NCBI GenBank assembly: GCA_002748705.1
Contig: PDSZ01000023.1
Coordinates: forward strand, 135,542 to 199,541
Reading direction: 5' to 3'
Length of the DNA stretch: 64,000 bases
DNA from: Candidatus Fermentibacterota bacterium
GTDB taxonomy: Bacteria > Fermentibacterota > Fermentibacteria > Fermentibacterales > Fermentibacteraceae
Below are positions 1 to 64,000 of this stretch, piece by piece. Position 1 is the first letter of the stretch; every line of letters begins with the position of its first letter. The notes below the pieces were generated by a model. It saw nothing but the letters and a program-made list of their open reading frames with translations, was not told the origin of the DNA and made no database searches. Made by a program: the position numbers and the translations under genes.

Positions 1-4
1 GGCA

Positions 5-868
5 TCAGTTCTCCTCTTCTGTGAACCGGCTGAAAACACCATGGCCTTCACTTAACCCTGTGGCACGGGAAATTACCGGACACTTTACAACGAAAGAATG
101 AAAAATACGAGAATCGTTCAGTCCGAAAAGCCCCTCAAAGTTCCCCTGTCCCTTGGCTATTATCAAATCTGCACAGTTGAAGACATCAAGTGCTTTGCCT
201 TTTAATTGTTCCGGCAGGACAGATGGAGCATCAGTACTTCCTGAAACAAGCTCCGCTTCCAGATGAAGCCCTGCCTGTTCCGCATCGGAAATAACCGCAT
301 CGTTCATCACAGGCTTCTGTCTGGTCATGTAGTATCGTTTTCCTCTGAAACCGCTCAGTTCCAGAAAGAGCCTGTCCATTACAGTTTCTCCTGCGTTGTC
401 TCCAAGAATTAGAAGGGTTTCAGCCTTTTCAAGAAGGCCGAGAAATAGAGACCTCTCATCTGCAGCAAGCTGTTTGGCAAACACTTCCATCAGCTCTTTC
501 TTTGAAGGCAGCGGCTTTCCCTGCCCCACATCAAGAAGGTTGCACCAGGTGGAAGCGGCAAGGGCTTTTTCCGGTGGATTTTCAGAGTTTAGAAACTCAT
601 TGCGAAGAATACCGTATACTGAGAGCATCTCCTTTGTGAAAAAGGCCTTCTCTTCACTGTAGATATCTGTTCCCTGAAGTGAATCTTTTCTCAGCCATCT
701 CCATGCTTCAGAACCTGCCAGAGGAGGAGTCATGCCCTTTTCAAGTTCACTGTATACAGAGGCAAGGTATCTTTCCAGATACTCCCGGGAAAGACCGCTT
801 CGTCTGGTGTATTCGCTGAACCCTCTGCGAAAGCAGCTGAAACACTCTTCGCCAGGCTTAAGACCCAA
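5..868 (-). CDS. DUF89 family protein (ARMT1-like damage-control phosphatase)
   Basis: This 287-residue protein has the landmarks of the DUF89/ARMT1 metal-dependent phosphatase family. These are GDNAGETVMDRLF near residue 157, a following NDAV with aspartate, KGQGNFEGL near residue 240 and a late KCPV. Family members hydrolyse damaged or surplus phosphometabolites in the cytoplasm, and the metal site is built from the Asp/Asn of the GDNAGE and ND motifs. An N-terminal CFSCF is also typical of the subfamily with conserved cysteines. The gene is last in a minus-strand run behind pdxS and pdxT and its start overlaps pdxT by 11 bases, so a link to PLP synthesis (phosphosugar or phosphovitamin clean-up) is an inference. 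The substrate cannot be read from the sequence. Confidence 0.85.
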   Translation of the reverse strand: MGLKPGEECFSCFRRGFSEYTRRSGLSREYLERYLASVYSELEKGMTPPLAGSEAWRWLRKDSLQGTDIYSEEKAFFTKEMLSVYGILRNEFLNSENPPEKALAASTWCNLLDVGQGKPLPSKKELMEVFAKQLAADERSLFLGLLEKAETLLILGDNAGETVMDRLFLELSGFRGKRYYMTRQKPVMNDAVISDAEQAGLHLEAELVSGSTDAPSVLPEQLKGKALDVFNCADLIIAKGQGNFEGLFGLNDSRIFHSFVVKCPVISRATGLSEGHGVFSRFTEEEN

Positions 869-1448
869 TTCCAGACTCCCTTAGAAAGAGAGCGTGAACC
901 CTGGAGTCATCGGTGAGTTCAGGGTGGAAACTGCTGAGCCAGACATTCCGGTATCTCAGGAACACAGGCCCTTCTTTCACACTGCTGAGTACCTGAATCT
1001 CGTCACTGTCAGGGATGAGAAGAGGAGCCCTTATGAAAACCCCCGGATATGTTTCTTCAATACCGGTTATCTTCAGGTCTGCCTGAAAACTTGCTATCTG
1101 ACGGCCGAAACGGTTTCTCTCGGCTGTTACAGGTGCAAGAGCCAGGCTCTCCTGGTTTACTTTGTGCTCCCTTTCAGTAACCCTTGAGGAGAGCAGAATG
1201 GAGCCGGCGCAGGTGCCCCAGACCGGAAGACCTGCGCTGACTGTATTATTAATGGGCTCAGCAAGATTCCACCGCCGAACCAGTTTTATCAGGGCAGTGG
1301 ATTCGCCGCCGGGGATTACCAGAGCCTGAAGCCCTTTCAGGTGTTCAGGAAGACGGATCTCTCTGGTGGAACATTCAAGTGTTCTGAGCATCTGCACATG
1401 CTCAATAACCCCTCCCTGAAGGGCAAGTACTCCGATAACAGGTTTCAT
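858..1448 (-). CDS. pdxT: Pyridoxal 5'-phosphate synthase glutaminase subunit PdxT
   Basis: This is a class I glutamine amidotransferase of 196 residues, the normal PdxT length. It opens with IGVLALQGGVIEH, has the oxyanion-type motif PGGEST near residue 47, the nucleophile cysteine in GTCAG near residue 79, and the HPE of the catalytic triad near residue 175. It releases ammonia from glutamine and channels it to PdxS in the deoxyxylulose-independent PLP pathway. Its ATG overlaps the pdxS stop by one base (TAATG), so the two subunits are translationally coupled, as expected for partners in a complex. Confidence 0.96.
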   Translation of the reverse strand: MKPVIGVLALQGGVIEHVQMLRTLECSTREIRLPEHLKGLQALVIPGGESTALIKLVRRWNLAEPINNTVSAGLPVWGTCAGSILLSSRVTEREHKVNQESLALAPVTAERNRFGRQIASFQADLKITGIEETYPGVFIRAPLLIPDSDEIQVLSSVKEGPVFLRYRNVWLSSFHPELTDDSRVHALFLRESGIGS

Positions 1449-2341
1449 TACCAGCCTCTGTCAGCCATTCTCTGGTCTTCAGGAATAGTGGATATGTTGA
1501 TTCCAACCATCGCTTCTCCCAGACCGGCACTTACTCTGGCTATCACCTCAGGCCTGTCGAACTGGCTAACTGCCTCAACGATTGCTTTTGCCCTCATTGC
1601 AGGATTTCCGCTCTTGAATATTCCGCTGCCTACGAAAACACCGTCAACACCAAGCTGCATCATCAGCGCTGCATCTGCCGGTGTTGCAACACCGCCTGCT
1701 GCAAAGTTCACCACAGGAAGCGAGCCGTTCTCGTGGACATATTTAACCAGCTCGTAAGGCGCCCCCATTACCTTCGCAACTGACATGAGTTCCTCAAACG
1801 GAGTGGCCTGAAGGATTCTGATCTCGCCCAGCACCGACCTGGCATGACGAACTGCTTCAACCACATTTCCTGTCCCGGCTTCACCTTTAGTTCTTATCAT
1901 GGCCGCCCCTTCACCGATTCTTCTGAGAGCCTCGGCAAGAACAGTTGCTCCGCACACGAAGGGAACCTTGAAATCCCATTTGTTCACATGGTTTGCTTCA
2001 TCGGCAGGGGTGAGAACCTCAGATTCGTCGATGAAATCGATCTGAAGAGCCTCCAGTACCTGCGCTTCCACAAAGTGGCCTATTCTGCACTTTGCCATTA
2101 CCGGTATTGTTACAGCTTCCTGTATTCCTCTTATCATGTCAGGATCGGACATTCTGGCAACACCGCCCTGGGCCCTTATGTCTGCTGGAACTCTCTCAAG
2201 GGCCATTACAGCCACGGCACCAGCATCTTCAGCAATCTTTGCCTGCTCGGCGTTTACCACATCCATGATAACTCCGCCTTTTAGCATTCTTGCGTGACCT
2301 GTCTTTACCTTCCAAGTACCTTCATCTCTCACGAAACTCAT
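1448..2341 (-). CDS. pdxS: Pyridoxal 5'-phosphate synthase lyase subunit PdxS
   Basis: This 297-residue protein matches PdxS over its whole length. It has [21 protein letters not shown] at the N-terminus with the expected catalytic lysine of the KGGVIMD strand, then [14 protein letters not shown] and the [13 protein letters not shown] block, and later the [13 protein letters not shown] phosphate-binding block with the second lysine. It condenses ribose 5-phosphate, glyceraldehyde 3-phosphate and ammonia to PLP. The Shine-Dalgarno GAGGTAA lies over the stop of the upstream small gene, four bases away, so all four minus-strand genes from 2816 down to 5 look like one operon. Confidence 0.97.
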
Positions 2342-2345
2342 AATT

Positions 2346-2816
2346 TTACCTCATAGATTGAACTGACATAAGAAACGCCTCACTACAGGACTGCCACCTT
2401 TCAAATGAGGCTGAAAGAAGCTCTTTCGAAAGCCGGCTGCTTACATTGCCGAAGCAAAGGCGACAGGTAATAATGCAGTCTGCACATGACTTAAGATAAG
2501 ATGCCCAGCGCGCGGCGGTTTCTTCCGGAAGATTATCCGTTGAGTGGAGAACAGCATAGCTGAGAGCCGCTTCAGCCCTGAGCAGGGATATTCCGGCGTT
2601 CAGCCTGTATACCCTGCCTCTGTCAAGACCTGCCCAGGAGTCAAGAAGCCCTGCCAGCTCCCTGTCGAGACCTGTGAAGGTCTCAGCAGATACAGGAAGA
2701 GACAACTCCCAGGTTCCTTCAGTCTGCGGCAATGCTCCTGTGAAGGTCTCAGCAGAGACAGGAAGGAACAACGCCGATGCGCACAGTAAAGCCATTAGTA
2801 TAAACTGCATTTTCAT
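2346..2816 (-). CDS. Small exported protein of unknown function
   Basis: I do not recognise this family. From the ATG at 2816 (preferred over the longer in-frame start at 2852) it reads [22 protein letters not shown], a good signal peptide, followed by about 130 residues of helical, cysteine-containing sequence with [11 protein letters not shown] near residue 110. A 22-residue block containing [10 protein letters not shown] occurs twice around the predicted cleavage site, and the DNA shows the same near-perfect 36-base repeat 66 bases apart. No clear ribosome binding site precedes the start. An AT-rich TATATT lies about 12-20 bases upstream and could be a -10 element. It is the first gene of the pdxST run, four bases before pdxS. 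Confidence 0.6.
2671..2772. repeat. Direct repeat (two 36-base copies, 66-base period) at a signal-peptide cleavage region
   Basis: The copies at 2671-2706 and 2737-2772 both begin CCTGTGAAGGTCTCAGCAGA and differ at only a few bases. The offset of 66 is a multiple of three, so the reading frame is kept and the minus-strand protein carries [10 protein letters not shown] twice, once at the signal-peptide end and once 22 residues later. This looks like a recent in-frame duplication. Confidence 0.85.
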
Positions 2817-2920
2817 AGTACGAATATATAACAGTGAACCGGTTGTCCACACCGTTTACACGCTGCCTTCAGGTTAGTATTATGTGCACTGAATTTCTGA
2901 CACCTTTTTTCGGAGGCCTA

Positions 2921-3295
2921 TTGAAAAATCTTGTTCTTCTCTTTGCTCTCAGCGCAGCTGCTCTGTCTGGAATTGTGGAGGACTGCAACCTGAGAGGTAT
3001 TCCTGTCACCTCGGCGCTTGTCTCCGATGAGCTTCTTACAGTGGAGATGGAGGGCAGCCTTGCTATGGGGGATTCTCTGCTTAAACACTATGGCGGTGTT
3101 TTCTTTCTCCTTGCAGACAGCATAAGTGCAGGATGGCCGGTTGTGGGCCTTCAGGTGGATATCACCGGAGCTTCTCTCATACTCTTCAGGGAAGATGTAT
3201 TCAGTGCAGTTGAGAGAATGCAGCAGGGGCTTGATGAGTCGGTTCTCGCAAGCTGGATACTTGAACACACATGGGTAACAGATCAGGGGTTATAG
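2921..3295 (+). CDS. Short exported protein of unknown function
   Basis: The family is not recognised. The best start is TTG at 2921, placed five bases after a strong GGAGG. It gives MKNLVLLFALSAAALSGIVE, a typical signal peptide, and a 124-residue protein. The in-frame ATGs further upstream lack a ribosome binding site and would bury the signal sequence. The mature part is acidic, with no cysteine after the first ones and no clear domain; VVGLQVDITGASLILFRED looks like a beta segment. The gene stands alone on the plus strand and its end overlaps the convergent sugar-transferase gene by six bases. Confidence 0.55.
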   Translation: MKNLVLLFALSAAALSGIVEDCNLRGIPVTSALVSDELLTVEMEGSLAMGDSLLKHYGGVFFLLADSISAGWPVVGLQVDITGASLILFREDVFSAVERMQQGLDESVLASWILEHTWVTDQGL

Positions 3296-4714
3296 CCCTC
3301 CTTTTCCAAAGAACATTACAGGTACTGTTTTCATTATGAGTCTGAAATCCAGTGCGCAGGTAGCGTCAATGGTATAGAGAAAATCCAGAAACTGTGACTT
3401 GTCGAAAGGCAGTCTGCTGCGTCCGTAGACCTGCCATATGCCTGTAAGCCCGGGCTTCACCTGAAACCGTCTTCTCTGCCATCCTCTGTAGTGTTCAAGC
3501 TCATATGGTATGCATGGTCTTGGGCCTACGATTGTCATTTCGCCTTTGAGAACATTGATGAACTGGGGAAGCTCGTCTATAGAAGTTTTTCGAATAATTC
3601 TGCCTATGGTGGTAACCCTTGAGGTCTGGTTCAGCTTGAAGGTTTCTTTCTCCTGGCCTGCGCTTTCTCCTTTGGCGTAATTCCTGAAATACTCCCTGTG
3701 GGCTTTTGTGTTGGTATTACCAACCTTCATGGATCTGAACTTCAGGAAATTGAAGTGTTTTTCCTCAAATCCAACCCGTTCCTGCCTGAAGATCAAAGGT
3801 CCTTTGCTTGTGAGTTTTATTCCCAGAGCAACAGCTGCCATAAGGGGAGAGAGTACTGTGAGGGCAGCAAGGGAAAGAATGATATCAAGTACTCTTGATG
3901 GAGCTTTGTTCCTGCCTTTAAGAATAAAGGTTATGGCACCGTAATCATCCAGGCTGAACCAGGGATCGAAGTATCCCAGGCTGAACACTTCAGGGCCGTA
4001 AATCACAAATGGGATATCCTTGTCGTTAAGGGTAACGCAGGTTTCAGCTATACAGTTCATTGTGTGGGATGAGTCAAAGAGAACGATAGCGCCGTCGCAT
4101 TCTTTCTCAGCGACTTTTGTCAGCACGGTATCAGCAGCCTTACCTGAATCTTCCGGAAGTTTTTCTGAACAGAGTGCCAGCTCTTTTCCGCCGGAATAGA
4201 CTATTGATTTCATTAGAAACCCGGCAACTGATTGATTTTTCTCAGGGTTTCCGATAATAAGAATTCTGGATCTTCTTCTGCCATTGTACAGCCATTTGAA
4301 GAACCCGGGCAGAATCAGCATTCTGGCAAGCAGTGAATAGGTCAGAAAAATGAACATGTTCATAACTGTTACCATACGGCTGTTTATGACTATACCTCTG
4401 GCGCCCTTAAGTATGAAAATGAAAAGTATGTACGCCCCTGTGACCAGAAAGACCGTTCTCATTGACCTGTAAAGCAACATGGATCTGTTCAGTGTAACTC
4501 TGATGGAATAGAGGTTTTCCACAAGTGCAGTGGAGAAGTAACCGACAAAAAGAAAAAGGAAGGTTCCCAGATACTCAGTAAGGGGAAAGACATTCAGTGA
4601 GCCGAACCTTATCATCACCGATGTGATTAAAGCCGCAGCGGTGATGACCATGTCAGTCACCACCCCTGCAGAGTAGTATCTGGTATTCAGCGAAAGAGCT
4701 TCTGCTCTGGTCAA
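3290..4714 (-). CDS. Exopolysaccharide polyprenyl-phosphate sugar transferase (WbaP/WcaJ type)
   Basis: This 474-residue initiating phosphoglycosyl transferase would attach the first sugar phosphate of a surface polysaccharide repeat to undecaprenyl phosphate in the inner membrane. The N-terminal half has four or five membrane segments and a CoA-binding-like domain. The C-terminal bacterial sugar-transferase domain starts near residue 270 and shows RQERVG, FLKFRSM, RKTSIDELPQ, GEMTIVGPRP and KPGLTGIWQVYGRS. The family's catalytic Asp-Glu pair lies in the DELPQ motif. The start is TTG at 4714 with AGGAAAGG upstream, one base after the stop of the aminotransferase gene, so the two are coupled. 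It is the last gene of the operon starting at 7229. Confidence 0.93.
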   Translation of the reverse strand: MTRAEALSLNTRYYSAGVVTDMVITAAALITSVMIRFGSLNVFPLTEYLGTFLFLFVGYFSTALVENLYSIRVTLNRSMLLYRSMRTVFLVTGAYILFIFILKGARGIVINSRMVTVMNMFIFLTYSLLARMLILPGFFKWLYNGRRRSRILIIGNPEKNQSVAGFLMKSIVYSGGKELALCSEKLPEDSGKAADTVLTKVAEKECDGAIVLFDSSHTMNCIAETCVTLNDKDIPFVIYGPEVFSLGYFDPWFSLDDYGAITFILKGRNKAPSRVLDIILSLAALTVLSPLMAAVALGIKLTSKGPLIFRQERVGFEEKHFNFLKFRSMKVGNTNTKAHREYFRNYAKGESAGQEKETFKLNQTSRVTTIGRIIRKTSIDELPQFINVLKGEMTIVGPRPCIPYELEHYRGWQRRRFQVKPGLTGIWQVYGRSRLPFDKSQFLDFLYTIDATCALDFRLIMKTVPVMFFGKGGL

Positions 4715-4715
4715 A

Positions 4716-5864
4716 TCAGCCTTTCCTGAAAAAGTCCTCTATTGCTCCTGCCACTTCTTTCTGCTGTTCATTGCCAAGTTCAGGAAACATTGGAAGTGTC
4801 ATGTTTTCTGCGGCGTTCTTCTCGCACACCGGAAAGTCTCCCTTTGAGTAGCCAAGGTGAGCATAGGCTTTCTGAGTGTGCAGCGGCTCAGGGTAGTGGA
4901 GTCCGGCGCCTATCTTCCTCTCTTCCAGGAACTCTCTGAGCCTTTTTCTTTCAGGTGTGTGCACTGCGTAGAGGTGGAATACATGTCTGGTTTCCGGTGC
5001 AACCTGAGGGAGTTCCAGAGGTGTCTTCGCAAGGAGTTTCTCATAACGCCCTGCAGCTTCAATTCTGCCGTTGTTCCAGTTGTGAATATACCCTGTCTTG
5101 ATTCCCAGCACAGCGCCCTGGAAGGCAGACATTCGATAGTTGTGACCGATGCAGTCGTAGTAATACTTCTGAGAAGAGCCATGATCCCTCAGACTACGCA
5201 TCTTTGCCGCAAGCCTGTCGTCGTTGGTGGTAACTGCTCCACCTTCTCCCCAGGCGCCCATGTTCTTGCCGGGATAAAAGCTGAAGCTGGCCGCATTGCC
5301 GAAACTGCCTGTGCTTCTTCCGGCTCTTGAGCCGTCATGGGACTGGGCGGCATCCTCAAAGAGATGAAGCCCGTATTGTTCTGCTATAGCCTCCAGAGCT
5401 TCATAGTCTGCCGCCTGGCCGTAAAGGTCAACTGCAACAATACCTCTTATGACAGCACCTGTTCTGGAATCCACAGGTTTGCCGTTTTTCATCGAGGCTT
5501 TAAGCAGCTCTTCAACCTTCTCAGGCGAAAGGTTCCATGTTACCGGGTCTGCATCTGCAAAAACCGGAACATGTCCTGCAAGTATTATTCCCTCGGCAGT
5601 TGCAGTGAAGGTATTGGGAGGGGTTATGAGACCGCTTCCAGCAGGAAGTTCAGAAGCCCATATCATTCCATGCACTGCAGCGGTGCCGCTTGAAAGGGCA
5701 ATGCAGTGTTTCACGCCACACAGCTCAGCGAACTTTTCTTCAAAGTTCTTTACCTTCGGTCCGAGAACATAGTAGCAGGTTTCCATTATTTCATCGAACT
5801 CAGGTCTTACTTCATCCCTTATCTGTAAGTACTGGGCTTTAAGGTCCAGGAAGGGTACTGCCAT
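4716..5864 (-). CDS. DegT/DnrJ/EryC1/StrS family PLP-dependent sugar aminotransferase
   Basis: This 382-residue protein is a fold-type I aminotransferase of the nucleotide-sugar family. It begins VPFLDLKAQY, has SSGTAAVHG for the phosphate pocket near residue 60, a central EDAAQSHDG near residue 170, and the Schiff-base lysine in FYPGKNMGAWGEGGA near residue 200. The C-terminal HLYAV and GAGLHYPEPLH blocks are typical. It would transfer an amino group from glutamate to a keto-sugar nucleotide and so supply an amino sugar for the polysaccharide made by its neighbours. The ATG overlaps the preceding glycosyltransferase stop (TGATG). Confidence 0.93.
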   Translation of the reverse strand: MAVPFLDLKAQYLQIRDEVRPEFDEIMETCYYVLGPKVKNFEEKFAELCGVKHCIALSSGTAAVHGMIWASELPAGSGLITPPNTFTATAEGIILAGHVPVFADADPVTWNLSPEKVEELLKASMKNGKPVDSRTGAVIRGIVAVDLYGQAADYEALEAIAEQYGLHLFEDAAQSHDGSRAGRSTGSFGNAASFSFYPGKNMGAWGEGGAVTTNDDRLAAKMRSLRDHGSSQKYYYDCIGHNYRMSAFQGAVLGIKTGYIHNWNNGRIEAAGRYEKLLAKTPLELPQVAPETRHVFHLYAVHTPERKRLREFLEERKIGAGLHYPEPLHTQKAYAHLGYSKGDFPVCEKNAAENMTLPMFPELGNEQQKEVAGAIEDFFRKG

Positions 5865-6784
5865 CAGTTATTCCTTTCAGTTCTGTCTTTCAGAAGTATC
5901 CAGTTGCTGTATCCCCCTATCTTTCTGCCTATGAGTTTTTCCACTCCGGAAAGGAGCCTCATGGACAGTTTCAGGTGTTTGTGGTCAGGGGGATTTTCCA
6001 GGTCCCTGAAGTCTTCCGCGTTCCAGTTCTTGTTTTCTATTCTTTCCTTCATGACCTGCGGGTGGGTTCCTTTGAATAGAGGTATTTTTTCAAGTGGGCC
6101 GTAGTCCCAGGGACGGCCAGGTTCAGGATGCCTCTTCTCCACCCATTCCTTTGGTCTGTGAAGAGAGTCAAGAGCTATGGTCTTTCTTCTCATCACAGAA
6201 GGGTGCCTTACCCAGCCGTAGTGATATATCCATCCCCTGCAGTCAATCACCTTCAGTTTTGTATCAGGGGTCTTTCTGAAGCTCTGGGCACTCTTTATGG
6301 ACCTGATCCCGCTGCGGTTTCTTATAACACGAATTTCTCTGTCGTACCAGTTATGCCCGCGGTGTACCCTGCTGTAGTCTCCCCAGAAGTGGTTGTATCT
6401 GAAAAGCAGACCGTCAATTTCCTTTCGGCTGTCTGCCCGCCTCAGAGCCTCCAGTATTCGGGAATGGTCTTCTTCATGCACCACTTCATCAGCCTGAAGA
6501 TAAAAACACCAGTCACCTGTACAGGCATTCAGAGCGATATTGGTCTGGTCGGCGTTTGTTGCCCCTCTCACGAACCGGTCAGGGTTCCACTTAGTGTGTA
6601 TGAGCTTCACCTTAGGGCTTCCGATGGATTCTATAACGGCCTGTGTGTCATCGGAGCAGTCTCCAAGATTTACTATGTATTCATCTACTATTGGGAGAAT
6701 TGAAAGAATGGACTCCCGAATGGGGTAATCCAGTCTTACTGCATCTCTTACAAAAGTGAATCCGGAAATACCGGTTTTAATCAC
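5864..6784 (-). CDS. Family 2 glycosyltransferase
   Basis: The 306-residue sequence begins ISGFTFVRDAVRLDYPIRES, as in cytoplasmic GT2 enzymes that recognise a nucleotide sugar. It contains the metal-binding DXD-like LQADEVVHEEDH near residue 97 and a long basic middle segment. There are no membrane segments. It most likely adds a sugar to the lipid-linked repeat started by the sugar transferase downstream. It sits between the half-size EamA gene (31 bases upstream) and the DegT gene (one-base overlap). The donor and acceptor sugars cannot be read from the sequence. Confidence 0.85.
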   Translation of the reverse strand: MIKTGISGFTFVRDAVRLDYPIRESILSILPIVDEYIVNLGDCSDDTQAVIESIGSPKVKLIHTKWNPDRFVRGATNADQTNIALNACTGDWCFYLQADEVVHEEDHSRILEALRRADSRKEIDGLLFRYNHFWGDYSRVHRGHNWYDREIRVIRNRSGIRSIKSAQSFRKTPDTKLKVIDCRGWIYHYGWVRHPSVMRRKTIALDSLHRPKEWVEKRHPEPGRPWDYGPLEKIPLFKGTHPQVMKERIENKNWNAEDFRDLENPPDHKHLKLSMRLLSGVEKLIGRKIGGYSNWILLKDRTERNN

Positions 6785-6815
6785 TGCTGGCTCCTTCTCA
6801 GTACTGCTGCCTTTT

Positions 6816-7229
6816 TCACAGGGAAATCAGCACTCCTCCGGCGACAGCCAGAATAATACCTATTATACCTGTGGCAGAAGGTTGTTCCCTGAGAACTGTC
6901 ATTCCAAAAATTACAGCTATGACCGGATACAGTGCGGAGATTGCCGTTGAAGTGCTCACAGGCCCTGAAGCCACAGCTTTATGATAGGAGATAACTGCAA
7001 GCCCTCCAAGTATTCCTGCCGCTGCGGCGAATATCACTCCCAGTGTGTCAGGATTTCTGAGGCTTTCACCTCTCACAACAAAAAGGGCGGCAATGGTCAG
7101 TGTGGAAAAAAGCGTGTAGATCATCACAGTCTGCCAGTGCCCTGTTCTGGAGGCGGACAGTTTCACAAGAACTGCCCAGAATCCCCATAGTACTGTTGCT
7201 CCAAGGCTGAAAATGATATGTTTCTGCAT
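6816..7229 (-). CDS. Single-domain EamA/DMT family membrane protein
   Basis: From the ATG at 7229, preceded by GAGGTAAC, this is a 137-residue hydrophobic protein with four or five membrane segments. That is one EamA domain instead of the usual two, and it ends with IIGIILAVAGGVLISL. Small proteins of this kind (EmrE/ArnE-like size) work as dimers and can flip lipid-linked sugars or export small molecules. It heads the polysaccharide operon, so a role in moving a sugar-lipid intermediate is plausible but inferred. It is divergent from the deiminase gene, with 70 bases between the two starts. Confidence 0.75.
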   Translation of the reverse strand: MQKHIIFSLGATVLWGFWAVLVKLSASRTGHWQTVMIYTLFSTLTIAALFVVRGESLRNPDTLGVIFAAAAGILGGLAVISYHKAVASGPVSTSTAISALYPVIAVIFGMTVLREQPSATGIIGIILAVAGGVLISL

Positions 7230-7299
7230 AGAATATGTTACCTCGCCGTTCATTTTCAGTAATATACTCCCTGCATACCCGGTATTGAGAAAGGCTATC

Positions 7300-8958
7300 A
7301 TGAAAAATCTGCTAGTTGCACTGCTTGCAATGGTTTCCATTGCAATTGCCGCAGATGCCGAATGGTCTGTCTGCAGGACTGAACAGCTTCTGCCAATCGG
7401 ATTCACAGAAGAAGAACTTACAAGAATACATGAGATAGGGACATATCGGGAACCTACCTCACCGCCTCCTTCCGGTGTGAGAAACCCTGCAGAGTTTGAG
7501 GCTGCAACAGGAGTTATGGTAAGGTATCCACTGGGAGTGCCCTACGACTTTCTCATTGATGTATCAAACAACAGTTACCTGTGGATAATAGTTTCTTCCT
7601 CCCAGCAGCCTTCTGCCCAGTCCGACCTTGCCGCTGCCGGTGTAAACATGGGCAACACCGGATTTATTGTTGCAGCAACCAACTCAGTCTGGGTTCGGGA
7701 TTACGGCCCCTGGTTCATCATTCTTCCAGATGGCACACAGGGGATCTTCGATTTCTCATACAACCGCCCCAGACCCCTTGATGATGCTTTACCCCAGGAG
7801 ATAGGAGATGCCTGGGGAATACCTGTGTACGCTTCTGAACTTATTCACACAGGCGGCAACTACATGTCCGGCGGCATGGGAGAAGCCATGTCCACCGACC
7901 TTGTATATACGGAAGATCCACATTCTCAAAGCTGGGTTGATCAGCAGATGGAGGACTACCTGGGAATCAATCCCTACACAACCTTTCCTGACCCCCAGGC
8001 AAGCTACATTGATCACATCGACTGCTGGGCCAAGATGCTCAGCCCTGACAGAATAATGGTCTTGCAGGTTCCCCCTTCCCACGGGGATTACGCAGCCCTC
8101 GAAGCTGTTGCCTCCCAGATTGCTGCAAGCCAGTCACCTTACGGCACTCCATGGAAGGTTTACAGGGTATTCTCCAGTGGAACAGAGGGCTATGTCAACG
8201 GGCTTCTTCACAATGACACCTACTACATGCCTGTATGGAACACAGGTAACGATTCTGCAGCGGAAATTGCATTCTCAGAGGCTCTTCCAGGGTACACTGT
8301 CAAAACTGTATACTATTCCCAGTTTCAGAACACCGATGCACTCCATTGCAGAACCAGAAATGTCATGGACAGGTACATGCTTGAACTGCTCCACACCCCT
8401 GTTGATTCACAGCAGTCCACATCGCCGGTTTCCGTAACAGCCTTCATAAGACCTGATCCGGCCAACACACTCACCTCGGCATCTCTCTTTTACAGAACAG
8501 ATTCAGATGCCTTTACCGAGCTTTCCATGACATCTTCAGGAGGCAGTAATTACACTGCTCAGATTCCTGGCCAGAGTAACGGAACTGTCGTTGACTACTA
8601 CATCAGAGCTGAGGATTCCTCAGGCAGGGTATCTGCACATCCCAGGTACGCTCCCGCCACATGGTTCAACAGCTACACTGTGTCTTCCGCCGGCATTGAA
8701 GGCGAATCATACAGAGGGTTCACCCCGCCTGAGATGCTCTCTTCAAACCCCTTCAATTCAGCAATGGTTTACAGAGGAGAGCCTGGAACATCATTCAGGG
8801 TCTATGACTCTGCAGGAAGGCTGGTTCACTCTGGCGAAGCAGACGATTCCGGAATAATGGAGTGGATACCTGCTTCATCTTTCGCAGACGGTATTTACCA
8901 TGCTGTGTTTGAGAGTCTTTCCGGTTACGGGAGCATAAAGGCAGTTCTTCTGCACTAG
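7300..8958 (+). CDS. Secreted peptidylarginine/agmatine deiminase-like protein with C-terminal sorting domain
   Basis: The ATG at 7300 opens a signal peptide (MKNLLVALLAMVSIAIAADA) and gives 552 residues. Residues about 60-370 form a porphyromonas-type peptidylarginine deiminase domain. It has WVRDYGPWF with Asp134, HTGGNYMSGG, DHIDCWAKM with His239 and Asp241, YVNGLLHND, and the nucleophile Cys350 in ALHCRTRN. All catalytic positions known for PPAD appear present. A beta-rich linker follows, then a sorting-type C-terminal domain of about 80 residues (SSNPF, VYDSAGRLVHSGE, FADGIYHAVF). The enzyme should convert arginine side chains or agmatine to citrulline or carbamoylputrescine at the cell surface. 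Whether it prefers peptides or agmatine is unknown. Its stop overlaps that of the convergent transporter by three bases. Confidence 0.88.
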   Translation: MKNLLVALLAMVSIAIAADAEWSVCRTEQLLPIGFTEEELTRIHEIGTYREPTSPPPSGVRNPAEFEAATGVMVRYPLGVPYDFLIDVSNNSYLWIIVSSSQQPSAQSDLAAAGVNMGNTGFIVAATNSVWVRDYGPWFIILPDGTQGIFDFSYNRPRPLDDALPQEIGDAWGIPVYASELIHTGGNYMSGGMGEAMSTDLVYTEDPHSQSWVDQQMEDYLGINPYTTFPDPQASYIDHIDCWAKMLSPDRIMVLQVPPSHGDYAALEAVASQIAASQSPYGTPWKVYRVFSSGTEGYVNGLLHNDTYYMPVWNTGNDSAAEIAFSEALPGYTVKTVYYSQFQNTDALHCRTRNVMDRYMLELLHTPVDSQQSTSPVSVTAFIRPDPANTLTSASLFYRTDSDAFTELSMTSSGGSNYTAQIPGQSNGTVVDYYIRAEDSSGRVSAHPRYAPATWFNSYTVSSAGIEGESYRGFTPPEMLSSNPFNSAMVYRGEPGTSFRVYDSAGRLVHSGEADDSGIMEWIPASSFADGIYHAVFESLSGYGSIKAVLLH

Positions 8959-9797
8959 CTGAACCGGTAGTTGATCCATCCGGCAGCCATTACCAGAGCT
9001 GCTCCGACGAGAACAGCAGGGGAGGGAGTGTTGCCGAAAACGGTTATCTGCCAGAATACTGAGAACACAACACTCAGGTAACCGTAAATGGCAACCTTTC
9101 CTCCCTCTGCATGCCGGTAGGCTGCAGTCATCAGCACCTGCCCGAGAACCCCTGCAACACCGATGCCTGCCAGGGGTACCAGAGCTTCAGGTGCAGGAAA
9201 TCTTCCTGATCTTACAGCGCCTGGAAGGAAAACCAGCATTGTCAGCATGCTGAACCAGAAAACCACCCTGAGGGGAGTGTCATACTTTCTCAGGGCTCTC
9301 AGCGTAGCGTAGGCTCCACCTGCGAATACCGCAGAGGCCAGAGCTGCCCATACAGCCACAGAGAGTGAAACGCTTCCAGGGCCTGCCACCAGCGCAACAC
9401 CTGTGAACGCCACTGCTATTGCAGCCCCCTGAACTGCCTTCAGCTTTTCACCGAGAAACATCCACGAGAAGAGAATTACGAAGAACGGGCTGAGTTTGTT
9501 GATGGTTACTGTGTTTGAGAGAGGCAGGTGTTCAAGTGCGTAGAAGTAAAGCACCATTCCAATGGTGCCCAGAGCGCTTCTCAAAAAAAGCAGTCGGGGT
9601 TTTCCTGAGATAAGGGATTCCTTCCGTTTCAGCAGCAGAACAAGGGTTACTGCAGCTGCCACAAAACCCCTTGCCACAAGTTTGGTGCCGGTATTCACAC
9701 CTGCGCCGGCAGGAACCAGTTGTACAGCCAGCGGCACCAGCGAGAGAAAGAAAGCCGCTGAAATCATCAGCAGTGCCGCTTTTGTGCCGCTTCTCAT
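8955..9797 (-). CDS. EamA family (DMT superfamily) transporter
   Basis: This 280-residue protein has ten predicted hydrophobic segments in two EamA repeats, the normal full length of the family. Marks include LVARGFVAAAVTLVLLLKRK, PLSNTVTINKLSPFFVILFSWMFLGEK in the first repeat and GYLSVVFSVFWQ in the second. It should be an inner-membrane exporter or permease for a small metabolite. The ATG has GGAGG upstream and overlaps the stop of the DUF362 gene (TGATG), so they are co-translated. The substrate is unknown. Confidence 0.88.
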   Translation of the reverse strand: MRSGTKAALLMISAAFFLSLVPLAVQLVPAGAGVNTGTKLVARGFVAAAVTLVLLLKRKESLISGKPRLLFLRSALGTIGMVLYFYALEHLPLSNTVTINKLSPFFVILFSWMFLGEKLKAVQGAAIAVAFTGVALVAGPGSVSLSVAVWAALASAVFAGGAYATLRALRKYDTPLRVVFWFSMLTMLVFLPGAVRSGRFPAPEALVPLAGIGVAGVLGQVLMTAAYRHAEGGKVAIYGYLSVVFSVFWQITVFGNTPSPAVLVGAALVMAAGWINYRFS

Positions 9798-10873
9798 CAG
9801 GTTACCTCCGTCAGTTTGAACTCTCTGCTGCCGAGCCCTATGGCTTCACCTATCTCAAGCTGCAGCTCACCGTTTCTCTCCGGTCTCTTGTGTCTGAACT
9901 TGTCGCGTCCTGCCGGCGCATTGTCTCCAATGGGTTCCGCTGCAGTTACCATATTCAGGCATGCCTGATCCAGAGCCACCGGATCAGATGAGACTGCAAC
10001 TCCTATATCATTCACCATTGGAGGCCCCTCGTTCTTCATGCAGTCGCAGTCAGGAGAGACTTTGGTAACAAAGTTGACATACAACGGAATATCCACAGCC
10101 ATAGAGGCGCCAAGCGCGTATTCAGTCATTCTTCTCATGAATGTATCAGCTTCCTGATCCCACCTTATGCCTATTGCCTGAACAGGACACGCCTGGAGGC
10201 ATTCACCGCAGCCTGTACATTGTTCCCTGCTGATAAGAGCCGAACTTTGATGCATTGCTATCGCATCTGAACCGCACACCTGAATGCAGTCGCCGCAGGC
10301 TATGCATTTCTTTTCCTTTACCGATGGCGTAACAGTAGAGTGCTGATACAGTTTTCCTGCCTTTGAGGCCCACCCCATTCCCAGATGCTTAACAGCCCCT
10401 CCGAAGCCTGCCAGAAGGTGGCCCTTGAAATGACTGACAACTACCGCTTTTCCTGTTCTTGACAGGGCGCCAGCAACTCTGGCCACCCTTGTTGTACAGA
10501 GTTCAGGCAGTTCTATCCGGTACTCCTCTGTACCTGTAAGGCCGTCTGCAACTATGAAAGGCGGAAAGTCAGGCATTCCGAATCCGTGTTCCCCGGCAAG
10601 AATTGTGTAATCAGGGGCTGTCATTCGTCTGCCTCCGTAGAGAACAGTTGTGTCTGTCATATATGTTCTTCTGAACGGCAGCTTCAGAGAATCAATGACC
10701 ATCTTCATCATTGCAGGTGAGACGAATGAAGAGTTTCCCTCCTCGCCGGGATGAAACTTTACAGCTATAAGCTCTCTGCTTTCAAGGGGAGAAATTGGCG
10801 TAAAGGGTTTCAGCAGATTCTCAAAACCCCCAGGGGTCATTCTGTTTGCCGGCAGAAATCTCACTGTACTCAT
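9797..10873 (-). CDS. DUF362 domain protein with two 4Fe-4S clusters
   Basis: The start at 10873 is chosen because TGGAGG stands upstream; the protein is 358 residues. DUF362 sequence runs from the N-terminus (AVKFHPGEEGNSSFVSP) through VVSHFKGHLLAGFGGAVKHLGMG. In the middle, residues about 185-240, are two ferredoxin motifs, CIACGDCIQVCGSDAI and CTGCGECLQACPVQAI. The C-terminal part with NDIGVAVSSDPVALDQACLN completes the family. DUF362 ferredoxins are cytoplasmic redox proteins of uncertain function. The first cluster's last cysteine is followed by Gly instead of the usual Pro. Confidence 0.87.
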   Translation of the reverse strand: MSTVRFLPANRMTPGGFENLLKPFTPISPLESRELIAVKFHPGEEGNSSFVSPAMMKMVIDSLKLPFRRTYMTDTTVLYGGRRMTAPDYTILAGEHGFGMPDFPPFIVADGLTGTEEYRIELPELCTTRVARVAGALSRTGKAVVVSHFKGHLLAGFGGAVKHLGMGWASKAGKLYQHSTVTPSVKEKKCIACGDCIQVCGSDAIAMHQSSALISREQCTGCGECLQACPVQAIGIRWDQEADTFMRRMTEYALGASMAVDIPLYVNFVTKVSPDCDCMKNEGPPMVNDIGVAVSSDPVALDQACLNMVTAAEPIGDNAPAGRDKFRHKRPERNGELQLEIGEAIGLGSREFKLTEVT

Positions 10874-10953
10874 CTGCGCCTCCATTCAGCAGGCAATATA
10901 AGCCAGGGCGCCTCTTCCTTGCACAACGGAGATCTTTAAAATATTCTTCACCT

Positions 10954-12084
10954 ATGAGCAGTTCAGTATGGATAGAGCTGAATTCCGGTAATCCGGAGCA
11001 TAATCTGTCTGCTATCAGAAGCGGACACAGTTTCAAAGGCATTCACTGCGCAGTGGTCAAGAGCAATGCTTACGGTCACGGTGTCAGGGAGATGGCAGGT
11101 CTTATACCTTCTGCAGACTGGCTTGCAGTCAATTCCATTGACGAAGGCCTTGAACTGAGGGCTTTAGGTGAAAAGAGGCCGGTGCTTCTTCTCGGGCATG
11201 TTCCACTTGAAAGGCTCACTGAAGCCAGAGACGCCTGCCTCAGGTTCATTCTCTGCAATTCTGAAACCCTGAAGGAAATTTCCAGAATACCAGTGAGTGA
11301 GAAGGATTTTCTGCTGCACATGAAGGTGGAAACAGGCACATGGAGGCAGGGAGTTCTTCCGGAGAACGCATGTGATCTTGCCGGAAAGGCCTGTTCAATA
11401 CCAGGTGTAAAGCTTGAAGGAATCTACACCCACTTTGCCAACATAGAAGACACCCTGAACCACAGCTACGCAACAGAGCAGCTGAACACTTTTCTCAGTG
11501 TGGTAAGCAATCTCAGAAAGAAAGGCATCAATCCCCCTGTGGTTCACACTGCATGCACAGCAGCGGCTGTTCTCTTTCCTGAAACACACTTCAGCATGCT
11601 GAGAACAGGCATCGGCATGTACGGTCTCTGGCCCTCAAGGGAAACCCGTCTTTCAGCTGAGTCATCAGGTGTTCCTTTACCTGATCTCAGACCGGTTCTT
11701 GCCTGGAAAACCAGAATTGTACAGGTCAAGAATGTTCCTGAAGGAAGCTATATAGGTTACGGCGGCACCTTCAGAACAACCCGTGAAACACGGCTGGCAG
11801 TGCTTCCAGTGGGTTATGCAGATGGTTACAGCCGTTCCATAGGCAACACCGGCTGGGTTCTGATAAATGGTAAAAGGGCTTCGATTCTCGGCAGAGTCTG
11901 CATGAACCTCTGCATGGCGGATATAACCGACATTCCCAATGTCTCCCTTGAAGATGAGGTGGTTCTGCTTGGCTCTGACGGTTCGGAGAAGATAAGTGCT
12001 GAACTGATGGCCCGGTGGGCTGGAACAATAAATTACGAAGTTGTAACCGGAATCAGCCCTTTGCTGCCCAGGAAGGTCAGGTAG
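10954..12084 (+). CDS. alr: Alanine racemase
   Basis: From the ATG at 10954 the protein is 376 residues, the usual Alr size. The PLP lysine is Lys36 in AVVKSNAYGHG, and the second catalytic residue is Tyr269 in GYGGTFRTTRETRLAVLPVGYADGY. MLRTGIGMYGLWPS and GRVCMNLCMADIT are also family blocks; the last normally has Asp where Asn stands here (CMN). It converts L-alanine to D-alanine for peptidoglycan. The ribosome binding site is weak. A TAAAAT 11 bases before the ATG may be a -10 element giving a very short leader. The next gene follows after two bases. Confidence 0.93.
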   Translation: MSSSVWIELNSGNPEHNLSAIRSGHSFKGIHCAVVKSNAYGHGVREMAGLIPSADWLAVNSIDEGLELRALGEKRPVLLLGHVPLERLTEARDACLRFILCNSETLKEISRIPVSEKDFLLHMKVETGTWRQGVLPENACDLAGKACSIPGVKLEGIYTHFANIEDTLNHSYATEQLNTFLSVVSNLRKKGINPPVVHTACTAAAVLFPETHFSMLRTGIGMYGLWPSRETRLSAESSGVPLPDLRPVLAWKTRIVQVKNVPEGSYIGYGGTFRTTRETRLAVLPVGYADGYSRSIGNTGWVLINGKRASILGRVCMNLCMADITDIPNVSLEDEVVLLGSDGSEKISAELMARWAGTINYEVVTGISPLLPRKVR

Positions 12085-12086
12085 CG

Positions 12087-12860
12087 ATGTTCATTGAAGT
12101 TGTAGGAGCAAGCGGTTCAAAAAACTCTGTGAACAGGGTAATCTGCATGAGGCTGGGCGAAAATGTGCTTATTGATGCAGGAAGCGCTTCCTTCATTCCT
12201 CCGGAACAGCTCAATGAAGTTAACACCATTCTTCTTACTCACGCCCACCTGGATCACATTCTTGACCTGGGCTTTATACTGGACTCAATGGTTCACACAA
12301 GAGAAACACCCCTTGTTGTCACAGGAAGCGAAGCCTGTCTGTCAATAGTGCGAGAGCACTACATGAACGGGCTTATCTGGCCTGACTTTTCAAGGATCAG
12401 GAAGAAGGGAAATCCCCTTCTGGAGTACTGCGCAATTGAAGACGAAACCTGGACAGTCCTGGAGCCCGGGCTGGAGTGCATGTCCATTCCAGTAAATCAT
12501 TCTGCAGGGGCAAGGGGATTTCTGTTCAGATCAGAGGGGAAAATACTGGTCTATTCAGGGGATACCGGCCCTACCGAATTCCTCTGGCAGAGAGCCAGGG
12601 AAGAAGGCTGCCCTGAGGCAGTGGTAATAGAAGTTTCTTTTCCGGACTCAATGCGGAATATCGCAATGGCTTCCGATCATCTCTGCCCTTCAACGGCTGC
12701 AGATGAACTGAGAAAGCTCGGATGCTGTGATATCCCTGTTTATCTCTTTCACATGAAACCCTGGTTCAGGGATGTTATAGAGAAGGAAACAGCATCACTT
12801 CAAGGCAATCCGGTAGCCATTCTGAGACAGGGATACAGAATACTCTTCGGAAATACCTGA
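12087..12860 (+). CDS. Metallo-beta-lactamase fold hydrolase, class II cyclic-nucleotide phosphodiesterase-like
   Basis: The 257-residue protein has the metal-binding HAHLDH near residue 50, a downstream YSGDTGPTEFLWQRA near residue 155, and SDHLCPSTAADELRK plus LFHMKPW near the end. The HxHLDHxxxL signature and the late SDHL...P block match class II cAMP phosphodiesterases better than glyoxalase II or lactonases. It is probably a cytoplasmic cyclic-nucleotide phosphodiesterase, but other MBL activities are possible. GGAAGGTCAGG upstream supports the ATG at 12087, two bases after alr. Confidence 0.75.
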   Translation: MFIEVVGASGSKNSVNRVICMRLGENVLIDAGSASFIPPEQLNEVNTILLTHAHLDHILDLGFILDSMVHTRETPLVVTGSEACLSIVREHYMNGLIWPDFSRIRKKGNPLLEYCAIEDETWTVLEPGLECMSIPVNHSAGARGFLFRSEGKILVYSGDTGPTEFLWQRAREEGCPEAVVIEVSFPDSMRNIAMASDHLCPSTAADELRKLGCCDIPVYLFHMKPWFRDVIEKETASLQGNPVAILRQGYRILFGNT

Positions 12861-12906
12861 CCTGAATAGATGCTGACCTTTCCCTCAAATACCTGTTTAC
12901 ATAGGA

Positions 12907-13665
12907 TTACCCTCTGCTCTGGATTGTAAGATAGAGCGATGCCTGGAATATGGACTTGAGAGCAGACACCAGCAGAGCCACTATAAGCACCCACATAACT
13001 CCCGCCACCATGGCTGCAATGCTGGCTGCTCCGGTAAAATAGACAAAAAGAAAAGCAGGAATGGATGCCATTACTCCTATGAGGCCGAAGCTGACTCCTG
13101 CAACAAGCTGGTGCCCCCAATTGCTCTTGACATCATTCCAGGCACTCCTGAGAGCAGTGAAGGGATTAATTCTGTCAATGACCATTCTGGGGGCAACAAA
13201 GAATGAGGCCATTGTCCAGAGAGTTCCAAGAGATCCTGTTACAAAACTTCTTCTGTTCCTGCCCTTGAGCATTCTCAGCAGCAGACCGACAGTTGCTTCA
13301 ATAATTGCCCATAGAGCTATGTAACCAATTACTGCAAAAGCAGCGCTGAAACCGTCACCGAGAGAGGGATCGCCACCGGACATCCTTATCTCCGCACAGG
13401 CAATAACTGCGCAATTGAAAAAAGTTATAAGAAAGTAATTCAGAAAGTAGAAGAGAAAGGCGCCTGCTATAAATGCCGTCTGATTGGTGTTGTACAAGTG
13501 CTCAACACCTTTGTCAGCCATTGAGAGCGGAACGAAGAAACTCACGCATACAATAAGGCAGAGAATACCTGACAGTGTTGGAAAAATAAGCAGCTCCTTG
13601 TCTGCCATGAGGACAGTCCAGCTTTTTCTGATTGCGTCAAAAGTGCCTGTGAAAACATTTATCAT
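12907..13665 (-). CDS. DUF6159-like integral membrane protein
   Basis: The 252-residue protein has an amphipathic N-terminus (FDAIRKSWTVLMADKELLIFP), then about six membrane segments. Conserved-looking loops include PRMVIDRINPFTALRSAWNDVKSNWGHQ. This layout matches a family annotated only as DUF6159. No catalytic motif can be seen. It is transcribed divergently from the NamZ-like gene with a 51-base gap, and is convergent with the MBL gene. Confidence 0.6.
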   Translation of the reverse strand: MINVFTGTFDAIRKSWTVLMADKELLIFPTLSGILCLIVCVSFFVPLSMADKGVEHLYNTNQTAFIAGAFLFYFLNYFLITFFNCAVIACAEIRMSGGDPSLGDGFSAAFAVIGYIALWAIIEATVGLLLRMLKGRNRRSFVTGSLGTLWTMASFFVAPRMVIDRINPFTALRSAWNDVKSNWGHQLVAGVSFGLIGVMASIPAFLFVYFTGAASIAAMVAGVMWVLIVALLVSALKSIFQASLYLTIQSRG

Positions 13666-13716
13666 TTTTTTCTCCGTTCCATTGCCTGAACTGCGTTTCT
13701 CCGGTATTTTCCACCT

Positions 13717-14814
13717 ATGAAAGAAACCAGAACATTACTCAGGGAAAATCTACCGGGCAACAGGATTTGTCTTCTCTCGCACTGTGCCGCCGTGGATTCT
13801 CGCTACAATTCAACGCTGAAGATAATACATGAATGGGGAGTTCTCCACTCTGTTCTGGGTCCCCAGCACGGTTATTACGGAGAGACCCAGGACAACATGA
13901 TTGAGTGGGAGGGGTATGCCCATTCAAGGTACGGTGTTCCGGTTTACAGCCTTTACGGCAGAACCAGAGTTCCCACTGAAAAAATGCTTCAGGGTGCAGA
14001 CAGTGTGCTGATAGATTTGGTGGATGTAGGAACCCGTTACTACACATTCATCTACTCCATGGCTCTTACAATGAGGAAATGCAGTGAACTTGGAATACCG
14101 GTTGCAGTGATAGACAGGCCCAATCCCATAGGTACCGAATTAGTGGAAGGTCCTGTACTTGATACTCAGTTCTCTTCCTTTGTAGGAATGTATCCCATTC
14201 CAGTCAGGCACGGTCTCACCATCGGTGAGCTTGCTGTTCTCTTCGCTGAAATGGATTCCATTGAAGCCCCTGCAATCCTCACGATGGAGGAGCCTCCTGA
14301 ATGGGTTATGCCTTCACCTAACATGCCCACAGCAGACACAGCGCTGGTCTATCCCGGCATGTGTCTTCTTGAGGCAACCAATCTTTCAGAGGGCAGAGGA
14401 ACCACAAGACCTTTTGAAATCTTCGGAGCGCCCTGGATAGAACCCTGGCAGCTCTGCGATGCTCTGAACGGATCAGAGTTCATGAAAGGAGCAGTGCTTC
14501 AGCCGCACTTTTTCATTCCCACCTTCAACAAGCACAAGGGAGTCAGGTGCGGCGGAGCGATGATTCATGTATCAGACAGAGACCTGTACAGGCCTTTCCT
14601 TGCCGGTCTTGGAATACTTCTCCACTGTTTCAGCCTGAAGGAAACTAGGTGGCTTGATCCTCCGTACGAGTACGAGTTCAGAAAGATGCCTGTGGATATA
14701 CTGGCAGGAGGCACCCATGTGAGGCATGCTGTGAATCAGAGGGATGCCCTCTCTCTTCAGCAGCTCTCCATAACCCCTGAATCCTGGAAACCTCTCGGTA
14801 AAAGCTTTATCTGA
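13717..14814 (+). CDS. namZ: DUF1343 protein, NamZ-like exo-beta-N-acetylmuramidase
   Basis: The 365 residues match DUF1343 throughout. There is LLSHCAAVDS at the N-terminus, GPQHGYYGETQDNM near residue 50, YSLYGRTRVPTEKML, VDLVDVGTRYYTFIYSM-like sequence near residue 105, DRPNPIGTELVEGP, and NLSEGRGTTRPFEIFGAPW near residue 225. NamZ removes terminal N-acetylmuramic acid from muropeptide saccharides in cell-wall recycling. No signal peptide is present, although many homologues are exported. Either the enzyme works in the cytoplasm or the start is wrong, but no extended start with a signal sequence is visible. The ATG has no clear ribosome binding site. Confidence 0.88.
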   Translation: MKETRTLLRENLPGNRICLLSHCAAVDSRYNSTLKIIHEWGVLHSVLGPQHGYYGETQDNMIEWEGYAHSRYGVPVYSLYGRTRVPTEKMLQGADSVLIDLVDVGTRYYTFIYSMALTMRKCSELGIPVAVIDRPNPIGTELVEGPVLDTQFSSFVGMYPIPVRHGLTIGELAVLFAEMDSIEAPAILTMEEPPEWVMPSPNMPTADTALVYPGMCLLEATNLSEGRGTTRPFEIFGAPWIEPWQLCDALNGSEFMKGAVLQPHFFIPTFNKHKGVRCGGAMIHVSDRDLYRPFLAGLGILLHCFSLKETRWLDPPYEYEFRKMPVDILAGGTHVRHAVNQRDALSLQQLSITPESWKPLGKSFI

Positions 14815-14855
14815 GTGTATATTCCATCGTTATTCCGTAAAGAGAGGTTCATACT

Positions 14856-15638
14856 TTGAAAATAGCATTTCTGTCAGATGTACATGGAAACATGCCTGCC
14901 CTTCAGGAGGCGCTTAAACTCATTGAGGAATCAGGCGCATACCTGACCGTTTTCCTTGGCGACGCTGTTCACTACGGCCCTTCACCTGAAGCTGCGGTGA
15001 AGCTGCTTATGGAAAGCGATGTGGAATGCTTGCAGGGTAACTGCGACAGGGCTGCAGCCAGAGGGCGAAAAAACACAGGCGAGAATTACGACAACTCACA
15101 CTGGAGGAACATTGCATCGGACTTTTTTCAGTGGACCTGCCAGGCACTTTCCAAAGAATCAAAGAAGTGGCTTAAATCACTGCCGGAAGAGCTGAGGTTT
15201 CAGTTGGACAAAACCACAATACTCTGCGTACACGGCATTCCAGGGAGGCAGAACGGCATGCTGCCGGCAAATGCAGCTGCAGAGATATATGACGGCATTC
15301 TCACCAGAGCAGGCGCTGACATTGTAGTCTGCGGAATGACCCATACCCCTGCAGTAATAAGAAGACCATCCGGACTTATTCTCAATCCAGGCTCAGTAGG
15401 TGGTGGAACACTCCCTGCTGGGGGCACATTCATGATTCTCAGCTTTCCTGATAAAGGCTTCCCTGAGGTTGAAACTGTTCAGTTCTCCTATTCCACAGAA
15501 GAACTCAGAAAACAGTACACAAAAGCAGGAAGAGGCGAACTCTTCCTCAGGTGTGCTGAACTTGGTCGTGACCAGCGGGGAAACTGGCATACAGACAAGC
15601 CTGAATGGCGACAGAAGTGGGCAGACTTCTCATTGTAA
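14856..15638 (+). CDS. Calcineurin-like metallophosphoesterase (YfcE/Ysh1-type)
   Basis: The TTG start at 14856 follows AGAGAGG and gives MKIAFLSDVHGN, the first metal motif (DxH). It is followed by FLGDAVHYGP (GDxxxYGP), LQGNCDRAAA (GNCD), VCVHGIPG-like sequence, CGMTHTPAVI and ILNPGSVGG. The length of 260 residues is normal for the small cytoplasmic family whose members hydrolyse phosphodiesters or phosphomonoesters with two metals. The physiological substrate is unknown. It follows the NamZ-like gene by 41 bases and is probably co-transcribed. Confidence 0.9.
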   Translation: MKIAFLSDVHGNMPALQEALKLIEESGAYLTVFLGDAVHYGPSPEAAVKLLMESDVECLQGNCDRAAARGRKNTGENYDNSHWRNIASDFFQWTCQALSKESKKWLKSLPEELRFQLDKTTILCVHGIPGRQNGMLPANAAAEIYDGILTRAGADIVVCGMTHTPAVIRRPSGLILNPGSVGGGTLPAGGTFMILSFPDKGFPEVETVQFSYSTEELRKQYTKAGRGELFLRCAELGRDQRGNWHTDKPEWRQKWADFSL

Positions 15639-15866
15639 AGCTAATCAGCAGCCACTAATCCGGCATTGAAGATCCCCAGGTATGTTCTGCTCCTGACCGC
15701 CTGACTCCAGTTGTTTTGCCATTACCGTTGCTGCAGTTGCTCCTGTGAAGTTACACAATATTCAGGGAATATGTTCAAGTCTTTTCTTAATAAACTCCAC
15801 CATAGATGCAGGCATTCTGTATTCAGCAGTTTCCTGAGTGCAGAAAAAGCTGCCCTGGCCGGTAAT

Positions 15867-16258
15867 CTACTTGATGTAGCCCAGATCCCTGAGTTTCATC
15901 TCTTGCAGTGAATCGATACTTATTACATTTGGTGTGCCCAGTGGAGGCCATGCCCAATAGTCCAGCAACTGACTGAAAAGCTCTGTATCAGTATCCAGCA
16001 TTATCATTTCTTCCGGATTGAACGCGATGCGGCTCTGGCAGTCCGCTGAAAATTGTTGTCTTTCCTGAAGGGGTTCAGAAGCCTGCGTCTGACAGCAGGC
16101 GCATCTTATTTCGGTTTCAGCAAGACTGTCAATGTTTGGTGTGGTTTTCCGTGGTAGCAGCTCATGTGATTTTCGTTTACTGTGTCAATGACCATAAGCA
16201 GAATTTCAGGTTTTTCATCAGCAGTTTCGCAGAAGAGCAGCATCAGAATTGCCGTCAC
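15867..16258 (-). pseudogene. Sulfatase remnant, frameshifted and internally deleted
   Basis: Reading the minus strand from a GTG at 16258 gives MTAILMLLFCETADEKPE, then ILLMVIDTVNENHMSCYHGK. This is the sulfatase N-terminal metal motif (usually VDTLRADHLSCYG). That frame stops at 16106. If one base is added in the A-run at about 16146-16149, it joins a second frame that continues TTPNIDSLAETEIRC (the next sulfatase block) and ends IDSLQEMKLRDLGYIK at 15867, the usual sulfatase C-terminus (LRALGYI). Only about 130 codons remain of the roughly 450-500 expected, and the C/S-x-P-x-R active site is missing. The flanks 15639-15866 and 16259-16340 hold no gene I can support. An open minus frame with an internal TAA (ending AGLVAAD at 15641) may be further decayed coding sequence. 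Confidence 0.65.
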
Positions 16259-16340
16259 CGGTTTTCAAAGCAATATCTGTTTCCTTTCAGGAGTTTTACA
16301 GAGTGGTATTATTCTACAGGAATAACAGTGGAGGTGCTGA

Positions 16341-17981
16341 TCAGCCATCAGACCTGACTCCCAGTATTGAGATACCCCAGTTTCGCCACAGGTGTGGTTT
16401 GCGCACCACTGAGATGAAACTGCTCCACCTTTCGTTTTCTGAATTTCTTATCATCATCTCATTTTCCATATCCATATACCCGTTTGATGAAACAGGTATG
16501 AAACCTTCAGGCAGTTCACCAAACGATACACAGTACATAGAGTTTAAAGGAGAAGCTCTATGATAAAAGGGGCTGACATATGGAACAAGAGGATAGAATA
16601 CCGGATCAATTTCATCGTAATAGTCTGGAGTGCACGGGCCGATGTTGAGAACAGTAACAGTTCCCGGCGGATGATCAGAAAGCTCACGAAGAGTTGTCAG
16701 TATGCTGCCTGCACTGGACATATTCAGAAGTGTTTCTCCAAGCTGTGTGACTGAAAGCAAAAGCGGAACCAGAAGCAGAACATGAAATTTTCTTTGATCA
16801 GCAATTCTCAGAAACCCGATTGCTGAAATTACCGCAAAAAATGCTGAGACAGGTATGAGATATCTTGACTGATAATTTGTGTTTCTGCAAACCGTTAGAA
16901 CAAAGGGCATAAGTCCCGCAAAGACAAGAAGAATCGTCTTTCCACCTGCCGGTTGCCTTTGTCTGAAAAGCATACCGAGAAAAACCAGTATTCCAGCAAA
17001 GCCAAGGGGGCCTGGAAAAGCAATAACCAAGTATGCAAGGGAGATCAGCAGATTCCACAATAAACCTGGTATGCTGCCGACAGGATTCTCTCTCTGCGTG
17101 TGATAGCTGTTGATCTGTTCAAGCATTATGTCGAAATGATTGAAATACTGCGGAAAAAAAGCATAGATCACAGCAATGGCAGTAATCACAGCAACAGCAT
17201 TACCTGCCCACACTTTCCACTTGCCCTTGACAATATCCAGTATAAGAAAAAGAACAGTCCATACACAAAAAAGAATTGTAACAGTTGTCACCAGCCCGGT
17301 GAACGGAACAGCATCCCTTACAGACATCAGAACAGGTATCAGACATGCTGTGGTCAGCAGTCCCCATCGCCAGGTTTTTGCTCCTGATTCTCCTGAAAAC
17401 TTATCTGGAAGAATGAGAAAGAAAGGTATGGCCAGCAGAAATCCGACAGGTCTGAATCCGGTCATTAAACCGATAGAGAAACCTGCGAGTAATTCTGCAG
17501 AGTAATACTTCGTGTGCGGTTTCAGTGCCGCATACATCAGAAGAGCAAGAGAGAGAAGCAATCCAGGTTCAGGAACAACTTCCAGAGATTCCCTGAGAAG
17601 AACCGTTGATGAAAGCATTACCATGAGAGTTGTCAGTATGCTTCTTTTTCTCGTTTGCCCAGTCACGATCAGATTTACGCAGCACCCGCATAACCACATT
17701 GTGCCAAACACATAAAGCAACTGAGTCAGACGAAGAGCAACCGGCGCATCAGGACCAAGTCCGGATACGAGAAATCTTTCGAGAATATATGGATTGATCA
17801 GACCGTACAGCATGAATGTAGTTGAATGATGACCAGTCAGATACAGTTTTGCTCCTGCTCCAAAAGTAAAGATCGAATCAAGATACAGAGGGCTTGATTC
17901 GGCGTAAATCCCGTTTGCTATCCATGGCAATAGCAAAAGAGCGATAACAAGGTAGTAAGACCATTTGAAGCGCTTTTCCAT
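16341..17981 (-). CDS. Polytopic membrane protein, GT-C (ArnT/GT39-like) glycosyltransferase candidate
   Basis: Starting at the ATG at 17981 (GGAG eight bases upstream, better than the longer start at 17996), the protein is 546 residues with about 11-12 membrane helices and a C-terminal soluble tail of about 110 residues. Early in the chain, SSPLYLDSIFTFGAGAKLYLTGHHST occupies the place of the first extracytoplasmic loop of GT-C enzymes that use lipid-phosphate sugars. RESLEVVPEPGLLLSLAL and YQSRYLIPVSAFFAVISAIG are also as in this superfamily. It is the last intact gene of the minus-strand run starting at 23973. Confidence 0.6.
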   Translation of the reverse strand: MEKRFKWSYYLVIALLLLPWIANGIYAESSPLYLDSIFTFGAGAKLYLTGHHSTTFMLYGLINPYILERFLVSGLGPDAPVALRLTQLLYVFGTMWLCGCCVNLIVTGQTRKRSILTTLMVMLSSTVLLRESLEVVPEPGLLLSLALLMYAALKPHTKYYSAELLAGFSIGLMTGFRPVGFLLAIPFFLILPDKFSGESGAKTWRWGLLTTACLIPVLMSVRDAVPFTGLVTTVTILFCVWTVLFLILDIVKGKWKVWAGNAVAVITAIAVIYAFFPQYFNHFDIMLEQINSYHTQRENPVGSIPGLLWNLLISLAYLVIAFPGPLGFAGILVFLGMLFRQRQPAGGKTILLVFAGLMPFVLTVCRNTNYQSRYLIPVSAFFAVISAIGFLRIADQRKFHVLLLVPLLLSVTQLGETLLNMSSAGSILTTLRELSDHPPGTVTVLNIGPCTPDYYDEIDPVFYPLVPYVSPFYHRASPLNSMYCVSFGELPEGFIPVSSNGYMDMENEMMIRNSENERWSSFISVVRKPHLWRNWGISILGVRSDG

Positions 17982-18002
17982 AAGTCTCCAAACCATATGA
18001 TT

Positions 18003-19799
18003 CTAATTCAAAACGGTGAATTTACCTGACAAGCTCGAGTCAGCCACAACAAAGTAAATACCTGCTCTTTCTGCTGCCGGTACCTGAATCTCCGTGTTGT
18101 TTGAATCTATGTCTTCTGAATAAACTATTCTTCCATACAAGTCATACACAACAATCTGGTGACTGTCTCGATCAGATTGGTTCGAAAGCTGTATTCTTAA
18201 TGCTTCTCCTGCTCTTATCGGATTTGTATTGAAAATGAGGGATGGAGTAATTTCAGTTGTGAAGTTCTCCTGTGAAGAAACCTCAACAAACCATTCAACA
18301 TACCTATTGTTGTCAGGATAACTGAGTGAAACGAGGAAAGGAAGTGTTGTACAGTAGTAGTCAGATGGTATACTGTTGCACATTGAGTATCTTAAAAGGT
18401 GTTGAGAAGCAGGTGAAAAAACAGCAGTAGTAGGCGAATCATCTAGCCCCGTGTGTTCAGTAAAGCTGTAAGTATTACGGTTGCTATTAGTAGAACTGTC
18501 TGAACCAACGACTCTGATCTGATAGACTGAAGGTGAGTTAGAAGCAGATTTAAACTCATAGCAGATTACAGGTTTTTCTGAAGAACCTATATTTGTTCGA
18601 GCAACACAGTAGTGATTCATCAATAGTGTTGCCTGATTAGAGATTGCAATAAGGAGGGAGTCAGCTCTGTCTCCATTCGCTCCATCCCACCAGTACTCAT
18701 AATTTAAGTAGTCTTGAAATACTCTTCCTGTGATATCGTCAATGTCCAAGTCAAACAAGACAAAGTTAGTGTTTCCGCCATAAGCAACTTCTACATTGCT
18801 TGTAAGTTGATGTATGCAATGATGATATACATTATGGTATTCTTGCGATGAAAACTGATTCCAGTAAGGAGTTGTTGCTCCTTCAAGAATACAAACAGTA
18901 CCGTCAAAGCCCGCTTCAGTTAGAAGCTGGTTATATAAGTCCGTACGATTGTGGAAGTACATAGAGCGCCATCTATGCTCATAAGGCTCATAATACCCAG
19001 GTTTCCATAAGTCAGCTCCTGGATATCCAGGATCATTCCACAAAGTGAACTGGTGCCAGTCTATTCCATCAGGTTCAATGCCAATATCATTAAATTTATC
19101 AAAGACGATATCCATGTATTCTATAAGTTCTGCTTCAGTATCGATGCCAATGCAGGTTTGAGTAGCACCCCATTCTCCATAAGGTTCGCCCATCAGACCA
19201 AAAGGTATAAAAGACTCGTCGCATAAGCTGTTTAATATTGATTTGCAATTGCAATAATGCTGAACTAGAAGATCAATCTCCATTTGAGCCGGAGTAACAT
19301 CATTACCATACACATCAAGTGCTGCCCAGAAAAGGTCAGACTCTTGAATAAGAGAATAGTTTTTCACTCCATCACTTGGATCAAGTGAAGAATACTGTGT
19401 TAGAAGTCCACCAATTTTATATCTATCAATCATTAAAGTAAGCCAATTATAGTATTCTGAAAAATAATCCCAGTCAACAAATCTGTTACGAGATTTTATC
19501 GGATAGCTTTTGGGAAAAGTAGCTTGATCTACTCTTATTATTGGGATAATATTATTTGATAAAGCTGAGTAAAGAAGACTATCGGAATTATGCCAATAGT
19601 AATGATTGGGGACTATTGATTCAGACATGTAAACATGGATAGATTGCGAAGATAAATTACTATTATTCAATACATCGAACATCTCATCATACTCGTAATA
19701 TAGTGTCCCATAGTTTAGGTTTCCAAAGCTTAAAGGCACATTTGTTGGCGTTCCTATAAGTGATAATAACATTGGTATGATTTGGATTTGATATAGCAT
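18003..19799 (-). CDS. Secreted protein with TIM-barrel-like region and C-terminal sorting domain
   Basis: The ATG at 19799 has AAAGGA upstream, is one base after the stop of the FG-GAP gene, and begins with a signal-peptide-like MLYQIQIIPMLLSLIGTP. The 598-residue protein has a long region rich in Trp, Tyr and acidic residues (FGLMGEPYGEWGATQ, DGIDWHQFTLWND, VCILEGATTPYWN) that looks like a barrel glycosidase, with Glu and Asp at plausible active-site positions. I cannot name the family. The last 80 residues (FNTNPIRAGEALRI, VVYDLYGRIVYSED, AGIYFVVADSS) are a Por/T9SS-like sorting domain. The gene is much richer in A and T than its neighbours. Confidence 0.65.
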   Translation of the reverse strand: MLYQIQIIPMLLSLIGTPTNVPLSFGNLNYGTLYYEYDEMFDVLNNSNLSSQSIHVYMSESIVPNHYYWHNSDSLLYSALSNNIIPIIRVDQATFPKSYPIKSRNRFVDWDYFSEYYNWLTLMIDRYKIGGLLTQYSSLDPSDGVKNYSLIQESDLFWAALDVYGNDVTPAQMEIDLLVQHYCNCKSILNSLCDESFIPFGLMGEPYGEWGATQTCIGIDTEAELIEYMDIVFDKFNDIGIEPDGIDWHQFTLWNDPGYPGADLWKPGYYEPYEHRWRSMYFHNRTDLYNQLLTEAGFDGTVCILEGATTPYWNQFSSQEYHNVYHHCIHQLTSNVEVAYGGNTNFVLFDLDIDDITGRVFQDYLNYEYWWDGANGDRADSLLIAISNQATLLMNHYCVARTNIGSSEKPVICYEFKSASNSPSVYQIRVVGSDSSTNSNRNTYSFTEHTGLDDSPTTAVFSPASQHLLRYSMCNSIPSDYYCTTLPFLVSLSYPDNNRYVEWFVEVSSQENFTTEITPSLIFNTNPIRAGEALRIQLSNQSDRDSHQIVVYDLYGRIVYSEDIDSNNTEIQVPAAERAGIYFVVADSSLSGKFTVLN

Positions 19800-19800
19800 A

Positions 19801-21321
19801 TTATAGTCCTTTTCCTTTATGTTCATAGACTATATTATTTTCAGTTGTAATGCATATTAGATCATTTTCATTAGAAACAAAATATTCTATAGACACTGAA
19901 TCTCCAGAAAAAGTAGAAATATCTCGAGCTAGAGAGACTATGGAAGATCTTCTGTTAAAATGATATTGTGTATTTGATAACTCTATTCCATTAACCATAA
20001 TTGAACATATTGACTGAATCGGATTACCTGAGTTCAAAAGAAATGCCTGATTATTCGCAGTCTGACTGAATTGTTCAACAACTCGAGTTTCGGTACTCCT
20101 GTCGAGATCAGCAAGAATAACATTAGTTGTTGCACAATTGTAATCACTCTGCCACTCTATTGAGATAGAAGGTTCAGGGTCAGCCCAGTCACTAACGCTA
20201 CATATATAGTCGGCACCGAATAGTATTCCGTTAGAATTTGGATCACTTATCCCAGTTGCCCCAACGACTAGATCAACACCTCCATCGTTTTCTCCGAAAT
20301 CCGCTACATCAATAAATCGAATTCTGTAGAGAGGATCAAATACTTCCCACTCATTCAGATAAACTTGAGCTTCTTGGATAAGCTCAATCTCAAATGAATT
20401 ATATGTGTAAAAAGGAGGGGAACTCATATCATCTGAAGAAAAAAGTATAGATAGAAATCTATCTGTATTGCCAGCAATATCCAGAAGACCATCTCCATTC
20501 AAGTCAATGCAATGATAGAAGTTTTCTCCGGCAAGAGCAGCTTGAGAGAATGAAGATGCATCCCACAGTGGCTTCGGTAAATTGTTGCTGAGGAAATCTG
20601 CAGCGTTGAACAAAATGCAATATGATTTTCTTGCATGTTTGTCAGAATAGTAAGCCCAGGATGTAACAAGATGATAACCTGGTTGAGCTGTTACACTAGA
20701 GCACAAGGGAACAGGCATGATAGATAGAGCAAGAGATGAATTCCAGCAGACATCAAGAAAATCATTTGGTACAGAAGAAATAGAGCCATTAATATTGTCA
20801 TATACAAGAATACGGGCCTGTATATTTGCTGTTATTACTTCTACATAACCATCACAATCAATGTCAGCACAGAAAATATCAATAGTGTCTTTTGAATCTG
20901 AAGAAATCCAATATGGGGTATTGGACCATGTTATTGGGGACGACTCCCCTTGACAAATGAAGCAGTAATTATGCCCATCATAAGGCATAAGATTTACTGT
21001 ACCTGCAATTATATCATCATAACCATCATTGTTCACATCTGCTATTGTTACTGATTCGAAGCCTTTCGATAGGTATGATGTCCAAATAGGTATGCTATGA
21101 AATCCTCCAGAATGGTTGTTTTGGTACACTCGAATATTACCACCATTAGGATAAGAATATTCAGCTGTTACAAGATCAAGATATCCATCAGAATCATAAT
21201 CAAAAAGCTCAGCATCCATTGTAATTCCCGATGAATAGGTTTCAATCCAGTCAGGTAAAGTGTTATATGGGTAACTACTGTTCACATAAAGCAAAATTAA
21301 GGGCATAATATAACTAATCAT
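19801..21321 (-). CDS. Secreted FG-GAP/VCBS repeat protein
   Basis: The 506-residue protein starts with a hydrophobic MISYIMPLILLYVNSS and carries repeated calcium-binding FG-GAP type motifs: DYDSDGYLDLV near residue 41, DVNNDGYDDII near residue 94, DIDCDGYVEVI near residue 152, and DLNGDGLLDIA near residue 272. Such repeats fold into a beta-propeller that binds proteins or glycans outside the cell. No C-terminal sorting domain is evident, although its neighbour 18003-19799 has one. The two are coupled (TAA-T-ATG) and share low GC, so they were probably acquired together. The function is unknown. Confidence 0.72.
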   Translation of the reverse strand: MISYIMPLILLYVNSSYPYNTLPDWIETYSSGITMDAELFDYDSDGYLDLVTAEYSYPNGGNIRVYQNNHSGGFHSIPIWTSYLSKGFESVTIADVNNDGYDDIIAGTVNLMPYDGHNYCFICQGESSPITWSNTPYWISSDSKDTIDIFCADIDCDGYVEVITANIQARILVYDNINGSISSVPNDFLDVCWNSSLALSIMPVPLCSSVTAQPGYHLVTSWAYYSDKHARKSYCILFNAADFLSNNLPKPLWDASSFSQAALAGENFYHCIDLNGDGLLDIAGNTDRFLSILFSSDDMSSPPFYTYNSFEIELIQEAQVYLNEWEVFDPLYRIRFIDVADFGENDGGVDLVVGATGISDPNSNGILFGADYICSVSDWADPEPSISIEWQSDYNCATTNVILADLDRSTETRVVEQFSQTANNQAFLLNSGNPIQSICSIMVNGIELSNTQYHFNRRSSIVSLARDISTFSGDSVSIEYFVSNENDLICITTENNIVYEHKGKGL

Positions 21322-21434
21322 GTCATCTCCTCGAACCCAAGAAATTTGTACATGAAAACTCCCCTTAATTATTCACCAGTTAAAGCCTTTGTCAATAGCT
21401 TTAGAAAAAGCCGGTTTTACCGTCAGCTTTTTTC

Positions 21435-22712
21435 TTACTGCCCACAGCTGCAAACTGCAGTTTTGCTGCTGAGATAAAACTGTTCGCGAACCATTTGTTT
21501 TACAGCGCAGATCGAAACTGTCATGAGAGCTGCCGGTCTTGAAAACTCCATCAGTGTGCAAAGGGTTTTGCTGAATGCTGTTTCGTCAAGGGTGGGAACG
21601 AATGACCAGATGATAAATGCAGAAAGTGCCGGAATCAGCAGCCTCGATCTTTTGTGGTGCATAGCGCTTATTAACAGAGGAAGAAGAAAGAGGGCGTAGT
21701 GGTCATAGGCTAAAGGTGATACCAGTGGAATCAGCCAGGTCAGAAGATCAGGAAACAATGAAGATTTCAGAACTGCTTTCACATTCTGTGTTCCTGCTGT
21801 GCGAATAAGAACAGACAGGAACGCAAGAAGAGTTCCGGCAAAGCTGATGTTCAGTACTGTTCTGATTCTTTCAGCCCTTGCAATTCGTTCTTGCCGAATA
21901 CCGCGAGCTTCCCTTATGTATCCTGCTGAAGCACTGTTAACTGCGCGGCTGATGTTTGCCAGCAGGCTTCTGTTTCCTGCCATTGAAAAGTCCCAATGAG
22001 AAGTATTCCGAAGGGAATTCAGATAGTCTTCCCAGGGACCAGCGCCTGTAAACAACACTGAGCAGACAAGAATTGCAGTTACCGCTGCAAGCAGAATAAT
22101 CAGCTTTTTTCTGCCGATGGTTACAGCAGGCAGCATAAGCGCAGGTTTTATAAAGAAAAGCAGTGAGAAGGAAACAGCTTCTGCTGAACTCCTTCTGTGA
22201 AAGTAAAGGGCCACTGAAAGAAGAAGAAAAACAGGGGCTGTGGCCTGACCCCAGTAAACTGATGCTCTGAAAGGGCCGATAAATATCAGCGGAATACCTG
22301 TGCACAGAAGGAGAATGATTGTTTTCCTTTTGGAGCCGTTTCTAAGGAAAAGAAGAAGCAGCCCTGCCCAGAATGAAACATGAATTATTAAAAACCATAT
22401 CCTCCTCACTGTGGAAATGCCAAGATATCTAACTGCTGAGAAGGGAATGGCAAAGGCAGGGGAATATATGAAGGGAAGCGGTTCAGGGTTCTCCAGTCCG
22501 TACCTGGACAGCATTTGCATTGCTGTATCCTCATCGTAGAGATTTCTTTTCTCCGCTAATGCGCATCCTGCTCCAAGGTAGGCCTGAAAGTCGCCTGGCC
22601 AGGCAGGTATGTATGTCCTGCTGAACAGGTATCCGAAAAAGAGCAGAAGAACCGGAAAGAAAAGCATAGCGGCATGCCGGTTATTCTTCAAGCTGTAAGC
22701 GTCAGACCGCAT
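21435..22712 (-). CDS. GT87 (DUF2029) family mannosyltransferase-like membrane protein
   Basis: The 425-residue protein has about ten membrane helices. Features typical of GT87 are DFQAYLGAGCALAEKRNLYD in the first periplasmic loop, with the catalytic-type Asp, then FIYSPAFAIPFSA, YWGQATAPVFLLLSVALYFHRR and FFIKPALMLPAV. GT87 enzymes take polyprenyl-phosphate sugars and work on the outer face of the inner membrane. Its start overlaps the upstream membrane-protein gene by 11 bases. A 113-base gap follows before the AT-rich secreted genes, in which I see nothing specific. Confidence 0.78.
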   Translation of the reverse strand: MRSDAYSLKNNRHAAMLFFPVLLLFFGYLFSRTYIPAWPGDFQAYLGAGCALAEKRNLYDEDTAMQMLSRYGLENPEPLPFIYSPAFAIPFSAVRYLGISTVRRIWFLIIHVSFWAGLLLLFLRNGSKRKTIILLLCTGIPLIFIGPFRASVYWGQATAPVFLLLSVALYFHRRSSAEAVSFSLLFFIKPALMLPAVTIGRKKLIILLAAVTAILVCSVLFTGAGPWEDYLNSLRNTSHWDFSMAGNRSLLANISRAVNSASAGYIREARGIRQERIARAERIRTVLNISFAGTLLAFLSVLIRTAGTQNVKAVLKSSLFPDLLTWLIPLVSPLAYDHYALFLLPLLISAMHHKRSRLLIPALSAFIIWSFVPTLDETAFSKTLCTLMEFSRPAALMTVSICAVKQMVREQFYLSSKTAVCSCGQ

Positions 22713-23973
22713 GATTGCGCCATATCCAGCAGAAGGTATTCAACAGAGAACAGGTAAGGAAAGGAATAGCAAGTTTCCTTTCAGGTCTGCAGCTTTTGAA
22801 GTATGCGTAAACCACTGTCAGATTACCTGTATAGCCAATGATGGCGAACAAATTCCAGTCATTGAAAACTCCCAGAGACGCTTTCCAGCCCAGCAAAAGC
22901 AGAAAGAGAACTCCAGTTGCCGAGGTGAGGAACTGAATATCCGGTTTTCTGAGAGCTTTTTCGGAAAGAAGGTAGAGCGGCAGAACGGACACCAGGGGAA
23001 AGAGTAGAAGCGTAAGGTTAGCTATTTCGGTGTAGTAGGCTCTGGAAAGGGGAGGAAGAACTGATTGAATATTTCCGCCGTGAGCTGAAGCATGGCTGTA
23101 TTTCCACAGGTTTTCCATTGGAAGAACACCTGCAAGGTCCAGAACCGTCATGCAGATTACTGTTAGAATAACAGGCATTGCTGAAGAAAGAAGCAGATGC
23201 AAAGGTTCTTTTCTGAACCGTAAGAATGATAGAAGAATGTGCGCCGGAAGCAGAAAACCCGCTTCAAGATGCAAACACATTCCAATACCCAGAAGAATTG
23301 ATGGAAGAAGGGATCGGCCTCCTTCAATGATAAGGTTAACTGATGAGGTCAGATACCACATCAGAGAAAAGGCAAGTATCGTATAGTTCTCAACATCTCC
23401 GTAAAAGAGCTGCAGATAGCCACTGCCGGTTACAAGGAGCAGAAAAAGCAGCTGATTGTTTCTTATGTGCTTTCGGGTAAAACCTGCAAGAACATGAAAG
23501 AAGGCCACTCCTGCCGCTGCTGATACAATATGGTATGATGCTGCGGCGGTACACTCTGTGAACAGATTGAAGAGCCTCCAGACAAAAAAATGCAGCACCA
23601 GTTCCAGCATCTCATCGTGAACGGCATGAACAACTTCAGCTGTTTCAAACTTCTCTTCCAGTGCGAGACCGTCCTGGTTAAAATGATTGCTGTGAAGCAT
23701 CAGCATCATGGCAAAAAGCAGCAGATATCCTGTGTAACAGATGGGGTTTTTCTTAAGTATCAGGCAGCAGCCGGCGATATATCCCAGTACAGCCGCCAGA
23801 ACCATGGGAACAGCTTTTGCTGTTAAGCACTCTGCAATGCTTTCTGTAAAGAGGAAAAGGGAAGAAGCTGTGCCTTTAAGCAGAAAAAAAACCGACAGTG
23901 AAACAAGAACCGGCAATGCAGACCAGGCAGCAATCTGCAGAATCTTTTTCAAGCCACACCCCATGACAGACAT
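22702..23973 (-). CDS. Polytopic membrane protein, possible GT-C glycosyltransferase
   Basis: The 423-residue protein has at least ten hydrophobic helices, with an extracytoplasmic loop after the second (LHSNHFNQDGLALEEKFETAEVVHAVHDEM) and QLFYGDVENYTILAFSLMWYL later. It lacks a motif I can tie to one GT family, but its size, topology and coupling to the GT87 gene suggest a membrane sugar transferase or a partner. Start choice between 23973 and 23964 is uncertain because neither has a good ribosome binding site. The 194 bases upstream are AT-rich, hold no gene, and probably contain the promoter of this run. Confidence 0.55.
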   Translation of the reverse strand: MSVMGCGLKKILQIAAWSALPVLVSLSVFFLLKGTASSLFLFTESIAECLTAKAVPMVLAAVLGYIAGCCLILKKNPICYTGYLLLFAMMLMLHSNHFNQDGLALEEKFETAEVVHAVHDEMLELVLHFFVWRLFNLFTECTAAASYHIVSAAAGVAFFHVLAGFTRKHIRNNQLLFLLLVTGSGYLQLFYGDVENYTILAFSLMWYLTSSVNLIIEGGRSLLPSILLGIGMCLHLEAGFLLPAHILLSFLRFRKEPLHLLLSSAMPVILTVICMTVLDLAGVLPMENLWKYSHASAHGGNIQSVLPPLSRAYYTEIANLTLLLFPLVSVLPLYLLSEKALRKPDIQFLTSATGVLFLLLLGWKASLGVFNDWNLFAIIGYTGNLTVVYAYFKSCRPERKLAIPFLTCSLLNTFCWIWRNHAV

Positions 23974-24167
23974 AAAAGTAATAAAAGAAACTGCTTAACT
24001 GAATTCCTATTCTAACATCTGAATTCACAAAGAACAAGAATTCCACGATAAGCAGAGGCTTATGTGAACTAAATATAGAATTAAGCCCCGACTATTGAAT
24101 AATTTAATCGCAGCTCTTTATCTCAGATAATTCTGGTTATCAGCTTGCCCTGTGAAAACCTGCTCTG

Positions 24168-24827
24168 TCAGTCCAGCATTCCTGACTGTTTCAGGCTGAG
24201 TACATCGTTTTCAGTAACAATGAAGTGGTCCAGTACACGAAAGTCCATATCATTACCCAGCCTTGTGAGCTTTTTGGTAAGGGCGATGTCCTCCCTGCTG
24301 GGTTCCAGTTTTCCTCCAGGGTGGTTGTGAACCAGTATTACCCCTGATGCGCTGTGAGCTATGACCTTTTCCACAAGGTTTCTCGGGTAGACCTGTGTTC
24401 TGTTCACCGTTCCGAACTCCAGATCAACCTCAGCTATAAGTTCATTGGCAGAGTTTAGAAGAAGGGCGCAGAACCTTTCCCTGCGCTGTGTGCCCAGCTT
24501 CTTTTTCAGGTATTCGGTTACCTGTTCAGGGCTTGTTATTGCCAGGCGTTCAGCAGGGGTTTCCGCTCTTGCAGAAATGGCATTGATAAGCGAGAGGAGC
24601 ACCGCGGTACTGTCACCGGCTCCCTGAACGGTTTTCAGGCTGTCAGGAGGCTGCTTCAAAATGTTTGACAGGGAGCCGAACTCTTTCAGCAGCTTTTCCG
24701 AGAGTTTTCTGGTGTCCTGTCTGGGTATGGCGAATGTAAGGAGAAGTTCAAGGGCTTCACGGTCTGTGAAGCCCTTGATTCCTGCTCTCAGAAACCTTTC
24801 TCTGAGTCGATTCCTGTGACCTTCCAC
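24168..24827 (-). CDS. radC: RadC family JAB/MPN-domain protein
   Basis: The 219-residue protein has the N-terminal helix-hairpin-helix part (FTDREALELLLTFAIPRQDTR) and the C-terminal JAB domain with the JAMM zinc motif in VLVHNHPGGKLEPSREDI near residue 163, preceded by GTVNRTQVYPRNLVEKVI. That is the full UPF0758/RadC layout. The biochemical role of RadC is not settled despite its DNA-repair name. The start is GTG at 24827 and overlaps the mechanosensitive channel stop by one base (TAGTG). Confidence 0.92.
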   Translation of the reverse strand: MEGHRNRLRERFLRAGIKGFTDREALELLLTFAIPRQDTRKLSEKLLKEFGSLSNILKQPPDSLKTVQGAGDSTAVLLSLINAISARAETPAERLAITSPEQVTEYLKKKLGTQRRERFCALLLNSANELIAEVDLEFGTVNRTQVYPRNLVEKVIAHSASGVILVHNHPGGKLEPSREDIALTKKLTRLGNDMDFRVLDHFIVTENDVLSLKQSGMLD

Positions 24828-25879
24828 TATTTCTCCAGATAGACTGTTGTTGAAGGGAAGGCAAATTCCAGACCAAGATTCTCAACAGTGTGCATGATCT
24901 TTATATTGACATCCTGTCTCGACTGGAGGAATCTGGTGTATTCCACGGTTCTGATAAAAAAAGCCATCTCAACATTAAGGGAGGAGTCGCCGAAAGTGGT
25001 GAAGTGCACATTAGAACCCTGGTGTTCAACCATCTCGTCATCCACAAGCATCTGTCTCAGATCTTCAACCAGCTTTGCCATCTGTTCCGCAGTTGCATCA
25101 TAGGTTACTCCAATTGTAATGGCGCATCTGCGCATAGGCCTCTTTGAGAGATTGTCTATTGTTGAGTCAACTATTTCCTTGTTGGGGATGCTCACAAGGG
25201 TCTTGCCTATGGTTCTTATTCTGGTAGAACGAAGTCCCACTTCTTCAACAGTGCCGCTTACTCCGCCTACCTGAACAAAGTCTCCCACCATGAACGGCCT
25301 GTCAAGGAAAAGTGTGATGGAAGCGAAAATTCCTGCCAGTGAGTCCTGGGCTGCAAAGGCAAACGCGAGGCCTCCGATACCCAGACCTGCTATTATTCCG
25401 GTTACCGGATATCCCTTGAGCTGCATGAAAAAAACCACTGCAATAGCTGCAATTGCAACCTTTGCCAGTTTTCTCAGAACCGGAATAAGCTGATCATCAA
25501 GCTTGGATTCAGTTTCTCCTGCAAGGTTCAGCATCTGAATAGAAACATCGTCTATGAGCACATAGATGACCCTGATTACCGTAAAGGTGAGCAGTACCTG
25601 TATGATGTTAAGAGCAACAAGGTTAACTGTTCCGTGGAGGTTCAGAACCAGAACTGAGAAATACATTCCTGTGAAAACAGCCAGAAAGGCCATCGGCCCT
25701 GCCAGTCCGTCAAGGAGTACTGTAAGGAAGTTTTCGGTTCTTTTTCTCGGTTTTCGAAGAACCAGCACCACCAGTTTTCTCAGGGCAAGTGAAACGATAA
25801 GTCCAAGGATGAAAAGCCCTATTCTGCCAACAGGTATATCACCGGGAGCGTAGTATAGTATTGAGTTGTAGAACTGCAT
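24827..25879 (-). CDS. MscS-family mechanosensitive ion channel
   Basis: The start at 25879 (MQFYNSILYY) is preferred over a longer in-frame one because GGAAGGAA lies just upstream. The 350-residue protein has four or five N-terminal helices. The pore-lining TM3 (IIAGLGIGGLAFAFAAQDSLAGIFASI) is near residue 165, followed by the beta domain with FMVGDFVQVGGVSGTVEEVGLRSTRIRT and IPNKEIVDSTIDNLS, the hallmark of MscS. It should open on membrane tension during osmotic downshock. It is coupled to radC downstream. Confidence 0.94.
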   Translation of the reverse strand: MQFYNSILYYAPGDIPVGRIGLFILGLIVSLALRKLVVLVLRKPRKRTENFLTVLLDGLAGPMAFLAVFTGMYFSVLVLNLHGTVNLVALNIIQVLLTFTVIRVIYVLIDDVSIQMLNLAGETESKLDDQLIPVLRKLAKVAIAAIAVVFFMQLKGYPVTGIIAGLGIGGLAFAFAAQDSLAGIFASITLFLDRPFMVGDFVQVGGVSGTVEEVGLRSTRIRTIGKTLVSIPNKEIVDSTIDNLSKRPMRRCAITIGVTYDATAEQMAKLVEDLRQMLVDDEMVEHQGSNVHFTTFGDSSLNVEMAFFIRTVEYTRFLQSRQDVNIKIMHTVENLGLEFAFPSTTVYLEK

Positions 25880-26008
25880 CGTATTCCTTCCGGAAGTCTT
25901 TGTAGGTTTGCTGGAACTCTGTTCTTCCAGAGCCATGGTGTCAATAGCTGGTTGACGAACAGTTTCCTGTTGGTCATTATCGCATTCAACTATTCAAGGG
26001 GAGGTAAA

Positions 26009-26755
26009 GTGAGTCCCAGAATGGAGAAGTACGGGAACTGGTTTTTGCAGCTGGCTTTGGCACTGCTGATATTTTTCGGCTTTCTCAGACCATATGTGAT
26101 TGAAGCGTACAGAATCCCTACTCCCAGCATGTCTCCAACGCTTCCTGTAGGAGACCATCTGCTGGTACTCAAGGCGGAAAACGGTCAGCAGATACCCTTT
26201 TCCGACAGAATGCCTCCTCTGATTCACAACTTCAGAGGCGATTACCGTTGGCTTCTCATGCCTGCAACAGGCTCGGTTGAACCAGGCGAGAGCATAGTGT
26301 TCCGGTATCCTGCCAATGAAGAAGTTACCTTCATAAAGAGGGTCATTGCCCTTGAAGGTGATTCGGTAAGGGTAAGCGGAGATACGCTTTTCGTCAACGG
26401 TGTTCCTTCTGAATGGGGGCTTGCGCATCAGGATTATCTGAATCCCAGCATTATTGATGATCAGTGGCCTGGCGGTTCAGTGGAGTATCTCTATTCAAAT
26501 GTCCATGTGGCCGACCTGGCCTATGCGGAGATACAGAACGGTATGCGTCGTGATCCTGAAGGCAACTGGATCTATGTGGTTCCTGAGAATCATGTATTCA
26601 TGATGGGCGACAACAGAGACCATTCCAGCGACAGCAGAATCTGGGGTCCCCTGAACCTTCAGCTTGTTAAAGGACAGGCTGTTGTTACATACTGGTCATG
26701 GCAGCCCGGCTCAGGGTTGCCCAAGCTGGGAAGGATTGCCCGACTTGTACGCTGA
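26009..26755 (+). CDS. lepB: Signal peptidase I
   Basis: The GTG at 26009 follows GGGGAGGTAAA and gives 248 residues with one N-terminal membrane helix. Box B has the nucleophile Ser40 in RIPTPSMSPTLPVGD. Box D has the general base Lys110 in FIKRVIALEGD, and box E is MMGDNRDHSSDSR near residue 210. An insertion of about 40 residues between boxes D and E (WGLAHQDYLNPSIIDDQWPGG onwards) is similar to Bacteroidetes-type enzymes. It cleaves signal peptides of secreted proteins on the outer face of the inner membrane. Confidence 0.95.
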   Translation: MSPRMEKYGNWFLQLALALLIFFGFLRPYVIEAYRIPTPSMSPTLPVGDHLLVLKAENGQQIPFSDRMPPLIHNFRGDYRWLLMPATGSVEPGESIVFRYPANEEVTFIKRVIALEGDSVRVSGDTLFVNGVPSEWGLAHQDYLNPSIIDDQWPGGSVEYLYSNVHVADLAYAEIQNGMRRDPEGNWIYVVPENHVFMMGDNRDHSSDSRIWGPLNLQLVKGQAVVTYWSWQPGSGLPKLGRIARLVR

Positions 26756-27680
26756 TTCTTCCATTTCGCTGCCGTATTCAAGCAGTTTCTTCGACAATGT
26801 TCCAGTTCATTTCCTGAACCTGGATGCTCTTATCAGAGGAGGCACTGAGCTCAGGGACTTCAGAAAAGACTGCTACTGGTCGGTTTCAGCAGGTTCAGGC
26901 GTATTTACCAGACTTATCTTCAGGCAGGGTAAACCATACTACATTGCAGGAAGTGACTGTCTTGATTCTGATTCGTTCCTTGCGATGATCAGAAACGACA
27001 AAAGAGAGCTTTTTCTCTCTCTGAATTTTCTTGATGACCATTCACTTGGACCTGTTATAAAGTACCTTACTGAAGAACCGGTGCTTACCGAGCTTGATAA
27101 TTCCAGCGGTGAACTGGTGCAGCTTCTCAAGTCTCTCAGAAAATCCGGAGAATCAGGAATGATAAGCCTCCATGTGGAAAAAGGCATTGCCCTGATTCCT
27201 ATCTGTGAAGGCAGAATATCCAGGGGTTTTCTGCCGGGAAGAACCATAGCCGGCAGAGGCCTGGTGGAGTTCCTCAAGTCTCCTGAAGGTTCCGGTATGG
27301 CAGAGTTCTTCGATGGGCCTGTGGCTGAACCTGCTGCACTTGGCATCGGTGAGATCAACCTCATCCTTCATTCGGTGAATGTCTGGCTTGAGAGCCTCGG
27401 TCCGGTCTGGCCCCAGAGCCGAAGCCTGATGCCCGGCTATGTTGAGAAGATAAGAGAGAGATATTCCTCACTGGAACCTCTTAATTATGAAATAGGGGAA
27501 GGGCTTTCACTGAGCAGCTTTATCGCAGAGAGTGACGATTTTCCCAAAGCTATGGCAACGCTGGTAAAGTCTCTCTGCAAAAAGCATCCTTCTCCTGCCA
27601 CAGCCCTGAAGCTTTTCACAAGAATAAATTCAGAACGGGCAACAGCCCTTGAAGCAACAGGGCTGACCAGGCTGCTTTAA
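26745..27680 (+). CDS. Hypothetical cytoplasmic protein
   Basis: The family is not certain. I place the start at TTG 26745, nine bases after GGGAAGGA, giving 311 residues and an 11-base overlap with lepB. The region GSGVFTRLIFRQGKPYYIAG followed by SGMISLHVEKGIALIPICEGRISRG looks like DUF4388-type two-fold repeats (a small residue, a short strand, then G-x-I), which occur in bacterial regulatory proteins. The C-terminal 90 residues are helical. No signal peptide, membrane helix or catalytic motif is seen. Confidence 0.5.
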   Translation: MYADSSISLPYSSSFFDNVPVHFLNLDALIRGGTELRDFRKDCYWSVSAGSGVFTRLIFRQGKPYYIAGSDCLDSDSFLAMIRNDKRELFLSLNFLDDHSLGPVIKYLTEEPVLTELDNSSGELVQLLKSLRKSGESGMISLHVEKGIALIPICEGRISRGFLPGRTIAGRGLVEFLKSPEGSGMAEFFDGPVAEPAALGIGEINLILHSVNVWLESLGPVWPQSRSLMPGYVEKIRERYSSLEPLNYEIGEGLSLSSFIAESDDFPKAMATLVKSLCKKHPSPATALKLFTRINSERATALEATGLTRLL

Positions 27681-27925
27681 ACACCTGAAGAAATGCCTGA
27701 TCAGCCAATCTGACAATAGTATCAGACTGAAAAAAGGCGCATGGCTCCTGCTGCAACACTGAATCCATAACTCAGACTGATGGGCAGAAACCGGCAGTTA
27801 TTCAGCATTGCCGCATCTCCCTGAGACTTCATACCCAACCACTATTCCTGTACAGTTTGAAACCTTGCCCCTGTCTTCAGGTTCTTAAAGTTGAGGAGGT
27901 TTTTTCCTCTGGCGTTATTAAGGAG

Positions 27926-27954
27926 TTGACAGGTTGTGAACGATGATATATAAC
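27926..27954 (+). promoter_or_regulatory. Sigma70-type promoter
   Basis: TTGACA at 27926-27931, a 17-base spacer, and TATAAC at 27949-27954 make a near-consensus promoter reading toward the lipoprotein genes at 28069 and 29241. The rest of the 388-base gap 27681-28068 has no supported gene. A minus frame ending GFSVAAGAMRLFSV at about 27730 might be an outer-membrane-protein tail but has no credible start. Confidence 0.65.
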
Positions 27955-28068
27955 AGTAATTGTAATCAGTGAGAAGAGATATTCAGCCCGTTTTTTAGTG
28001 GAATGTACTGTGGCATTCATTCAAGCGGCAGGAGTTGTTTTCTGCAGCAGAGAAAGGGCAGGGCGTTC

Positions 28069-29268
28069 TTGAAACACTATAGTCATATTCAATTAATATG
28101 TTTCTTATCTCTCTTTATAGGTTGTATCGCTCGTGAACTCCCAATGGAGGATTCTTCAGCAGCCGATTCCACTGCGATTATTTTTCAGGCTGACCTTGTT
28201 GATAGTGTGAGTATTGCCGACTCAAACGATTTTCAGGGAACCATCACTACAGAGGAACCCTGCTCTTTGCATAACGGTCACAGTTGGCGATTGCACGGAC
28301 ACAGCGGCGCTTTTATAGCGTGTGATACATCAGGAATTTATGTTACTGCCACTGGAGACAGCTTTTACACCGCAATAAGCGCATTCTCCTGGGAGGGAGA
28401 ACCTGTCTGGTCTCTGGCCAATAGTGTGATACTCGGTGCGGATAAATACAGAAACATCGGACAGTCGCCGGCTTTTGCGATATATTCCGACGGAGAAAGC
28501 GTTAATGCTGCTTACTGGTTATACACGGCAAAGATAAGTAATGATGGAAGTGATGTTCTGGATGTTACTGAATTTACACTGGAATCCACAATTATCTCTA
28601 CTCCCTATACTACCTATATGTCTCGAGGGTACTTGCCTGTAAAAGAACTTAGTGTTCAAAGGTGGTCTTTTAACAAAGGTTACCTTCCTCTTCCCATCAT
28701 GTCGGTTCTGGATTCTCAGCAGGTTTCACAGTGGGATATTGCTCTGTATAATGCCGAAGAAGGATATGTTCTCAAAAGGGTTCTTCCTGACAGCAGCGCT
28801 CTGGAGCTGATTGCCCTGGAGGATATTCCCGAGTGCGGATACTTCAACACAGCGGCAGGTGACAGCACAATTCTTCTTAATCCCAACTGGCTTGATCAGA
28901 TACTGGAGTTTGATGAAAGAGGTAATCTGCTTAGAATTCTCACCGGCAATCACTTTATTGCAGATGAAAACACACCCTCCCGCAGCAGGCATGTGATCAG
29001 GCACATGGAATACCTGAACAGTGATGTACTGGCAGTGTTGTACGGAACTGCCTGTTTTCCCGGCGACTCATCAGAAATCTGGTGCGTGAATATGGTTACA
29101 GGGGAATATGCTGTTCTTCCTTTTTCCAGGTCTGTATCAACTTTTTCTGCAACAGATGATGGTTATGCAGCAGCATCATCTGCTTCCGCATTCGACTCGG
29201 CAACTGAAACCGGATACGATGAAAGGATAGAGGCGGCAAAATGGGATTTAACTCTGATTCAGGAATAA
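28069..29268 (+). CDS. Lipoprotein of unknown function, beta-propeller-like
   Basis: The TTG at 28069 gives MKHYSHIQLICFLSLFIGC, a lipoprotein signal with the lipobox FIGC, and 399 residues. The ATG at 28003 would put 22 polar residues before it. The mature protein is beta-rich with repeats of hydrophobic-aromatic strands and acidic turns (ISAFSWEGEPVWSLA, DQILEFDERGNLLRIL), as in 6-bladed propellers, but no diagnostic motif is present. The next gene encodes a clearer propeller lipoprotein and its start lies 28 bases inside this gene, so they are a pair. Cys19 should be lipidated. Confidence 0.58.
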   Translation: MKHYSHIQLICFLSLFIGCIARELPMEDSSAADSTAIIFQADLVDSVSIADSNDFQGTITTEEPCSLHNGHSWRLHGHSGAFIACDTSGIYVTATGDSFYTAISAFSWEGEPVWSLANSVILGADKYRNIGQSPAFAIYSDGESVNAAYWLYTAKISNDGSDVLDVTEFTLESTIISTPYTTYMSRGYLPVKELSVQRWSFNKGYLPLPIMSVLDSQQVSQWDIALYNAEEGYVLKRVLPDSSALELIALEDIPECGYFNTAAGDSTILLNPNWLDQILEFDERGNLLRILTGNHFIADENTPSRSRHVIRHMEYLNSDVLAVLYGTACFPGDSSEIWCVNMVTGEYAVLPFSRSVSTFSATDDGYAAASSASAFDSATETGYDERIEAAKWDLTLIQE

Positions 29269-30353
29269 CACCAAATATCGTAAAGCTTTTCTTCGCTTCT
29301 CTGTGCCTGCTGATTCTCATCAGCTGCGGAAGCGGTTCACCTTCAGTTGAAGATACTTCAGCTCCTGACAGCATCTCCTTAGTTATAGAGGAATGGAAAA
29401 ACTGGGCTGAAAGTTCAGATGACGGCTTATGGGAGGGGGATTCCTCACATTCACTGACAATCAGCCTGCTGAAAAGCTACGGAGGCCCTGACGATATAGA
29501 TCCTCCGTTCTACTATCCTGAAGGATTAGCCGTTGCAGGAGATACTGTTTTCATCACAGACAACAACACACAGAAACTGGTGGCCATTGATGAATCCGGT
29601 GAAGTTTTATGGGAAACAGAAGGATTGGGAGAAGGCCCGGGGCATTTCACCGCAATATCTCAGGTTAATGTAAATGATCATTTCATAGCCGTGACTGATC
29701 TGGGAAATGCGCGGGTTGACTTTTTCAACCGTGCAGGTGAATGGCTGCAATCTGTTCCGGCTCTCTCTGCTTATGATGTTCATTTTCTTGATGATTCCCT
29801 TGCCGTTGTGGCTAAATACACAACTTCTGAGTGTTTTCTGGTAGTCAGTGTTACCGGAGATACATTATCCACTTTCGGTTCATGGGCAGATCATCTTGAA
29901 GGATGGCCTTCAAACAGGGACTTGCACATAGATCTGAAAGACAGTCTGCTCATAGTAACCAGTTACTATTCTGACAGAATAGAAATATATGACCTGCAGA
30001 AAGACAGCATGACAGCGGCTTTTGCGCGGGATCTGCCGTTTGAGTTCTCCGGTCCTGAGAATGATGGCGGAATGATATCACTTACGCCGGTCATATTGGA
30101 TGTGTATACCGGCCCAGAGGGTATGATAAATGTTTTATACAGACCTTTTAACGAAGATAAATGCGTAGAATTTGCAATTGAAAATCTTGCTGATATCAGT
30201 GTTATAGACAGGTATAACTATGATGGGGAATACCTTGACAGTTACATAATACCGAAAAATGTAACTCAGGCAACATATGATAACGGAAAACTGTATGCCA
30301 TTAATGATATTGAATCAATGCTGGATATCTACAGCATAGAATGCAATAATTAG
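29241..30353 (+). CDS. NHL-type 6-bladed beta-propeller lipoprotein
   Basis: The 370-residue protein starts with a lipoprotein signal peptide ending LLILISCGSGS and continues with NHL-like blades. Examples are PPFYYPEGLAVAGDTVFITD with NTQKLVAIDESGEVLWE, VTDLGNARVDFFNRAGEW, and DRIEIYDLQKDSM. The ATG at 29241 is preceded by GAGGCGG and overlaps the previous gene by 28 bases. Such lipoproteins are exported to the periplasm or outer membrane and bind unknown partners. The 180 bases after it hold no gene I can support. Confidence 0.7.
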   Translation: MGFNSDSGITPNIVKLFFASLCLLILISCGSGSPSVEDTSAPDSISLVIEEWKNWAESSDDGLWEGDSSHSLTISLLKSYGGPDDIDPPFYYPEGLAVAGDTVFITDNNTQKLVAIDESGEVLWETEGLGEGPGHFTAISQVNVNDHFIAVTDLGNARVDFFNRAGEWLQSVPALSAYDVHFLDDSLAVVAKYTTSECFLVVSVTGDTLSTFGSWADHLEGWPSNRDLHIDLKDSLLIVTSYYSDRIEIYDLQKDSMTAAFARDLPFEFSGPENDGGMISLTPVILDVYTGPEGMINVLYRPFNEDKCVEFAIENLADISVIDRYNYDGEYLDSYIIPKNVTQATYDNGKLYAINDIESMLDIYSIECNN

Positions 30354-30533
30354 GGTAATATAGCAGTTAAATTGCGATTCCGGGTTCAAATGAGTTACAG
30401 AAAGATAATGTGCTGCAGGATTATCAGAGGGCGTAATTCATTCTGCTGATTCAGGGTTTTGCTGTGCTGCTGACTCTGCAATTCTTTCTGAGTGCTCAGA
30501 AAACTGCTGAGATTGATTCAGTGTTGCGAAAGG

Positions 30534-31208
30534 CTAATTCTGCCTGTCTCTGAACATTTTCATGTTTCTGTTGGAGCCAATGAGCCAGAGCTGATCCCCT
30601 TCTTCCAGAAGGTCATCAGGGGAGGGAATCCTGTAGTCGTATGTGTTCTCGTCGGTTTTCTTGCCGATGAAGGCTATGTTGATTCCATGGGCACGCCTGA
30701 TGTCAATTTCCTTTATCATTCTGCCCAGCATTGACTTCCTGGGTTCCGTAACGATGAGTTCCATGTCCGCTCTGAGTCTTACATAGTCGGTTATGCCGGA
30801 GAATGTGATTTCTCTGGCTCTGGTGAGACCCTGCTCATGCTCAGGGCGGTAGATTTTGTCGGCACCTACTGCTGCGAGAATTTTTTCTTCCCTGTCGCTG
30901 CTTGCGCGGCTGTAGACCTTTACCTGTTTTTCCTTCAGCATGGCGGTTATTACAACATTGCTGCCGAAGTCTTCTCCTATCGCCACTACCACCAGGTCAC
31001 ACTTGGTTACTCCGTGGCCGATCAGAAGCTGTTCACTTGTGCAGTCAAAGCAGATGGCGTTGGAAACCGAGTTCTTTATGCTTTCAACAAGTTCTTCCTT
31101 GTTGTCTATGGCCATTACCTCTGCGCCCTGGTTCTCAAGCTCTACTGCGAGGCTGCTGCCGAATGAGCCCAGACCTATCACAGCTATCCTCTTTGAAATG
31201 TTCTGCAT
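30534..31208 (-). CDS. trkA: TrkA/KtrA-type potassium uptake regulator (RCK domain)
   Basis: The 224-residue protein has the Rossmann RCK_N domain with GLGSFGSSLAVEL near residue 12 and the acidic ribose-binding D at the end of the second strand (MAIDNKEE). RCK_C lies from about residue 145 with RADMELIVTEP. A single RCK_N/RCK_C unit is the KtrA or half-TrkA layout. It gates the neighbouring potassium channel in response to ATP/ADP or NAD(H). It lies downstream of the TrkH gene with an 11-base gap. Confidence 0.92.
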   Translation of the reverse strand: MQNISKRIAVIGLGSFGSSLAVELENQGAEVMAIDNKEELVESIKNSVSNAICFDCTSEQLLIGHGVTKCDLVVVAIGEDFGSNVVITAMLKEKQVKVYSRASSDREEKILAAVGADKIYRPEHEQGLTRAREITFSGITDYVRLRADMELIVTEPRKSMLGRMIKEIDIRRAHGINIAFIGKKTDENTYDYRIPSPDDLLEEGDQLWLIGSNRNMKMFRDRQN

Positions 31209-31219
31209 GCCGCTTCCGC

Positions 31220-32932
31220 CTATCCGATGGTTATTCTGGCTTCAGGGTACTTGTACTTGGCCTTCCTTACCCTGATGGTGGCCGCTGCCAGTGTTGCAGG
31301 TGCCGTTCTTCCAACAAGCATTGTAATGATAATCACCACCTTGCCTGCCGGTGAGAGCAATCCGGTTATGCCGGTGGAAAGCCCGACAGTGCCGAAGGCG
31401 CTCATGGCTTCAAAAATATAGTCCATATCACTGAAACCCTCAGGAACTCTTTCAACAGAAAGCAGAATCATACTGCTCAGGGCGAATGCCACCATACCCA
31501 GCAGTATTACCGCTCCTGCCCGCTGAAGATCGAATATCGGTATTCTTCGTTTCCATATCTCAGGATTCTTGCTCTTTCTTAAAAGTGAGCGGATGGAGAG
31601 GAAGAGGAGCCCTATGCTTGTTGTCTTTACTCCACCGCCGGTGCCTCCAGGTGACGCTCCGATAAACATGAGAATAATGAACAGCCATTTTACCTGGGGG
31701 AGAATATTTGCAGTGGGCACAGTGTTGAATCCGGCTGTTCTTGGAGAAACAGCTTCCAGAAAACCGTTTCCCAGTTTCTCCCAGAGATTCATTCCTGCAA
31801 GGGTGTTGTTCCATTCAAAGGCAAGAAACGTTACCAGCGCTCCTGCTATGAGAATCAGGGTTATGAGAAGAACAAACCTGGCCTGTACAGGCATCGGTCT
31901 TGAACTGCCTGTTTTCATTCTGGTGAGCCACGCCCTGCCCATGGTGGTAAGAAGCATGAAGCCCAGCCCGCCGAGAATAATCAGAAAGCCGATTATCAGA
32001 CCTGTTGCAGGTGAATGCTGAAACTGCTCAAGATTGGTTTCGTTGAGGCTGAAACCTGCATTGCAGAAAGCGCTTACACTGTGAAAAACCGACTGCCAGA
32101 TTGTTTCCCTGGTTGACCATCCCAGTTCAGTCATCTCTGACCAGGTGTTGAAGAGGAGCAGTGCTCCAATGGATTCTATTGTAAAAGTCCATATGAGAAT
32201 TGAACCCAGAATGTGTTTTATGTCACTTGCAAACTCGCTGTCCATCAGTCTGCTCAGGTTCATCGTGCCGCTCAGTCCCACATTCTGTCCCAGGGTCATT
32301 GTGAAGAAGGCTGCGAAGGTCATGAGCCCCAGGCCTCCCACCTGTATCAGCGCAAGTATCACCAGCTGACCTATTGTCGTGAAGTCGTGTTCAGTGTCAA
32401 CCACAATCAGACCTGTTACACATGTCGCGCTTGTGGCGGTGAAAGCAGCGTCCAGAATGCTGATACCCTGGTCAGGTGTTGCGTTGGGGGCCATGAGCAG
32501 CACTGTTCCGACAATAATCACAAGAATGAAAGTTGCAGGAAGCAGAAGGGCCGGTGAGGATTTGCCTGTGAGTTCCATGAGAAAAGAGGATATGGACACA
32601 AAAGCCGTTGCAGAGAGGTAACCATTTACCGCGTAGCCTATTGTCCAGTTATGAAATTGGCCTGTGTGCCTGCCCTTCAGATAAAGCAGAATCACAGCAG
32701 CAAGAAAGATGACGCTCAGCACAAGCTGCCAGGGTCGCCGTCTGAAGTCTCTTCTGGAACCGGTGAATACGAACACCGCTGTGAGTGTCAGCAGAGCTGT
32801 TCCAAACAGAAGGCCCTGAATAGTGTTCTGTATAAAAGGGTCTGCCAGACCTGAGAAGTATCTCAGCAGAACAAGCACCAGAGTGAACAGTGCTCCATGT
32901 ATGCTTAAAATGAGTTCAAGGGGGTTTTTCAA
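31220..32932 (-). CDS. trkH: TrkH/KtrB-family potassium transporter
   Basis: The 570-residue protein has the four-fold pore-helix architecture. Selectivity-type loops are visible in TSATCVTGLIVVDTEHDF (first), SVSAFCNAGFSLNE (second), SPRTAGFNTVPTA (third) and SAFGTVGLSTGITG (fourth). An N-terminal extension of about 120 residues adds two or three helices relative to KtrB. The start is TTG at 32932 with AAAGGGA upstream. It works with the RCK protein encoded immediately downstream to take up K+. Confidence 0.93.
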   Translation of the reverse strand: MKNPLELILSIHGALFTLVLVLLRYFSGLADPFIQNTIQGLLFGTALLTLTAVFVFTGSRRDFRRRPWQLVLSVIFLAAVILLYLKGRHTGQFHNWTIGYAVNGYLSATAFVSISSFLMELTGKSSPALLLPATFILVIIVGTVLLMAPNATPDQGISILDAAFTATSATCVTGLIVVDTEHDFTTIGQLVILALIQVGGLGLMTFAAFFTMTLGQNVGLSGTMNLSRLMDSEFASDIKHILGSILIWTFTIESIGALLLFNTWSEMTELGWSTRETIWQSVFHSVSAFCNAGFSLNETNLEQFQHSPATGLIIGFLIILGGLGFMLLTTMGRAWLTRMKTGSSRPMPVQARFVLLITLILIAGALVTFLAFEWNNTLAGMNLWEKLGNGFLEAVSPRTAGFNTVPTANILPQVKWLFIILMFIGASPGGTGGGVKTTSIGLLFLSIRSLLRKSKNPEIWKRRIPIFDLQRAGAVILLGMVAFALSSMILLSVERVPEGFSDMDYIFEAMSAFGTVGLSTGITGLLSPAGKVVIIITMLVGRTAPATLAAATIRVRKAKYKYPEARITIG

Positions 32933-33021
32933 GGCTTTTCCCTTTCATGGCTCATCAACCATATTTGCACCACAGGAGTTTTGAGCATCAGACTGGAATA
33001 ATAACAAAAAGGAGACAGTGA

Positions 33022-34284
33022 ATGGACACCTCGCTTTACAACCGCTTCCTTGAGCTGCGGCCGCTCAATGTGCGAAAGGCTCTTTCAGGCAGCAGATGTG
33101 CCCTTGTAAGCGGAAGAGACATATCCAGAACAGCCCGTGAGAATGATGCTATTGTCATGGCCTGCAACATCAGGAATCCTCTAAGCGCCTTTGGTCTGCT
33201 GAAGGCGGCAAAGAAAGCTGACAGTTTCGTTCTTCTTGAGCTGGCCAAATCTGAAGCAGGTTACACAGGGGTTACCTACAGAAACCTGCCGTTACTGGCC
33301 ATGCACTACTCAAGCATTCTCGGTGACGGAATGGTTTACTGTCTTCACATGGATCACTTTGCCATCAAGTCGCACAGTGATCTGGTGAGCGCCCTTGATG
33401 TGGTTCCAGGGGCAATTGCCAGGGGCTGGACCTCAGTGGCTGTTGATGCCTCACACAATCACGACTGGGAAAACCTGATGTACACAAGGGATCTGGCAAT
33501 GCACATTCCCTCGTACATCGGTCTTGAAACAGAGGTGGGAGAGATAAGAGGCGCAGGGGTGCTGACCACAGTTGAAGAAGCCGAGTACTACATCAGCGGC
33601 CTGAACTCCTGGGGGGTCTTTCCTGATTATCTTGCGGTCAGCAACGGTTCCAAGCACGGAACCTACGATACATCCGCCGGTGAAGATGAGGGAATCGACC
33701 TGGCGAGGACAAAAGAGATTGCCGATGCCATTTCAAAATACGGTGTTACCATAGCACAGCACGGAATCAGCGGAACCCCTCTGGACAAGGTGGGAAAGTT
33801 CAGGGAGTATGGAATCAACAAGGGTAATGTTGGAACCCTCTGGCAGAACATCGTCTTCGGTCTTGAGATGGATCCTGAAAGCGGCAATGCTGTTATGGAC
33901 GGCGGAAGCTATGTGAAGAGGCCTGATAAGGGTATTCCCATGGAACTATGGGAAAGGATGGTTGCAGCTGCGGACAAAGAGGGCTGGGCCAGAAACTCAG
34001 GAAACTACAAGAAGCTGAACCTGCCCTTTCACAGTGAGATAATGGCGCTTCCAGGGGAGTATCGTGAGAGAATAGTGGCAGAAACCGAAAGATGGGCACT
34101 AAGGTTCTTTGATGCCTTCGGTTCGGTGGGGCTGGGAACAAAAGTTATCGAATCTGTTGTGGCGAGAGGCGACTGGAACTCAACACCGGCGACCAGAATA
34201 GTTGCTGAAAGAGGTTGTTCCACCGCTTCAAATGCTCCAGACGGCGGAGAGGCGGATAATGACGGAGGAGACTATTCTGACTGA
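33022..34284 (+). CDS. Class II fructose-bisphosphate aldolase family protein
   Basis: The ATG at 33022 has AAAGGAGA upstream and the protein is 420 residues. It shows the zinc-binding motif LHMDHF near residue 108, GLETEVGEIRG near residue 172 with a zinc-ligand or base Glu, VSNGSKHGTYDT near residue 210, and AQHGISGTP near residue 248. These are class II aldolase (FbaA/GatY/KbaY) signatures. The usual reaction is cleavage of fructose 1,6-bisphosphate, but tagatose bisphosphate or a related substrate is possible. The last 25 residues are acidic and Gly-rich and overlap the next gene. It is the first gene of the pyrimidine run. Confidence 0.86.
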   Translation: MDTSLYNRFLELRPLNVRKALSGSRCALVSGRDISRTARENDAIVMACNIRNPLSAFGLLKAAKKADSFVLLELAKSEAGYTGVTYRNLPLLAMHYSSILGDGMVYCLHMDHFAIKSHSDLVSALDVVPGAIARGWTSVAVDASHNHDWENLMYTRDLAMHIPSYIGLETEVGEIRGAGVLTTVEEAEYYISGLNSWGVFPDYLAVSNGSKHGTYDTSAGEDEGIDLARTKEIADAISKYGVTIAQHGISGTPLDKVGKFREYGINKGNVGTLWQNIVFGLEMDPESGNAVMDGGSYVKRPDKGIPMELWERMVAAADKEGWARNSGNYKKLNLPFHSEIMALPGEYRERIVAETERWALRFFDAFGSVGLGTKVIESVVARGDWNSTPATRIVAERGCSTASNAPDGGEADNDGGDYSD

Positions 34285-35548
34285 TGACCGGAAAATTCTT
34301 TCCGGTGTAAGGGTTATTGATCCTGTCAACCGGATTGAAGGGCTCTTTGATGTGGCTGTGGAAGGCGGCACTGTGGCATCAATGGAACCTGCCTCAGGGA
34401 ATGGCTCTGGTCTCTGGCTGATTCCCGGAGTGGTGGACATGCATGTTCACCTGAGAATACCAGGAGGTGAAAACTCTGAAACTCTGGAAACCGGCCTGAA
34501 AGCCGCTGTTGCCGGCGGTGTTACAAGGGTTGGAATGATGCCCAACACAACTCCTGCGCTTGATACTCCAGAGGCGGTTTCAGAGGTTACCGCCCGGGGA
34601 AACAGTCTTGGTCTTGCCCTTATACATCCGGTACCTGCGGTGACAATGGGCAGAAAGGGTATTGAATGCACCGACTTTGAGGCATTCAGCAGTATGGGCA
34701 TTACCTGCTTCAGCGATGACGGCAGCCCGGTGATGAACGACAGCTCCCTTGCAGAGGCTTTTAAGAGGCTTGCCCCTCTCAACGGGGTGGTGATAGAGCA
34801 TCCTGAGGTTGTTGAACTGGCTGCAGGCGGGGCGGTTAACCTTGGTGAAGCCTCAAATCTCACAGGAGCAAAGGGAATACCTGAAGAGGCAGAGTACAGG
34901 GATGTAGAACGGTGCATCAGAATCCTGGGTGAATCAGGAACAGGCTGCAGGCTGCACCTTACTCACCTTTCATCCCCTGAAAGCGTCAGGCTTGTTGCTC
35001 AGGCAGCTTCAGAAGGTCTTCCTGTTACCTGTGATGTAACTCCGCATCACATTGCCCTTGAGGAAACAGAACTGCTCAGAAAGGGCACCCTTGCAAAGAT
35101 GAATCCTCCGCTGAGGTCGGAGGAGTCCCGCAGAAAGCTGGTCTCCATGGCAGCTTCCGGCATGGTCAGTGCAGTTGCAAGCGACCATGCCCCTCACCAT
35201 CGCTCAAAAAAGGATTGCCTGATACAGGATGCTGCTTTCGGTATCACAGGGCTTGAAACACTTCTTCCAATTACAGTTGACAAGCTGGTGAACGGTGCTT
35301 CAATGAGCCTGATGGAAGTTGTAGCCATGCTTACTTCTGCTCCTGCTTCAGTGCTTGGAATCACTATTCCTGGAATAACTGCAGGTGAACCGGCTGAAAT
35401 GGTTCTCTTTGATCCTGATGAGAAATGGACATTTACCGATTCCCTCTCCCTTTCAGGTAATTCTCCATTCCTGAACACAGAGCTGAGAGGAAAGGTGCTC
35501 AGCGTATGGAGAGGAAGAGAACTCTACAGGGAGGGACAGTTTGTGTAG
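34259..35548 (+). CDS. pyrC: Dihydroorotase
   Basis: This 429-residue class I type dihydroorotase has the metal-binding DMHVHLRIPG near residue 65, GMMPNTTPALD near residue 105, LTHLSSPESV near residue 235, VTPHHIALEE near residue 260 and DHAPHHRSKKD near residue 310. It makes dihydroorotate from carbamoyl aspartate in UMP synthesis. The ATG at 34259 has GGAGAGG upstream and starts 26 bases inside the aldolase gene. The gene ends 8 bases after the start of the lipoprotein gene. Confidence 0.93.
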   Translation: MTEETILTDDRKILSGVRVIDPVNRIEGLFDVAVEGGTVASMEPASGNGSGLWLIPGVVDMHVHLRIPGGENSETLETGLKAAVAGGVTRVGMMPNTTPALDTPEAVSEVTARGNSLGLALIHPVPAVTMGRKGIECTDFEAFSSMGITCFSDDGSPVMNDSSLAEAFKRLAPLNGVVIEHPEVVELAAGGAVNLGEASNLTGAKGIPEEAEYRDVERCIRILGESGTGCRLHLTHLSSPESVRLVAQAASEGLPVTCDVTPHHIALEETELLRKGTLAKMNPPLRSEESRRKLVSMAASGMVSAVASDHAPHHRSKKDCLIQDAAFGITGLETLLPITVDKLVNGASMSLMEVVAMLTSAPASVLGITIPGITAGEPAEMVLFDPDEKWTFTDSLSLSGNSPFLNTELRGKVLSVWRGRELYREGQFV

Positions 35549-37190
35549 GTCTCTTCTGGCAGCGGTGATAATGCTTTTCGCCGGCTGTGCGTACTACAAT
35601 ACATTTTACAATGCCAGAGAGAGCTACGAGGAAGCCCTTGAGTTTGCCAGGGAAAACCCTGACGACCCTGCTTCGCACGAAAAAGACCTTCTGGATACAG
35701 CTGTAGAGGGGGCAGGCCGTGTGCTTGCCAGGTATCCTGAGAGCCGGTGGGTGGATGATGCCCAGCTGCTTCTGGGAGATGCTCTTTTGCTGAGAGGGAA
35801 AAGAACCCTGGTAGGAAGCGGCACAAGCGATTTTCAGCAGGCGATGATGTCCTTTTCTTCAGTTCTTGTAATGACCGAAAGCAGGGATTTCAAAGACAGG
35901 GCAAGGCTCGGACTGGGCAGGGCGGCAATGGAACTGGAAAGGTTCAATGACGCCGCTGCAGCTCTTCAGCAGGTCTCTGCAGACGACAGAAGAAGACACG
36001 CCATGAGCAGGCTTCTTCTCTGTGAGGCTTATCTCGGGGCTGCGGAGCCTGAGATGGCCGCTGCCATCATGGACAGCCTTCACCCTGCAGGAGGCGACAG
36101 CCTTGAAGCTGAGTACTACATCACCGGAGGCAGGATACTTGCTGCTCTTGGAATGCCTGACAGCGGCGCAGTGGTGTGCCTGAAAGCTCTTGAGAGAGTT
36201 GACAGAGGTGAAGTCTACTACAGGGCTCTGGTAAGCTCTGCGGAATGCTGGATTCAGGCAGGACAGCCTGACAGAGCCTCATTTGAACTGAGCAGGCTGC
36301 TTCAGGGATACAGGTCTGACAGAGAAATGGCTGACATATCGCTGCTGAAGGGAAGAGCTGACGAGATGGCAGGCGACACCGCTGCCGCTCTCACTGCCTA
36401 TCTGGATGCTGCGGAGCTTGACACATACAGGGAAACCGGCGCTGAAGCCCTTTACAGAAGAGCTGTGCTCCTTGAGCACGCTGAAAGGTTTGATGAAGCC
36501 CTTGAAACACTGGCAGATTGCTATTCACGACCGGGAGACTTCATGTGGCTCAGAATCTCTGAAAACAGACACAGGGACCTTGAACTGTACAGGAGCTACA
36601 GCGACAGCGCTCAGGTCACCTCAGGAGAAATGGCTCTGAAGCTTCGCCTCCTTGCCGCGGAGAAGAGGCTCGATCTATACGGCCCTGACAGGCAGACCCT
36701 TGAGGAATTCAGGGAGATTGCAGACGAGAATCACCTGCTTTTCAGCGCCATGGCCCAGGTGCTTCTGGCTGAGAATGGCGGCATTCCTGAAGATTCAGTT
36801 TACAATACCCTTCTTTCAGTTGCCGGAAATATTCCTGCAAGTGATCTTGCAGGGCACATAGAAGAAACCCTGGGTCTTTCACCTCATCCCCTTCACAACA
36901 CAAGACCGTCAGCTGTACTTGAAGAAGCCTGGGCTCTTCTTGAAGAGAAAAAATGGGAAGAGGGCTGGTTGGCTCTGAATGATCTTCTGAACTCTCCTTT
37001 CAGCTACGAAGTTCGTGCTGAAGCGCTCTGGGCAGCGTATGTTGCTGCTGAGAGCGCCAGAATGGACGGGGGAACTGTTGACTCTTACCTTGAGGAACTC
37101 ACTGAACACTATCCTGACACGCCCCAGGGAGCGGAAGCTGCCCTGAGGAGAGCCCAGGGGCTTGAGGAAGAGGAGCCTGAAGAAGAATGA
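35541..37190 (+). CDS. TPR-like lipoprotein
   Basis: The TTG at 35541, behind GGGAGGG, gives a lipoprotein signal (AAVIMLFAGC) and 549 residues. The mature part has tetratricopeptide-like helical repeats throughout (YNARESYEEALEFARENP, SRWVDDAQLLLGDALLL, AEALYRRAVLLEHAERFDEALETLA, PQGAEAALRRAQGLEE), with an acidic tail. It resembles BamD/YbgF-type periplasmic scaffolds, but its role is unknown. It is embedded in the pyrimidine run, overlapping pyrC at its start and pyrK (ATGA) at its end. Confidence 0.72.
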   Translation: MCRSLLAAVIMLFAGCAYYNTFYNARESYEEALEFARENPDDPASHEKDLLDTAVEGAGRVLARYPESRWVDDAQLLLGDALLLRGKRTLVGSGTSDFQQAMMSFSSVLVMTESRDFKDRARLGLGRAAMELERFNDAAAALQQVSADDRRRHAMSRLLLCEAYLGAAEPEMAAAIMDSLHPAGGDSLEAEYYITGGRILAALGMPDSGAVVCLKALERVDRGEVYYRALVSSAECWIQAGQPDRASFELSRLLQGYRSDREMADISLLKGRADEMAGDTAAALTAYLDAAELDTYRETGAEALYRRAVLLEHAERFDEALETLADCYSRPGDFMWLRISENRHRDLELYRSYSDSAQVTSGEMALKLRLLAAEKRLDLYGPDRQTLEEFREIADENHLLFSAMAQVLLAENGGIPEDSVYNTLLSVAGNIPASDLAGHIEETLGLSPHPLHNTRPSAVLEEAWALLEEKKWEEGWLALNDLLNSPFSYEVRAEALWAAYVAAESARMDGGTVDSYLEELTEHYPDTPQGAEAALRRAQGLEEEEPEEE

Positions 37191-37960
37191 CCGGCATATG
37201 TGATGTGAAATGTACTGTGAAGAGCAACTCAGAGATTCTTTCAGGTGTCCGTTCAATGGTGTTCAGCTGCAGCGGGCCTCTGTCAGAGGCGGCGCCTGGG
37301 CAGTTTGTTCAGGTGGAGGTTTCTTCTGAGGTCTTTCCGGTGACCAGAAGACCATTTACTGTGAACAGCAGGGTTTCCGGAGGTCTTGAGATAGTTTATG
37401 ACATTGTAGGAGCCGGCACTGCGGCAATGGCAGATATTCAGCCGGAAACTGAAGTGAAGGTTCTCGGGCCTCTGGGAAAGGGATGGGATCTCTCAGCAGG
37501 GGAGAAGTGGCTTCTGATAGGAGGAGGGCTCGGTGCAGCAGGTTTTCAGTACCTTATTGATACTGTGTGCTGTACAGGAGTGGTACTGGGAGCTTCCTCC
37601 AGTGACAGGATAGTTCCACTGAGGGGAAGCGTTGAACCTGTTCTGGCAACTGAAGACGGTTCCAGAGGGGTTAAGGGGCTTGTTACCTCTGTTCTGAGCG
37701 AAGGCTTGTTTCAGGAAGCGGATGTTATAGCGGTCTGCGGCCCTGTACCTATGATGGAAGCGGTGTGGAATGCTGTTCCCTTGAACCACAGGGCAAAAGT
37801 TCAGGTTTCCACCGAGAGCAGAATGGGGTGCGGATGGGGAGTATGTGACGGATGCTCCATTCCTGTCGCAGGAGGCGGCTACAGAAAGTGCTGCACTGAA
37901 GGTCCCGTTTTTCCAGGTTTTGACATAGACTGGAAAAGGTGGAAGGAGGCAGGGCTGTGA
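37187..37960 (+). CDS. pyrK: Dihydroorotate dehydrogenase electron-transfer subunit
   Basis: The 257 residues have the FAD-binding TRRPFTVNSR near residue 53 and GPLGKGWDL near residue 95. The NAD-binding LIGGGLGAAGFQYL is near residue 110, and the [2Fe-2S] cluster cysteines lie in GCGWGVCDGC followed by RKCC near residues 215-235. It passes electrons from the PyrD FMN to NAD+ in the type 1B heterotetramer. It overlaps pyrD at its end (GTGA), so the two subunits are made together. Confidence 0.95.
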   Translation: MTGICDVKCTVKSNSEILSGVRSMVFSCSGPLSEAAPGQFVQVEVSSEVFPVTRRPFTVNSRVSGGLEIVYDIVGAGTAAMADIQPETEVKVLGPLGKGWDLSAGEKWLLIGGGLGAAGFQYLIDTVCCTGVVLGASSSDRIVPLRGSVEPVLATEDGSRGVKGLVTSVLSEGLFQEADVIAVCGPVPMMEAVWNAVPLNHRAKVQVSTESRMGCGWGVCDGCSIPVAGGGYRKCCTEGPVFPGFDIDWKRWKEAGL

Positions 37961-38829
37961 CGGAAATCTCCCTTGTGAGAAAAATGTGGGGTCATCAGTT
38001 CAGCTCTCCGCTGATGCTTGCTTCAGGAACAGCCGGTTACGGCAGGGAACTTCTGAATTCCAGCTGTCTGAAAGGCGCAGGCGCAGTTGTTTCAAAGGCA
38101 GTTACATATGAACCCAGAGCAGGAAATCCTCCTCCCAGGGTGCAGGAAACAAAATACGGTCTTCTCAATTCCATCGGTCTTGCCAATCCCGGTGTGCATG
38201 AAGTGGTTAACCGGATACTTCCCTCTGTGAAGAATCTGCCCTGTCCTCTTCTTATTAATGTGGCAGGGGCTTCAGTTGATGAGTTCGCAGAGGTGGCAGG
38301 AGTACTGGAAACTTCTTCTGTTCCCATTGGTTACGAGATTAATGTTTCCTGCCCCAATGTCCATGCAGGCGGAGCCGCTTTCGGAGTTAATCCTGGAACA
38401 GTTGAGAAGGTTTCCAGTGCGGTGTCTGCAGTAGTATCCAGACCCTTCGCAGTTAAACTCACCCCTAACGGCGGCGACATAGTGGAAGCCGCCAAAGCTG
38501 CTGAACAGGGGGGAGCTTCTGCTGTGACTGTCTGCAACACCTTTCTTGGAATGGACATAGACTGGAAGAGCGGAAACACAGTCATTAAAAGGAAGGTTGC
38601 AGGATACACTTCCCCTGCGCTGCTTCCTCTGGTTATCGCAAGGGTCTGGCAGGTTTCCTCTGCTGTTTCCATACCTGTTATCAGTTCCGGAGGTGTCTCT
38701 GCAGGTGAGGATGTGCTGAAGCTCATGGCTGCCGGAGCTTCAATGGTTCAGGTGGGCACCAGGCTCATGAGAAGACCCTTTGCCGCCTCTGAACTTTATT
38801 CTGAAATGACTTCCCTTCTGGGGCTGTGA
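37957..38829 (+). CDS. pyrD: Dihydroorotate dehydrogenase, catalytic subunit (type 1B)
   Basis: Starting at GTG 37957 with GGAGG upstream, the protein is 290 residues. It shows LASGTAGYG, the substrate region LLNSIGLANPGV near residue 70, the active-site Cys in EINVSCPNVHAGG near residue 133, FAVKLTPNGGD near residue 168 and VISSGGVSAGED near residue 250. It oxidises dihydroorotate to orotate with FMN. The presence of pyrK supports the NAD-linked type 1B class. Confidence 0.95.
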   Translation: MTEISLVRKMWGHQFSSPLMLASGTAGYGRELLNSSCLKGAGAVVSKAVTYEPRAGNPPPRVQETKYGLLNSIGLANPGVHEVVNRILPSVKNLPCPLLINVAGASVDEFAEVAGVLETSSVPIGYEINVSCPNVHAGGAAFGVNPGTVEKVSSAVSAVVSRPFAVKLTPNGGDIVEAAKAAEQGGASAVTVCNTFLGMDIDWKSGNTVIKRKVAGYTSPALLPLVIARVWQVSSAVSIPVISSGGVSAGEDVLKLMAAGASMVQVGTRLMRRPFAASELYSEMTSLLGL

Positions 38830-39239
38830 GAAAAGCTGCAGCTTCTGCTGTTCTTCTGGTTCTGTTTTCAGGATGCAGCCTCGTCTCTTCACCTGCGTAT
38901 GTGTACAGGTCAGTTCCAGCTTCGGCAGCAATAGTATCAGGGTTTATTCAGAGAGGCGCTGCATCATGGTACGGCAGGCAGTTCCACGGCAGACCAACAG
39001 CCAGTGGAGAGACCTACGACATGAACGACATGACCTGTGCCCACAGAACTCTTCCATTCGGCACGGTGCTGCTGGTAACAAATCTTGATAACGGACTATC
39101 GGCAACTGTACGGGTCAACGACAGGGGGCCATATATTTCCGGCAGAATTATTGATCTTTCCAGAGGGGCTGCTTCTGTTCTGGGAATAATTTCTACAGGA
39201 ACGGCGCAGGTTGAGCTGAAGGCGGTGGGAAATGAGTGA
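38826..39239 (+). CDS. rlpA: RlpA-like lipoprotein (septal ring lytic transglycosylase family)
   Basis: The GTG at 38826 overlaps the pyrD stop. The 137-residue protein has a lipobox (VLFSGC) and one double-psi beta-barrel domain with GAASWYGRQFHGRPTASGE near residue 45, AHRTLPFGTVLLVTN, and VNDRGPYISGRIIDLS near residue 98, which includes the catalytic-type Asp. There is no SPOR domain. RlpA cleaves or binds naked glycan strands at the outer membrane or septum. It lies between pyrD and pyrF, whose start overlaps its end by eight bases. Confidence 0.9.
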   Translation: MRKAAASAVLLVLFSGCSLVSSPAYVYRSVPASAAIVSGFIQRGAASWYGRQFHGRPTASGETYDMNDMTCAHRTLPFGTVLLVTNLDNGLSATVRVNDRGPYISGRIIDLSRGAASVLGIISTGTAQVELKAVGNE

Positions 39240-39930
39240 TACCAGAATATATGTTGCCCTTACAAGCAGTTGCGGTTCTGATGCAAGGGAAATGCTGCAG
39301 CCTCTTCTTGGCTGTCCTGTGGGAGTAAAAGTGGGGCTTGAGCTTTTTTTGAGAGAAGGTCCGCCTATCGTTGAGAACCTGAAGGATATGGGTTTTCCTG
39401 TTTTTCTTGATCTGAAGTTCCATGACATACCCTACACAGTGGCAGGAGCTGTGCAGTCAGCCTGTACACTTGAACCGGACATTCTCAACATCCATGCCTC
39501 CGGAGGAATGCAGATGATGAAGGCTGCAGCAGAGGCTGTTACCGGAAAGACAAAGCTCATAGCGGTTACAGTTCTTACCAGCATGGACAGTGAGGATCTT
39601 CGGCTTCTGGGATCAGAGAGTGAGCCGCTGGAAGCAGTTGTCCGCCTTGCAGGAGCTGCGCACAGATGCGGTCTTCACGGGGTTGTCTGCTCACCTCTTG
39701 AGGCTTCAGCTGTAAGAAAAGCCACAGACGATGATTTTCTGATAGTCACTCCCGGAGTAAGACCTGCCGGTTCAGCTTCAGGAGACCAGAAGCGAATAAT
39801 GACCCCCTGCGATGCCGTAAAGGCAGGGGCAACTGCACTTGTTGTAGGCAGACCCATAACCGCCGCTTCCGATCCCGGCGCCGCTGTGAAAGCCATACTT
39901 AGTGAGATAGAGCAGGCCCTTAAAGGCTGA
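39232..39930 (+). CDS. pyrF: Orotidine 5'-phosphate decarboxylase
   Basis: The 232-residue TIM barrel has the catalytic block FLDLKFHDIPYTVAG near residue 60, VTVLTSMD near residue 103, and the phosphate-binding ends VTPGVRP and VVGRPITAASDP near residue 205. It makes UMP from OMP. It closes the overlapping run from the aldolase onward. The 156-base gap after it, up to 40086, contains no gene I can support. Confidence 0.95.
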   Translation: MSDTRIYVALTSSCGSDAREMLQPLLGCPVGVKVGLELFLREGPPIVENLKDMGFPVFLDLKFHDIPYTVAGAVQSACTLEPDILNIHASGGMQMMKAAAEAVTGKTKLIAVTVLTSMDSEDLRLLGSESEPLEAVVRLAGAAHRCGLHGVVCSPLEASAVRKATDDDFLIVTPGVRPAGSASGDQKRIMTPCDAVKAGATALVVGRPITAASDPGAAVKAILSEIEQALKG

Positions 39931-40086
39931 TCCATCATGCCTGAAACAACCGGCAGTACCTAAGGATGCTTCGGTTCTGAGAGATAAACTGATACCATTT
40001 GTGTTTCCCGGAGACATGGCGGTTACTATCAGAAACAGCCCTGTTTGAGGAGTGTTTGAGTAATCTCAATCTTATAGGGGGATACA

Positions 40087-43000
40087 ATGAGGTACATTAT
40101 GAGAATATCTGTGCTGCTGCTTTCTGCGTTCACGGCTTCGGGCAGCTGGATTGAGTTCAACGCAGGAGCTTCAGACGGTTCAGAACCTGTGATCAGTCAT
40201 GGAGAAACAACTCAGGATAACATTCTCTTTGATGTAGAGCTGAGAGGTCTTGATTCTCAGGAGATCCTCCATGAATCAGTTGAGTATTCCAGGTATTCCG
40301 GAACACCGGGAGTTCGCATGTACTCTGAAGCAGGTTATCCGGAAGTCCCGGTTGTTACCTGCTTCGTTGCCGTTCCAGACAATGTGGCGCTTTCTCTTGA
40401 ATCATCAAGATCATGCTCGGATCATCTGGAGAATACAGTGGTGTATCCGGCGCCTTGTCTTGAACTGGTCACTGAAGGCGCATCAACTTATTACAAAGAA
40501 GTGTTTCAGAAGAACTCTTCAGCCTACTCCTCAACTGAGTGGTTCCCCGCAGTTGGCGCTGAGATTTCAGGTGAATTCAGACTGAGGGATCAGAGAGTGG
40601 CAGTTGTTGATGTGTATCCTGTGCAGTTCCTGGCCTCGGAGGACAGCCTCAGGGTATGGAGCGATATTCAGCTCAATATCTCTTTCAGCGAATCAGCTCC
40701 TGTTGTCAGTGTTTCCGATCTGGGTCCTTACGAGAGGCTGATCGGAAACACACTTGTCGGCTATGATCCCGATCCTCTGCCGTATACGGCCTCTCCGACT
40801 CAGGGAAGCGTTTACAGACCGGCTGACCTTACAGTAGCCCCGCCTGAGATCCCCGATTATGTGATCATCGTTGCCGGAGGTCTGGATGGTCCCTGGGTCG
40901 ATGCTCTTGCAAACCACAGGGCTCAGCTCAACGGTTTTGATGTACTGATAGCCACATCCGATAAAATCTTCTGGCAGTTCAGAACTAATGAGCCAATCAT
41001 TACTCCGAACATGATCAGGGACTTCACTGAGACTCTATGGAACTTCGGAACACCAGGGGACAGACCCTCATACCTTCTGCTGATCGGTGACCATGAAGAT
41101 GGATCATGTACCACCATCGGTCCATGGTTCCTCCCTACAGCGGAAAGCTCCTGCGGGTTCGGCAATGACGAGTGGTATGCCTACTTCGACGAACCCAGAA
41201 GCGTTTATGCGTCAATGCCCGATATGATTGTAGGCAGACTCTCAACCCGGGAAGCTGCTAATCTGCAGGACATGATAGATCTGATTGAGGAGTACGAAGC
41301 TCCGGTAACAATTTCAGTTCCGGCTAATATGCAGTACAGAAGATACATCACACGACTGGCGGGCACGGAAACAGATCACTGGTATCCTTCCGCCCGGTGG
41401 ACGAAAGCGCTTGCAGACTGGCTGGGCTACCAGTGGGATAACTATCACTGCGGTGACGGAGAGGATGATCCTCCCAACAGTGACGGCAGCGATATGACCA
41501 GCGCTGAGTGGGTTGATGCCTGCAACACTGTGTTCAACAGGGGATCACAGGTTGCATTCTATGCTGACCATGGTGACTTTCATCTGTTCAATGCGGGATT
41601 GAATGAAGAATTAGAGAACTTCGGAGTTCCTGATTCATGTTTCGACAACCTTGATGTTGCTGATCTCGGAACATTTGCCGATCACTTGCCGCCATTCATT
41701 CTGATGTTATGCTGCTCTTCCGGGACATTCAACCACACACAGTATCAGCATGACAACAGGTCTCCCGGTATCTGCCTTTGCCGTGAGCCTGTCAATCAGA
41801 CCTCTCTACCTCCTTATGACCTTGGTCCTGCCTGCCTTGCCGAGGAGTTTATAAGAAACACGGATGGTGGTGCTATCGGAGTTTTCGCAAGCAGCTATGA
41901 ATCGGGGAACAGCGGCTACCTTGGACGAGCCATTATCAGAAACCTGTTCTGTAACGGTCATACGAGACAGGGAGACGCCATTGCCGCTGGCAGACTTGAT
42001 ATGCTGTACTGGTATTGGGTGGGTGAATGGTTCAACAAAGATCTGGGCAGGTTTAACCTGTTCGGTGACCCTGCTCTTGATACAGGAGATCGAGTCAAAT
42101 TCAGGGACCATTGCGATCTGATCATCAGTCCTGATGATATGACTCTTAACATATACCCCACTATGACTGTTGACGGAAGCGGAACAGTTGTTTTCAGTGT
42201 AGTTGTCAGAAACGCAGGATGGCTGGCTGCCGGTCCATTCATGCTGACAATGGAAATCACTGATAATTCCGGCATGTCCGAGATGCTTTCAAACCAATGC
42301 AGCGGCCTTGAACCAGGTGTTGAAACCAAAATTGATTTTGTCTGGGAGGCCACCTGGTTTACTCCTCCCGGCATTCTGAATATCAAAGTGACTGCTTCTG
42401 ATCCTGGAGGTCAGACTCCTGATTCGTGGCTGCCAAACAACTCCGCAGAGACCGAGTTCAAGATTAGAGACTTCTATCCCAATCAGGACGGGTGGCCTGT
42501 TCCCTTGAATCAATCCGTTCTTGTTCCTCCAGTCCTCTGTGATTTCGATGGCAACTCTTCCAACGGCCTGGAGATAGTTTTAGCAACCAGTCAGAAGCTC
42601 CTTGTCTTTGACGACAGCTCTCCTCAGTGGCCAGTTTGGGAATCTGACAGAAGACAGCTGTTTCATAACTTAGGAACAGGATTGCGGGCTACTGTTCCCG
42701 TAGCAGGTAATGTCTGTGGAAATGCTGATCCGGAAATAGTGATCGACACAAAGACTCATCTCCTGGTATACAGTAACACCTCCACTTCACCTGTTGCATC
42801 TTTCTCTCATGCAGGCGGCTGGTTTAGAACGATTCATTCAGTGAGCCTTGGAGACTTTGTCAGCGAAAGCTCCCTGGAGACCCGTGACGAAGTCGTAGTG
42901 ATCAGGGATGATGATCTGACAGTGTTTGATGTGTCTGGATCTTCCCTTGTTCCCATAAGAACTAAGCAGTTGCCAGGTATCTCTAATGCTCTTTTAATTA

Positions 43001-43800
43001 ACTCATGGTCTGCCCTTGAGGATGTAAACGGGGACGGCACTCCGGAAATCATAACACGGGTAAAATGGTATACTGTGGGCAGCCCGCCCCAGACCGAGTA
43101 CTATGTATACGATTACGCTGCAGATTCCTTTATTTCCCAGCGGGAATGGCAGGAAAACTGGGTAACTATCCCTGCTGTCGGAGGTCTTTCCGGAGGAAAC
43201 ATGATAGCAGTTCCAACTGACGAATCCGCTCAGTTCAGCAACCCTGCATGGCTCCTGAATCCTGTAAATCTTGCCACACAGGTGCCCTGCCAGGGCAATC
43301 CCGGCAGGGAATCGTACCATGTGCCATACTGTGTCATGGCCGACTGGGACCCGACTCATCATGGGCCAGACCATGTAATAGCCAATACTGAGAACCAGTG
43401 TTTTGCTTGGAACGCAAATGGTTATCACAGATCGAACTTCCCTTACCTTTACACAGATGAAGGCCTTTCTCAACCACCTTTCCCTGCCCTTGGTGAACTG
43501 AATGATCAGGATGATAATGAATATGCAGATATACTTGCTGCAACGCAGGAGGGTGTGGTATACGGGATATCCAGTGGTGGTAATACCCTTATTGATCTCG
43601 GTTTTCCTTACACCCTTCCTTCTTCTGTTCAGGGAGGTTTTGTCATAGCAGACATTGACCTGGACGGGAAGGTTGAGGTTGTCTTCGGAACCATGGACAA
43701 TTACCTTCATGTGTGGGAACTGGGAAGCTGTTCAACCGGTTACGCCCCATGGCCGCAGTGTCAGCATGACGCTGCAAGAACAGGAGTTCTGGAGGAGTAA
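40087..43800 (+). CDS. C25 (gingipain-like) cysteine peptidase with FG-GAP-type C-terminal region
   Basis: The 1237-residue protein starts MRYIMRISVLLLSAFTASG, a signal peptide, after GGGGG. After a propeptide-like beta domain, a peptidase C25 domain runs from about residue 255 to 670. It begins PDYVIIVAGGLDGPWVDAL and includes LLLIGDHEDGS. The catalytic His495 is in YADHGDFHLF and the nucleophile Cys543 in LMLCCSSGTF, followed by EEFIRNTDGGAIGVFASS and LFGDPALD. The rest holds an Ig-like segment and FG-GAP-like blades (DVNGDGTPEIITR, DIDLDGKVEVVFG). It should be an extracellular protease. No sorting domain is visible at the end (PQCQHDAARTGVLEE). Confidence 0.87.
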   Translation: MRYIMRISVLLLSAFTASGSWIEFNAGASDGSEPVISHGETTQDNILFDVELRGLDSQEILHESVEYSRYSGTPGVRMYSEAGYPEVPVVTCFVAVPDNVALSLESSRSCSDHLENTVVYPAPCLELVTEGASTYYKEVFQKNSSAYSSTEWFPAVGAEISGEFRLRDQRVAVVDVYPVQFLASEDSLRVWSDIQLNISFSESAPVVSVSDLGPYERLIGNTLVGYDPDPLPYTASPTQGSVYRPADLTVAPPEIPDYVIIVAGGLDGPWVDALANHRAQLNGFDVLIATSDKIFWQFRTNEPIITPNMIRDFTETLWNFGTPGDRPSYLLLIGDHEDGSCTTIGPWFLPTAESSCGFGNDEWYAYFDEPRSVYASMPDMIVGRLSTREAANLQDMIDLIEEYEAPVTISVPANMQYRRYITRLAGTETDHWYPSARWTKALADWLGYQWDNYHCGDGEDDPPNSDGSDMTSAEWVDACNTVFNRGSQVAFYADHGDFHLFNAGLNEELENFGVPDSCFDNLDVADLGTFADHLPPFILMLCCSSGTFNHTQYQHDNRSPGICLCREPVNQTSLPPYDLGPACLAEEFIRNTDGGAIGVFASSYESGNSGYLGRAIIRNLFCNGHTRQGDAIAAGRLDMLYWYWVGEWFNKDLGRFNLFGDPALDTGDRVKFRDHCDLIISPDDMTLNIYPTMTVDGSGTVVFSVVVRNAGWLAAGPFMLTMEITDNSGMSEMLSNQCSGLEPGVETKIDFVWEATWFTPPGILNIKVTASDPGGQTPDSWLPNNSAETEFKIRDFYPNQDGWPVPLNQSVLVPPVLCDFDGNSSNGLEIVLATSQKLLVFDDSSPQWPVWESDRRQLFHNLGTGLRATVPVAGNVCGNADPEIVIDTKTHLLVYSNTSTSPVASFSHAGGWFRTIHSVSLGDFVSESSLETRDEVVVIRDDDLTVFDVSGSSLVPIRTKQLPGISNALLINSWSALEDVNGDGTPEIITRVKWYTVGSPPQTEYYVYDYAADSFISQREWQENWVTIPAVGGLSGGNMIAVPTDESAQFSNPAWLLNPVNLATQVPCQGNPGRESYHVPYCVMADWDPTHHGPDHVIANTENQCFAWNANGYHRSNFPYLYTDEGLSQPPFPALGELNDQDDNEYADILAATQEGVVYGISSGGNTLIDLGFPYTLPSSVQGGFVIADIDLDGKVEVVFGTMDNYLHVWELGSCSTGYAPWPQCQHDAARTGVLEE

Positions 43801-45281
43801 TGTTATCTCTTCTGCTGTTTGCGCTGATCTCTGTAACATGGGCTCCTGGATGGAGTGAGCCCATGATCGCCATTGATGTATGGACTTACTACGGTGAGAA
43901 TCGGGAGAGGATCGAGGTTACCGGATCAGACACACTTCATCTGGTATGGGGGATGTTCGACAACAAGAGCCGTGTGGGTTACAAGGTGTTCCTGCCTGAC
44001 GGTACTGTCATTCACCCAGAGACAATGGTTTCGAATGATGTGTGGTCCGGGTATACATCATCATGCAAACTGAGCAGTGACAGTGTTGCTCTTTTCTGGA
44101 GAGAAGGGGCACCTGTCTGGTTCACCCTCCGTGACAGTACCGGAGAGGAACTTGTTTCAACAAGCCTTCTTATCCGGGACTCATATGTGAACCGTCCCAT
44201 ATTGGAAGCCTCATCTGACAGCCTGGGACGGATCCATTGCGTTTTTGAGATATACGGAGGAGTCTGCTATGCTGTCTGCGATCCTGTCCTGGGTGAAGTG
44301 TTCAGAGACACCATTCCCGGCAGTTCAGAGGAGATATCCAATATCCAGGTTGACGGTAACAGGGTGCATATCTTCTACACATCAGGATATGCAGTACCGG
44401 TCTACATTCAGTATGACCTTGAGGGAAACATCACTGTTGCGCCGGTTGTGATGGTTCAGAATCTGCAATTTATAACGCCTGAGTCATCAGTGACTACTGA
44501 CAGTGATGGTAATTTCTGGTGCTTCATGCACTATGCCAAAGAGGGGGCAAGTTATTATGTACTATCCCTGGTAAAGGTTGATGGGGCATCCGGTCAGGTC
44601 CTGTTGATCAGGGAGATAGAGATACCTGATAAGGTTGATGGGGCATCCGGTCAGTTCCTGTTGACCAGAGAGACAGGGACACCTGATCTTGGAAACTGGT
44701 TTTTGAACATCATGCCCGGCCCCGATGGAGAAACACTTTACCTTATGTGGCTGGCATACTTTCAGTCTGATCACTGGGTGTACTTCGCGATCATGGACAA
44801 GGAGGGGAACTTCATTGAGGAGCCCTACGCTGCTTACGACTACAGTGATGAAAAGATCCAGCAGCTTTACTGTCTTGATGCGACAACAAATGAAGCTGGA
44901 GATGTGTTCGCAGTCTGGTCTCAGGCAGACCTTGAGGTTGGCGGTTACTGGATCGTGCTTGGCTGGCTGGACCACAACTGGGTAGAGGTTGAGGAAGAGT
45001 CAACCTTACCGGTTGATCCGGTCAACCTGACTTTGATCTGTTCATCAAATCCTTTTGAGGGAAGCACTGTCTTTACCCTTGTCGGGTCATCCGGTTCTGA
45101 ACAGCTTTCTGTGTACGACACATCCGGCAGGCTTATCAGAACCTTGCATCAAACAGGGGATGGCTGTTTCCTGTGGGACGGTTGTGATTCTGCAGGTAAA
45201 TCTGTGTCAGCCGGAAGCTATTTTGCTGTTGCCCGAAGTGAGTCACAGGAAAGTGTTCTGCAAGTTGTCAAGCTGGATTGA
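43800..45281 (+). CDS. Secreted beta-propeller-like protein with C-terminal sorting domain
   Basis: The ATG overlaps the C25 gene stop by one base (TAATG), and a short signal peptide follows (LSLLLFALISVTWA). The 493-residue protein is beta-rich with repeats like DSDGNFWCFMHYA and DSLGRIHCVFEIY, perhaps a sialidase-like or other propeller fold. It ends in a FlgD/Por-type domain (CSSNPFEGSTVFTL, LSVYDTSGRLIRTLHQ, SAGKSVSAGSYFAVARS). Residues about 259-296 hold two tandem 19-residue repeats. It may be the partner or substrate-binding unit of the upstream peptidase. The function is unknown. Confidence 0.7.
   Translation: MLSLLLFALISVTWAPGWSEPMIAIDVWTYYGENRERIEVTGSDTLHLVWGMFDNKSRVGYKVFLPDGTVIHPETMVSNDVWSGYTSSCKLSSDSVALFWREGAPVWFTLRDSTGEELVSTSLLIRDSYVNRPILEASSDSLGRIHCVFEIYGGVCYAVCDPVLGEVFRDTIPGSSEEISNIQVDGNRVHIFYTSGYAVPVYIQYDLEGNITVAPVVMVQNLQFITPESSVTTDSDGNFWCFMHYAKEGASYYVLSLVKVDGASGQVLLIREIEIPDKVDGASGQFLLTRETGTPDLGNWFLNIMPGPDGETLYLMWLAYFQSDHWVYFAIMDKEGNFIEEPYAAYDYSDEKIQQLYCLDATTNEAGDVFAVWSQADLEVGGYWIVLGWLDHNWVEVEEESTLPVDPVNLTLICSSNPFEGSTVFTLVGSSGSEQLSVYDTSGRLIRTLHQTGDGCFLWDGCDSAGKSVSAGSYFAVARSESQESVLQVVKLD
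44574..44687. repeat. Tandem 57-base duplication inside a secreted-protein gene
   Basis: Two copies of 57 bases, 44574-44630 and 44631-44687, both begin AAGGTTGATGGGGCATCCGG and differ at about nine positions. Each encodes KVDGASGQ followed by a Leu-rich and charged stretch ending in PD. The length keeps the frame, so the protein gains one 19-residue unit. Confidence 0.85.
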
Positions 45282-45704
45282 GCGTTACTGTTACCTAAGT
45301 CCTTGTTTTCATTATCTGTTTCTGATTTCCCGGCAGGTGCTGTATTGATGGCTGTCTGTTTTGTTCATTGCTTTGTCATATCTGCAGAATCGGATAAGTT
45401 CATTGAGTGCCATGTCAGTACCGTTTTTGTAAAAGAGCGGTATTCTGCTTCCTCTGGACTTTGCATTGATCTTTTACAAGAATTCAGCAGTGACAGAACT
45501 GGTGGAAAAGGTGCAGTCATGATCTGCACTGGATTAAGTGGTCTTCTTTCCTGCTTATGTAATGCTATTGTTTCAAATCAGTTGTGCGCTGTTCGCTCCT
45601 GGAGGTGAATCAAGGTCTGGAAGAGCAGCTGCTTATGCTGGTCAGGAAGGGTATGAAATTATCAATACTGAATCGTTTTTGCATGAAGAATTTCTGACAA
45701 AGCC
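45282..45704. other. 423-base gap without a supported gene
   Basis: I see no convincing gene, tRNA or hairpin here. A plus frame from 45559 (Met-Leu-Leu-Phe-Gln-Ile-Ser-Cys) looks like a short lipoprotein but has no ribosome binding site and overlaps the next gene. It is listed as rejected. Confidence 0.5.
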
Positions 45705-47633
45705 ATGCGCCGACCGCCTGTAATACAGGCAGCAGCAGTTGCGCTGCTCACCCTGCTTATTCCGGCTGCAGGGCATCTGTTTCTGATCAATGCGGTTTCA
45801 CGCAGAATACATGCCATTGATTCGGAGGCATCATGGAGCGGAATCCGCTTCGGGAATGACGCTGTGCTTCTTGTGGATGCCTCACTGCCGGGAACCGGCC
45901 TTTCGGCCGATAGCCTCTGGGTTATTGTTGAGGGAGTTCCCTTTCATGCGAAGCCTGTTATGGCTGTTGGCGCCGGAGGAAGTCTTTACAGCGGTCAGTA
46001 CCGGGATGAAGAACTTTCTGTCAGTGATGGCGGTGGGGCAGAGCTTGTGCTTTCTCTGATGGATGTTTCTCTTGCAGACGGTACCCTGCTCACCGGAAGC
46101 AGGATTTGCGGCGAATATACCTGCTTTCTGGACGGGAGCTGGGGGTCTGCTGATTTGTCCATGGTTTCCGGTGGGTTCACAGGGGTATTTCAGTCGGTCT
46201 CAGGGATTCCTTTTACAGGTGATGAACTCCCTGGCCCCCTTGCAGGGCATACTGTTTCAGGAAGGTGTACCGGTACAGAGGGTAACATATGGAATGTAGC
46301 AGGTCTGATAACTGAGATTGACGGCAGACCTGCCCAGGCTCTCTTTACAGCAGAGGCAGACAGGGGCGGTCTGCAGTCTGCTTCCCTTTCCATGGATTTC
46401 TCCCAGGTGAGTGAACCGGCAATGGCACTGCTGGATTCACTTACAGGAGGTGCTGTGATAACCGCTGCTCCGGCAGGTTCCCTTTCAGTTTTTCTCTCTG
46501 GAGCAGATTCTCTTTTCTTCACCGGAGCGCTGGAGTTTCAGGAGCTTTCTGTATACAGGGAAGAGATAGCTCCGGACACCATTACTACAGAGGCATTCCT
46601 CTTCTGCAGCGGCGGTGTGCTGCCGGAATCATGTCAGCTTTTTGTTGATACCGGCATGGTTCGTTTGAACAGCGCTGAGGTGTACTTTACCCTTGATGTG
46701 TCATGGGAAACCAGAAGAATGATGCGTCTGTTTCTTTACAATCACTCCCTTACAGGTGGGGAGATAACCTCATCGGTTCCTGATGAGCTTATGGGAAGTC
46801 TGAACGGACTCAGTCTTGGCGGCGAGCTGGACTTTGCTGCGGAACTACTGCTGGACTGGGATTATCCGGACAGTTCCAATTTCAGCATTGATATTGATTC
46901 CAGGGGTCTCAGGGTCAACTGGAGTCCTGTGAGTTTCAGCAGGCTGAGAGAGGAAGATGGAGGGGCTTCCTGCACCATGAGGGACACATGGGGCAACACC
47001 AGAACCATCTCACTGGATACTCTTCATAATTCCGGCTTCGTTGTGTTTGATTCCATTCCTGCCCATTTCGAGCCTCTTCTCTGCTGCGCAGAGGATGCTT
47101 CTTTCAGAAGACACAGCGGTTTCAGTGAGTATCACATAAGAAACTCCATAAGGGCTGATATGACTGAAGGCAGGTTTGTTCGAGGCGGATCCACTCTCTC
47201 CATGCAGCTTGCAAAGAATCTTTTTCTCGGTAGGGAGAAGACCCTGGCCAGGAAACTGCAGGAGGTTTTTCTTACCTGGAGGATGGAAAGGTGGCTGAGT
47301 AAGGATCGTATCCTCGAAATCTACGCCAATATCGTGGAACTTGGTCCTGATGTGTTTGGTTTTGATCAGGCAGCTCTCTATTACTTTGACAGGAGATTTG
47401 CTGATCTTTCTGTTCGGGAGACTGCATATCTTGTTTCCATACTGCCAGGGCCGAAGCTGTATCACCGATTTGCTGAAGCCGGAGCGTTGCCCGGCTACTG
47501 GCAATCATATGTTGACAGGCTCATATCAATATGCGGAAGAAGAGGTTGGCTGGATGATGATCTGGTTGCCTCTGCTCTTGCTGATACCATAGTTTTCAGA
47601 GGTGCCCGATTCATCGGCGGTGTTGACAACTGA
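45705..47633 (+). CDS. Peptidoglycan glycosyltransferase (GT51) with a long AsmA-like N-terminal region
   Basis: The 642-residue protein has an N-terminal membrane helix, then about 420 residues of repeated beta strands of the AsmA/translocation-protein kind (FTGALEFQELSVYREEIAPD, LGGELDFAAELLLDWDYPDS). A GT51 domain follows from about residue 450. Its catalytic Glu463 is in AEDASFRRHSGFSEYHIRNS, followed by RGGSTLSMQLAKNLFLGREK and WRMERWLSKDRILEIYAN. There is no transpeptidase domain, so it is a monofunctional glycan polymerase by sequence. The family usually has only about 230 residues. No ribosome binding site is obvious before the ATG. Confidence 0.85.
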   Translation: MRRPPVIQAAAVALLTLLIPAAGHLFLINAVSRRIHAIDSEASWSGIRFGNDAVLLVDASLPGTGLSADSLWVIVEGVPFHAKPVMAVGAGGSLYSGQYRDEELSVSDGGGAELVLSLMDVSLADGTLLTGSRICGEYTCFLDGSWGSADLSMVSGGFTGVFQSVSGIPFTGDELPGPLAGHTVSGRCTGTEGNIWNVAGLITEIDGRPAQALFTAEADRGGLQSASLSMDFSQVSEPAMALLDSLTGGAVITAAPAGSLSVFLSGADSLFFTGALEFQELSVYREEIAPDTITTEAFLFCSGGVLPESCQLFVDTGMVRLNSAEVYFTLDVSWETRRMMRLFLYNHSLTGGEITSSVPDELMGSLNGLSLGGELDFAAELLLDWDYPDSSNFSIDIDSRGLRVNWSPVSFSRLREEDGGASCTMRDTWGNTRTISLDTLHNSGFVVFDSIPAHFEPLLCCAEDASFRRHSGFSEYHIRNSIRADMTEGRFVRGGSTLSMQLAKNLFLGREKTLARKLQEVFLTWRMERWLSKDRILEIYANIVELGPDVFGFDQAALYYFDRRFADLSVRETAYLVSILPGPKLYHRFAEAGALPGYWQSYVDRLISICGRRGWLDDDLVASALADTIVFRGARFIGGVDN

Positions 47634-47660
47634 GCTTCGCAAAACTATTAGCATGATGTA

Positions 47661-47666
47661 TATAAT
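47661..47666 (+). promoter_or_regulatory. Probable -10 element (TATAAT)
   Basis: A consensus TATAAT at 47661-47666 lies 34 bases before the ATG at 47700, with a weak TTCGCA at 47636 as the best -35 (19-base spacing). It could start transcription of the run from 47700 to 57019, which otherwise has no gap. Confidence 0.4.
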
Positions 47667-47699
47667 GGGGTTCACCGACTGCTGAAGGAGGGTAATGGC

Positions 47700-48731
47700 A
47701 TGACCGTCAAAAAGAGCGGCGCCTGGGAGCTCCGGCGAGGGAAAAGGATTTACAGGGCTGCCGATTTTGACCAGCTTCTGAGCTGGGTCAGGGAGAATCG
47801 GGTATCCAGCAGCGACAGCTTCAGAAAAGCCGGTACTGACCAGTGGCTTTCAGTGTTGTCCAGAGAAGAATTTGCTGCTATCCTGAATCCTGATAATCAG
47901 TGGACTGTTTCCATGAGAAGTGGAGTGTTCAGAACGCCTGAATTTGAAGTTCTTGTTAAATGGGCAAGAGAAGCACGAATTACTGAAGATGCAGTTGTTG
48001 AAGGGCCGAGAACACCTCCAGGGGGTGTAAAGGCTTCGGCTCTTCCTGCTCTTGCTCCCTATCTGAGGGAGGTTCCTGCCGGTAAGATAGTGTCGGTGAA
48101 GATAAGGGTAGACGGAAATGTGTACAAGGCAGGATCTACAGACATTGTTCGCAGCTGGATAAAGGAATCCCGTATTCCTGTGGATGCTGAAATATCCATG
48201 GACGGAAAGACCTGGGAACCGGTCAGCATGTGCGGTCTTTTTGATCTGGAAGACTGGCCTCAGGCCGCTTACGGCGCTGTGGAGGAAGAAGAGCTTCCGG
48301 ATATGCCTGCTGAAGATATCTTTGAAAAACATGATGAGCCTGTTTCTGAACCTTCTTACGAACGATTACAGAACACTGTTAAGAATGCTGAAGAAACTCC
48401 TTCAGGCAAAGCTGAACCTGAGCCTGCCCCTGAACCCTCGGAGCCACCGGTTGATGATATTCAGTCATTTACAGTTGTTACAGCTGAATCGGAGATAATG
48501 GTTGAATCTGCGGCGGAACTGAAGAAGCTGTTGAAAAGAAGACAGATATACTCCTATGATGTGATAAGACATCCTTCAATCAAGCTGGAAGGGATGTCTG
48601 TAGGTGAGTATCTTGAGATTCGGCAAAGCGGGAAGAAAAAGTTTTTCCTGCTGCTTCTTATTCCAGCGGCAGCAGCGATTTTTGCTGCCCTTGAATACGC
48701 CCAGGTGGTGGATGCTGTTACATGGTTATGA
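47700..48731 (+). CDS. Tail-anchored protein with four GYF_2-like repeats
   Basis: AAGGAGGG precedes the ATG. The 343-residue protein has no signal peptide, and one membrane helix at residues about 318-338 (FFLLLLIPAAAAIFAALEYA) anchors the tail. Before it are four related units of about 45 residues, each with a strand, a second strand after Gly or Tyr, then a helix beginning L-x-x-W-x-x-E or similar and a variable end (LLSWVRENRVSSSDSFRKAG; LVKWAREARITEDAVVEGP; IVRSWIKESRIPVDAEI; LKKLLKRRQIYSYDVI). This resembles GYF_2 domains. A Glu/Pro-rich linker separates units three and four. It is probably a cytoplasmic scaffold on the membrane, but its partner is unknown. Confidence 0.6.
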   Translation: MTVKKSGAWELRRGKRIYRAADFDQLLSWVRENRVSSSDSFRKAGTDQWLSVLSREEFAAILNPDNQWTVSMRSGVFRTPEFEVLVKWAREARITEDAVVEGPRTPPGGVKASALPALAPYLREVPAGKIVSVKIRVDGNVYKAGSTDIVRSWIKESRIPVDAEISMDGKTWEPVSMCGLFDLEDWPQAAYGAVEEEELPDMPAEDIFEKHDEPVSEPSYERLQNTVKNAEETPSGKAEPEPAPEPSEPPVDDIQSFTVVTAESEIMVESAAELKKLLKRRQIYSYDVIRHPSIKLEGMSVGEYLEIRQSGKKKFFLLLLIPAAAAIFAALEYAQVVDAVTWL

Positions 48732-49999
48732 TAACAGACCTTCTGAGAGCCAAGCGTGACGGCAGAGCAATTCCTTCTGAACAGCTCTATCAGCTTGCAT
48801 CAGGTATCGCCAATGGAAGTGTAAGCGATTATCAGGCCAGCGCATTTCTCATGGCTGCGTACATCAACGGCCTGAACTCCGAGGAAACCCTTGCCCTTAC
48901 AGAAGCAATGCGTGACAGCGGCGAGACAGTAAGCTGGGAACCGTCTCTTTCACCCCTTGCAGACAAGCACAGTACAGGCGGTGTAGGGGATAAGCTCTCG
49001 CTTGTTCTGGCGCCTATGGCAGCTTCCATAGGTATCAGGGTTCCAATGATAAGCGGAAGGGGTCTCGGCCATACCGGAGGCACTCTGGACAAGCTTGAAT
49101 CCATACCTGGATTCAATGTGAATCTCTCAATGGAACAGTTCAGGGAACAGGTTGATAGTCTGGGGGTATGCATGATAGGCCAGACAGACAGTCTTGCCCC
49201 TGCAGACAGGAAACTCTATGCCCTCAGGGACGCAACCTCCACAGTGACCTCAATACCGCTTATCTGTGCCAGCATACTCTCCAAGAAACTTGCTGAAAAT
49301 CCTGACATTCTTGTTTTTGATGTAAAGTGCGGCAGCGGCGCTTTCATGACTGAACTCACTGAAGCAACTGAACTTGCTGAACTGCTTGTAAGAACATCTC
49401 AGCTTTCCGGCAAGAAAGCCAGTGCGCTGATAACCTCAATGAATGTTCCTCTGGGGTTCACCGCAGGAAATGCCCTGGAAGTACAGGAATCCATTGATAT
49501 CATGAGGAACAGAGGGCCTGCTGATGCCACTGAACTTACTGTCCGTCTGGTCTCACAAATGGCAGAGCACGCAGGAATCCCTGAAAGCGAGCAGCTCTGT
49601 TATGAAAACCTGGCCAGCGGAAAGGTCTTTGACCTGTTCAGCAGAATGGTAGAAGCCCAGGGCGGTGATCTGGAAGCCTTTGAGTCGCTTCCCCAGGCAC
49701 CTGTGATAATAGATGTAAGAGCAGACAGAACAGGTTACTGGTACGGCCCTGATGCCCTCACTGTAGGCCGCGAGGTCAGGGCTTTAGGCGGCGGCAGATT
49801 CAGAATTGAAGATACTGTTGACCCTCTTGTTGGGTGGGCTCAGGAAATATCATGCGGCTCGCCTGTGGAAAACGGTACTGTTCTCGGGCTTGTTCACGCC
49901 TCAGACCTTGAAGCAGGAAAACTGGCTGCAGCACGGATTGCTGAAAGCTTCACATGGGACAGGCTTTCAGAACCTCTTGTTCTCTCGGAGGTACACTGA
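48722..49999 (+). CDS. Thymidine/pyrimidine-nucleoside phosphorylase
   Basis: This 425-residue protein matches the family over its length: ITDLLRAKRDGRAIPSEQL, KHSTGGVGDKLSL (phosphate site) near residue 82, SGRGLGHTGGTLDKLESIPG near residue 115, ALRDATSTVTSIPLICASIL near residue 170, and VFDVKCGSGAFM near residue 200. It cleaves thymidine, deoxyuridine or uridine to base and sugar phosphate. The base specificity (DeoA versus Pdp) cannot be told by eye. Two ATGs (48722 and 48728) are possible, and both overlap the previous gene. Confidence 0.93.
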   Translation: MVMITDLLRAKRDGRAIPSEQLYQLASGIANGSVSDYQASAFLMAAYINGLNSEETLALTEAMRDSGETVSWEPSLSPLADKHSTGGVGDKLSLVLAPMAASIGIRVPMISGRGLGHTGGTLDKLESIPGFNVNLSMEQFREQVDSLGVCMIGQTDSLAPADRKLYALRDATSTVTSIPLICASILSKKLAENPDILVFDVKCGSGAFMTELTEATELAELLVRTSQLSGKKASALITSMNVPLGFTAGNALEVQESIDIMRNRGPADATELTVRLVSQMAEHAGIPESEQLCYENLASGKVFDLFSRMVEAQGGDLEAFESLPQAPVIIDVRADRTGYWYGPDALTVGREVRALGGGRFRIEDTVDPLVGWAQEISCGSPVENGTVLGLVHASDLEAGKLAAARIAESFTWDRLSEPLVLSEVH

Positions 50000-51702
50000 T
50001 GAGGCCTCTGGAGCCCTCTGCAGTTCCTGCAACTCTTCTTAGGGACCAGGTTATTTCCCGGTCTGCGTTCGACAGGTACAGGAGGCTTGCAGAGAACTCA
50101 AGCGAGAATCCCCTTTCTCTGCTGGTTTCAAGCGGAATAATCGGTGAAGAAAGACTGTTCAGGCATCTGGCGGAACTGGCAGGTATTCCTTACGCTGATC
50201 TGGATCCTCTGGAGCTTGACTATCAGTCGGTTACAGAGAGCCTTCCAGGAGCTTTTGCCCAGGCCAACGGTCTGGTTGCATTCAGAGATGACGGTGAATC
50301 AATACACATTGCCACCAGCAGGGTGCCTTCAGATGCTGAACTGGATGATATGGAACACATGCTGGGAAAGAGGATAGAACTTTATCTCAGCCGCCCAGGT
50401 GCCATAGACAAGGTCATTCGCCAGTTCTACGGCCTTCACAGTTCAATTCTGGCTGCAACGAAAGAACTGTCCTCAGAAGAGAAAGTCGATCTCGGAAATC
50501 TTGAGAGGTTCGTTGACAGCACTGCCGACAGGTCCATTGAGCCAACGGACAAGCCGGTTATCAACGCGGTAAACCATCTTTTTCAGCATGCATTTGAAGA
50601 GAGGGCCAGCGATATTCACATTGAGCCCCACCGTGAGAATACAATTGTCCGTTTCCGAATAGACGGTGTTCTTCATCTTGTATACAGGCTCCCGGGCAGA
50701 CTCCATCTGACCATCGCCAGCAGAATCAAGATGATTTCCGGGCTGAACATCGCAGAGAAAAGAAGACCGCAGGACGGCAGAATAAGAACCATGTTCCAGG
50801 GTAAACCTGTTGAGATTCGATGTTCCACTGTTCCGGTTTCCTTCGGTGAAAAGATAGTTCTTCGAATACTTGATCCAGGGGTGCTGATGCAGGATCTCTC
50901 AGCGCTGGGTTTTGAGTCGGTGGATTTGAGCAGGTATGAAAACCTCATACACAATCCCAATGGTCTTATACTGGTAACCGGCCCCACTGGAAGCGGCAAA
51001 ACTACAACACTCTATTCCAGCCTGACCGCTGTTTCCACAGAAAGCAACAATGTTACCACCATTGAGGATCCTGTGGAGTTCGTTACAGACGATTTCAATC
51101 AGATTTCTGTTCAGCCGGCAATTGATCTTACCTTTATAACAGCTCTCAGGTATGTACTCAGGCAGGATCCTGACATAATCATGGTCGGTGAGATAAGAGA
51201 CAGGGAAACAGCTGTCAGTGCCATGCGAAGCGCTCTCACAGGTCATCTTGTTCTCAGCACCCTTCATACCAACGACTCTGCGTCAACGGTGATAAGGCTG
51301 ATGGATATGGGCGTTGACCCGTATCTCCTGGTGAGCACACTGAGGGGTATCGTTGCCCAGAGGCTGGTCAGAACCATCTGTCCCCACTGCCGGATTCAGT
51401 ATGAACCTGATAGTTTTCAGAGAAAGGTGCTGGGAATTGAAACCGGTATATCGCTCACAAAGGGCTCAGGATGCCGTGAGTGCAGAAACACAGGTTACAA
51501 GGGGAGAACAGCGATTTTTGAAATTATGCTTATAAATGAGGAAATGCGGACTGCCATGCTTGCAAGGGCTTCAATGGGAAGCATAAGAGAGCTTGCAGGG
51601 AAGTCGGGAATGCATACACTGAGAGAAGCAGGAATCATAAAGGTACTGCAGGGAGTGACAACAGTGGATGAACTTGTAAGAGTTACGGCAGGTACAATGT
51701 GA
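49999..51702 (+). CDS. Type II secretion/type IV pilus assembly ATPase (GspE/PilB)
   Basis: From the ATG at 49999 (CGGAGG upstream, TGATG overlap with the phosphorylase) it is 567 residues. It has the N-terminal GspE/MshEN domain, then IHIEPHRENTIVRFRIDGVL, Walker A GPTGSGKTTT at residues 328-337, the Asp-box DPVEFV, Walker B QDPDIIMVGEIRD, the His-box STLHTNDSASTV, and a zinc motif (CPHC...CREC). It is the cytoplasmic motor for pilus or pseudopilus extension. No PilC, PilT or pilin gene lies in this window. Confidence 0.93.
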   Translation: MRPLEPSAVPATLLRDQVISRSAFDRYRRLAENSSENPLSLLVSSGIIGEERLFRHLAELAGIPYADLDPLELDYQSVTESLPGAFAQANGLVAFRDDGESIHIATSRVPSDAELDDMEHMLGKRIELYLSRPGAIDKVIRQFYGLHSSILAATKELSSEEKVDLGNLERFVDSTADRSIEPTDKPVINAVNHLFQHAFEERASDIHIEPHRENTIVRFRIDGVLHLVYRLPGRLHLTIASRIKMISGLNIAEKRRPQDGRIRTMFQGKPVEIRCSTVPVSFGEKIVLRILDPGVLMQDLSALGFESVDLSRYENLIHNPNGLILVTGPTGSGKTTTLYSSLTAVSTESNNVTTIEDPVEFVTDDFNQISVQPAIDLTFITALRYVLRQDPDIIMVGEIRDRETAVSAMRSALTGHLVLSTLHTNDSASTVIRLMDMGVDPYLLVSTLRGIVAQRLVRTICPHCRIQYEPDSFQRKVLGIETGISLTKGSGCRECRNTGYKGRTAIFEIMLINEEMRTAMLARASMGSIRELAGKSGMHTLREAGIIKVLQGVTTVDELVRVTAGTM

Positions 51703-53105
51703 GCAGAAGAATATTTATCGCGGCTGTTCTTTTCGCTCTCCTTTCAGGGTGCGGAGAACAACAGGGTGAAACCGTTCCGTCAGCTGCTTCAGACACAACT
51801 GTCGTCAGAACAATGCCTGAAACTCCCCTTGAGGTAGCCCTTCAGTTCTCGAACCTTCTGGGCATGAATGATCCTGAGTGTATTGAGCTTCTTGCTCCTG
51901 AGCTGAAGGATTCAGTTGTTTCCACCGGTTTCTCTCCCTGGGAATTCTTCGGCAGATGGCGGGGCTTTGACCAGGGGGGCAGGCTTACCCCTGTTCTTCC
52001 AGGTCCTGACAGCCTCTACAGAACCAGTTACTACTGCTCCATAGTCAGGCTTGAGGAACTGCCGCCTGTAATACGAATGGATTTTGTTCTGCTGAATGGT
52101 TCCTGGTTCATAGAGCGCATTGAGAATGAGCTTACTGGAAATGCCATTGATTCCCTCAGTGTTGAGTATCAGGCTGCTGTTATTCTCTCGAATCCTGATC
52201 TTCTCAGAGAGATGCGACTTGCAGGAATGCTTCTTAAAGATGTAGATCTGGACAGAGAGGTTCACTGGTCTTCTTGGCATGCAGCTGAGGCAGCAGGCAC
52301 ATCCTTTGAAGATTATGTTGCAGGTCTCTCTCAGGAGAGTTATTCAGTTATGGCTCTGAGCAATGTAAGGGCAGCTGCCAAACTTCAGATAGTGCAGGAC
52401 AGAGCCACTTTTCAGGTAACCGATTTTCCTGTTGAACTCAGGGAACTGGTTGCTGCCTGGCGTGAGCTTGCATATCTGGAAAAAGCAGTTCTGCGGGCGA
52501 ACCACGAAGCAATGCAGAACCTGAGACAGACAGGGACATGGATGGGCCCTGATGTGCAGGAGGAAGAGGAGAGGATTGCTTTTCTTCGCAGTGTTTTCTT
52601 TGCTGTTGACGCACTGATTGAAGAGAGGGATACCCTTTCCAGAACATATCCTGCGCTTCTCACATGCGGAAGCAGTGAACCTCTGGAAACCCTTCTGATA
52701 TACCTTGATCCACACCAGCTGGAGCAGAAGGTGGAGAGCGACATAGGCATTCCTGTCTGGAGGGCTCTGGGAGTTGACATGAACGGTGATCCGGACCCTG
52801 AACGGGTGGTTTACTGGGCAGGTGATATCTATCTCTTTCTTGGAACACCTACAGGATACAGACTTGTCTGGAGAAGCTGGAAAGATTTTCAGAGCGATTT
52901 TCACAGCCAGTTCGGAACCCAGACAGGTCCGGCAGGTTACAGAAGCGTGGTTCTTGTGGGAAACACAGGGCAGTACGAATATGAACTCTCCCTTTCAGCA
53001 GATGGTAAGCCGCTCTTTACAAGAAAAGAGATTCCTGCGGACTCTGTTCAGGTTCAGGACGACCTGCTCATTGAGAGTCCCCTGTTGAACGGAGCAGGCA
53101 ACTGA
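51699..53105 (+). CDS. Lipoprotein of unknown function
   Basis: The GTG at 51699 overlaps the ATPase stop (GTGA). It reads RRIFIAAVLFALLSGC, a lipoprotein signal, and then about 450 mature residues. The centre is helical (WRELAYLEKAVLRANHEAMQNL). The last 110 residues contain a strand-rich part (GVDMNGDPDPERVVYWAGDIYLFLG) like one unit of a VCBS/FG-GAP-type fold, with a DMNGDPD calcium-type loop. The family is not recognised. It lies immediately before the class A PBP gene, so a role as an outer-membrane PBP activator (LpoA-like) is possible but only a guess from position. Confidence 0.55.
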   Translation: MSRRIFIAAVLFALLSGCGEQQGETVPSAASDTTVVRTMPETPLEVALQFSNLLGMNDPECIELLAPELKDSVVSTGFSPWEFFGRWRGFDQGGRLTPVLPGPDSLYRTSYYCSIVRLEELPPVIRMDFVLLNGSWFIERIENELTGNAIDSLSVEYQAAVILSNPDLLREMRLAGMLLKDVDLDREVHWSSWHAAEAAGTSFEDYVAGLSQESYSVMALSNVRAAAKLQIVQDRATFQVTDFPVELRELVAAWRELAYLEKAVLRANHEAMQNLRQTGTWMGPDVQEEEERIAFLRSVFFAVDALIEERDTLSRTYPALLTCGSSEPLETLLIYLDPHQLEQKVESDIGIPVWRALGVDMNGDPDPERVVYWAGDIYLFLGTPTGYRLVWRSWKDFQSDFHSQFGTQTGPAGYRSVVLVGNTGQYEYELSLSADGKPLFTRKEIPADSVQVQDDLLIESPLLNGAGN

Positions 53106-55315
53106 TGAAGAAAACACTTGCAGCAGTCGGTTACTGGTTTGCTGTAACTGCTGTTATTGGCGTGGCTTTCTCCGCAGGATTTCTTCACAGAGTCTGGAGT
53201 GACAGCGCTGAAGCCTTCAGTGAAGCAAGAGGCAATCTTCTTGTGGCAGGCCTGAGAGGAAGTGAGCCGGTAAGTGCCACCAGAATCTATGACTGCAATG
53301 GGGAAGAACTGGCAACAGCCTTTGTTGAGAACAGGTATCCTGTAACACTGGATCAGGTGAGCCCCTGGGTTATTCGCGGTTTTATTGCCACAGAGGACAG
53401 AAACTTCTATACCCATTCCGGCATTGATCTTCAGGGAATATTCCGAAGTGTTGTTCACAATATCAGAACGGGAGCCAGCCACGGAGGCAGCACAATAACA
53501 CAGCAGCTGGCCAGGGGTCTTTTTCTTCAGCAGGATCAAACCTATCAGAGAAAGATTCAGGAAGCTTTCATTGCAATGGAGATTGAACGACAGTTCTCCA
53601 AGAACGAGATAATGGAGATGTACCTGAACCAGATATACTACGGCTCCGGTGCCCACGGAATAGAGGCTGCCGCAAGAACATATTTCAGCGGTTCAACAGC
53701 TGCTGAACTTACCCTTGCCCAGTCTGCTATGCTGGTAAGAATGGTGAAAAACCCCAGCGGTTTCAATCCCCTGAGGAATCCTGACAGGTGTCTTGCGCAG
53801 AGAAACATAGCCCTTTCCATGATGGCTGATCACCGGGTTATAACTGAGGAGCAGATGGCTGAAACATCAGTACTTCCTCTGGGGGTGAATGTTCACAGGT
53901 ATGAACTTGAACAGGACTGGGACTATTTCACCGAGTATGTGAGACAGTACCTTGTGAGCAGGTACGGCTGGTCTGCGGTTTACGAGCAGGGGCTTGAGGT
54001 CTACACCACTCTGGATCCTGAAATGCAGCAGTTCGCCGAAGAAGCCATTGACAGCGTGCTGGTTTCAAAAGAACCGTTTTGGGACCCTGTTACCGATCAG
54101 TGGGTCTCTGATGGTGAGCGCCTCAGATATGAGAGTTCATGGACACACTGGCAGGCAGTTGAGGATTCCACTGCCGGCGCTCCTGATTACATACAGGGTG
54201 CCCTGGTTGCAGTTGATCCATCCACAGGATACATAAGGGCAATGGTTGGAGGAAGGGATTTTCAGGACAGCGAGTTCAACAGGGCTACTCAGTCCAGAAG
54301 GCAGCCAGGAAGTTCTTTCAAGCCATTCTTCTATGCAGAGGCCATAGAGCAGGGCTGGTCGCCAGGGAGTGTGATTCTTGATCAGCCTGTTGTGGTTGAC
54401 CTTAATCCTGGAAGCTGGCGTCCAAGGAACTATGACAGAGAGTTCCATGGCATGGTGACCCTCAGAGAGGCACTTGCCCGTTCCTTCAATGTGAGCGCGG
54501 TAAGACTGGGAGACGCAGTTGGAATAGAAACAGGAGCTGCCCGTGCTGCGGCAATGGGGATTACATCCAGGCTTCCTGTGGTGAATTCACTGCCTCTTGG
54601 GAGTTGTATGGCTAACCCTCTTGAGATGGCAAGGGCCTACATTCCCTTTGCAAACGGTGGTATTGCCAGAAACACAACTGCCATACTGCAGGTTGATGAC
54701 AGGTATGGGAATGTACTTGAAAGCAACCGGCAGCCTGATCCTGGAAGAAGAGTTCTCAGTGAAACAGGAGCCTACCTTATGAACAGCATGCTCCAGTCTG
54801 TTCTTCGGGCAGGTACAGGAACAGGCGCCCGCTGGTACTGGGGTGGCCCTTACGCAGGAAGGGAAGCAGGAGGAAAAACCGGAACCACAAGTGACTATGC
54901 AGATGCCTGGTTTGTAGGCTTTACTCCTGATCTTGTTGCGTCAGTGTGGGTTGGATACGACAATCATGTGGTAAGAATGCGTCTTCAGAATGGCAGGGGA
55001 CAGTCGGGAAGCAGTATTGCCCTTCCTGTATGGAACGCCTTTATGAGGAAGGTGTTTGCAGACGCGGACCCCTCAGAAGCCCCTGTGTTCCCAGGCCCTG
55101 AACCTGGAACCGTTGAGAATGCAGTTATCTGCAAGATCACAGGCCAGCTGGCCAATGCCGCCTGCGCGGAAAACGCCCGTGAAGGACTTTTCTGGAAGGG
55201 TGCTGCCCCTGCATCCTATTGCATGCTCCATACAGACAGTACAGGTTTTGCCTCTGATACCACCCTTGGAGAATTCACCGATTTTGACAGGAACTTCGGC
55301 GGAGGAGGTTTTTGA
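53105..55315 (+). CDS. Class A penicillin-binding protein (PBP1A type)
   Basis: The 736-residue bifunctional peptidoglycan synthase has an N-terminal membrane helix. Its GT51 domain has Glu97 in ATEDRNFYTHSGIDLQGI and GGSTITQQLARGLFLQQ. A transpeptidase domain follows with the acyl-serine motif S403-S-F-K406 in RQPGSSFKPFFYAE, SFN in ARSFNVSAV, and KTGT at residues 591-594 in GGKTGTTSDYADAW. The C-terminus has four cysteines (CKITGQLANAAC...CMLHT). It polymerises and cross-links peptidoglycan in the periplasm. The ATG overlaps the lipoprotein stop (TGATG). Confidence 0.95.
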   Translation: MKKTLAAVGYWFAVTAVIGVAFSAGFLHRVWSDSAEAFSEARGNLLVAGLRGSEPVSATRIYDCNGEELATAFVENRYPVTLDQVSPWVIRGFIATEDRNFYTHSGIDLQGIFRSVVHNIRTGASHGGSTITQQLARGLFLQQDQTYQRKIQEAFIAMEIERQFSKNEIMEMYLNQIYYGSGAHGIEAAARTYFSGSTAAELTLAQSAMLVRMVKNPSGFNPLRNPDRCLAQRNIALSMMADHRVITEEQMAETSVLPLGVNVHRYELEQDWDYFTEYVRQYLVSRYGWSAVYEQGLEVYTTLDPEMQQFAEEAIDSVLVSKEPFWDPVTDQWVSDGERLRYESSWTHWQAVEDSTAGAPDYIQGALVAVDPSTGYIRAMVGGRDFQDSEFNRATQSRRQPGSSFKPFFYAEAIEQGWSPGSVILDQPVVVDLNPGSWRPRNYDREFHGMVTLREALARSFNVSAVRLGDAVGIETGAARAAAMGITSRLPVVNSLPLGSCMANPLEMARAYIPFANGGIARNTTAILQVDDRYGNVLESNRQPDPGRRVLSETGAYLMNSMLQSVLRAGTGTGARWYWGGPYAGREAGGKTGTTSDYADAWFVGFTPDLVASVWVGYDNHVVRMRLQNGRGQSGSSIALPVWNAFMRKVFADADPSEAPVFPGPEPGTVENAVICKITGQLANAACAENAREGLFWKGAAPASYCMLHTDSTGFASDTTLGEFTDFDRNFGGGGF

Positions 55316-55316
55316 T

Positions 55317-56096
55317 ATGCCTGATGCTGTCTTCATAATACTTGCGGTATGTATTGCGGCGGTTCTTTTTCTGGGATACAGGCTTATCAAGTCCCCTGTA
55401 TGGAAGCAGAGGCAGCTGCAGAAGGCTTCTAAAATGGCTGCTGAAGGCCGTGTGGATGATATGATAGAGTACCTTGAGAAGAACAGAGATTCAAAGAAGG
55501 TATCATGCCCTCTCACCAATGCTCTCATCTTTTACTTCATAAGAAGCGGTGAAGTGGACAGGGCTGAAAAAGTGGTTATGCAGGCTGTAGGCAAAGGAGA
55601 CCAGAGCGGAACAGCTTATGCCCAGATGGCATACATAGCACAGCAGCGAGGTGACATCGAAAATGCAGAGAATTTCTACAGAAAGGCAATGGAGGTTGAA
55701 CCGCAGCTCGCAGGAACAATGAAGGTCAACCTTGCAGCACTTTTTATAAACGGTGACAAGAGACTGGATGAGGCTGAAAAGCTCCTTGAGGAGGCTCTGG
55801 AAGAACGGGAAGGTTCCGGCAAAAGCGGTGTCTATCTGAACCTTGCCATGCTTCACATGAAGAAAAAGGACCTCTCCAGGGCACGAATGTATGCTGTAAC
55901 ATCAGCTGAACTGCTTCCGGATACGCCGCTTACTCTGATGGGAAAAGCCCAGGCTCTTGCCCTTGCCGCAAGGTGTTCCGCAGGCCTGGGTGACAGGGGA
56001 GAGGCCAGAAGGCTGGCAGGAAAAGCGGTAAAGACAATGGACGGTATGCCCGGTTCAGATAAGCTTATGGAAGAGCTGAAAGACCTTACCTCCTGA
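55317..56096 (+). CDS. Membrane-anchored TPR protein
   Basis: The ATG at 55317 has GGAGGAGG upstream. The 259-residue protein has an N-terminal helix (AVFIILAVCIAAVLFLGYRL) and then TPR repeats, for example GTAYAQMAYIAQQRGDIENAENFYRKAMEVEP and GVYLNLAMLHMKKKDLSRARMYAVTSAELLP. It is similar in layout to LapB or YfgM-type scaffold proteins that face the cytoplasm or periplasm, but no metal-binding rubredoxin motif is present. It is between the PBP and a flippase-like gene, and overlaps the latter by one base. Confidence 0.72.
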   Translation: MPDAVFIILAVCIAAVLFLGYRLIKSPVWKQRQLQKASKMAAEGRVDDMIEYLEKNRDSKKVSCPLTNALIFYFIRSGEVDRAEKVVMQAVGKGDQSGTAYAQMAYIAQQRGDIENAENFYRKAMEVEPQLAGTMKVNLAALFINGDKRLDEAEKLLEEALEEREGSGKSGVYLNLAMLHMKKKDLSRARMYAVTSAELLPDTPLTLMGKAQALALAARCSAGLGDRGEARRLAGKAVKTMDGMPGSDKLMEELKDLTS

Positions 56097-57019
56097 TGAA
56101 GAAAGCCTTATGGGCAGTTGCTGCAGCCATTGCCGTCTACACTGTTCTGGTGCTCCATTCAGATATGGGAAAGGTTTCAGATGCGGCAGGTGCGATTCAC
56201 CCTGGCTGTATACCTCTCTTCCTGATACTTCCTTTAGCCAATTACTATCTCAGATATCTCAAGTGGCAGTATTTTCTCAGAAGAGTTAAAGTTATTGTTC
56301 CTGCCGTAGAGAGCCTTCGTGTTTTCATTGCCGGTTTCTCCATGACAGTATCTCCAGGGAAAATGGGTGAGCTGCTTAAATGCGCTCTTCTGAAAAAAAT
56401 GAGGGGCGTGCCGGTGGAGACCACAGGTTCTGTGGTGGTTGCAGAAAGGCTTACAGATCTGATAAGCATGGTTCTGCTGGCCCTTGCAGGGGCGCTTGTC
56501 ACCGGTAGTTCCCTCGGTATTCCCGCTTCCATTGCAGGAACTGTTTTCGTTGCATCAGCCATGTTCTTTCTTCTTAACCGCAGTGCCTGGAATCTCTTTG
56601 AGAGGGTGACAATGAAGATTCCATTCATGAGGAAAAGGAGCCATCTCTTTCTGGGTTTCAGAGAGGCTGCAGTGGCTCTTCTGGATGTGAGAAGCATGGC
56701 GGTTTCAGTTCCTCTGGGAATGCTCTCATGGGGAATAGAGGCAATGGTGCTCTCTGTGGCTGCTGCTTCCATGGGAGCTTCTCTGCCCTGGGGCGCTGCA
56801 CTTCTCTCACATGCTGCAGGAAGCGTAGCCGGCGCTGTTTCAATGATTCCAGGGGGCCTTGGGCTCACAGAGATAACCATAGACGGCATTATGAGCGGCT
56901 ATATGCCTGAAGCTGTATCTACTGCAACGACCCTTCTTATGAGATTTGCAACACTGTGGTTCAGCGTTCTTCTGGGAGTGGCTGCACTTGCTGACCTTAA
57001 ACGAAGGAACAGGGATTAA
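56096..57019 (+). CDS. Lysylphosphatidylglycerol synthase TM region-like membrane protein (UPF0104)
   Basis: The 307-residue protein has about seven membrane helices with the family marks NYYLRYLKWQYFLRRV near residue 50, MTVSPGKMGELLKCALLKKM near residue 84, VVVAERLTDLISMVLLA near residue 117 and AVSMIPGGLGLTEITIDGIM near residue 245. These mark the LPG_synthase_TM/UPF0104 family, whose members are linked to lipid or lipid-sugar transfer across the membrane. There is no aminoacyl-transferase domain. Its stop overlaps that of the convergent peptide gene. Confidence 0.85.
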   Translation: MKKALWAVAAAIAVYTVLVLHSDMGKVSDAAGAIHPGCIPLFLILPLANYYLRYLKWQYFLRRVKVIVPAVESLRVFIAGFSMTVSPGKMGELLKCALLKKMRGVPVETTGSVVVAERLTDLISMVLLALAGALVTGSSLGIPASIAGTVFVASAMFFLLNRSAWNLFERVTMKIPFMRKRSHLFLGFREAAVALLDVRSMAVSVPLGMLSWGIEAMVLSVAAASMGASLPWGAALLSHAAGSVAGAVSMIPGGLGLTEITIDGIMSGYMPEAVSTATTLLMRFATLWFSVLLGVAALADLKRRNRD

Positions 57020-57282
57020 AGGCCGCTGCCCACATCTCCAGGATTGATAAGCCTTGAACTCTCTGAGGACTGGCTGCCGTTGTTGAAAAGCCTGTTGGAG
57101 TTCACGCTTCCGCCCATGCCCGGGCAGAGAGGGGCTGAGTTGGGGTTACCTCCTGAAGTACAGTTGTTGGAACCGGAAGAAGGTGTACTGCCGGAACTGC
57201 ACTCTGCGTTCCAGCCGTTTTCTGCCGCATCCACTATTCCAACCAGTACAGGCGGAGAATACGATTCAGGAAAAAGGTTCAT
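57016..57282 (-). CDS. Candidate RiPP precursor peptide, Ser/Gly/Asn-rich with three cysteines
   Basis: The best start is the ATG at 57282, nine bases after GGAG, giving 88 residues; a TTG six or nine bases earlier is possible. A short leader (MNLFPESYSPPVLVGIVDAA, residues 1-20) is followed by a core very rich in Ser, Gly, Asn and Pro, with Cys28, Cys41 and Cys53 in AECSSGS, NNCTSGG and PLCPGMGG. There is no membrane helix or classical signal peptide. It is the last gene of a minus-strand cassette with two radical SAM enzymes, a PqqD-like protein, a kinase-like protein and a peptidase. This context and composition suggest it is the modified peptide. I cannot match the sequence to a known family. 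Its stop lies on that of the convergent gene. Confidence 0.6.
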   Translation of the reverse strand: MNLFPESYSPPVLVGIVDAAENGWNAECSSGSTPSSGSNNCTSGGNPNSAPLCPGMGGSVNSNRLFNNGSQSSESSRLINPGDVGSGL

Positions 57283-57324
57283 CTTCAACAACTCCTGTCC
57301 TTGCTCGCAGAATGTGTATCTTAC

Positions 57325-57363
57325 AACCTGCCATGACCTGACTGTTCAGGAAAGATGGCAGTT
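57325..57363 (-). promoter_or_regulatory. Stem-loop before the precursor peptide gene
   Basis: On the plus strand AACCTGCCAT (57325-57334) pairs with ATGGCAGTT (57355-57363) with one bulged base, and inside it CCTGA (57337-57341) pairs with TCAGG (57346-57350), leaving a four-base loop. It lies between the peptidase stop (57381) and the peptide start (57282) and is transcribed from the minus strand. No T-run follows in that direction, so it is more likely an RNA-processing or stability element than a terminator. A smaller hairpin AATACT/AGTATT lies at 57377-57393. Confidence 0.65.
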
Positions 57364-57380
57364 TTCACTGCTCAACAATA

Positions 57381-57770
57381 CTACCACAGTATTTTTCTGA
57401 CAATAGCGCACCATATCCTTACCACAGGTTTCGGAGCAAGCCACTGCCTGATACGAATTTTTCCCACAGGTACATATCGTCCCCTTCTCAGTACCCCTGT
57501 TACAACCGGCAGTTTCTGCGAACATTTAAAAGTCCTTCTGCCTCTGTCGGTTCCGGAACGGTCTCCTGATGAGATGATGTGCACTTCGCTGCCTGAAAAG
57601 CTGACAGAGTTTATTCTGTGAACAGCTGAACAGCTCTTTCCTGGAAAGACAGCTATCATTCCCTCTTTCAAGTTGCAGGTGTTTTTCTCCTCAGCTCTGA
57701 GAATGTCTCCTGGAATAAGGTTCGGCCACATGGAAAAACCTCTGATACCGTTCTTAATTGTTCTGCTCAA
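57381..57770 (-). CDS. S24/S26-like serine peptidase (S26B/SipW type)
   Basis: The most likely start is TTG at 57770, 17 bases before the end of the kinase-like gene, giving 129 residues; a longer version would lie fully inside that gene. It shows GIRGFSMWPNLIPGDIL with the nucleophile-type Ser near residue 13, LKEGMIAVFPG, and AVHRINSV near residue 50. In the latter a His stands where bacterial signal peptidase I has Lys, as in S26B (SipW/Sec11-like) peptidases. A hydrophobic tail is weak. It could cut the leader of the peptide encoded next. The start is not certain. Confidence 0.68.
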   Translation of the reverse strand: MSRTIKNGIRGFSMWPNLIPGDILRAEEKNTCNLKEGMIAVFPGKSCSAVHRINSVSFSGSEVHIISSGDRSGTDRGRRTFKCSQKLPVVTGVLRRGRYVPVGKIRIRQWLAPKPVVRIWCAIVRKILW

Positions 57771-58287
57771 GGGTCCATTCCAGGAGTTTTTCAGGGGTTT
57801 CGTCAAGATGGTATCTGAGAATATAGAAGGGGAAGTCCTTTGTGAGCTTTTCCAGAAAACGCATTGCCTGCTTCTGTTCATTGCTGTGAAGCTCAGACCA
57901 GGCCATTACAGGATTGTTTACAGTGATTCTGTAGAAAGCATACTCCGGTGATACCTGTATCAGCATTCCAGGGGCCCCCTTCTCCAGAAAGAAAACAGCC
58001 TTCAGCGGTGCTCCTCCGATGTTTTCAACTCCTGTTCCCTGTTTCATGGAACCACATGGGAGAGATCTTATAATACTGTCTGTTCCCTTTGCAACAACGA
58101 CACTGTCATCCCCTATTCCTGCAAACATGGATCTGGTCAGAATGGTTCTTATTGTTGATTTTCCACCTCCTGAAGGGGCCAGAAAAAGCAGAGAGAAATT
58201 CATTTCTCCCACTGCTGAGGCATGAAGCACAGCACCGTCAGGGAGAACAGCTCTGTTCTGTGCCCTGAGAATGAATTTGTCCATCAT
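57754..58287 (-). CDS. HPr kinase-like P-loop protein (ScmC-like)
   Basis: The 177-residue protein is the C-terminal, catalytic part of an HPr kinase/phosphorylase fold only. There is a short start (LPDGAVLHASAVGE), the P-loop LAPSGGGKST at residues 36-45, GIGDDSVVVAKG near residue 57 where HprK has its acidic motif, and RSLPCGSMKQG near residue 74. Proteins of this kind recur in clusters with PqqD-like proteins and radical SAM enzymes, and one in the SynChlorMet cassette is called ScmC. Which molecule it phosphorylates, if any, is unknown. The start overlaps the radical SAM gene stop (TGATG). Confidence 0.75.
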   Translation of the reverse strand: MMDKFILRAQNRAVLPDGAVLHASAVGEMNFSLLFLAPSGGGKSTIRTILTRSMFAGIGDDSVVVAKGTDSIIRSLPCGSMKQGTGVENIGGAPLKAVFFLEKGAPGMLIQVSPEYAFYRITVNNPVMAWSELHSNEQKQAMRFLEKLTKDFPFYILRYHLDETPEKLLEWTLEQNN

Positions 58288-59324
58288 TTTCGTACCAGCC
58301 TGGTTTCAGGGAAAAGCCCGGCTTCCCATGCTGCCTGGCATATCATGTCCGGCGCTGTAAGGGAACCTCCTGTTTCGTTGTTGTTCACCACACATCTTCC
58401 AAGGCATGAATCTCTGTGCATGCACATGGAGCAGACACCCTGAATGCTTTCAGGAAGGGAGTTTCTTATTCTTTTCAGTATCGGTGAGTTTCTCCAGGCT
58501 TCAGCTACAGTGGTTTTCGGGAACCTGCCCCATGCCATTTCCTTTCTGGAGAAACCTACGCCGCACAGGGAGAAGGTACCGTCAGGCAGTACTCCCAGAA
58601 GATTCCTTACAGGGCAGTATCCCAGGTATTTCAGTCTTTCCGGCGGAAGAAGGGCTCCTGGTATTGAAGGCTGAACCCACAGGGGCAGATTTTCTGTAAG
58701 CCTTCTGAAGTAGTCAAGCACATTCTTTATGTTCATTTTTTGGTAGAAGTTGTTGCCAGTGCCTCTTCCTGTGGGAGTTATGAAGTTGATTTTCAGGTTG
58801 TAAACACCAAGTTCCGCCACAAGACCGGCCATTTCCGCAACAGGTTCGATGGATGTATCAGAGACGGACATTATCACCTGGGTTCTGATACCTGCTTCCA
58901 CCAGCTTTCGGCAGAAACCTGTTGTCTTTTTCCATGCGCCGTTCATCTTTCTGAACGAGTCATGCACTGAAGCGTCAGCACTGTCCAGACTTACTGATAC
59001 AAAGTCTGGAGGGTTCTTCTTCATCTTTTCCATGAGTCCCGGAGGGTCCAGTGTACCGTTGGTCTCAAAGGCCACTGTGTCAAACCGCTGCCTGATGAAA
59101 GAGTAGAGGAGAGCTATCTCAGGATATAGAAGCGGTTCGCCGCCGGTGAGCTTTACACTGACGCAGCCAAGCTCTTCAGCCTGGATGAGAAGAGCCTTCC
59201 ACATGTTCAGTGTCATGGTTTCTCCAGTACTGCCTCCTTCATTGACCCAGCAGTGCCTGCAGTGGAGGTTGCACCCTCCTGCAGGATTTATGTAGAGGAC
59301 TTTAAGTGGTACTGTATTGCTCAT
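58284..59324 (-). CDS. Radical SAM/SPASM peptide-modifying enzyme (first of two)
   Basis: The start is the ATG at 59324, which overlaps the stop of the other radical SAM gene (TAATG); the protein is 346 residues. The SAM-cluster cysteines are C18, C22 and C25 in GGCNLHCRHCW, and KLTGGEPLLYPE is the glycyl-type SAM-binding strand. The C-terminal half has SPASM-type cysteines: YCPVRNLLGVLPDG, LCGVGF, and CSMCMHRDSCLGRC, then a late MIC. These would hold two auxiliary [4Fe-4S] clusters. Such enzymes make thioether, C-C or epimer changes in peptides. It resembles ScmE/ScmF of the SynChlorMet cassette. The reaction is not known. Confidence 0.85.
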   Translation of the reverse strand: MSNTVPLKVLYINPAGGCNLHCRHCWVNEGGSTGETMTLNMWKALLIQAEELGCVSVKLTGGEPLLYPEIALLYSFIRQRFDTVAFETNGTLDPPGLMEKMKKNPPDFVSVSLDSADASVHDSFRKMNGAWKKTTGFCRKLVEAGIRTQVIMSVSDTSIEPVAEMAGLVAELGVYNLKINFITPTGRGTGNNFYQKMNIKNVLDYFRRLTENLPLWVQPSIPGALLPPERLKYLGYCPVRNLLGVLPDGTFSLCGVGFSRKEMAWGRFPKTTVAEAWRNSPILKRIRNSLPESIQGVCSMCMHRDSCLGRCVVNNNETGGSLTAPDMICQAAWEAGLFPETRLVRK

Positions 59325-60376
59325 TAAAGATTTTCCAGTGCCAGTTTCAGGCATGATGACCTGTCTTTCCCTGTACCTGCCGCAGCTGAAATTCCCTCAA
59401 CAGGGCAGCCTCCTGAGCACCAGGGGAGATACCGGCAGCTGGAACACTCCGGATTGCTGCTTCTTGTTCTCTGAAGGAAAGTGCTGAACTTCTTCATTGC
59501 AGGCCCCTGAAGGATTGACTGAAGTGATTCGCCGGAGGCGAGGTTGCCTAGAATAATTTCAGGAAGATGGTCGCAGGGAGTTACTGAACCGTCCGGAAAA
59601 ACAGATATCCTTCCAGTGCCTCCGCCGCAGCGGTATGCCCTGTCAGATGATTCCGGAATCTCATTACGGAGGAACTTGCAGGCTCTCTCCCTCATATCCA
59701 GAACAGTTCCCTGTATGAAGCTGCCATGGGAGGCTTTCATAGCTTCCAGCCCGGCAACTGAAACCTCCAGCTGTTCCCTGGAAGGTATCATTGCTTCGTT
59801 TAGCCCCGGGCCTGCAAGGAGGAACGAGTTGAATTTTATCCATTCCCCTCCAAGAGCCCTGGCAAGCTGTGCTGTCTGGTGAAGTCTGTGGGCGTTAAGG
59901 CTGGTTACAGTGCAGTAGAAGCCAAAGGGAAGACCTGCTGCTCTCAGTTTTCCAACACCTGTAACAAGTTTGCCGAAAACTCCCCTGCCTCTCTGTGCAT
60001 CAACAGTTTCCTGATCAGGACCGTCAAGACTTATCATGAATTCGTTTAGATGAGCAGAGGTTTTTACCACTGTTTCTATCACAGACGGAGTAATCAGAGT
60101 AGCATTGGTGTTTATGCTGAACCGGAAGGGTCTCGCAGCTATTTCTTTTATGAAATCTGTGAAGTCAGGTCTTGCAAGTGGTTCACCGCCTGTCACCGTG
60201 AGTTTTATCAGTTTGTTGCTTACCAGTTTATCAAGTATTTCAATCCATGCAGATAGAGGCAGATCTCTCCGCAGGGCACCGTGGCTGTTAACAGAGCAGT
60301 GTCTGCAGGTGAGATTGCATCTCCCTGTTATGAGGATGTTGGCCTCTCTGGGAGATACCCAGTAGGAATCGGTCAA
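59324..60376 (-). CDS. Radical SAM/SPASM peptide-modifying enzyme (second of two)
   Basis: The TTG at 60376 overlaps the PqqD-like gene stop (TTGA), and the protein is 350 residues. SAM-cluster cysteines are C20, C24 and C27 in GRCNLTCRHC, and TVTGGEPLARPDF follows near residue 62. The SPASM region near residues 245-345 has YRCGGGTGRISVFPDG, TPCDHLPEIILGNL, and CSSCRYLPWCSGGCPVEG, then SSCLKL, the full seven-cysteine type pattern as far as can be seen. It differs clearly from the neighbour (about 25% alike by eye) and may modify another position of the peptide. Confidence 0.87.
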   Translation of the reverse strand: MTDSYWVSPREANILITGRCNLTCRHCSVNSHGALRRDLPLSAWIEILDKLVSNKLIKLTVTGGEPLARPDFTDFIKEIAARPFRFSINTNATLITPSVIETVVKTSAHLNEFMISLDGPDQETVDAQRGRGVFGKLVTGVGKLRAAGLPFGFYCTVTSLNAHRLHQTAQLARALGGEWIKFNSFLLAGPGLNEAMIPSREQLEVSVAGLEAMKASHGSFIQGTVLDMRERACKFLRNEIPESSDRAYRCGGGTGRISVFPDGSVTPCDHLPEIILGNLASGESLQSILQGPAMKKFSTFLQRTRSSNPECSSCRYLPWCSGGCPVEGISAAAGTGKDRSSCLKLALENL

Positions 60377-60627
60377 ACCAGAACACCCTTCTCCCGCATT
60401 TCCGAGAGGAAAGCATCAAGATCTGACTGGATGTTTTTTTCTTCAGGATAGAGTTCGTGAAGACGGTTCAGAATTTCGTCTCTGTCAGCGCCTCTGTCTA
60501 TCATGTCACAGATTCCGAAGGCAACCCCTTCAGATACTTGAAGAGCCCCTGTATCAATATTGAAAAGAATGCCGCCTGAAGGCTCTTTTCTGAAAACCAC
60601 ACCTTTGGCGAATTCCAGTTTTTCCAT
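60373..60627 (-). CDS. PqqD-like peptide recognition protein (RRE)
   Basis: The ATG at 60627, after CGGAGATG, gives 84 residues. It has the PqqD/RRE winged-helix pattern: VVFRKEPSGGILFNIDTGALQVSE forms the strands, then GVAFGICDMIDRGADRDEILNRL, and ends with a helix DLDAFLSEMREKGVLV. These small proteins bind the leader of a RiPP precursor and pass it to a radical SAM enzyme. It is the first gene of the cassette, transcribed toward 57016. Confidence 0.85.
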   Translation of the reverse strand: MEKLEFAKGVVFRKEPSGGILFNIDTGALQVSEGVAFGICDMIDRGADRDEILNRLHELYPEEKNIQSDLDAFLSEMREKGVLV

Positions 60628-60651
60628 AATGCATCTCCGTTGAATGGAACA

Positions 60652-60680
60652 TTGACTGTGTTGCATTGTATTGGTAATAT
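60652..60680 (+). promoter_or_regulatory. Sigma70-type promoter for the 60708 gene
   Basis: TTGACT (60652-60657), a 17-base spacer, and TAATAT (60675-60680) read toward the exported-protein gene at 60708. The promoter of the opposite PqqD-like gene must lie in the same 80 bases. TACAAT on the minus strand is a possible -10, but the evidence for it is weaker. Confidence 0.6.
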
Positions 60681-60707
60681 ACACATCATAACACGGAGGT
60701 TCCCCTG

Positions 60708-61106
60708 ATGAGAAAAATTATGTTTGTTCTTTTGGTAACAGCATCCTGCGTATATGGCTACGGGCTTCAGCCTTCAGGTTTCAACCTTGTTGGTTTTCCT
60801 GAGTTCGAAGGCAGGTTCAGTCCTGAGTTCAGCAGTATGGCAAGCTTTTCATTCACTTCCGGTTCTTACGGATCTATGGGGCAGGGAACCTATCTGGGCA
60901 GCATGAGCTTTTTCCTTCATCCCAGAGTTGACGCAAAACTGGAAATGGGATACTCCAGATTCATGACTTTTTCCGGAGCAGGGAACGATTTCGGCCTTGT
61001 TCTGGGAGGAGTTGAACTGAACTGGCGTCCCTGGGAGAACACCCGTCTTTCCTTCATTTATCGCGGTGCCCTTCCAGAGAATAATCTGTTTCCGGAAGGC
61101 ATGTAA
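60708..61106 (+). CDS. Small exported beta-rich protein
   Basis: GGAGG precedes the ATG, and the signal peptide is MRKIMFVLLVTASCVYG. The mature part, about 115 residues, is rich in Ser, Gly and Phe with alternating strands (GSMSFFLHPRVDAKLEMGYSR, FGLVLGGVELNWRPWENTR), as in outer-membrane barrels, but it is short. It stops at TAA 61104 directly before a second signal-like sequence in the same frame. The two could be related or broken parts (see findings). The function is unknown. Confidence 0.6.
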   Translation: MRKIMFVLLVTASCVYGYGLQPSGFNLVGFPEFEGRFSPEFSSMASFSFTSGSYGSMGQGTYLGSMSFFLHPRVDAKLEMGYSRFMTFSGAGNDFGLVLGGVELNWRPWENTRLSFIYRGALPENNLFPEGM

Positions 61107-61190
61107 ACGGCCGCAATTCTCTGGTGTCTGATCTGTCTTGCTTCCGGTGAAGAGTTCATTCAAAGCGGTGAGATTCTTTCCGCGTGTTCA

Positions 61191-62015
61191 TTGTATGTCT
61201 CTGAAGCTCAGGCTGATCCTTCTTCATGGTGGAAACACTACAGGGCTGCATGGTGTCTGAACAGGCTTGATCAGCCTGATTCTGCCAGATGCTACGCACG
61301 CCGTGCTTTCTACCTTGCCCCTGGTGAGGAAAAAGCCCTTTCGGAGCTTATGCGGTCACTGGCAAGTGAGCCGGAATCTGTTCTCACCTATTCTCATCTT
61401 GTTTCAGGCGGCGGTGTGTGCAGGTATCGTCTGGCCAGAGCAGAACTTGACCTTAATAGATATGCTGAAAGCTCTATACAGTGGCTCACTGAAGCATCAG
61501 CTAACAGTGATTCCGCCAAAGCTGCCGATGCCTGCTGCTGGTTGTGGATCCTTACAGGCAGGTCTGACCTTGAACTCATTGAAAAAGCTTCAGCTCTGGC
61601 GCCAGATGAGGAGTTTTACAGAGGAATGCTGGTGGAAGCTCTTGTTGATTCTGAAAAGATTGAAAGGGCTGCTTCTGAGTTTGAAAGAATGACAGACAGA
61701 AGCAGTTTCAGTTACTGGAGTACAGCTTCGGAGCTTCACTGGGCAGAGGGCCTTCACGATCTGTCAGTGGATGACTGCCGTAAAGCCTTTAACATGAGGC
61801 AGATTCCATCAACTGCAGCTGATCTGGGATGGCGTCTTTACTTCAGGTCAAGGGAGCTTATCGAGGCAGGAAGCATGCAGAAGGCTGAAATACTTCTCCG
61901 TGAGTGTTCCGGTTTATGGAGTGCAGAGAGTTCATGGGCTCTGAGAGCCGATTCTCTTATTAACAGTCTAAACGAGTTTACCTCTGTAAACGGTGATTAT
62001 GGAGAGCCGTTTTGA
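61191..62015 (+). CDS. Exported TPR-like protein, start uncertain
   Basis: From TTG 61191 the frame encodes 274 residues with TPR-like helices (CLNRLDQPDSARCYARRAFYLAPGEEKAL; LVDSEKIERAASEFERM). The same frame is open upstream to 61107 and reads TAAILWCLICLASGEEF, a good signal-peptide core, but has no ATG, GTG or TTG before it, only ATG then TAA at 61101-61106. The true start may therefore be mutated or misread. The end overlaps the next gene (TTGA). Confidence 0.55.
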   Translation: MYVSEAQADPSSWWKHYRAAWCLNRLDQPDSARCYARRAFYLAPGEEKALSELMRSLASEPESVLTYSHLVSGGGVCRYRLARAELDLNRYAESSIQWLTEASANSDSAKAADACCWLWILTGRSDLELIEKASALAPDEEFYRGMLVEALVDSEKIERAASEFERMTDRSSFSYWSTASELHWAEGLHDLSVDDCRKAFNMRQIPSTAADLGWRLYFRSRELIEAGSMQKAEILLRECSGLWSAESSWALRADSLINSLNEFTSVNGDYGEPF

Positions 62016-62320
62016 AGTATGACCGGTGTATTGTGCCGGCGCTATTCGTTATGTTTATCACCGGCTGTTCTGTGCAGGTGTCCCGGGACAGGTGGAATCA
62101 CTTTGCATTCTCTGCAGCAGCGGCTTCCACTGCAGCCGCAGCAGTTGCTGATCCAGGGAAAGCAATGGCTCTCTCTGCCGGCACAGGTCTGCTGAAGGAA
62201 ATCTACGATGGTCTGTACGGTTCCGGTTTCAGCACATGTGATCTGGTCTGGGATATGGCCGGAGTGCTGGCCGGAGGTGTTGCCGCACATACAATTCTGA
62301 TTATGGAGGACGATTCCTGA
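62012..62320 (+). CDS. YfiM/DUF2279-like lipoprotein
   Basis: The TTG at 62012, with GGAGAG upstream, gives a lipoprotein signal (LFVMFITGC) and 102 residues. The mature part reads HFAFSAAAASTAAAAVADPGKAM and then GLLKEIYDGLYGSGFSTCDLVWDMAG, close to the pattern of the YfiM/DUF2279 family (KE-D...D-W-D-G). The cellular function of this family is unknown. It overlaps secA at its end (TGATG). Confidence 0.7.
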   Translation: MKYDRCIVPALFVMFITGCSVQVSRDRWNHFAFSAAAASTAAAAVADPGKAMALSAGTGLLKEIYDGLYGSGFSTCDLVWDMAGVLAGGVAAHTILIMEDDS

Positions 62321-64000
62321 TGGGCAGGTTGGGCAATTTATTCAGAAAACTGATGGGAGATAATCAGGCTAAGCTGATGAAGAGCCTGAATCCTGTTGTG
62401 GAACAGATTAACGAAACCTTTAAAGGCCTGGCTGAGCTCTCAGATGAACAGCTGAAAGGCAAGACCGACGAATTCAGAAGGAGGCTTCTGAGAGGAGAAA
62501 CTGTTGATGATCTCATGGTTGAGGCATTTGCAGTTGTGAAAGAGGTCTGTCGGAGGAACATCGGTGAGAAGTGGGATGTTACCGGCCACACTGAAACATG
62601 GAATATGGTACCGTACGATGTTCAGCTCAAAGGCGGTATCGTTCTTCACAGGGGTATGATTACAGAGATGGCAACCGGTGAGGGAAAAACTCTGGTTGCT
62701 GTGCTGCCGGTGTATCTCAACGGGCTCAGAATCAACAGAGAGTGGGAGGAAAAGGCCAGAGAGACTTTCGGTGAAGATACAGATCAATGGGAGTTCAGGG
62801 AGCTGGATGGTGTTCCAGTGGGAGCAGGGGCGCATCTGGTCACGGTGAACGATTATCTTGCGCTTAGGGATTCCCTCTGGATGGGGCCGATCTATAATTA
62901 TCTTGGTCTTTCCATCGGCTGTATTCAGGGAGGCATGACCCCTGATCAGAGACGCGCCCAGTACAACTGCGACATTACCTACGGTACAAATAACGAGTTC
63001 GGTTTCGACTACCTGAGAGACAACATGGCAGTGAGGCTGGAGCAGAGGGTGCACAGGGGATATGTCTACGCCATTGTGGATGAGGTGGACAGCGTTCTTA
63101 TTGATGAGGCCAGAACGCCGCTTATTATCAGCGGCCCTGTTGCCAGAAACCGTAACAGGTACATGGAATACCGTTCAACAGTGGCTTCCCTGGTTCGAAA
63201 ACAGTCTAAGATCGTGAATGATATAGTTGCTGATGCCAACGAGCTGTGGTCTTCAGGAGACCATCACGGAGCAGCTACTCTCTACCTGAAAGCCCGCAGA
63301 GGAGCCCCTAAGCACAACAGGCTTTCAAAGGCGCTCCGTGATCCGGACATAGCGGCAGCTGTAAAGCGTGTGGAAGGTGAGAGGCTTCGGGAGAAGAACA
63401 TTCACGAGCTGGATGAAGGTCTCTGTTTCTCAATCGACGAGAAAGAACGAAGCGTGTCGGTTTCCGATATGGGCCGGAAGCTCCTCTCTCCTGATGATCC
63501 GGATTTCTTCCTCATCAGGGATATAGGCGATGTGATGGCTGAACTTGAAGCCAGAGACATAACCGAGGAAGAGAAGTTTGAGCAGAGGAAAAAGGTTTAC
63601 GAGGACCATTCTTCAAGAGCAGAGGCCCTTCACAACATTGATCAGCTTCTGAAAGCCTATCAGCTGTACGAGAAGGATGTGGAGTACATCATTTCAGAAG
63701 GCAGAGTGGTCATTGTGGATCAGTTCACAGGAAGGCCAATGCCCGGCAGGCGGTTCTCAGACGGTCTCCACGAAGCGCTGGAAGCCAAGGAGAATGTTGA
63801 GATAAGGAATGAGACACAGACCCTGGCAACCATTACCATACAGAACTACTTCAGAATGTACGAAAAACTCGCAGGTATGACAGGAACAGCAGAGACAGAG
63901 GAAGAAGAGTTCGGCAGCATCTATGATGTGAATGTTGCTGTGGTGCCCACCAACAGACCCATTGCCCGAATTGACCATGAAGACAGGGTCTATGCTTCCA
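62320..64000 (+). CDS. secA: Preprotein translocase ATPase SecA (5' part, cut by window end)
   Basis: An open frame of 560 codons from the ATG at 62320 to the window edge encodes SecA. It begins RKLMGDNQAKLMKSLNPVVEQIN, with Walker A MATGEGKTLVAVLP near residue 120, VTVNDYLALRD near residue 180, TYGTNNEFGFDYLRDNMA, the DEAD box VDEVDSVLIDEARTPLI near residue 255, and VIVDQFTGRPMPGRR near residue 470, followed by KLAGMTGTAETEEEEF. About 30 residues (REWEEKARETFGEDTDQWEF onward) are inserted between Walker A and VTVNDYLA compared with the usual LTGKGVHVVTVNDYLA. An insertion of the Bacteroidetes kind follows the DEVD box. SecA drives export through SecYEG. The C-terminal part is outside the window. 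Confidence 0.95.
   Translation, partial: MGRLGNLFRKLMGDNQAKLMKSLNPVVEQINETFKGLAELSDEQLKGKTDEFRRRLLRGETVDDLMVEAFAVVKEVCRRNIGEKWDVTGHTETWNMVPYDVQLKGGIVLHRGMITEMATGEGKTLVAVLPVYLNGLRINREWEEKARETFGEDTDQWEFRELDGVPVGAGAHLVTVNDYLALRDSLWMGPIYNYLGLSIGCIQGGMTPDQRRAQYNCDITYGTNNEFGFDYLRDNMAVRLEQRVHRGYVYAIVDEVDSVLIDEARTPLIISGPVARNRNRYMEYRSTVASLVRKQSKIVNDIVADANELWSSGDHHGAATLYLKARRGAPKHNRLSKALRDPDIAAAVKRVEGERLREKNIHELDEGLCFSIDEKERSVSVSDMGRKLLSPDDPDFFLIRDIGDVMAELEARDITEEEKFEQRKKVYEDHSSRAEALHNIDQLLKAYQLYEKDVEYIISEGRVVIVDQFTGRPMPGRRFSDGLHEALEAKENVEIRNETQTLATITIQNYFRMYEKLAGMTGTAETEEEEFGSIYDVNVAVVPTNRPIARIDHEDRVYAS

Follow-up and report, generated by a model that had tools for sequence, protein, structure and literature searches.

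We have identified, in a bacterium of the phylum Fermentibacterota, what is very probably a compact branch of the SynChlorMet-like RiPP cassettes, and we propose a maturation pathway for its peptide. The window (the whole stretch of DNA analysed, 64,000 nt) carries six minus-strand ORFs within 57016-60627, in the order given by the preliminary description. Judged from its genes, this is a RiPP cassette with an RRE, in which a leader-bearing precursor is encoded, and co-occurs, with the RRE and tailoring enzymes. Its features are as follows (coordinates, strand, description, support).

60373..60627, minus: PqqD-like RRE, 84 aa, in the ScmD-like position (PF05402)
59324..60376, minus: ScmE-like radical SAM/SPASM protein, 350 aa, from a TTG that overlaps the stop of the PqqD gene (TIGR04250 best match, PF04055, PF13186, tree)
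58284..59354, minus: ScmF-like radical SAM/SPASM protein, 356 aa (TIGR04251 best match, tree)
57754..58287, minus: short HPr-kinase-like protein, 177 aa, in the ScmC-like position; H22, K43, D60, D61 (profile, predicted fold)
57381..57770, minus: S26B/archaeal-type signal-peptidase-like serine peptidase, 129 aa if begun at TTG, the open frame reaching ATG 57881; S13, H51, D70
57016..57282, minus: precursor peptide, 88 aa (homologues, profile, AGGAG at 57296-57292)
57244..57261, minus: leader motif YSPPVL (YxxPxL), proposed RRE-binding site (conservation)
57205..57216, minus: GWNA (GWxA), proposed site of leader cleavage, behind the Ala ending at 57205 (conservation)
57190..57201, minus: first CxxG unit, CSSG, proposed radical SAM target (conservation)
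57151..57162, minus: second CxxG unit, CTSG (conservation)
57019..57054, minus: conserved C-terminal tail, RLINPGDVGSGL (conservation)

The ORFs, domains and motifs of the preliminary description stand, while its junctions, its gene starts and its view of the peptidase as an addition had to be revised. It had counted the first five junctions as stop/start overlaps; six genes have only five junctions, of which four overlap, and the fifth is a gap of 98 bases from the peptidase stop (57381) to the peptide's ATG (57282). The peptide probably starts at this ATG, behind the AGGAG, rather than at the first TTG of the ORF (57291). Homologues suggest TTG 57770 rather than ATG 57881 as the peptidase start, and ATG 59324 (with a TAATG overlap) as a likelier start of the ScmF-like gene than 59354. 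Promoter and terminator scans gave 5 sites (3.3 expected) and 4 sites (4.8 expected), respectively.

NCBIfam describes SynChlorMet by models TIGR04248-TIGR04252 (ScmD, ScmC, ScmE, ScmF and ScmA). The PqqD domain of the 84-aa protein is clear (PF05402, 32.8 bits, cut-off 23.4); the ScmD model TIGR04248 (cut-off 100 bits) did not match this RRE at E ≤ 1, and a PDB sequence search with it gave a single match at E = 0.27. Both radical SAM proteins contain PF04055 (79.9 and 92.1 bits, cut-off 29.5), and the SPASM domain PF13186 is above its cut-off of 21.5 bits in the first (40.3) and slightly below it in the second (20.3). The CxxxCxxC sites and SPASM cysteines reported earlier are present in the window proteins; the CxxxCxxC plus seven-Cys SPASM pattern occurs in 16/16 ScmE-like and 19/19 ScmF-like compact-class rows (rows of tree length, the window included). 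The top NCBIfam matches are TIGR04250 for the ScmE-like protein (136.5 bits) and TIGR04251 for the ScmF-like protein (247.5 bits), each below the cut-off of 400; in agreement with the earlier reading, these are peptide-cassette models and not models of non-peptide enzymes. Other strong matches of the two enzymes include the haem enzymes AhbD and NirJ2, which counts against a peptide-cassette reading.

Searched with the ScmF-like protein, at least 842 other proteins matched at E ≤ 1e-3 (8000 candidates scored). When genomes were scanned with the ScmE-like protein as the only query, no relative turned up; an alignment of ScmF-like proteins used as query did recover relatives. In a tree of 179 rows, a quick, midpoint-rooted one made without other radical SAM families as outgroup and limited to rows of 330-450 aa (which excluded the ScmF-like pieces of loci L003 and L102), the compact ScmE-like and compact ScmF-like proteins each form one group with support 100; the two groups are separate and lie beside the other ScmE and ScmF proteins. 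With one radical SAM paralogue on the ScmE side and the other on the ScmF side of this tree, the cassette is, by phylogenetic placement, of the SynChlorMet lineage. In one locus (L118, genome G030) the radical SAM genes are split.

The P-loop gene that the preliminary description likened to HPr kinase is borne out by profile, residues and predicted fold. Its best NCBIfam match is a weak one to the ScmC model (19.3 bits, E = 5.9e-4, cut-off 125). With a profile of the family, HprK 1jb1 was matched at E = 9.3e-4, outranked by ABC transporter P-loops at 4e-4. For the predicted structure (pLDDT 92.5), all 46 PDB matches at E ≤ 0.001 are HprK or PEP carboxykinase; the overlays are poor (query TM 0.38-0.62, rmsd 3.8-14.3). 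H22, K43 and D60 are invariant, and D61 is kept in at least 90%, of 54 rows. On residues and modelled fold the protein has the P-loop, the HprK/PEPCK fold and the His-Lys-Asp-Asp set of HPr kinases, and kinase activity is predicted.

The Ser/His peptidase motifs noted earlier were likewise found in the window gene. S13, H51 and D70 are invariant in 17 rows, five standard-class peptidases among them, so by its residues the enzyme has the Ser, His and Asp of archaeal-type signal peptidases (S26B). It scores 22.9 bits with TIGR02228 (cut-off 51.85). Locus L001 has a homologue of it (37.2 bits). A fold predicted without an alignment (pLDDT 31.5) was set aside. The preliminary description had taken the peptidase to be added to the SynChlorMet set. 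Among the best 80 of at least 499 confirmed ScmF loci, at least 27 have an S26-like peptidase near the ScmF gene, and in the canonical locus L011 it is fused to ScmC; an addition is thus ruled out.

The small Ser/Gly/Asn-rich ORF is real, with three homologues at 64-81% identity. The window precursor matched no NCBIfam model at E ≤ 1, and specifically gave no match to the ScmA model TIGR04252 (cut-off 35 bits). The YxxPxL motif is nearly constant in compact precursors (Y in 28 of the 28 rows that reach the position, P in 28/29, L in 29/29), with the Tyr missing in 1/29; the L118/G030 precursor has apparently lost the start of its leader. The spacing from YxxPxL to GWxAxC is fixed across precursors. 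GWxA is found in 29/29, partly as the anchoring pattern required it; Gly stands at +3 of the first Cys in 28/29, at least two Cxx[G/P] units are present in 28/29, and 27/29 end in G[LFIR], two precursors lacking this end. No position has an invariant Ser/Thr; the highest count is 23/29.

Peptides of the same kind are common near ScmF genes. In the same best 80 loci, 78 motif-bearing open frames were found; reversed DNA gave 1, and ten shuffles gave 2-7. The motif had been taken from the window peptide and widened after a looser pattern had been viewed in those loci. Of 69 motif ORFs, 64 are no more than 3 kb away from the ScmF gene; a motif peptide is missing in 25/80 loci. After three matches were dropped by eye (one each in L016, L031 and L076), 66 remained in 53 loci and, with the window and L071 peptides, make up the precursor set A2 (68 members), 14 of which match TIGR04252 at E ≤ 0.01. 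This model gave no match in four genomes, nor in any control genome. In standard precursors the place of the GWxA Ala is taken by G, A, S or T in 47/64, against 14-32/64 for such small residues at nine other places from -1 to -10, and Gly stands at +3 of the first Cys in 62/64 (CxxG being part of the search pattern there). The constancy of G, W, A and C in GWxAxC and that of CxxG in the standard set are partly circular, because these residues belong to the search patterns. Compact precursors mostly have two or three cysteines, the standard class a median of 5 and up to 14; L022 has five precursors at one locus.

Across 42 Fermentibacterota genomes, compact enzymes together with a precursor were found in 20, enzymes only in 2, precursor only in 2 and neither in 18 (Fisher p 1.5e-7, counted without regard to shared descent); the compact-enzyme class (22 genomes) is our own classing, its kinase ORFs scoring 76-333 bits with the compact profile and standard loci at most 18. 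The precursor profile, which did not demand the GWxAxC residues in this search, matches in 22/42 genomes, nine of which supplied its rows; with these nine removed the counts are 11, 2, 2 and 18 (p 2.6e-5, shared descent again uncorrected). Given this co-occurrence, the small gene is a genuine partner of the cassette; it is conserved with the cassette across genomes, and a lack of such conservation is what the preliminary description had named as grounds against its reading. In G010 and G035 compact enzymes are present and no precursor was detected, while in G028 and G031 the reverse holds. In G032 the enzymes are on another contig without their usual neighbours; the precursor is still between those neighbours, at the ancestral site. 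The chromosomal site of the cassette is mostly conserved, which suggests that it has a lasting role in the cell and is not a rapidly evolving weapon.

Homology, conserved residues, gene linkage and the co-occurrence of enzymes and precursor were found directly; the order, chemistry and sites of the proposed pathway follow LPP, lasso and radical SAM RiPP precedent. The PqqD-like RRE would bind the 88-aa precursor at its YxxPxL leader and present it to the remaining enzymes. The two SPASM radical SAM enzymes would modify the CxxG units of the core, most likely, by analogy, through a C-S (thioether) link from Cys to a nearby carbon. A core Ser/Thr may be phosphorylated by the HPr-kinase-like protein; S36, at position +8 from the first Cys (C28), is the best candidate. 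Leader removal would follow, with the S26B-like Ser/His/Asp peptidase probably cutting behind the GWxA Ala. The earlier sequence of recognition, two modifications and cleavage is kept here; it had no step for the kinase, which has precedents among LPP and lasso peptides. More tentatively, with somewhat less than even confidence, we extend the proposal to SynChlorMet-type cassettes in a dozen or more phyla. These may make doubly marked peptides, with radical SAM chemistry on CxxG repeats and HprK-type phosphorylation that gates S26B-like leader removal after a small residue two before the first Cys; the Fermentibacterota version would be mostly syntenic and vertically inherited, its precursor bearing a C-terminal recognition tail and able to be served in trans.

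A cofactor pathway resembling those of PQQ or mycofactocin, in which GWxAxCxxG would be the working part and the remainder would be degraded to leave a small redox molecule, is suggested by the PqqD plus SPASM architecture. GWxAxC is also one of the best conserved segments (in part owing to the anchor), and the mostly conserved site would suit a housekeeping product. Still, we consider this reading unlikely: the many cysteines of standard-class relatives and the multiple L022 precursors suit a modified peptide better, and to our knowledge neither a kinase nor a conserved C-terminal tail has a place in the PQQ and mycofactocin pathways.

The conserved cysteines also bear on a linear phosphopeptide pathway, in which phosphorylation would be the main event and both radical SAM proteins secondary or inactive. 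The accessible parts of the paper on LPP, a pathway characterised in 2026, place an RRE, an HprK-like kinase, an SPase-I-like peptidase and a YxxP precursor in its core (Popov et al. 2026, PMC13381572), and the window has this same core. However, both radical SAM genes overlap their neighbours, their cluster cysteines are kept in every one of the 16 and 19 rows, and the core of compact precursors is most constant at Cys and at the Gly in +3, which makes this reading quite improbable. Least probable of all, with very little weight, is that the small ORF is not the substrate and the enzymes have a different peptide or protein target elsewhere; the two genomes with compact enzymes and no detected precursor speak for it, and the co-occurrence in 20 genomes, the retention of the precursor apart from the enzymes in G032, the leader motif and its fixed spacing speak against it.

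We thus return to the compact branch of SynChlorMet-like cassettes as the preferred reading. SynChlorMet cassettes are known as protein models, and the pathway is present in many anaerobes. Its link to an LPP-type maturation module offers concrete sites (the RRE motif, the cleavage point, the phospho-acceptor and the CxxG units), and the compact version defined here has a short precursor convenient for tests. The window kit, from a bacterium of a little-known phylum, appears to be related to a peptide pathway of wide distribution and yet distinct from it.

With SynChlorMet the window shares the RRE, two SPASM radical SAM enzymes, the HprK-like protein, a CxxG peptide with a YxxPxL-type leader and an S26-like peptidase, also in the canonical L011. 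That locus exceeds the ScmD, ScmE, ScmF and ScmC cut-offs and has the same gene set as the window, with the same kind of peptide and peptidase. Because no window protein reaches any SynChlorMet cut-off, the cassette is by model scores a divergent relative and not a model-grade member; the earlier interpretation is supported in part, its resemblance to SynChlorMet (best matches to ScmE, ScmF and, weakly, ScmC; the L011 gene set) holding and its membership failing. The compact set also differs in having fewer Cys and shorter ORFs for the HprK-like protein (166-228 aa against about 290-312 in the phylum's standard loci) and the peptidase (mostly 128-146 aa against 199), and unlike SynChlorMet it has a conserved GWxA and C-terminal tail. 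The idea that SynChlorMet has no known precursor was rejected, as NCBIfam has ScmA (TIGR04252). In the open-access literature searched, no mention was found of the name SynChlorMet or of the models TIGR04248-TIGR04252.

The LPP core further has, in the accessible text, an NTP transferase and an MsbA-like transporter (PMC13381572). Neither an NTP transferase nor an ABC or MsbA-like transporter is among the four flanking window proteins scanned, whereas L011 has an NTP transferase and an ABC transporter; none was seen by eye in clusters common to at least three of 12 compact loci (one example per cluster). In L001 an NTP_transf_5 gene lies 2 kb downstream. The LPP text gives a patchy distribution in Bacillota and nowhere mentions rSAM, radical S-adenosyl or SPASM (PMC13381572). 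The LPP leader peptidase, LppS, is archaeal-type and SPase-I-like with Ser/His/Asp (PMC13381572); the window matches these accounts in its Ser/His/Asp triad, HPr-kinase-like protein, RRE and YxxP leader. Paeninodin-type lasso peptides, as described in the accessible parts of two papers, use a PqqD-like B1 recognition protein and a kinase that requires a His-Lys-Asp-Asp motif (PMC9266682, PMC5067487). The window has a PqqD-like protein and a kinase-like His-Lys-Asp-Asp; by contrast, a lasso cyclase and B2 peptidase are not among its six genes, and its precursor ends in Leu, not in a phosphorylated Ser. As far as these sources describe them, the leaders of LPP, of lasso peptides and of the window precursor, with its YxxPxL, belong to the same motif class.

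Six genes stand in a row on the minus strand of the window, from 60627 to 57016. The first encodes a PqqD-like protein (the RiPP recognition element, RRE), the second and third encode radical SAM/SPASM proteins, and the last three an HPr-kinase-like protein, a signal-peptidase-like protein and a peptide of 88 residues. The preliminary description had all five junctions overlapping; four of the five do, and the fifth is a gap of 98 bases between the peptidase gene and the peptide gene, which has its own AGGAG. Its main idea, a SynChlorMet-like RiPP cassette, is upheld by the first NCBIfam matches of the two radical SAM proteins (ScmE and ScmF) and by a precursor conserved with the enzymes. The cassette is a real, conserved and divergent SynChlorMet-like RiPP system.

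The match to the SynChlorMet models (TIGR04248-TIGR04252) held in rank and not in score, all scores lying under the cut-offs: radical SAM protein 1 reached 136.5 bits with ScmE and protein 2 reached 247.5 bits with ScmF (cut-off 400 for both), and the kinase-like protein 19.3 bits with ScmC (cut-off 125). In the same scan the PqqD-like and peptide genes matched none of these models, ScmA included. The positive control, the canonical Syntrophaceae locus L011, exceeded the cut-offs for ScmD (110.4/100), ScmE (549.1/400), ScmF (533.3/400) and ScmC (179.3/125). A quick maximum-likelihood tree built from 179 proteins separates the ScmE-like and ScmF-like paralogues at the midpoint root, and in it the rows from window-like Fermentibacterota cassettes (the compact class; 16 E and 19 F, window included) form a single group on each side with support of 100. 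Within the SynChlorMet lineage the cassette of the window forms a divergent branch that the curated families do not include. Named near relatives of its ScmF-like protein come from Candidatus Aegiribacteria, Sabulitectum and Fermentibacteraceae, and on this ground the window is assigned to Candidatus Fermentibacterota.

An ScmF-like protein was found at E<=1e-50 in 29 of the 42 Fermentibacterota genomes. The compact-enzyme class (22 genomes) was defined by kinase ORFs to which the compact profile gives 76-333 bits, standard loci (other SynChlorMet-type loci) giving at most 18, and a profile of 13 compact precursors detected the precursor in 22 of the 42. Enzymes and precursor occur together in 20 genomes, enzymes only in two (G010, G035), precursor only in two (G028, G031) and neither in 18 (Fisher p 1.5e-7, in a test that ignores shared descent). 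Without the nine genomes giving profile rows the counts are 11, 2, 2 and 18 (p 2.6e-5, descent again ignored).

A TPR gene, the same in each, adjoins the cassette in 10 of the 12 compact loci with long flanks, and a PF03706 gene usually adjoins the compact precursor. In genome G032 the five enzyme genes lie on a separate contig without the usual neighbours, and the precursor (L126, G032:C85) is still flanked by a 132-residue gene and PF03706. In G036 and G038 precursor and enzyme genes are on opposite strands, about 4-5 kb and 1.5 kb apart, an arrangement which suggests that the enzyme genes were inverted as a block. From the conserved neighbours and these three layouts, we infer that the system is mostly inherited in place and that the precursor is retained when the enzymes move. 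Contig ends can account for the split of enzymes and precursor between contigs in G029 and G033. The PF03706 membrane-protein gene adjoins the precursor where enzyme genes do not in L126, L129 (G036), L130 (G031), L131 (G033) and L133 (G038); this adjacency may reflect a functional link or mere synteny.

The small gene of the window is the precursor of the cassette. The database contains three homologues of its protein, with identities of 64-81%. A motif taken from it (a YxxPxL-type site, then a pair of CxxG units; broadened after an initial inspection) was searched in the best 80 of 499 confirmed ScmF loci. Hits came from 55 loci and comprise 69 ORFs, of which 64 lie no more than 3 kb from the ScmF gene. 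The real DNA has 78 open frames with the motif; its reverse has 1, and ten block shuffles have between 2 and 7. The motif peptide was not found in 25 of the 80 loci, among them L002 and L071, where a compact precursor is present though the motif misses it. The 80 loci cover about nineteen phylum-level groups and the motif-bearing ones at least a dozen, by record title. The NCBIfam ScmA model was matched at E<=0.01 by 14 of 68 peptides of this kind, and therefore the standard precursors are a known family. One Bacteroidetes ScmF locus (L022:8311-9511) carries five precursors in tandem, whose leaders are almost the same and whose cores vary.

The 29 compact precursors, for which GWxAxC belonged to the anchor pattern, share the order Tyr, PxL, GWxAxC, then CxxG region and tail; wherever a row extends that far (28 rows), Tyr lies exactly 20 residues ahead of the first Cys. 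Counted from this Cys, +3 is Gly in 28/29, +6 Pro or Ala in 28/29 and +8 Ser or Thr in 23/29; 28/29 have two or more Cxx[G/P] units and 27/29 end in G[LFIR]. We know of no precedent for such a conserved C-terminal tail; it may be a contact site for the kinase, for a radical SAM enzyme or for an export route. Among 64 standard precursors, 47 have Gly, Ala, Ser or Thr at position -2 from the first Cys, the position of the constant Ala in the compact class; at each of the nine remaining positions between -1 and -10, only 14 to 32 do. A signal-peptidase-like enzyme would be expected to cut behind such a small residue. Standard precursors of L018, L067 and L076 have AYAQA, AYAAA or AYAQT just ahead of the first Cys, like a signal-peptidase AxA site.

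The S26B-like peptidase, once described as an added part, proved not to be an addition to the SynChlorMet set. In L011 a single 536-residue ORF (L011:4343-5953) consists of an S26-like peptidase region (43.1 bits with TIGR02228, cut-off 51.85) followed by ScmC, and a profile and residue pattern place an S26-like peptidase near the ScmF gene in at least 27 of the 80 loci, a lower bound because short contigs are common and the pattern does not catch the fusion in L011. The Ser, His and Asp residues do not vary across 17 aligned peptidases, of which 12 are compact and 5 standard. Elsewhere in the window, a 1237-aa ORF (40087-43800) looks by eye similar to a gingipain-like (C25) secreted peptidase.

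A search with the kinase-like protein retrieved 78 others that are close to it in length (E<=1e-22), one at 1.5e-9, and nine longer ones of 267-288 residues (E 8e-7 to 9e-4). All 46 PDB matches (E<=0.001) of its structure model (pLDDT 92.5) are HprK or PEP carboxykinase; whole-chain overlays are loose (query TM 0.38-0.62, rmsd up to 14), and with the sequence profile ABC transporter P-loops outrank HprK. Across 54 rows His22, Lys43 and Asp60 never change, and Asp61 is kept in at least 90%; a His-Lys-Asp-Asp set is required by lasso-peptide kinases (PMC9266682).

In the best-supported reading all five proteins act on the precursor: the RRE would bind the YxxPxL leader, the two radical SAM enzymes would modify the CxxG units, the kinase would phosphorylate Ser/Thr of the core and the peptidase would take off the leader shortly before the first Cys. 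Sequence evidence points to the identity of substrate and enzymes; we infer the RRE-leader binding, chemistry, step order and sites. Other SPASM enzymes modify Cys, and on that analogy a thioether would be our guess for the radical SAM product.

The open-access literature searched held no mention of 'SynChlorMet' or TIGR04248-TIGR04252, and for Fermentibacteria with RiPP it gave only work that, judged by listing, seems unrelated. An NTP_transf_5 (PF14907) gene (L001:6261-7409) lies about 2 kb downstream of one compact cassette, and the family also occurs in L011. For the linear polyphosphorylated peptides (LPP), Popov et al. 2026 (PMC13381572) give the leader consensus YxxPxVLxHQxIxFET, in which the cut follows the Thr and position -3 is Phe. 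A cut behind the Ala of GWNA/EC in the window would place an aromatic residue at position -3 and a small residue at -1. The spacing is not the same, the leader Tyr standing at -16 in LPP and at -19 in the window. The terms rSAM and SPASM are absent from the text of that paper.
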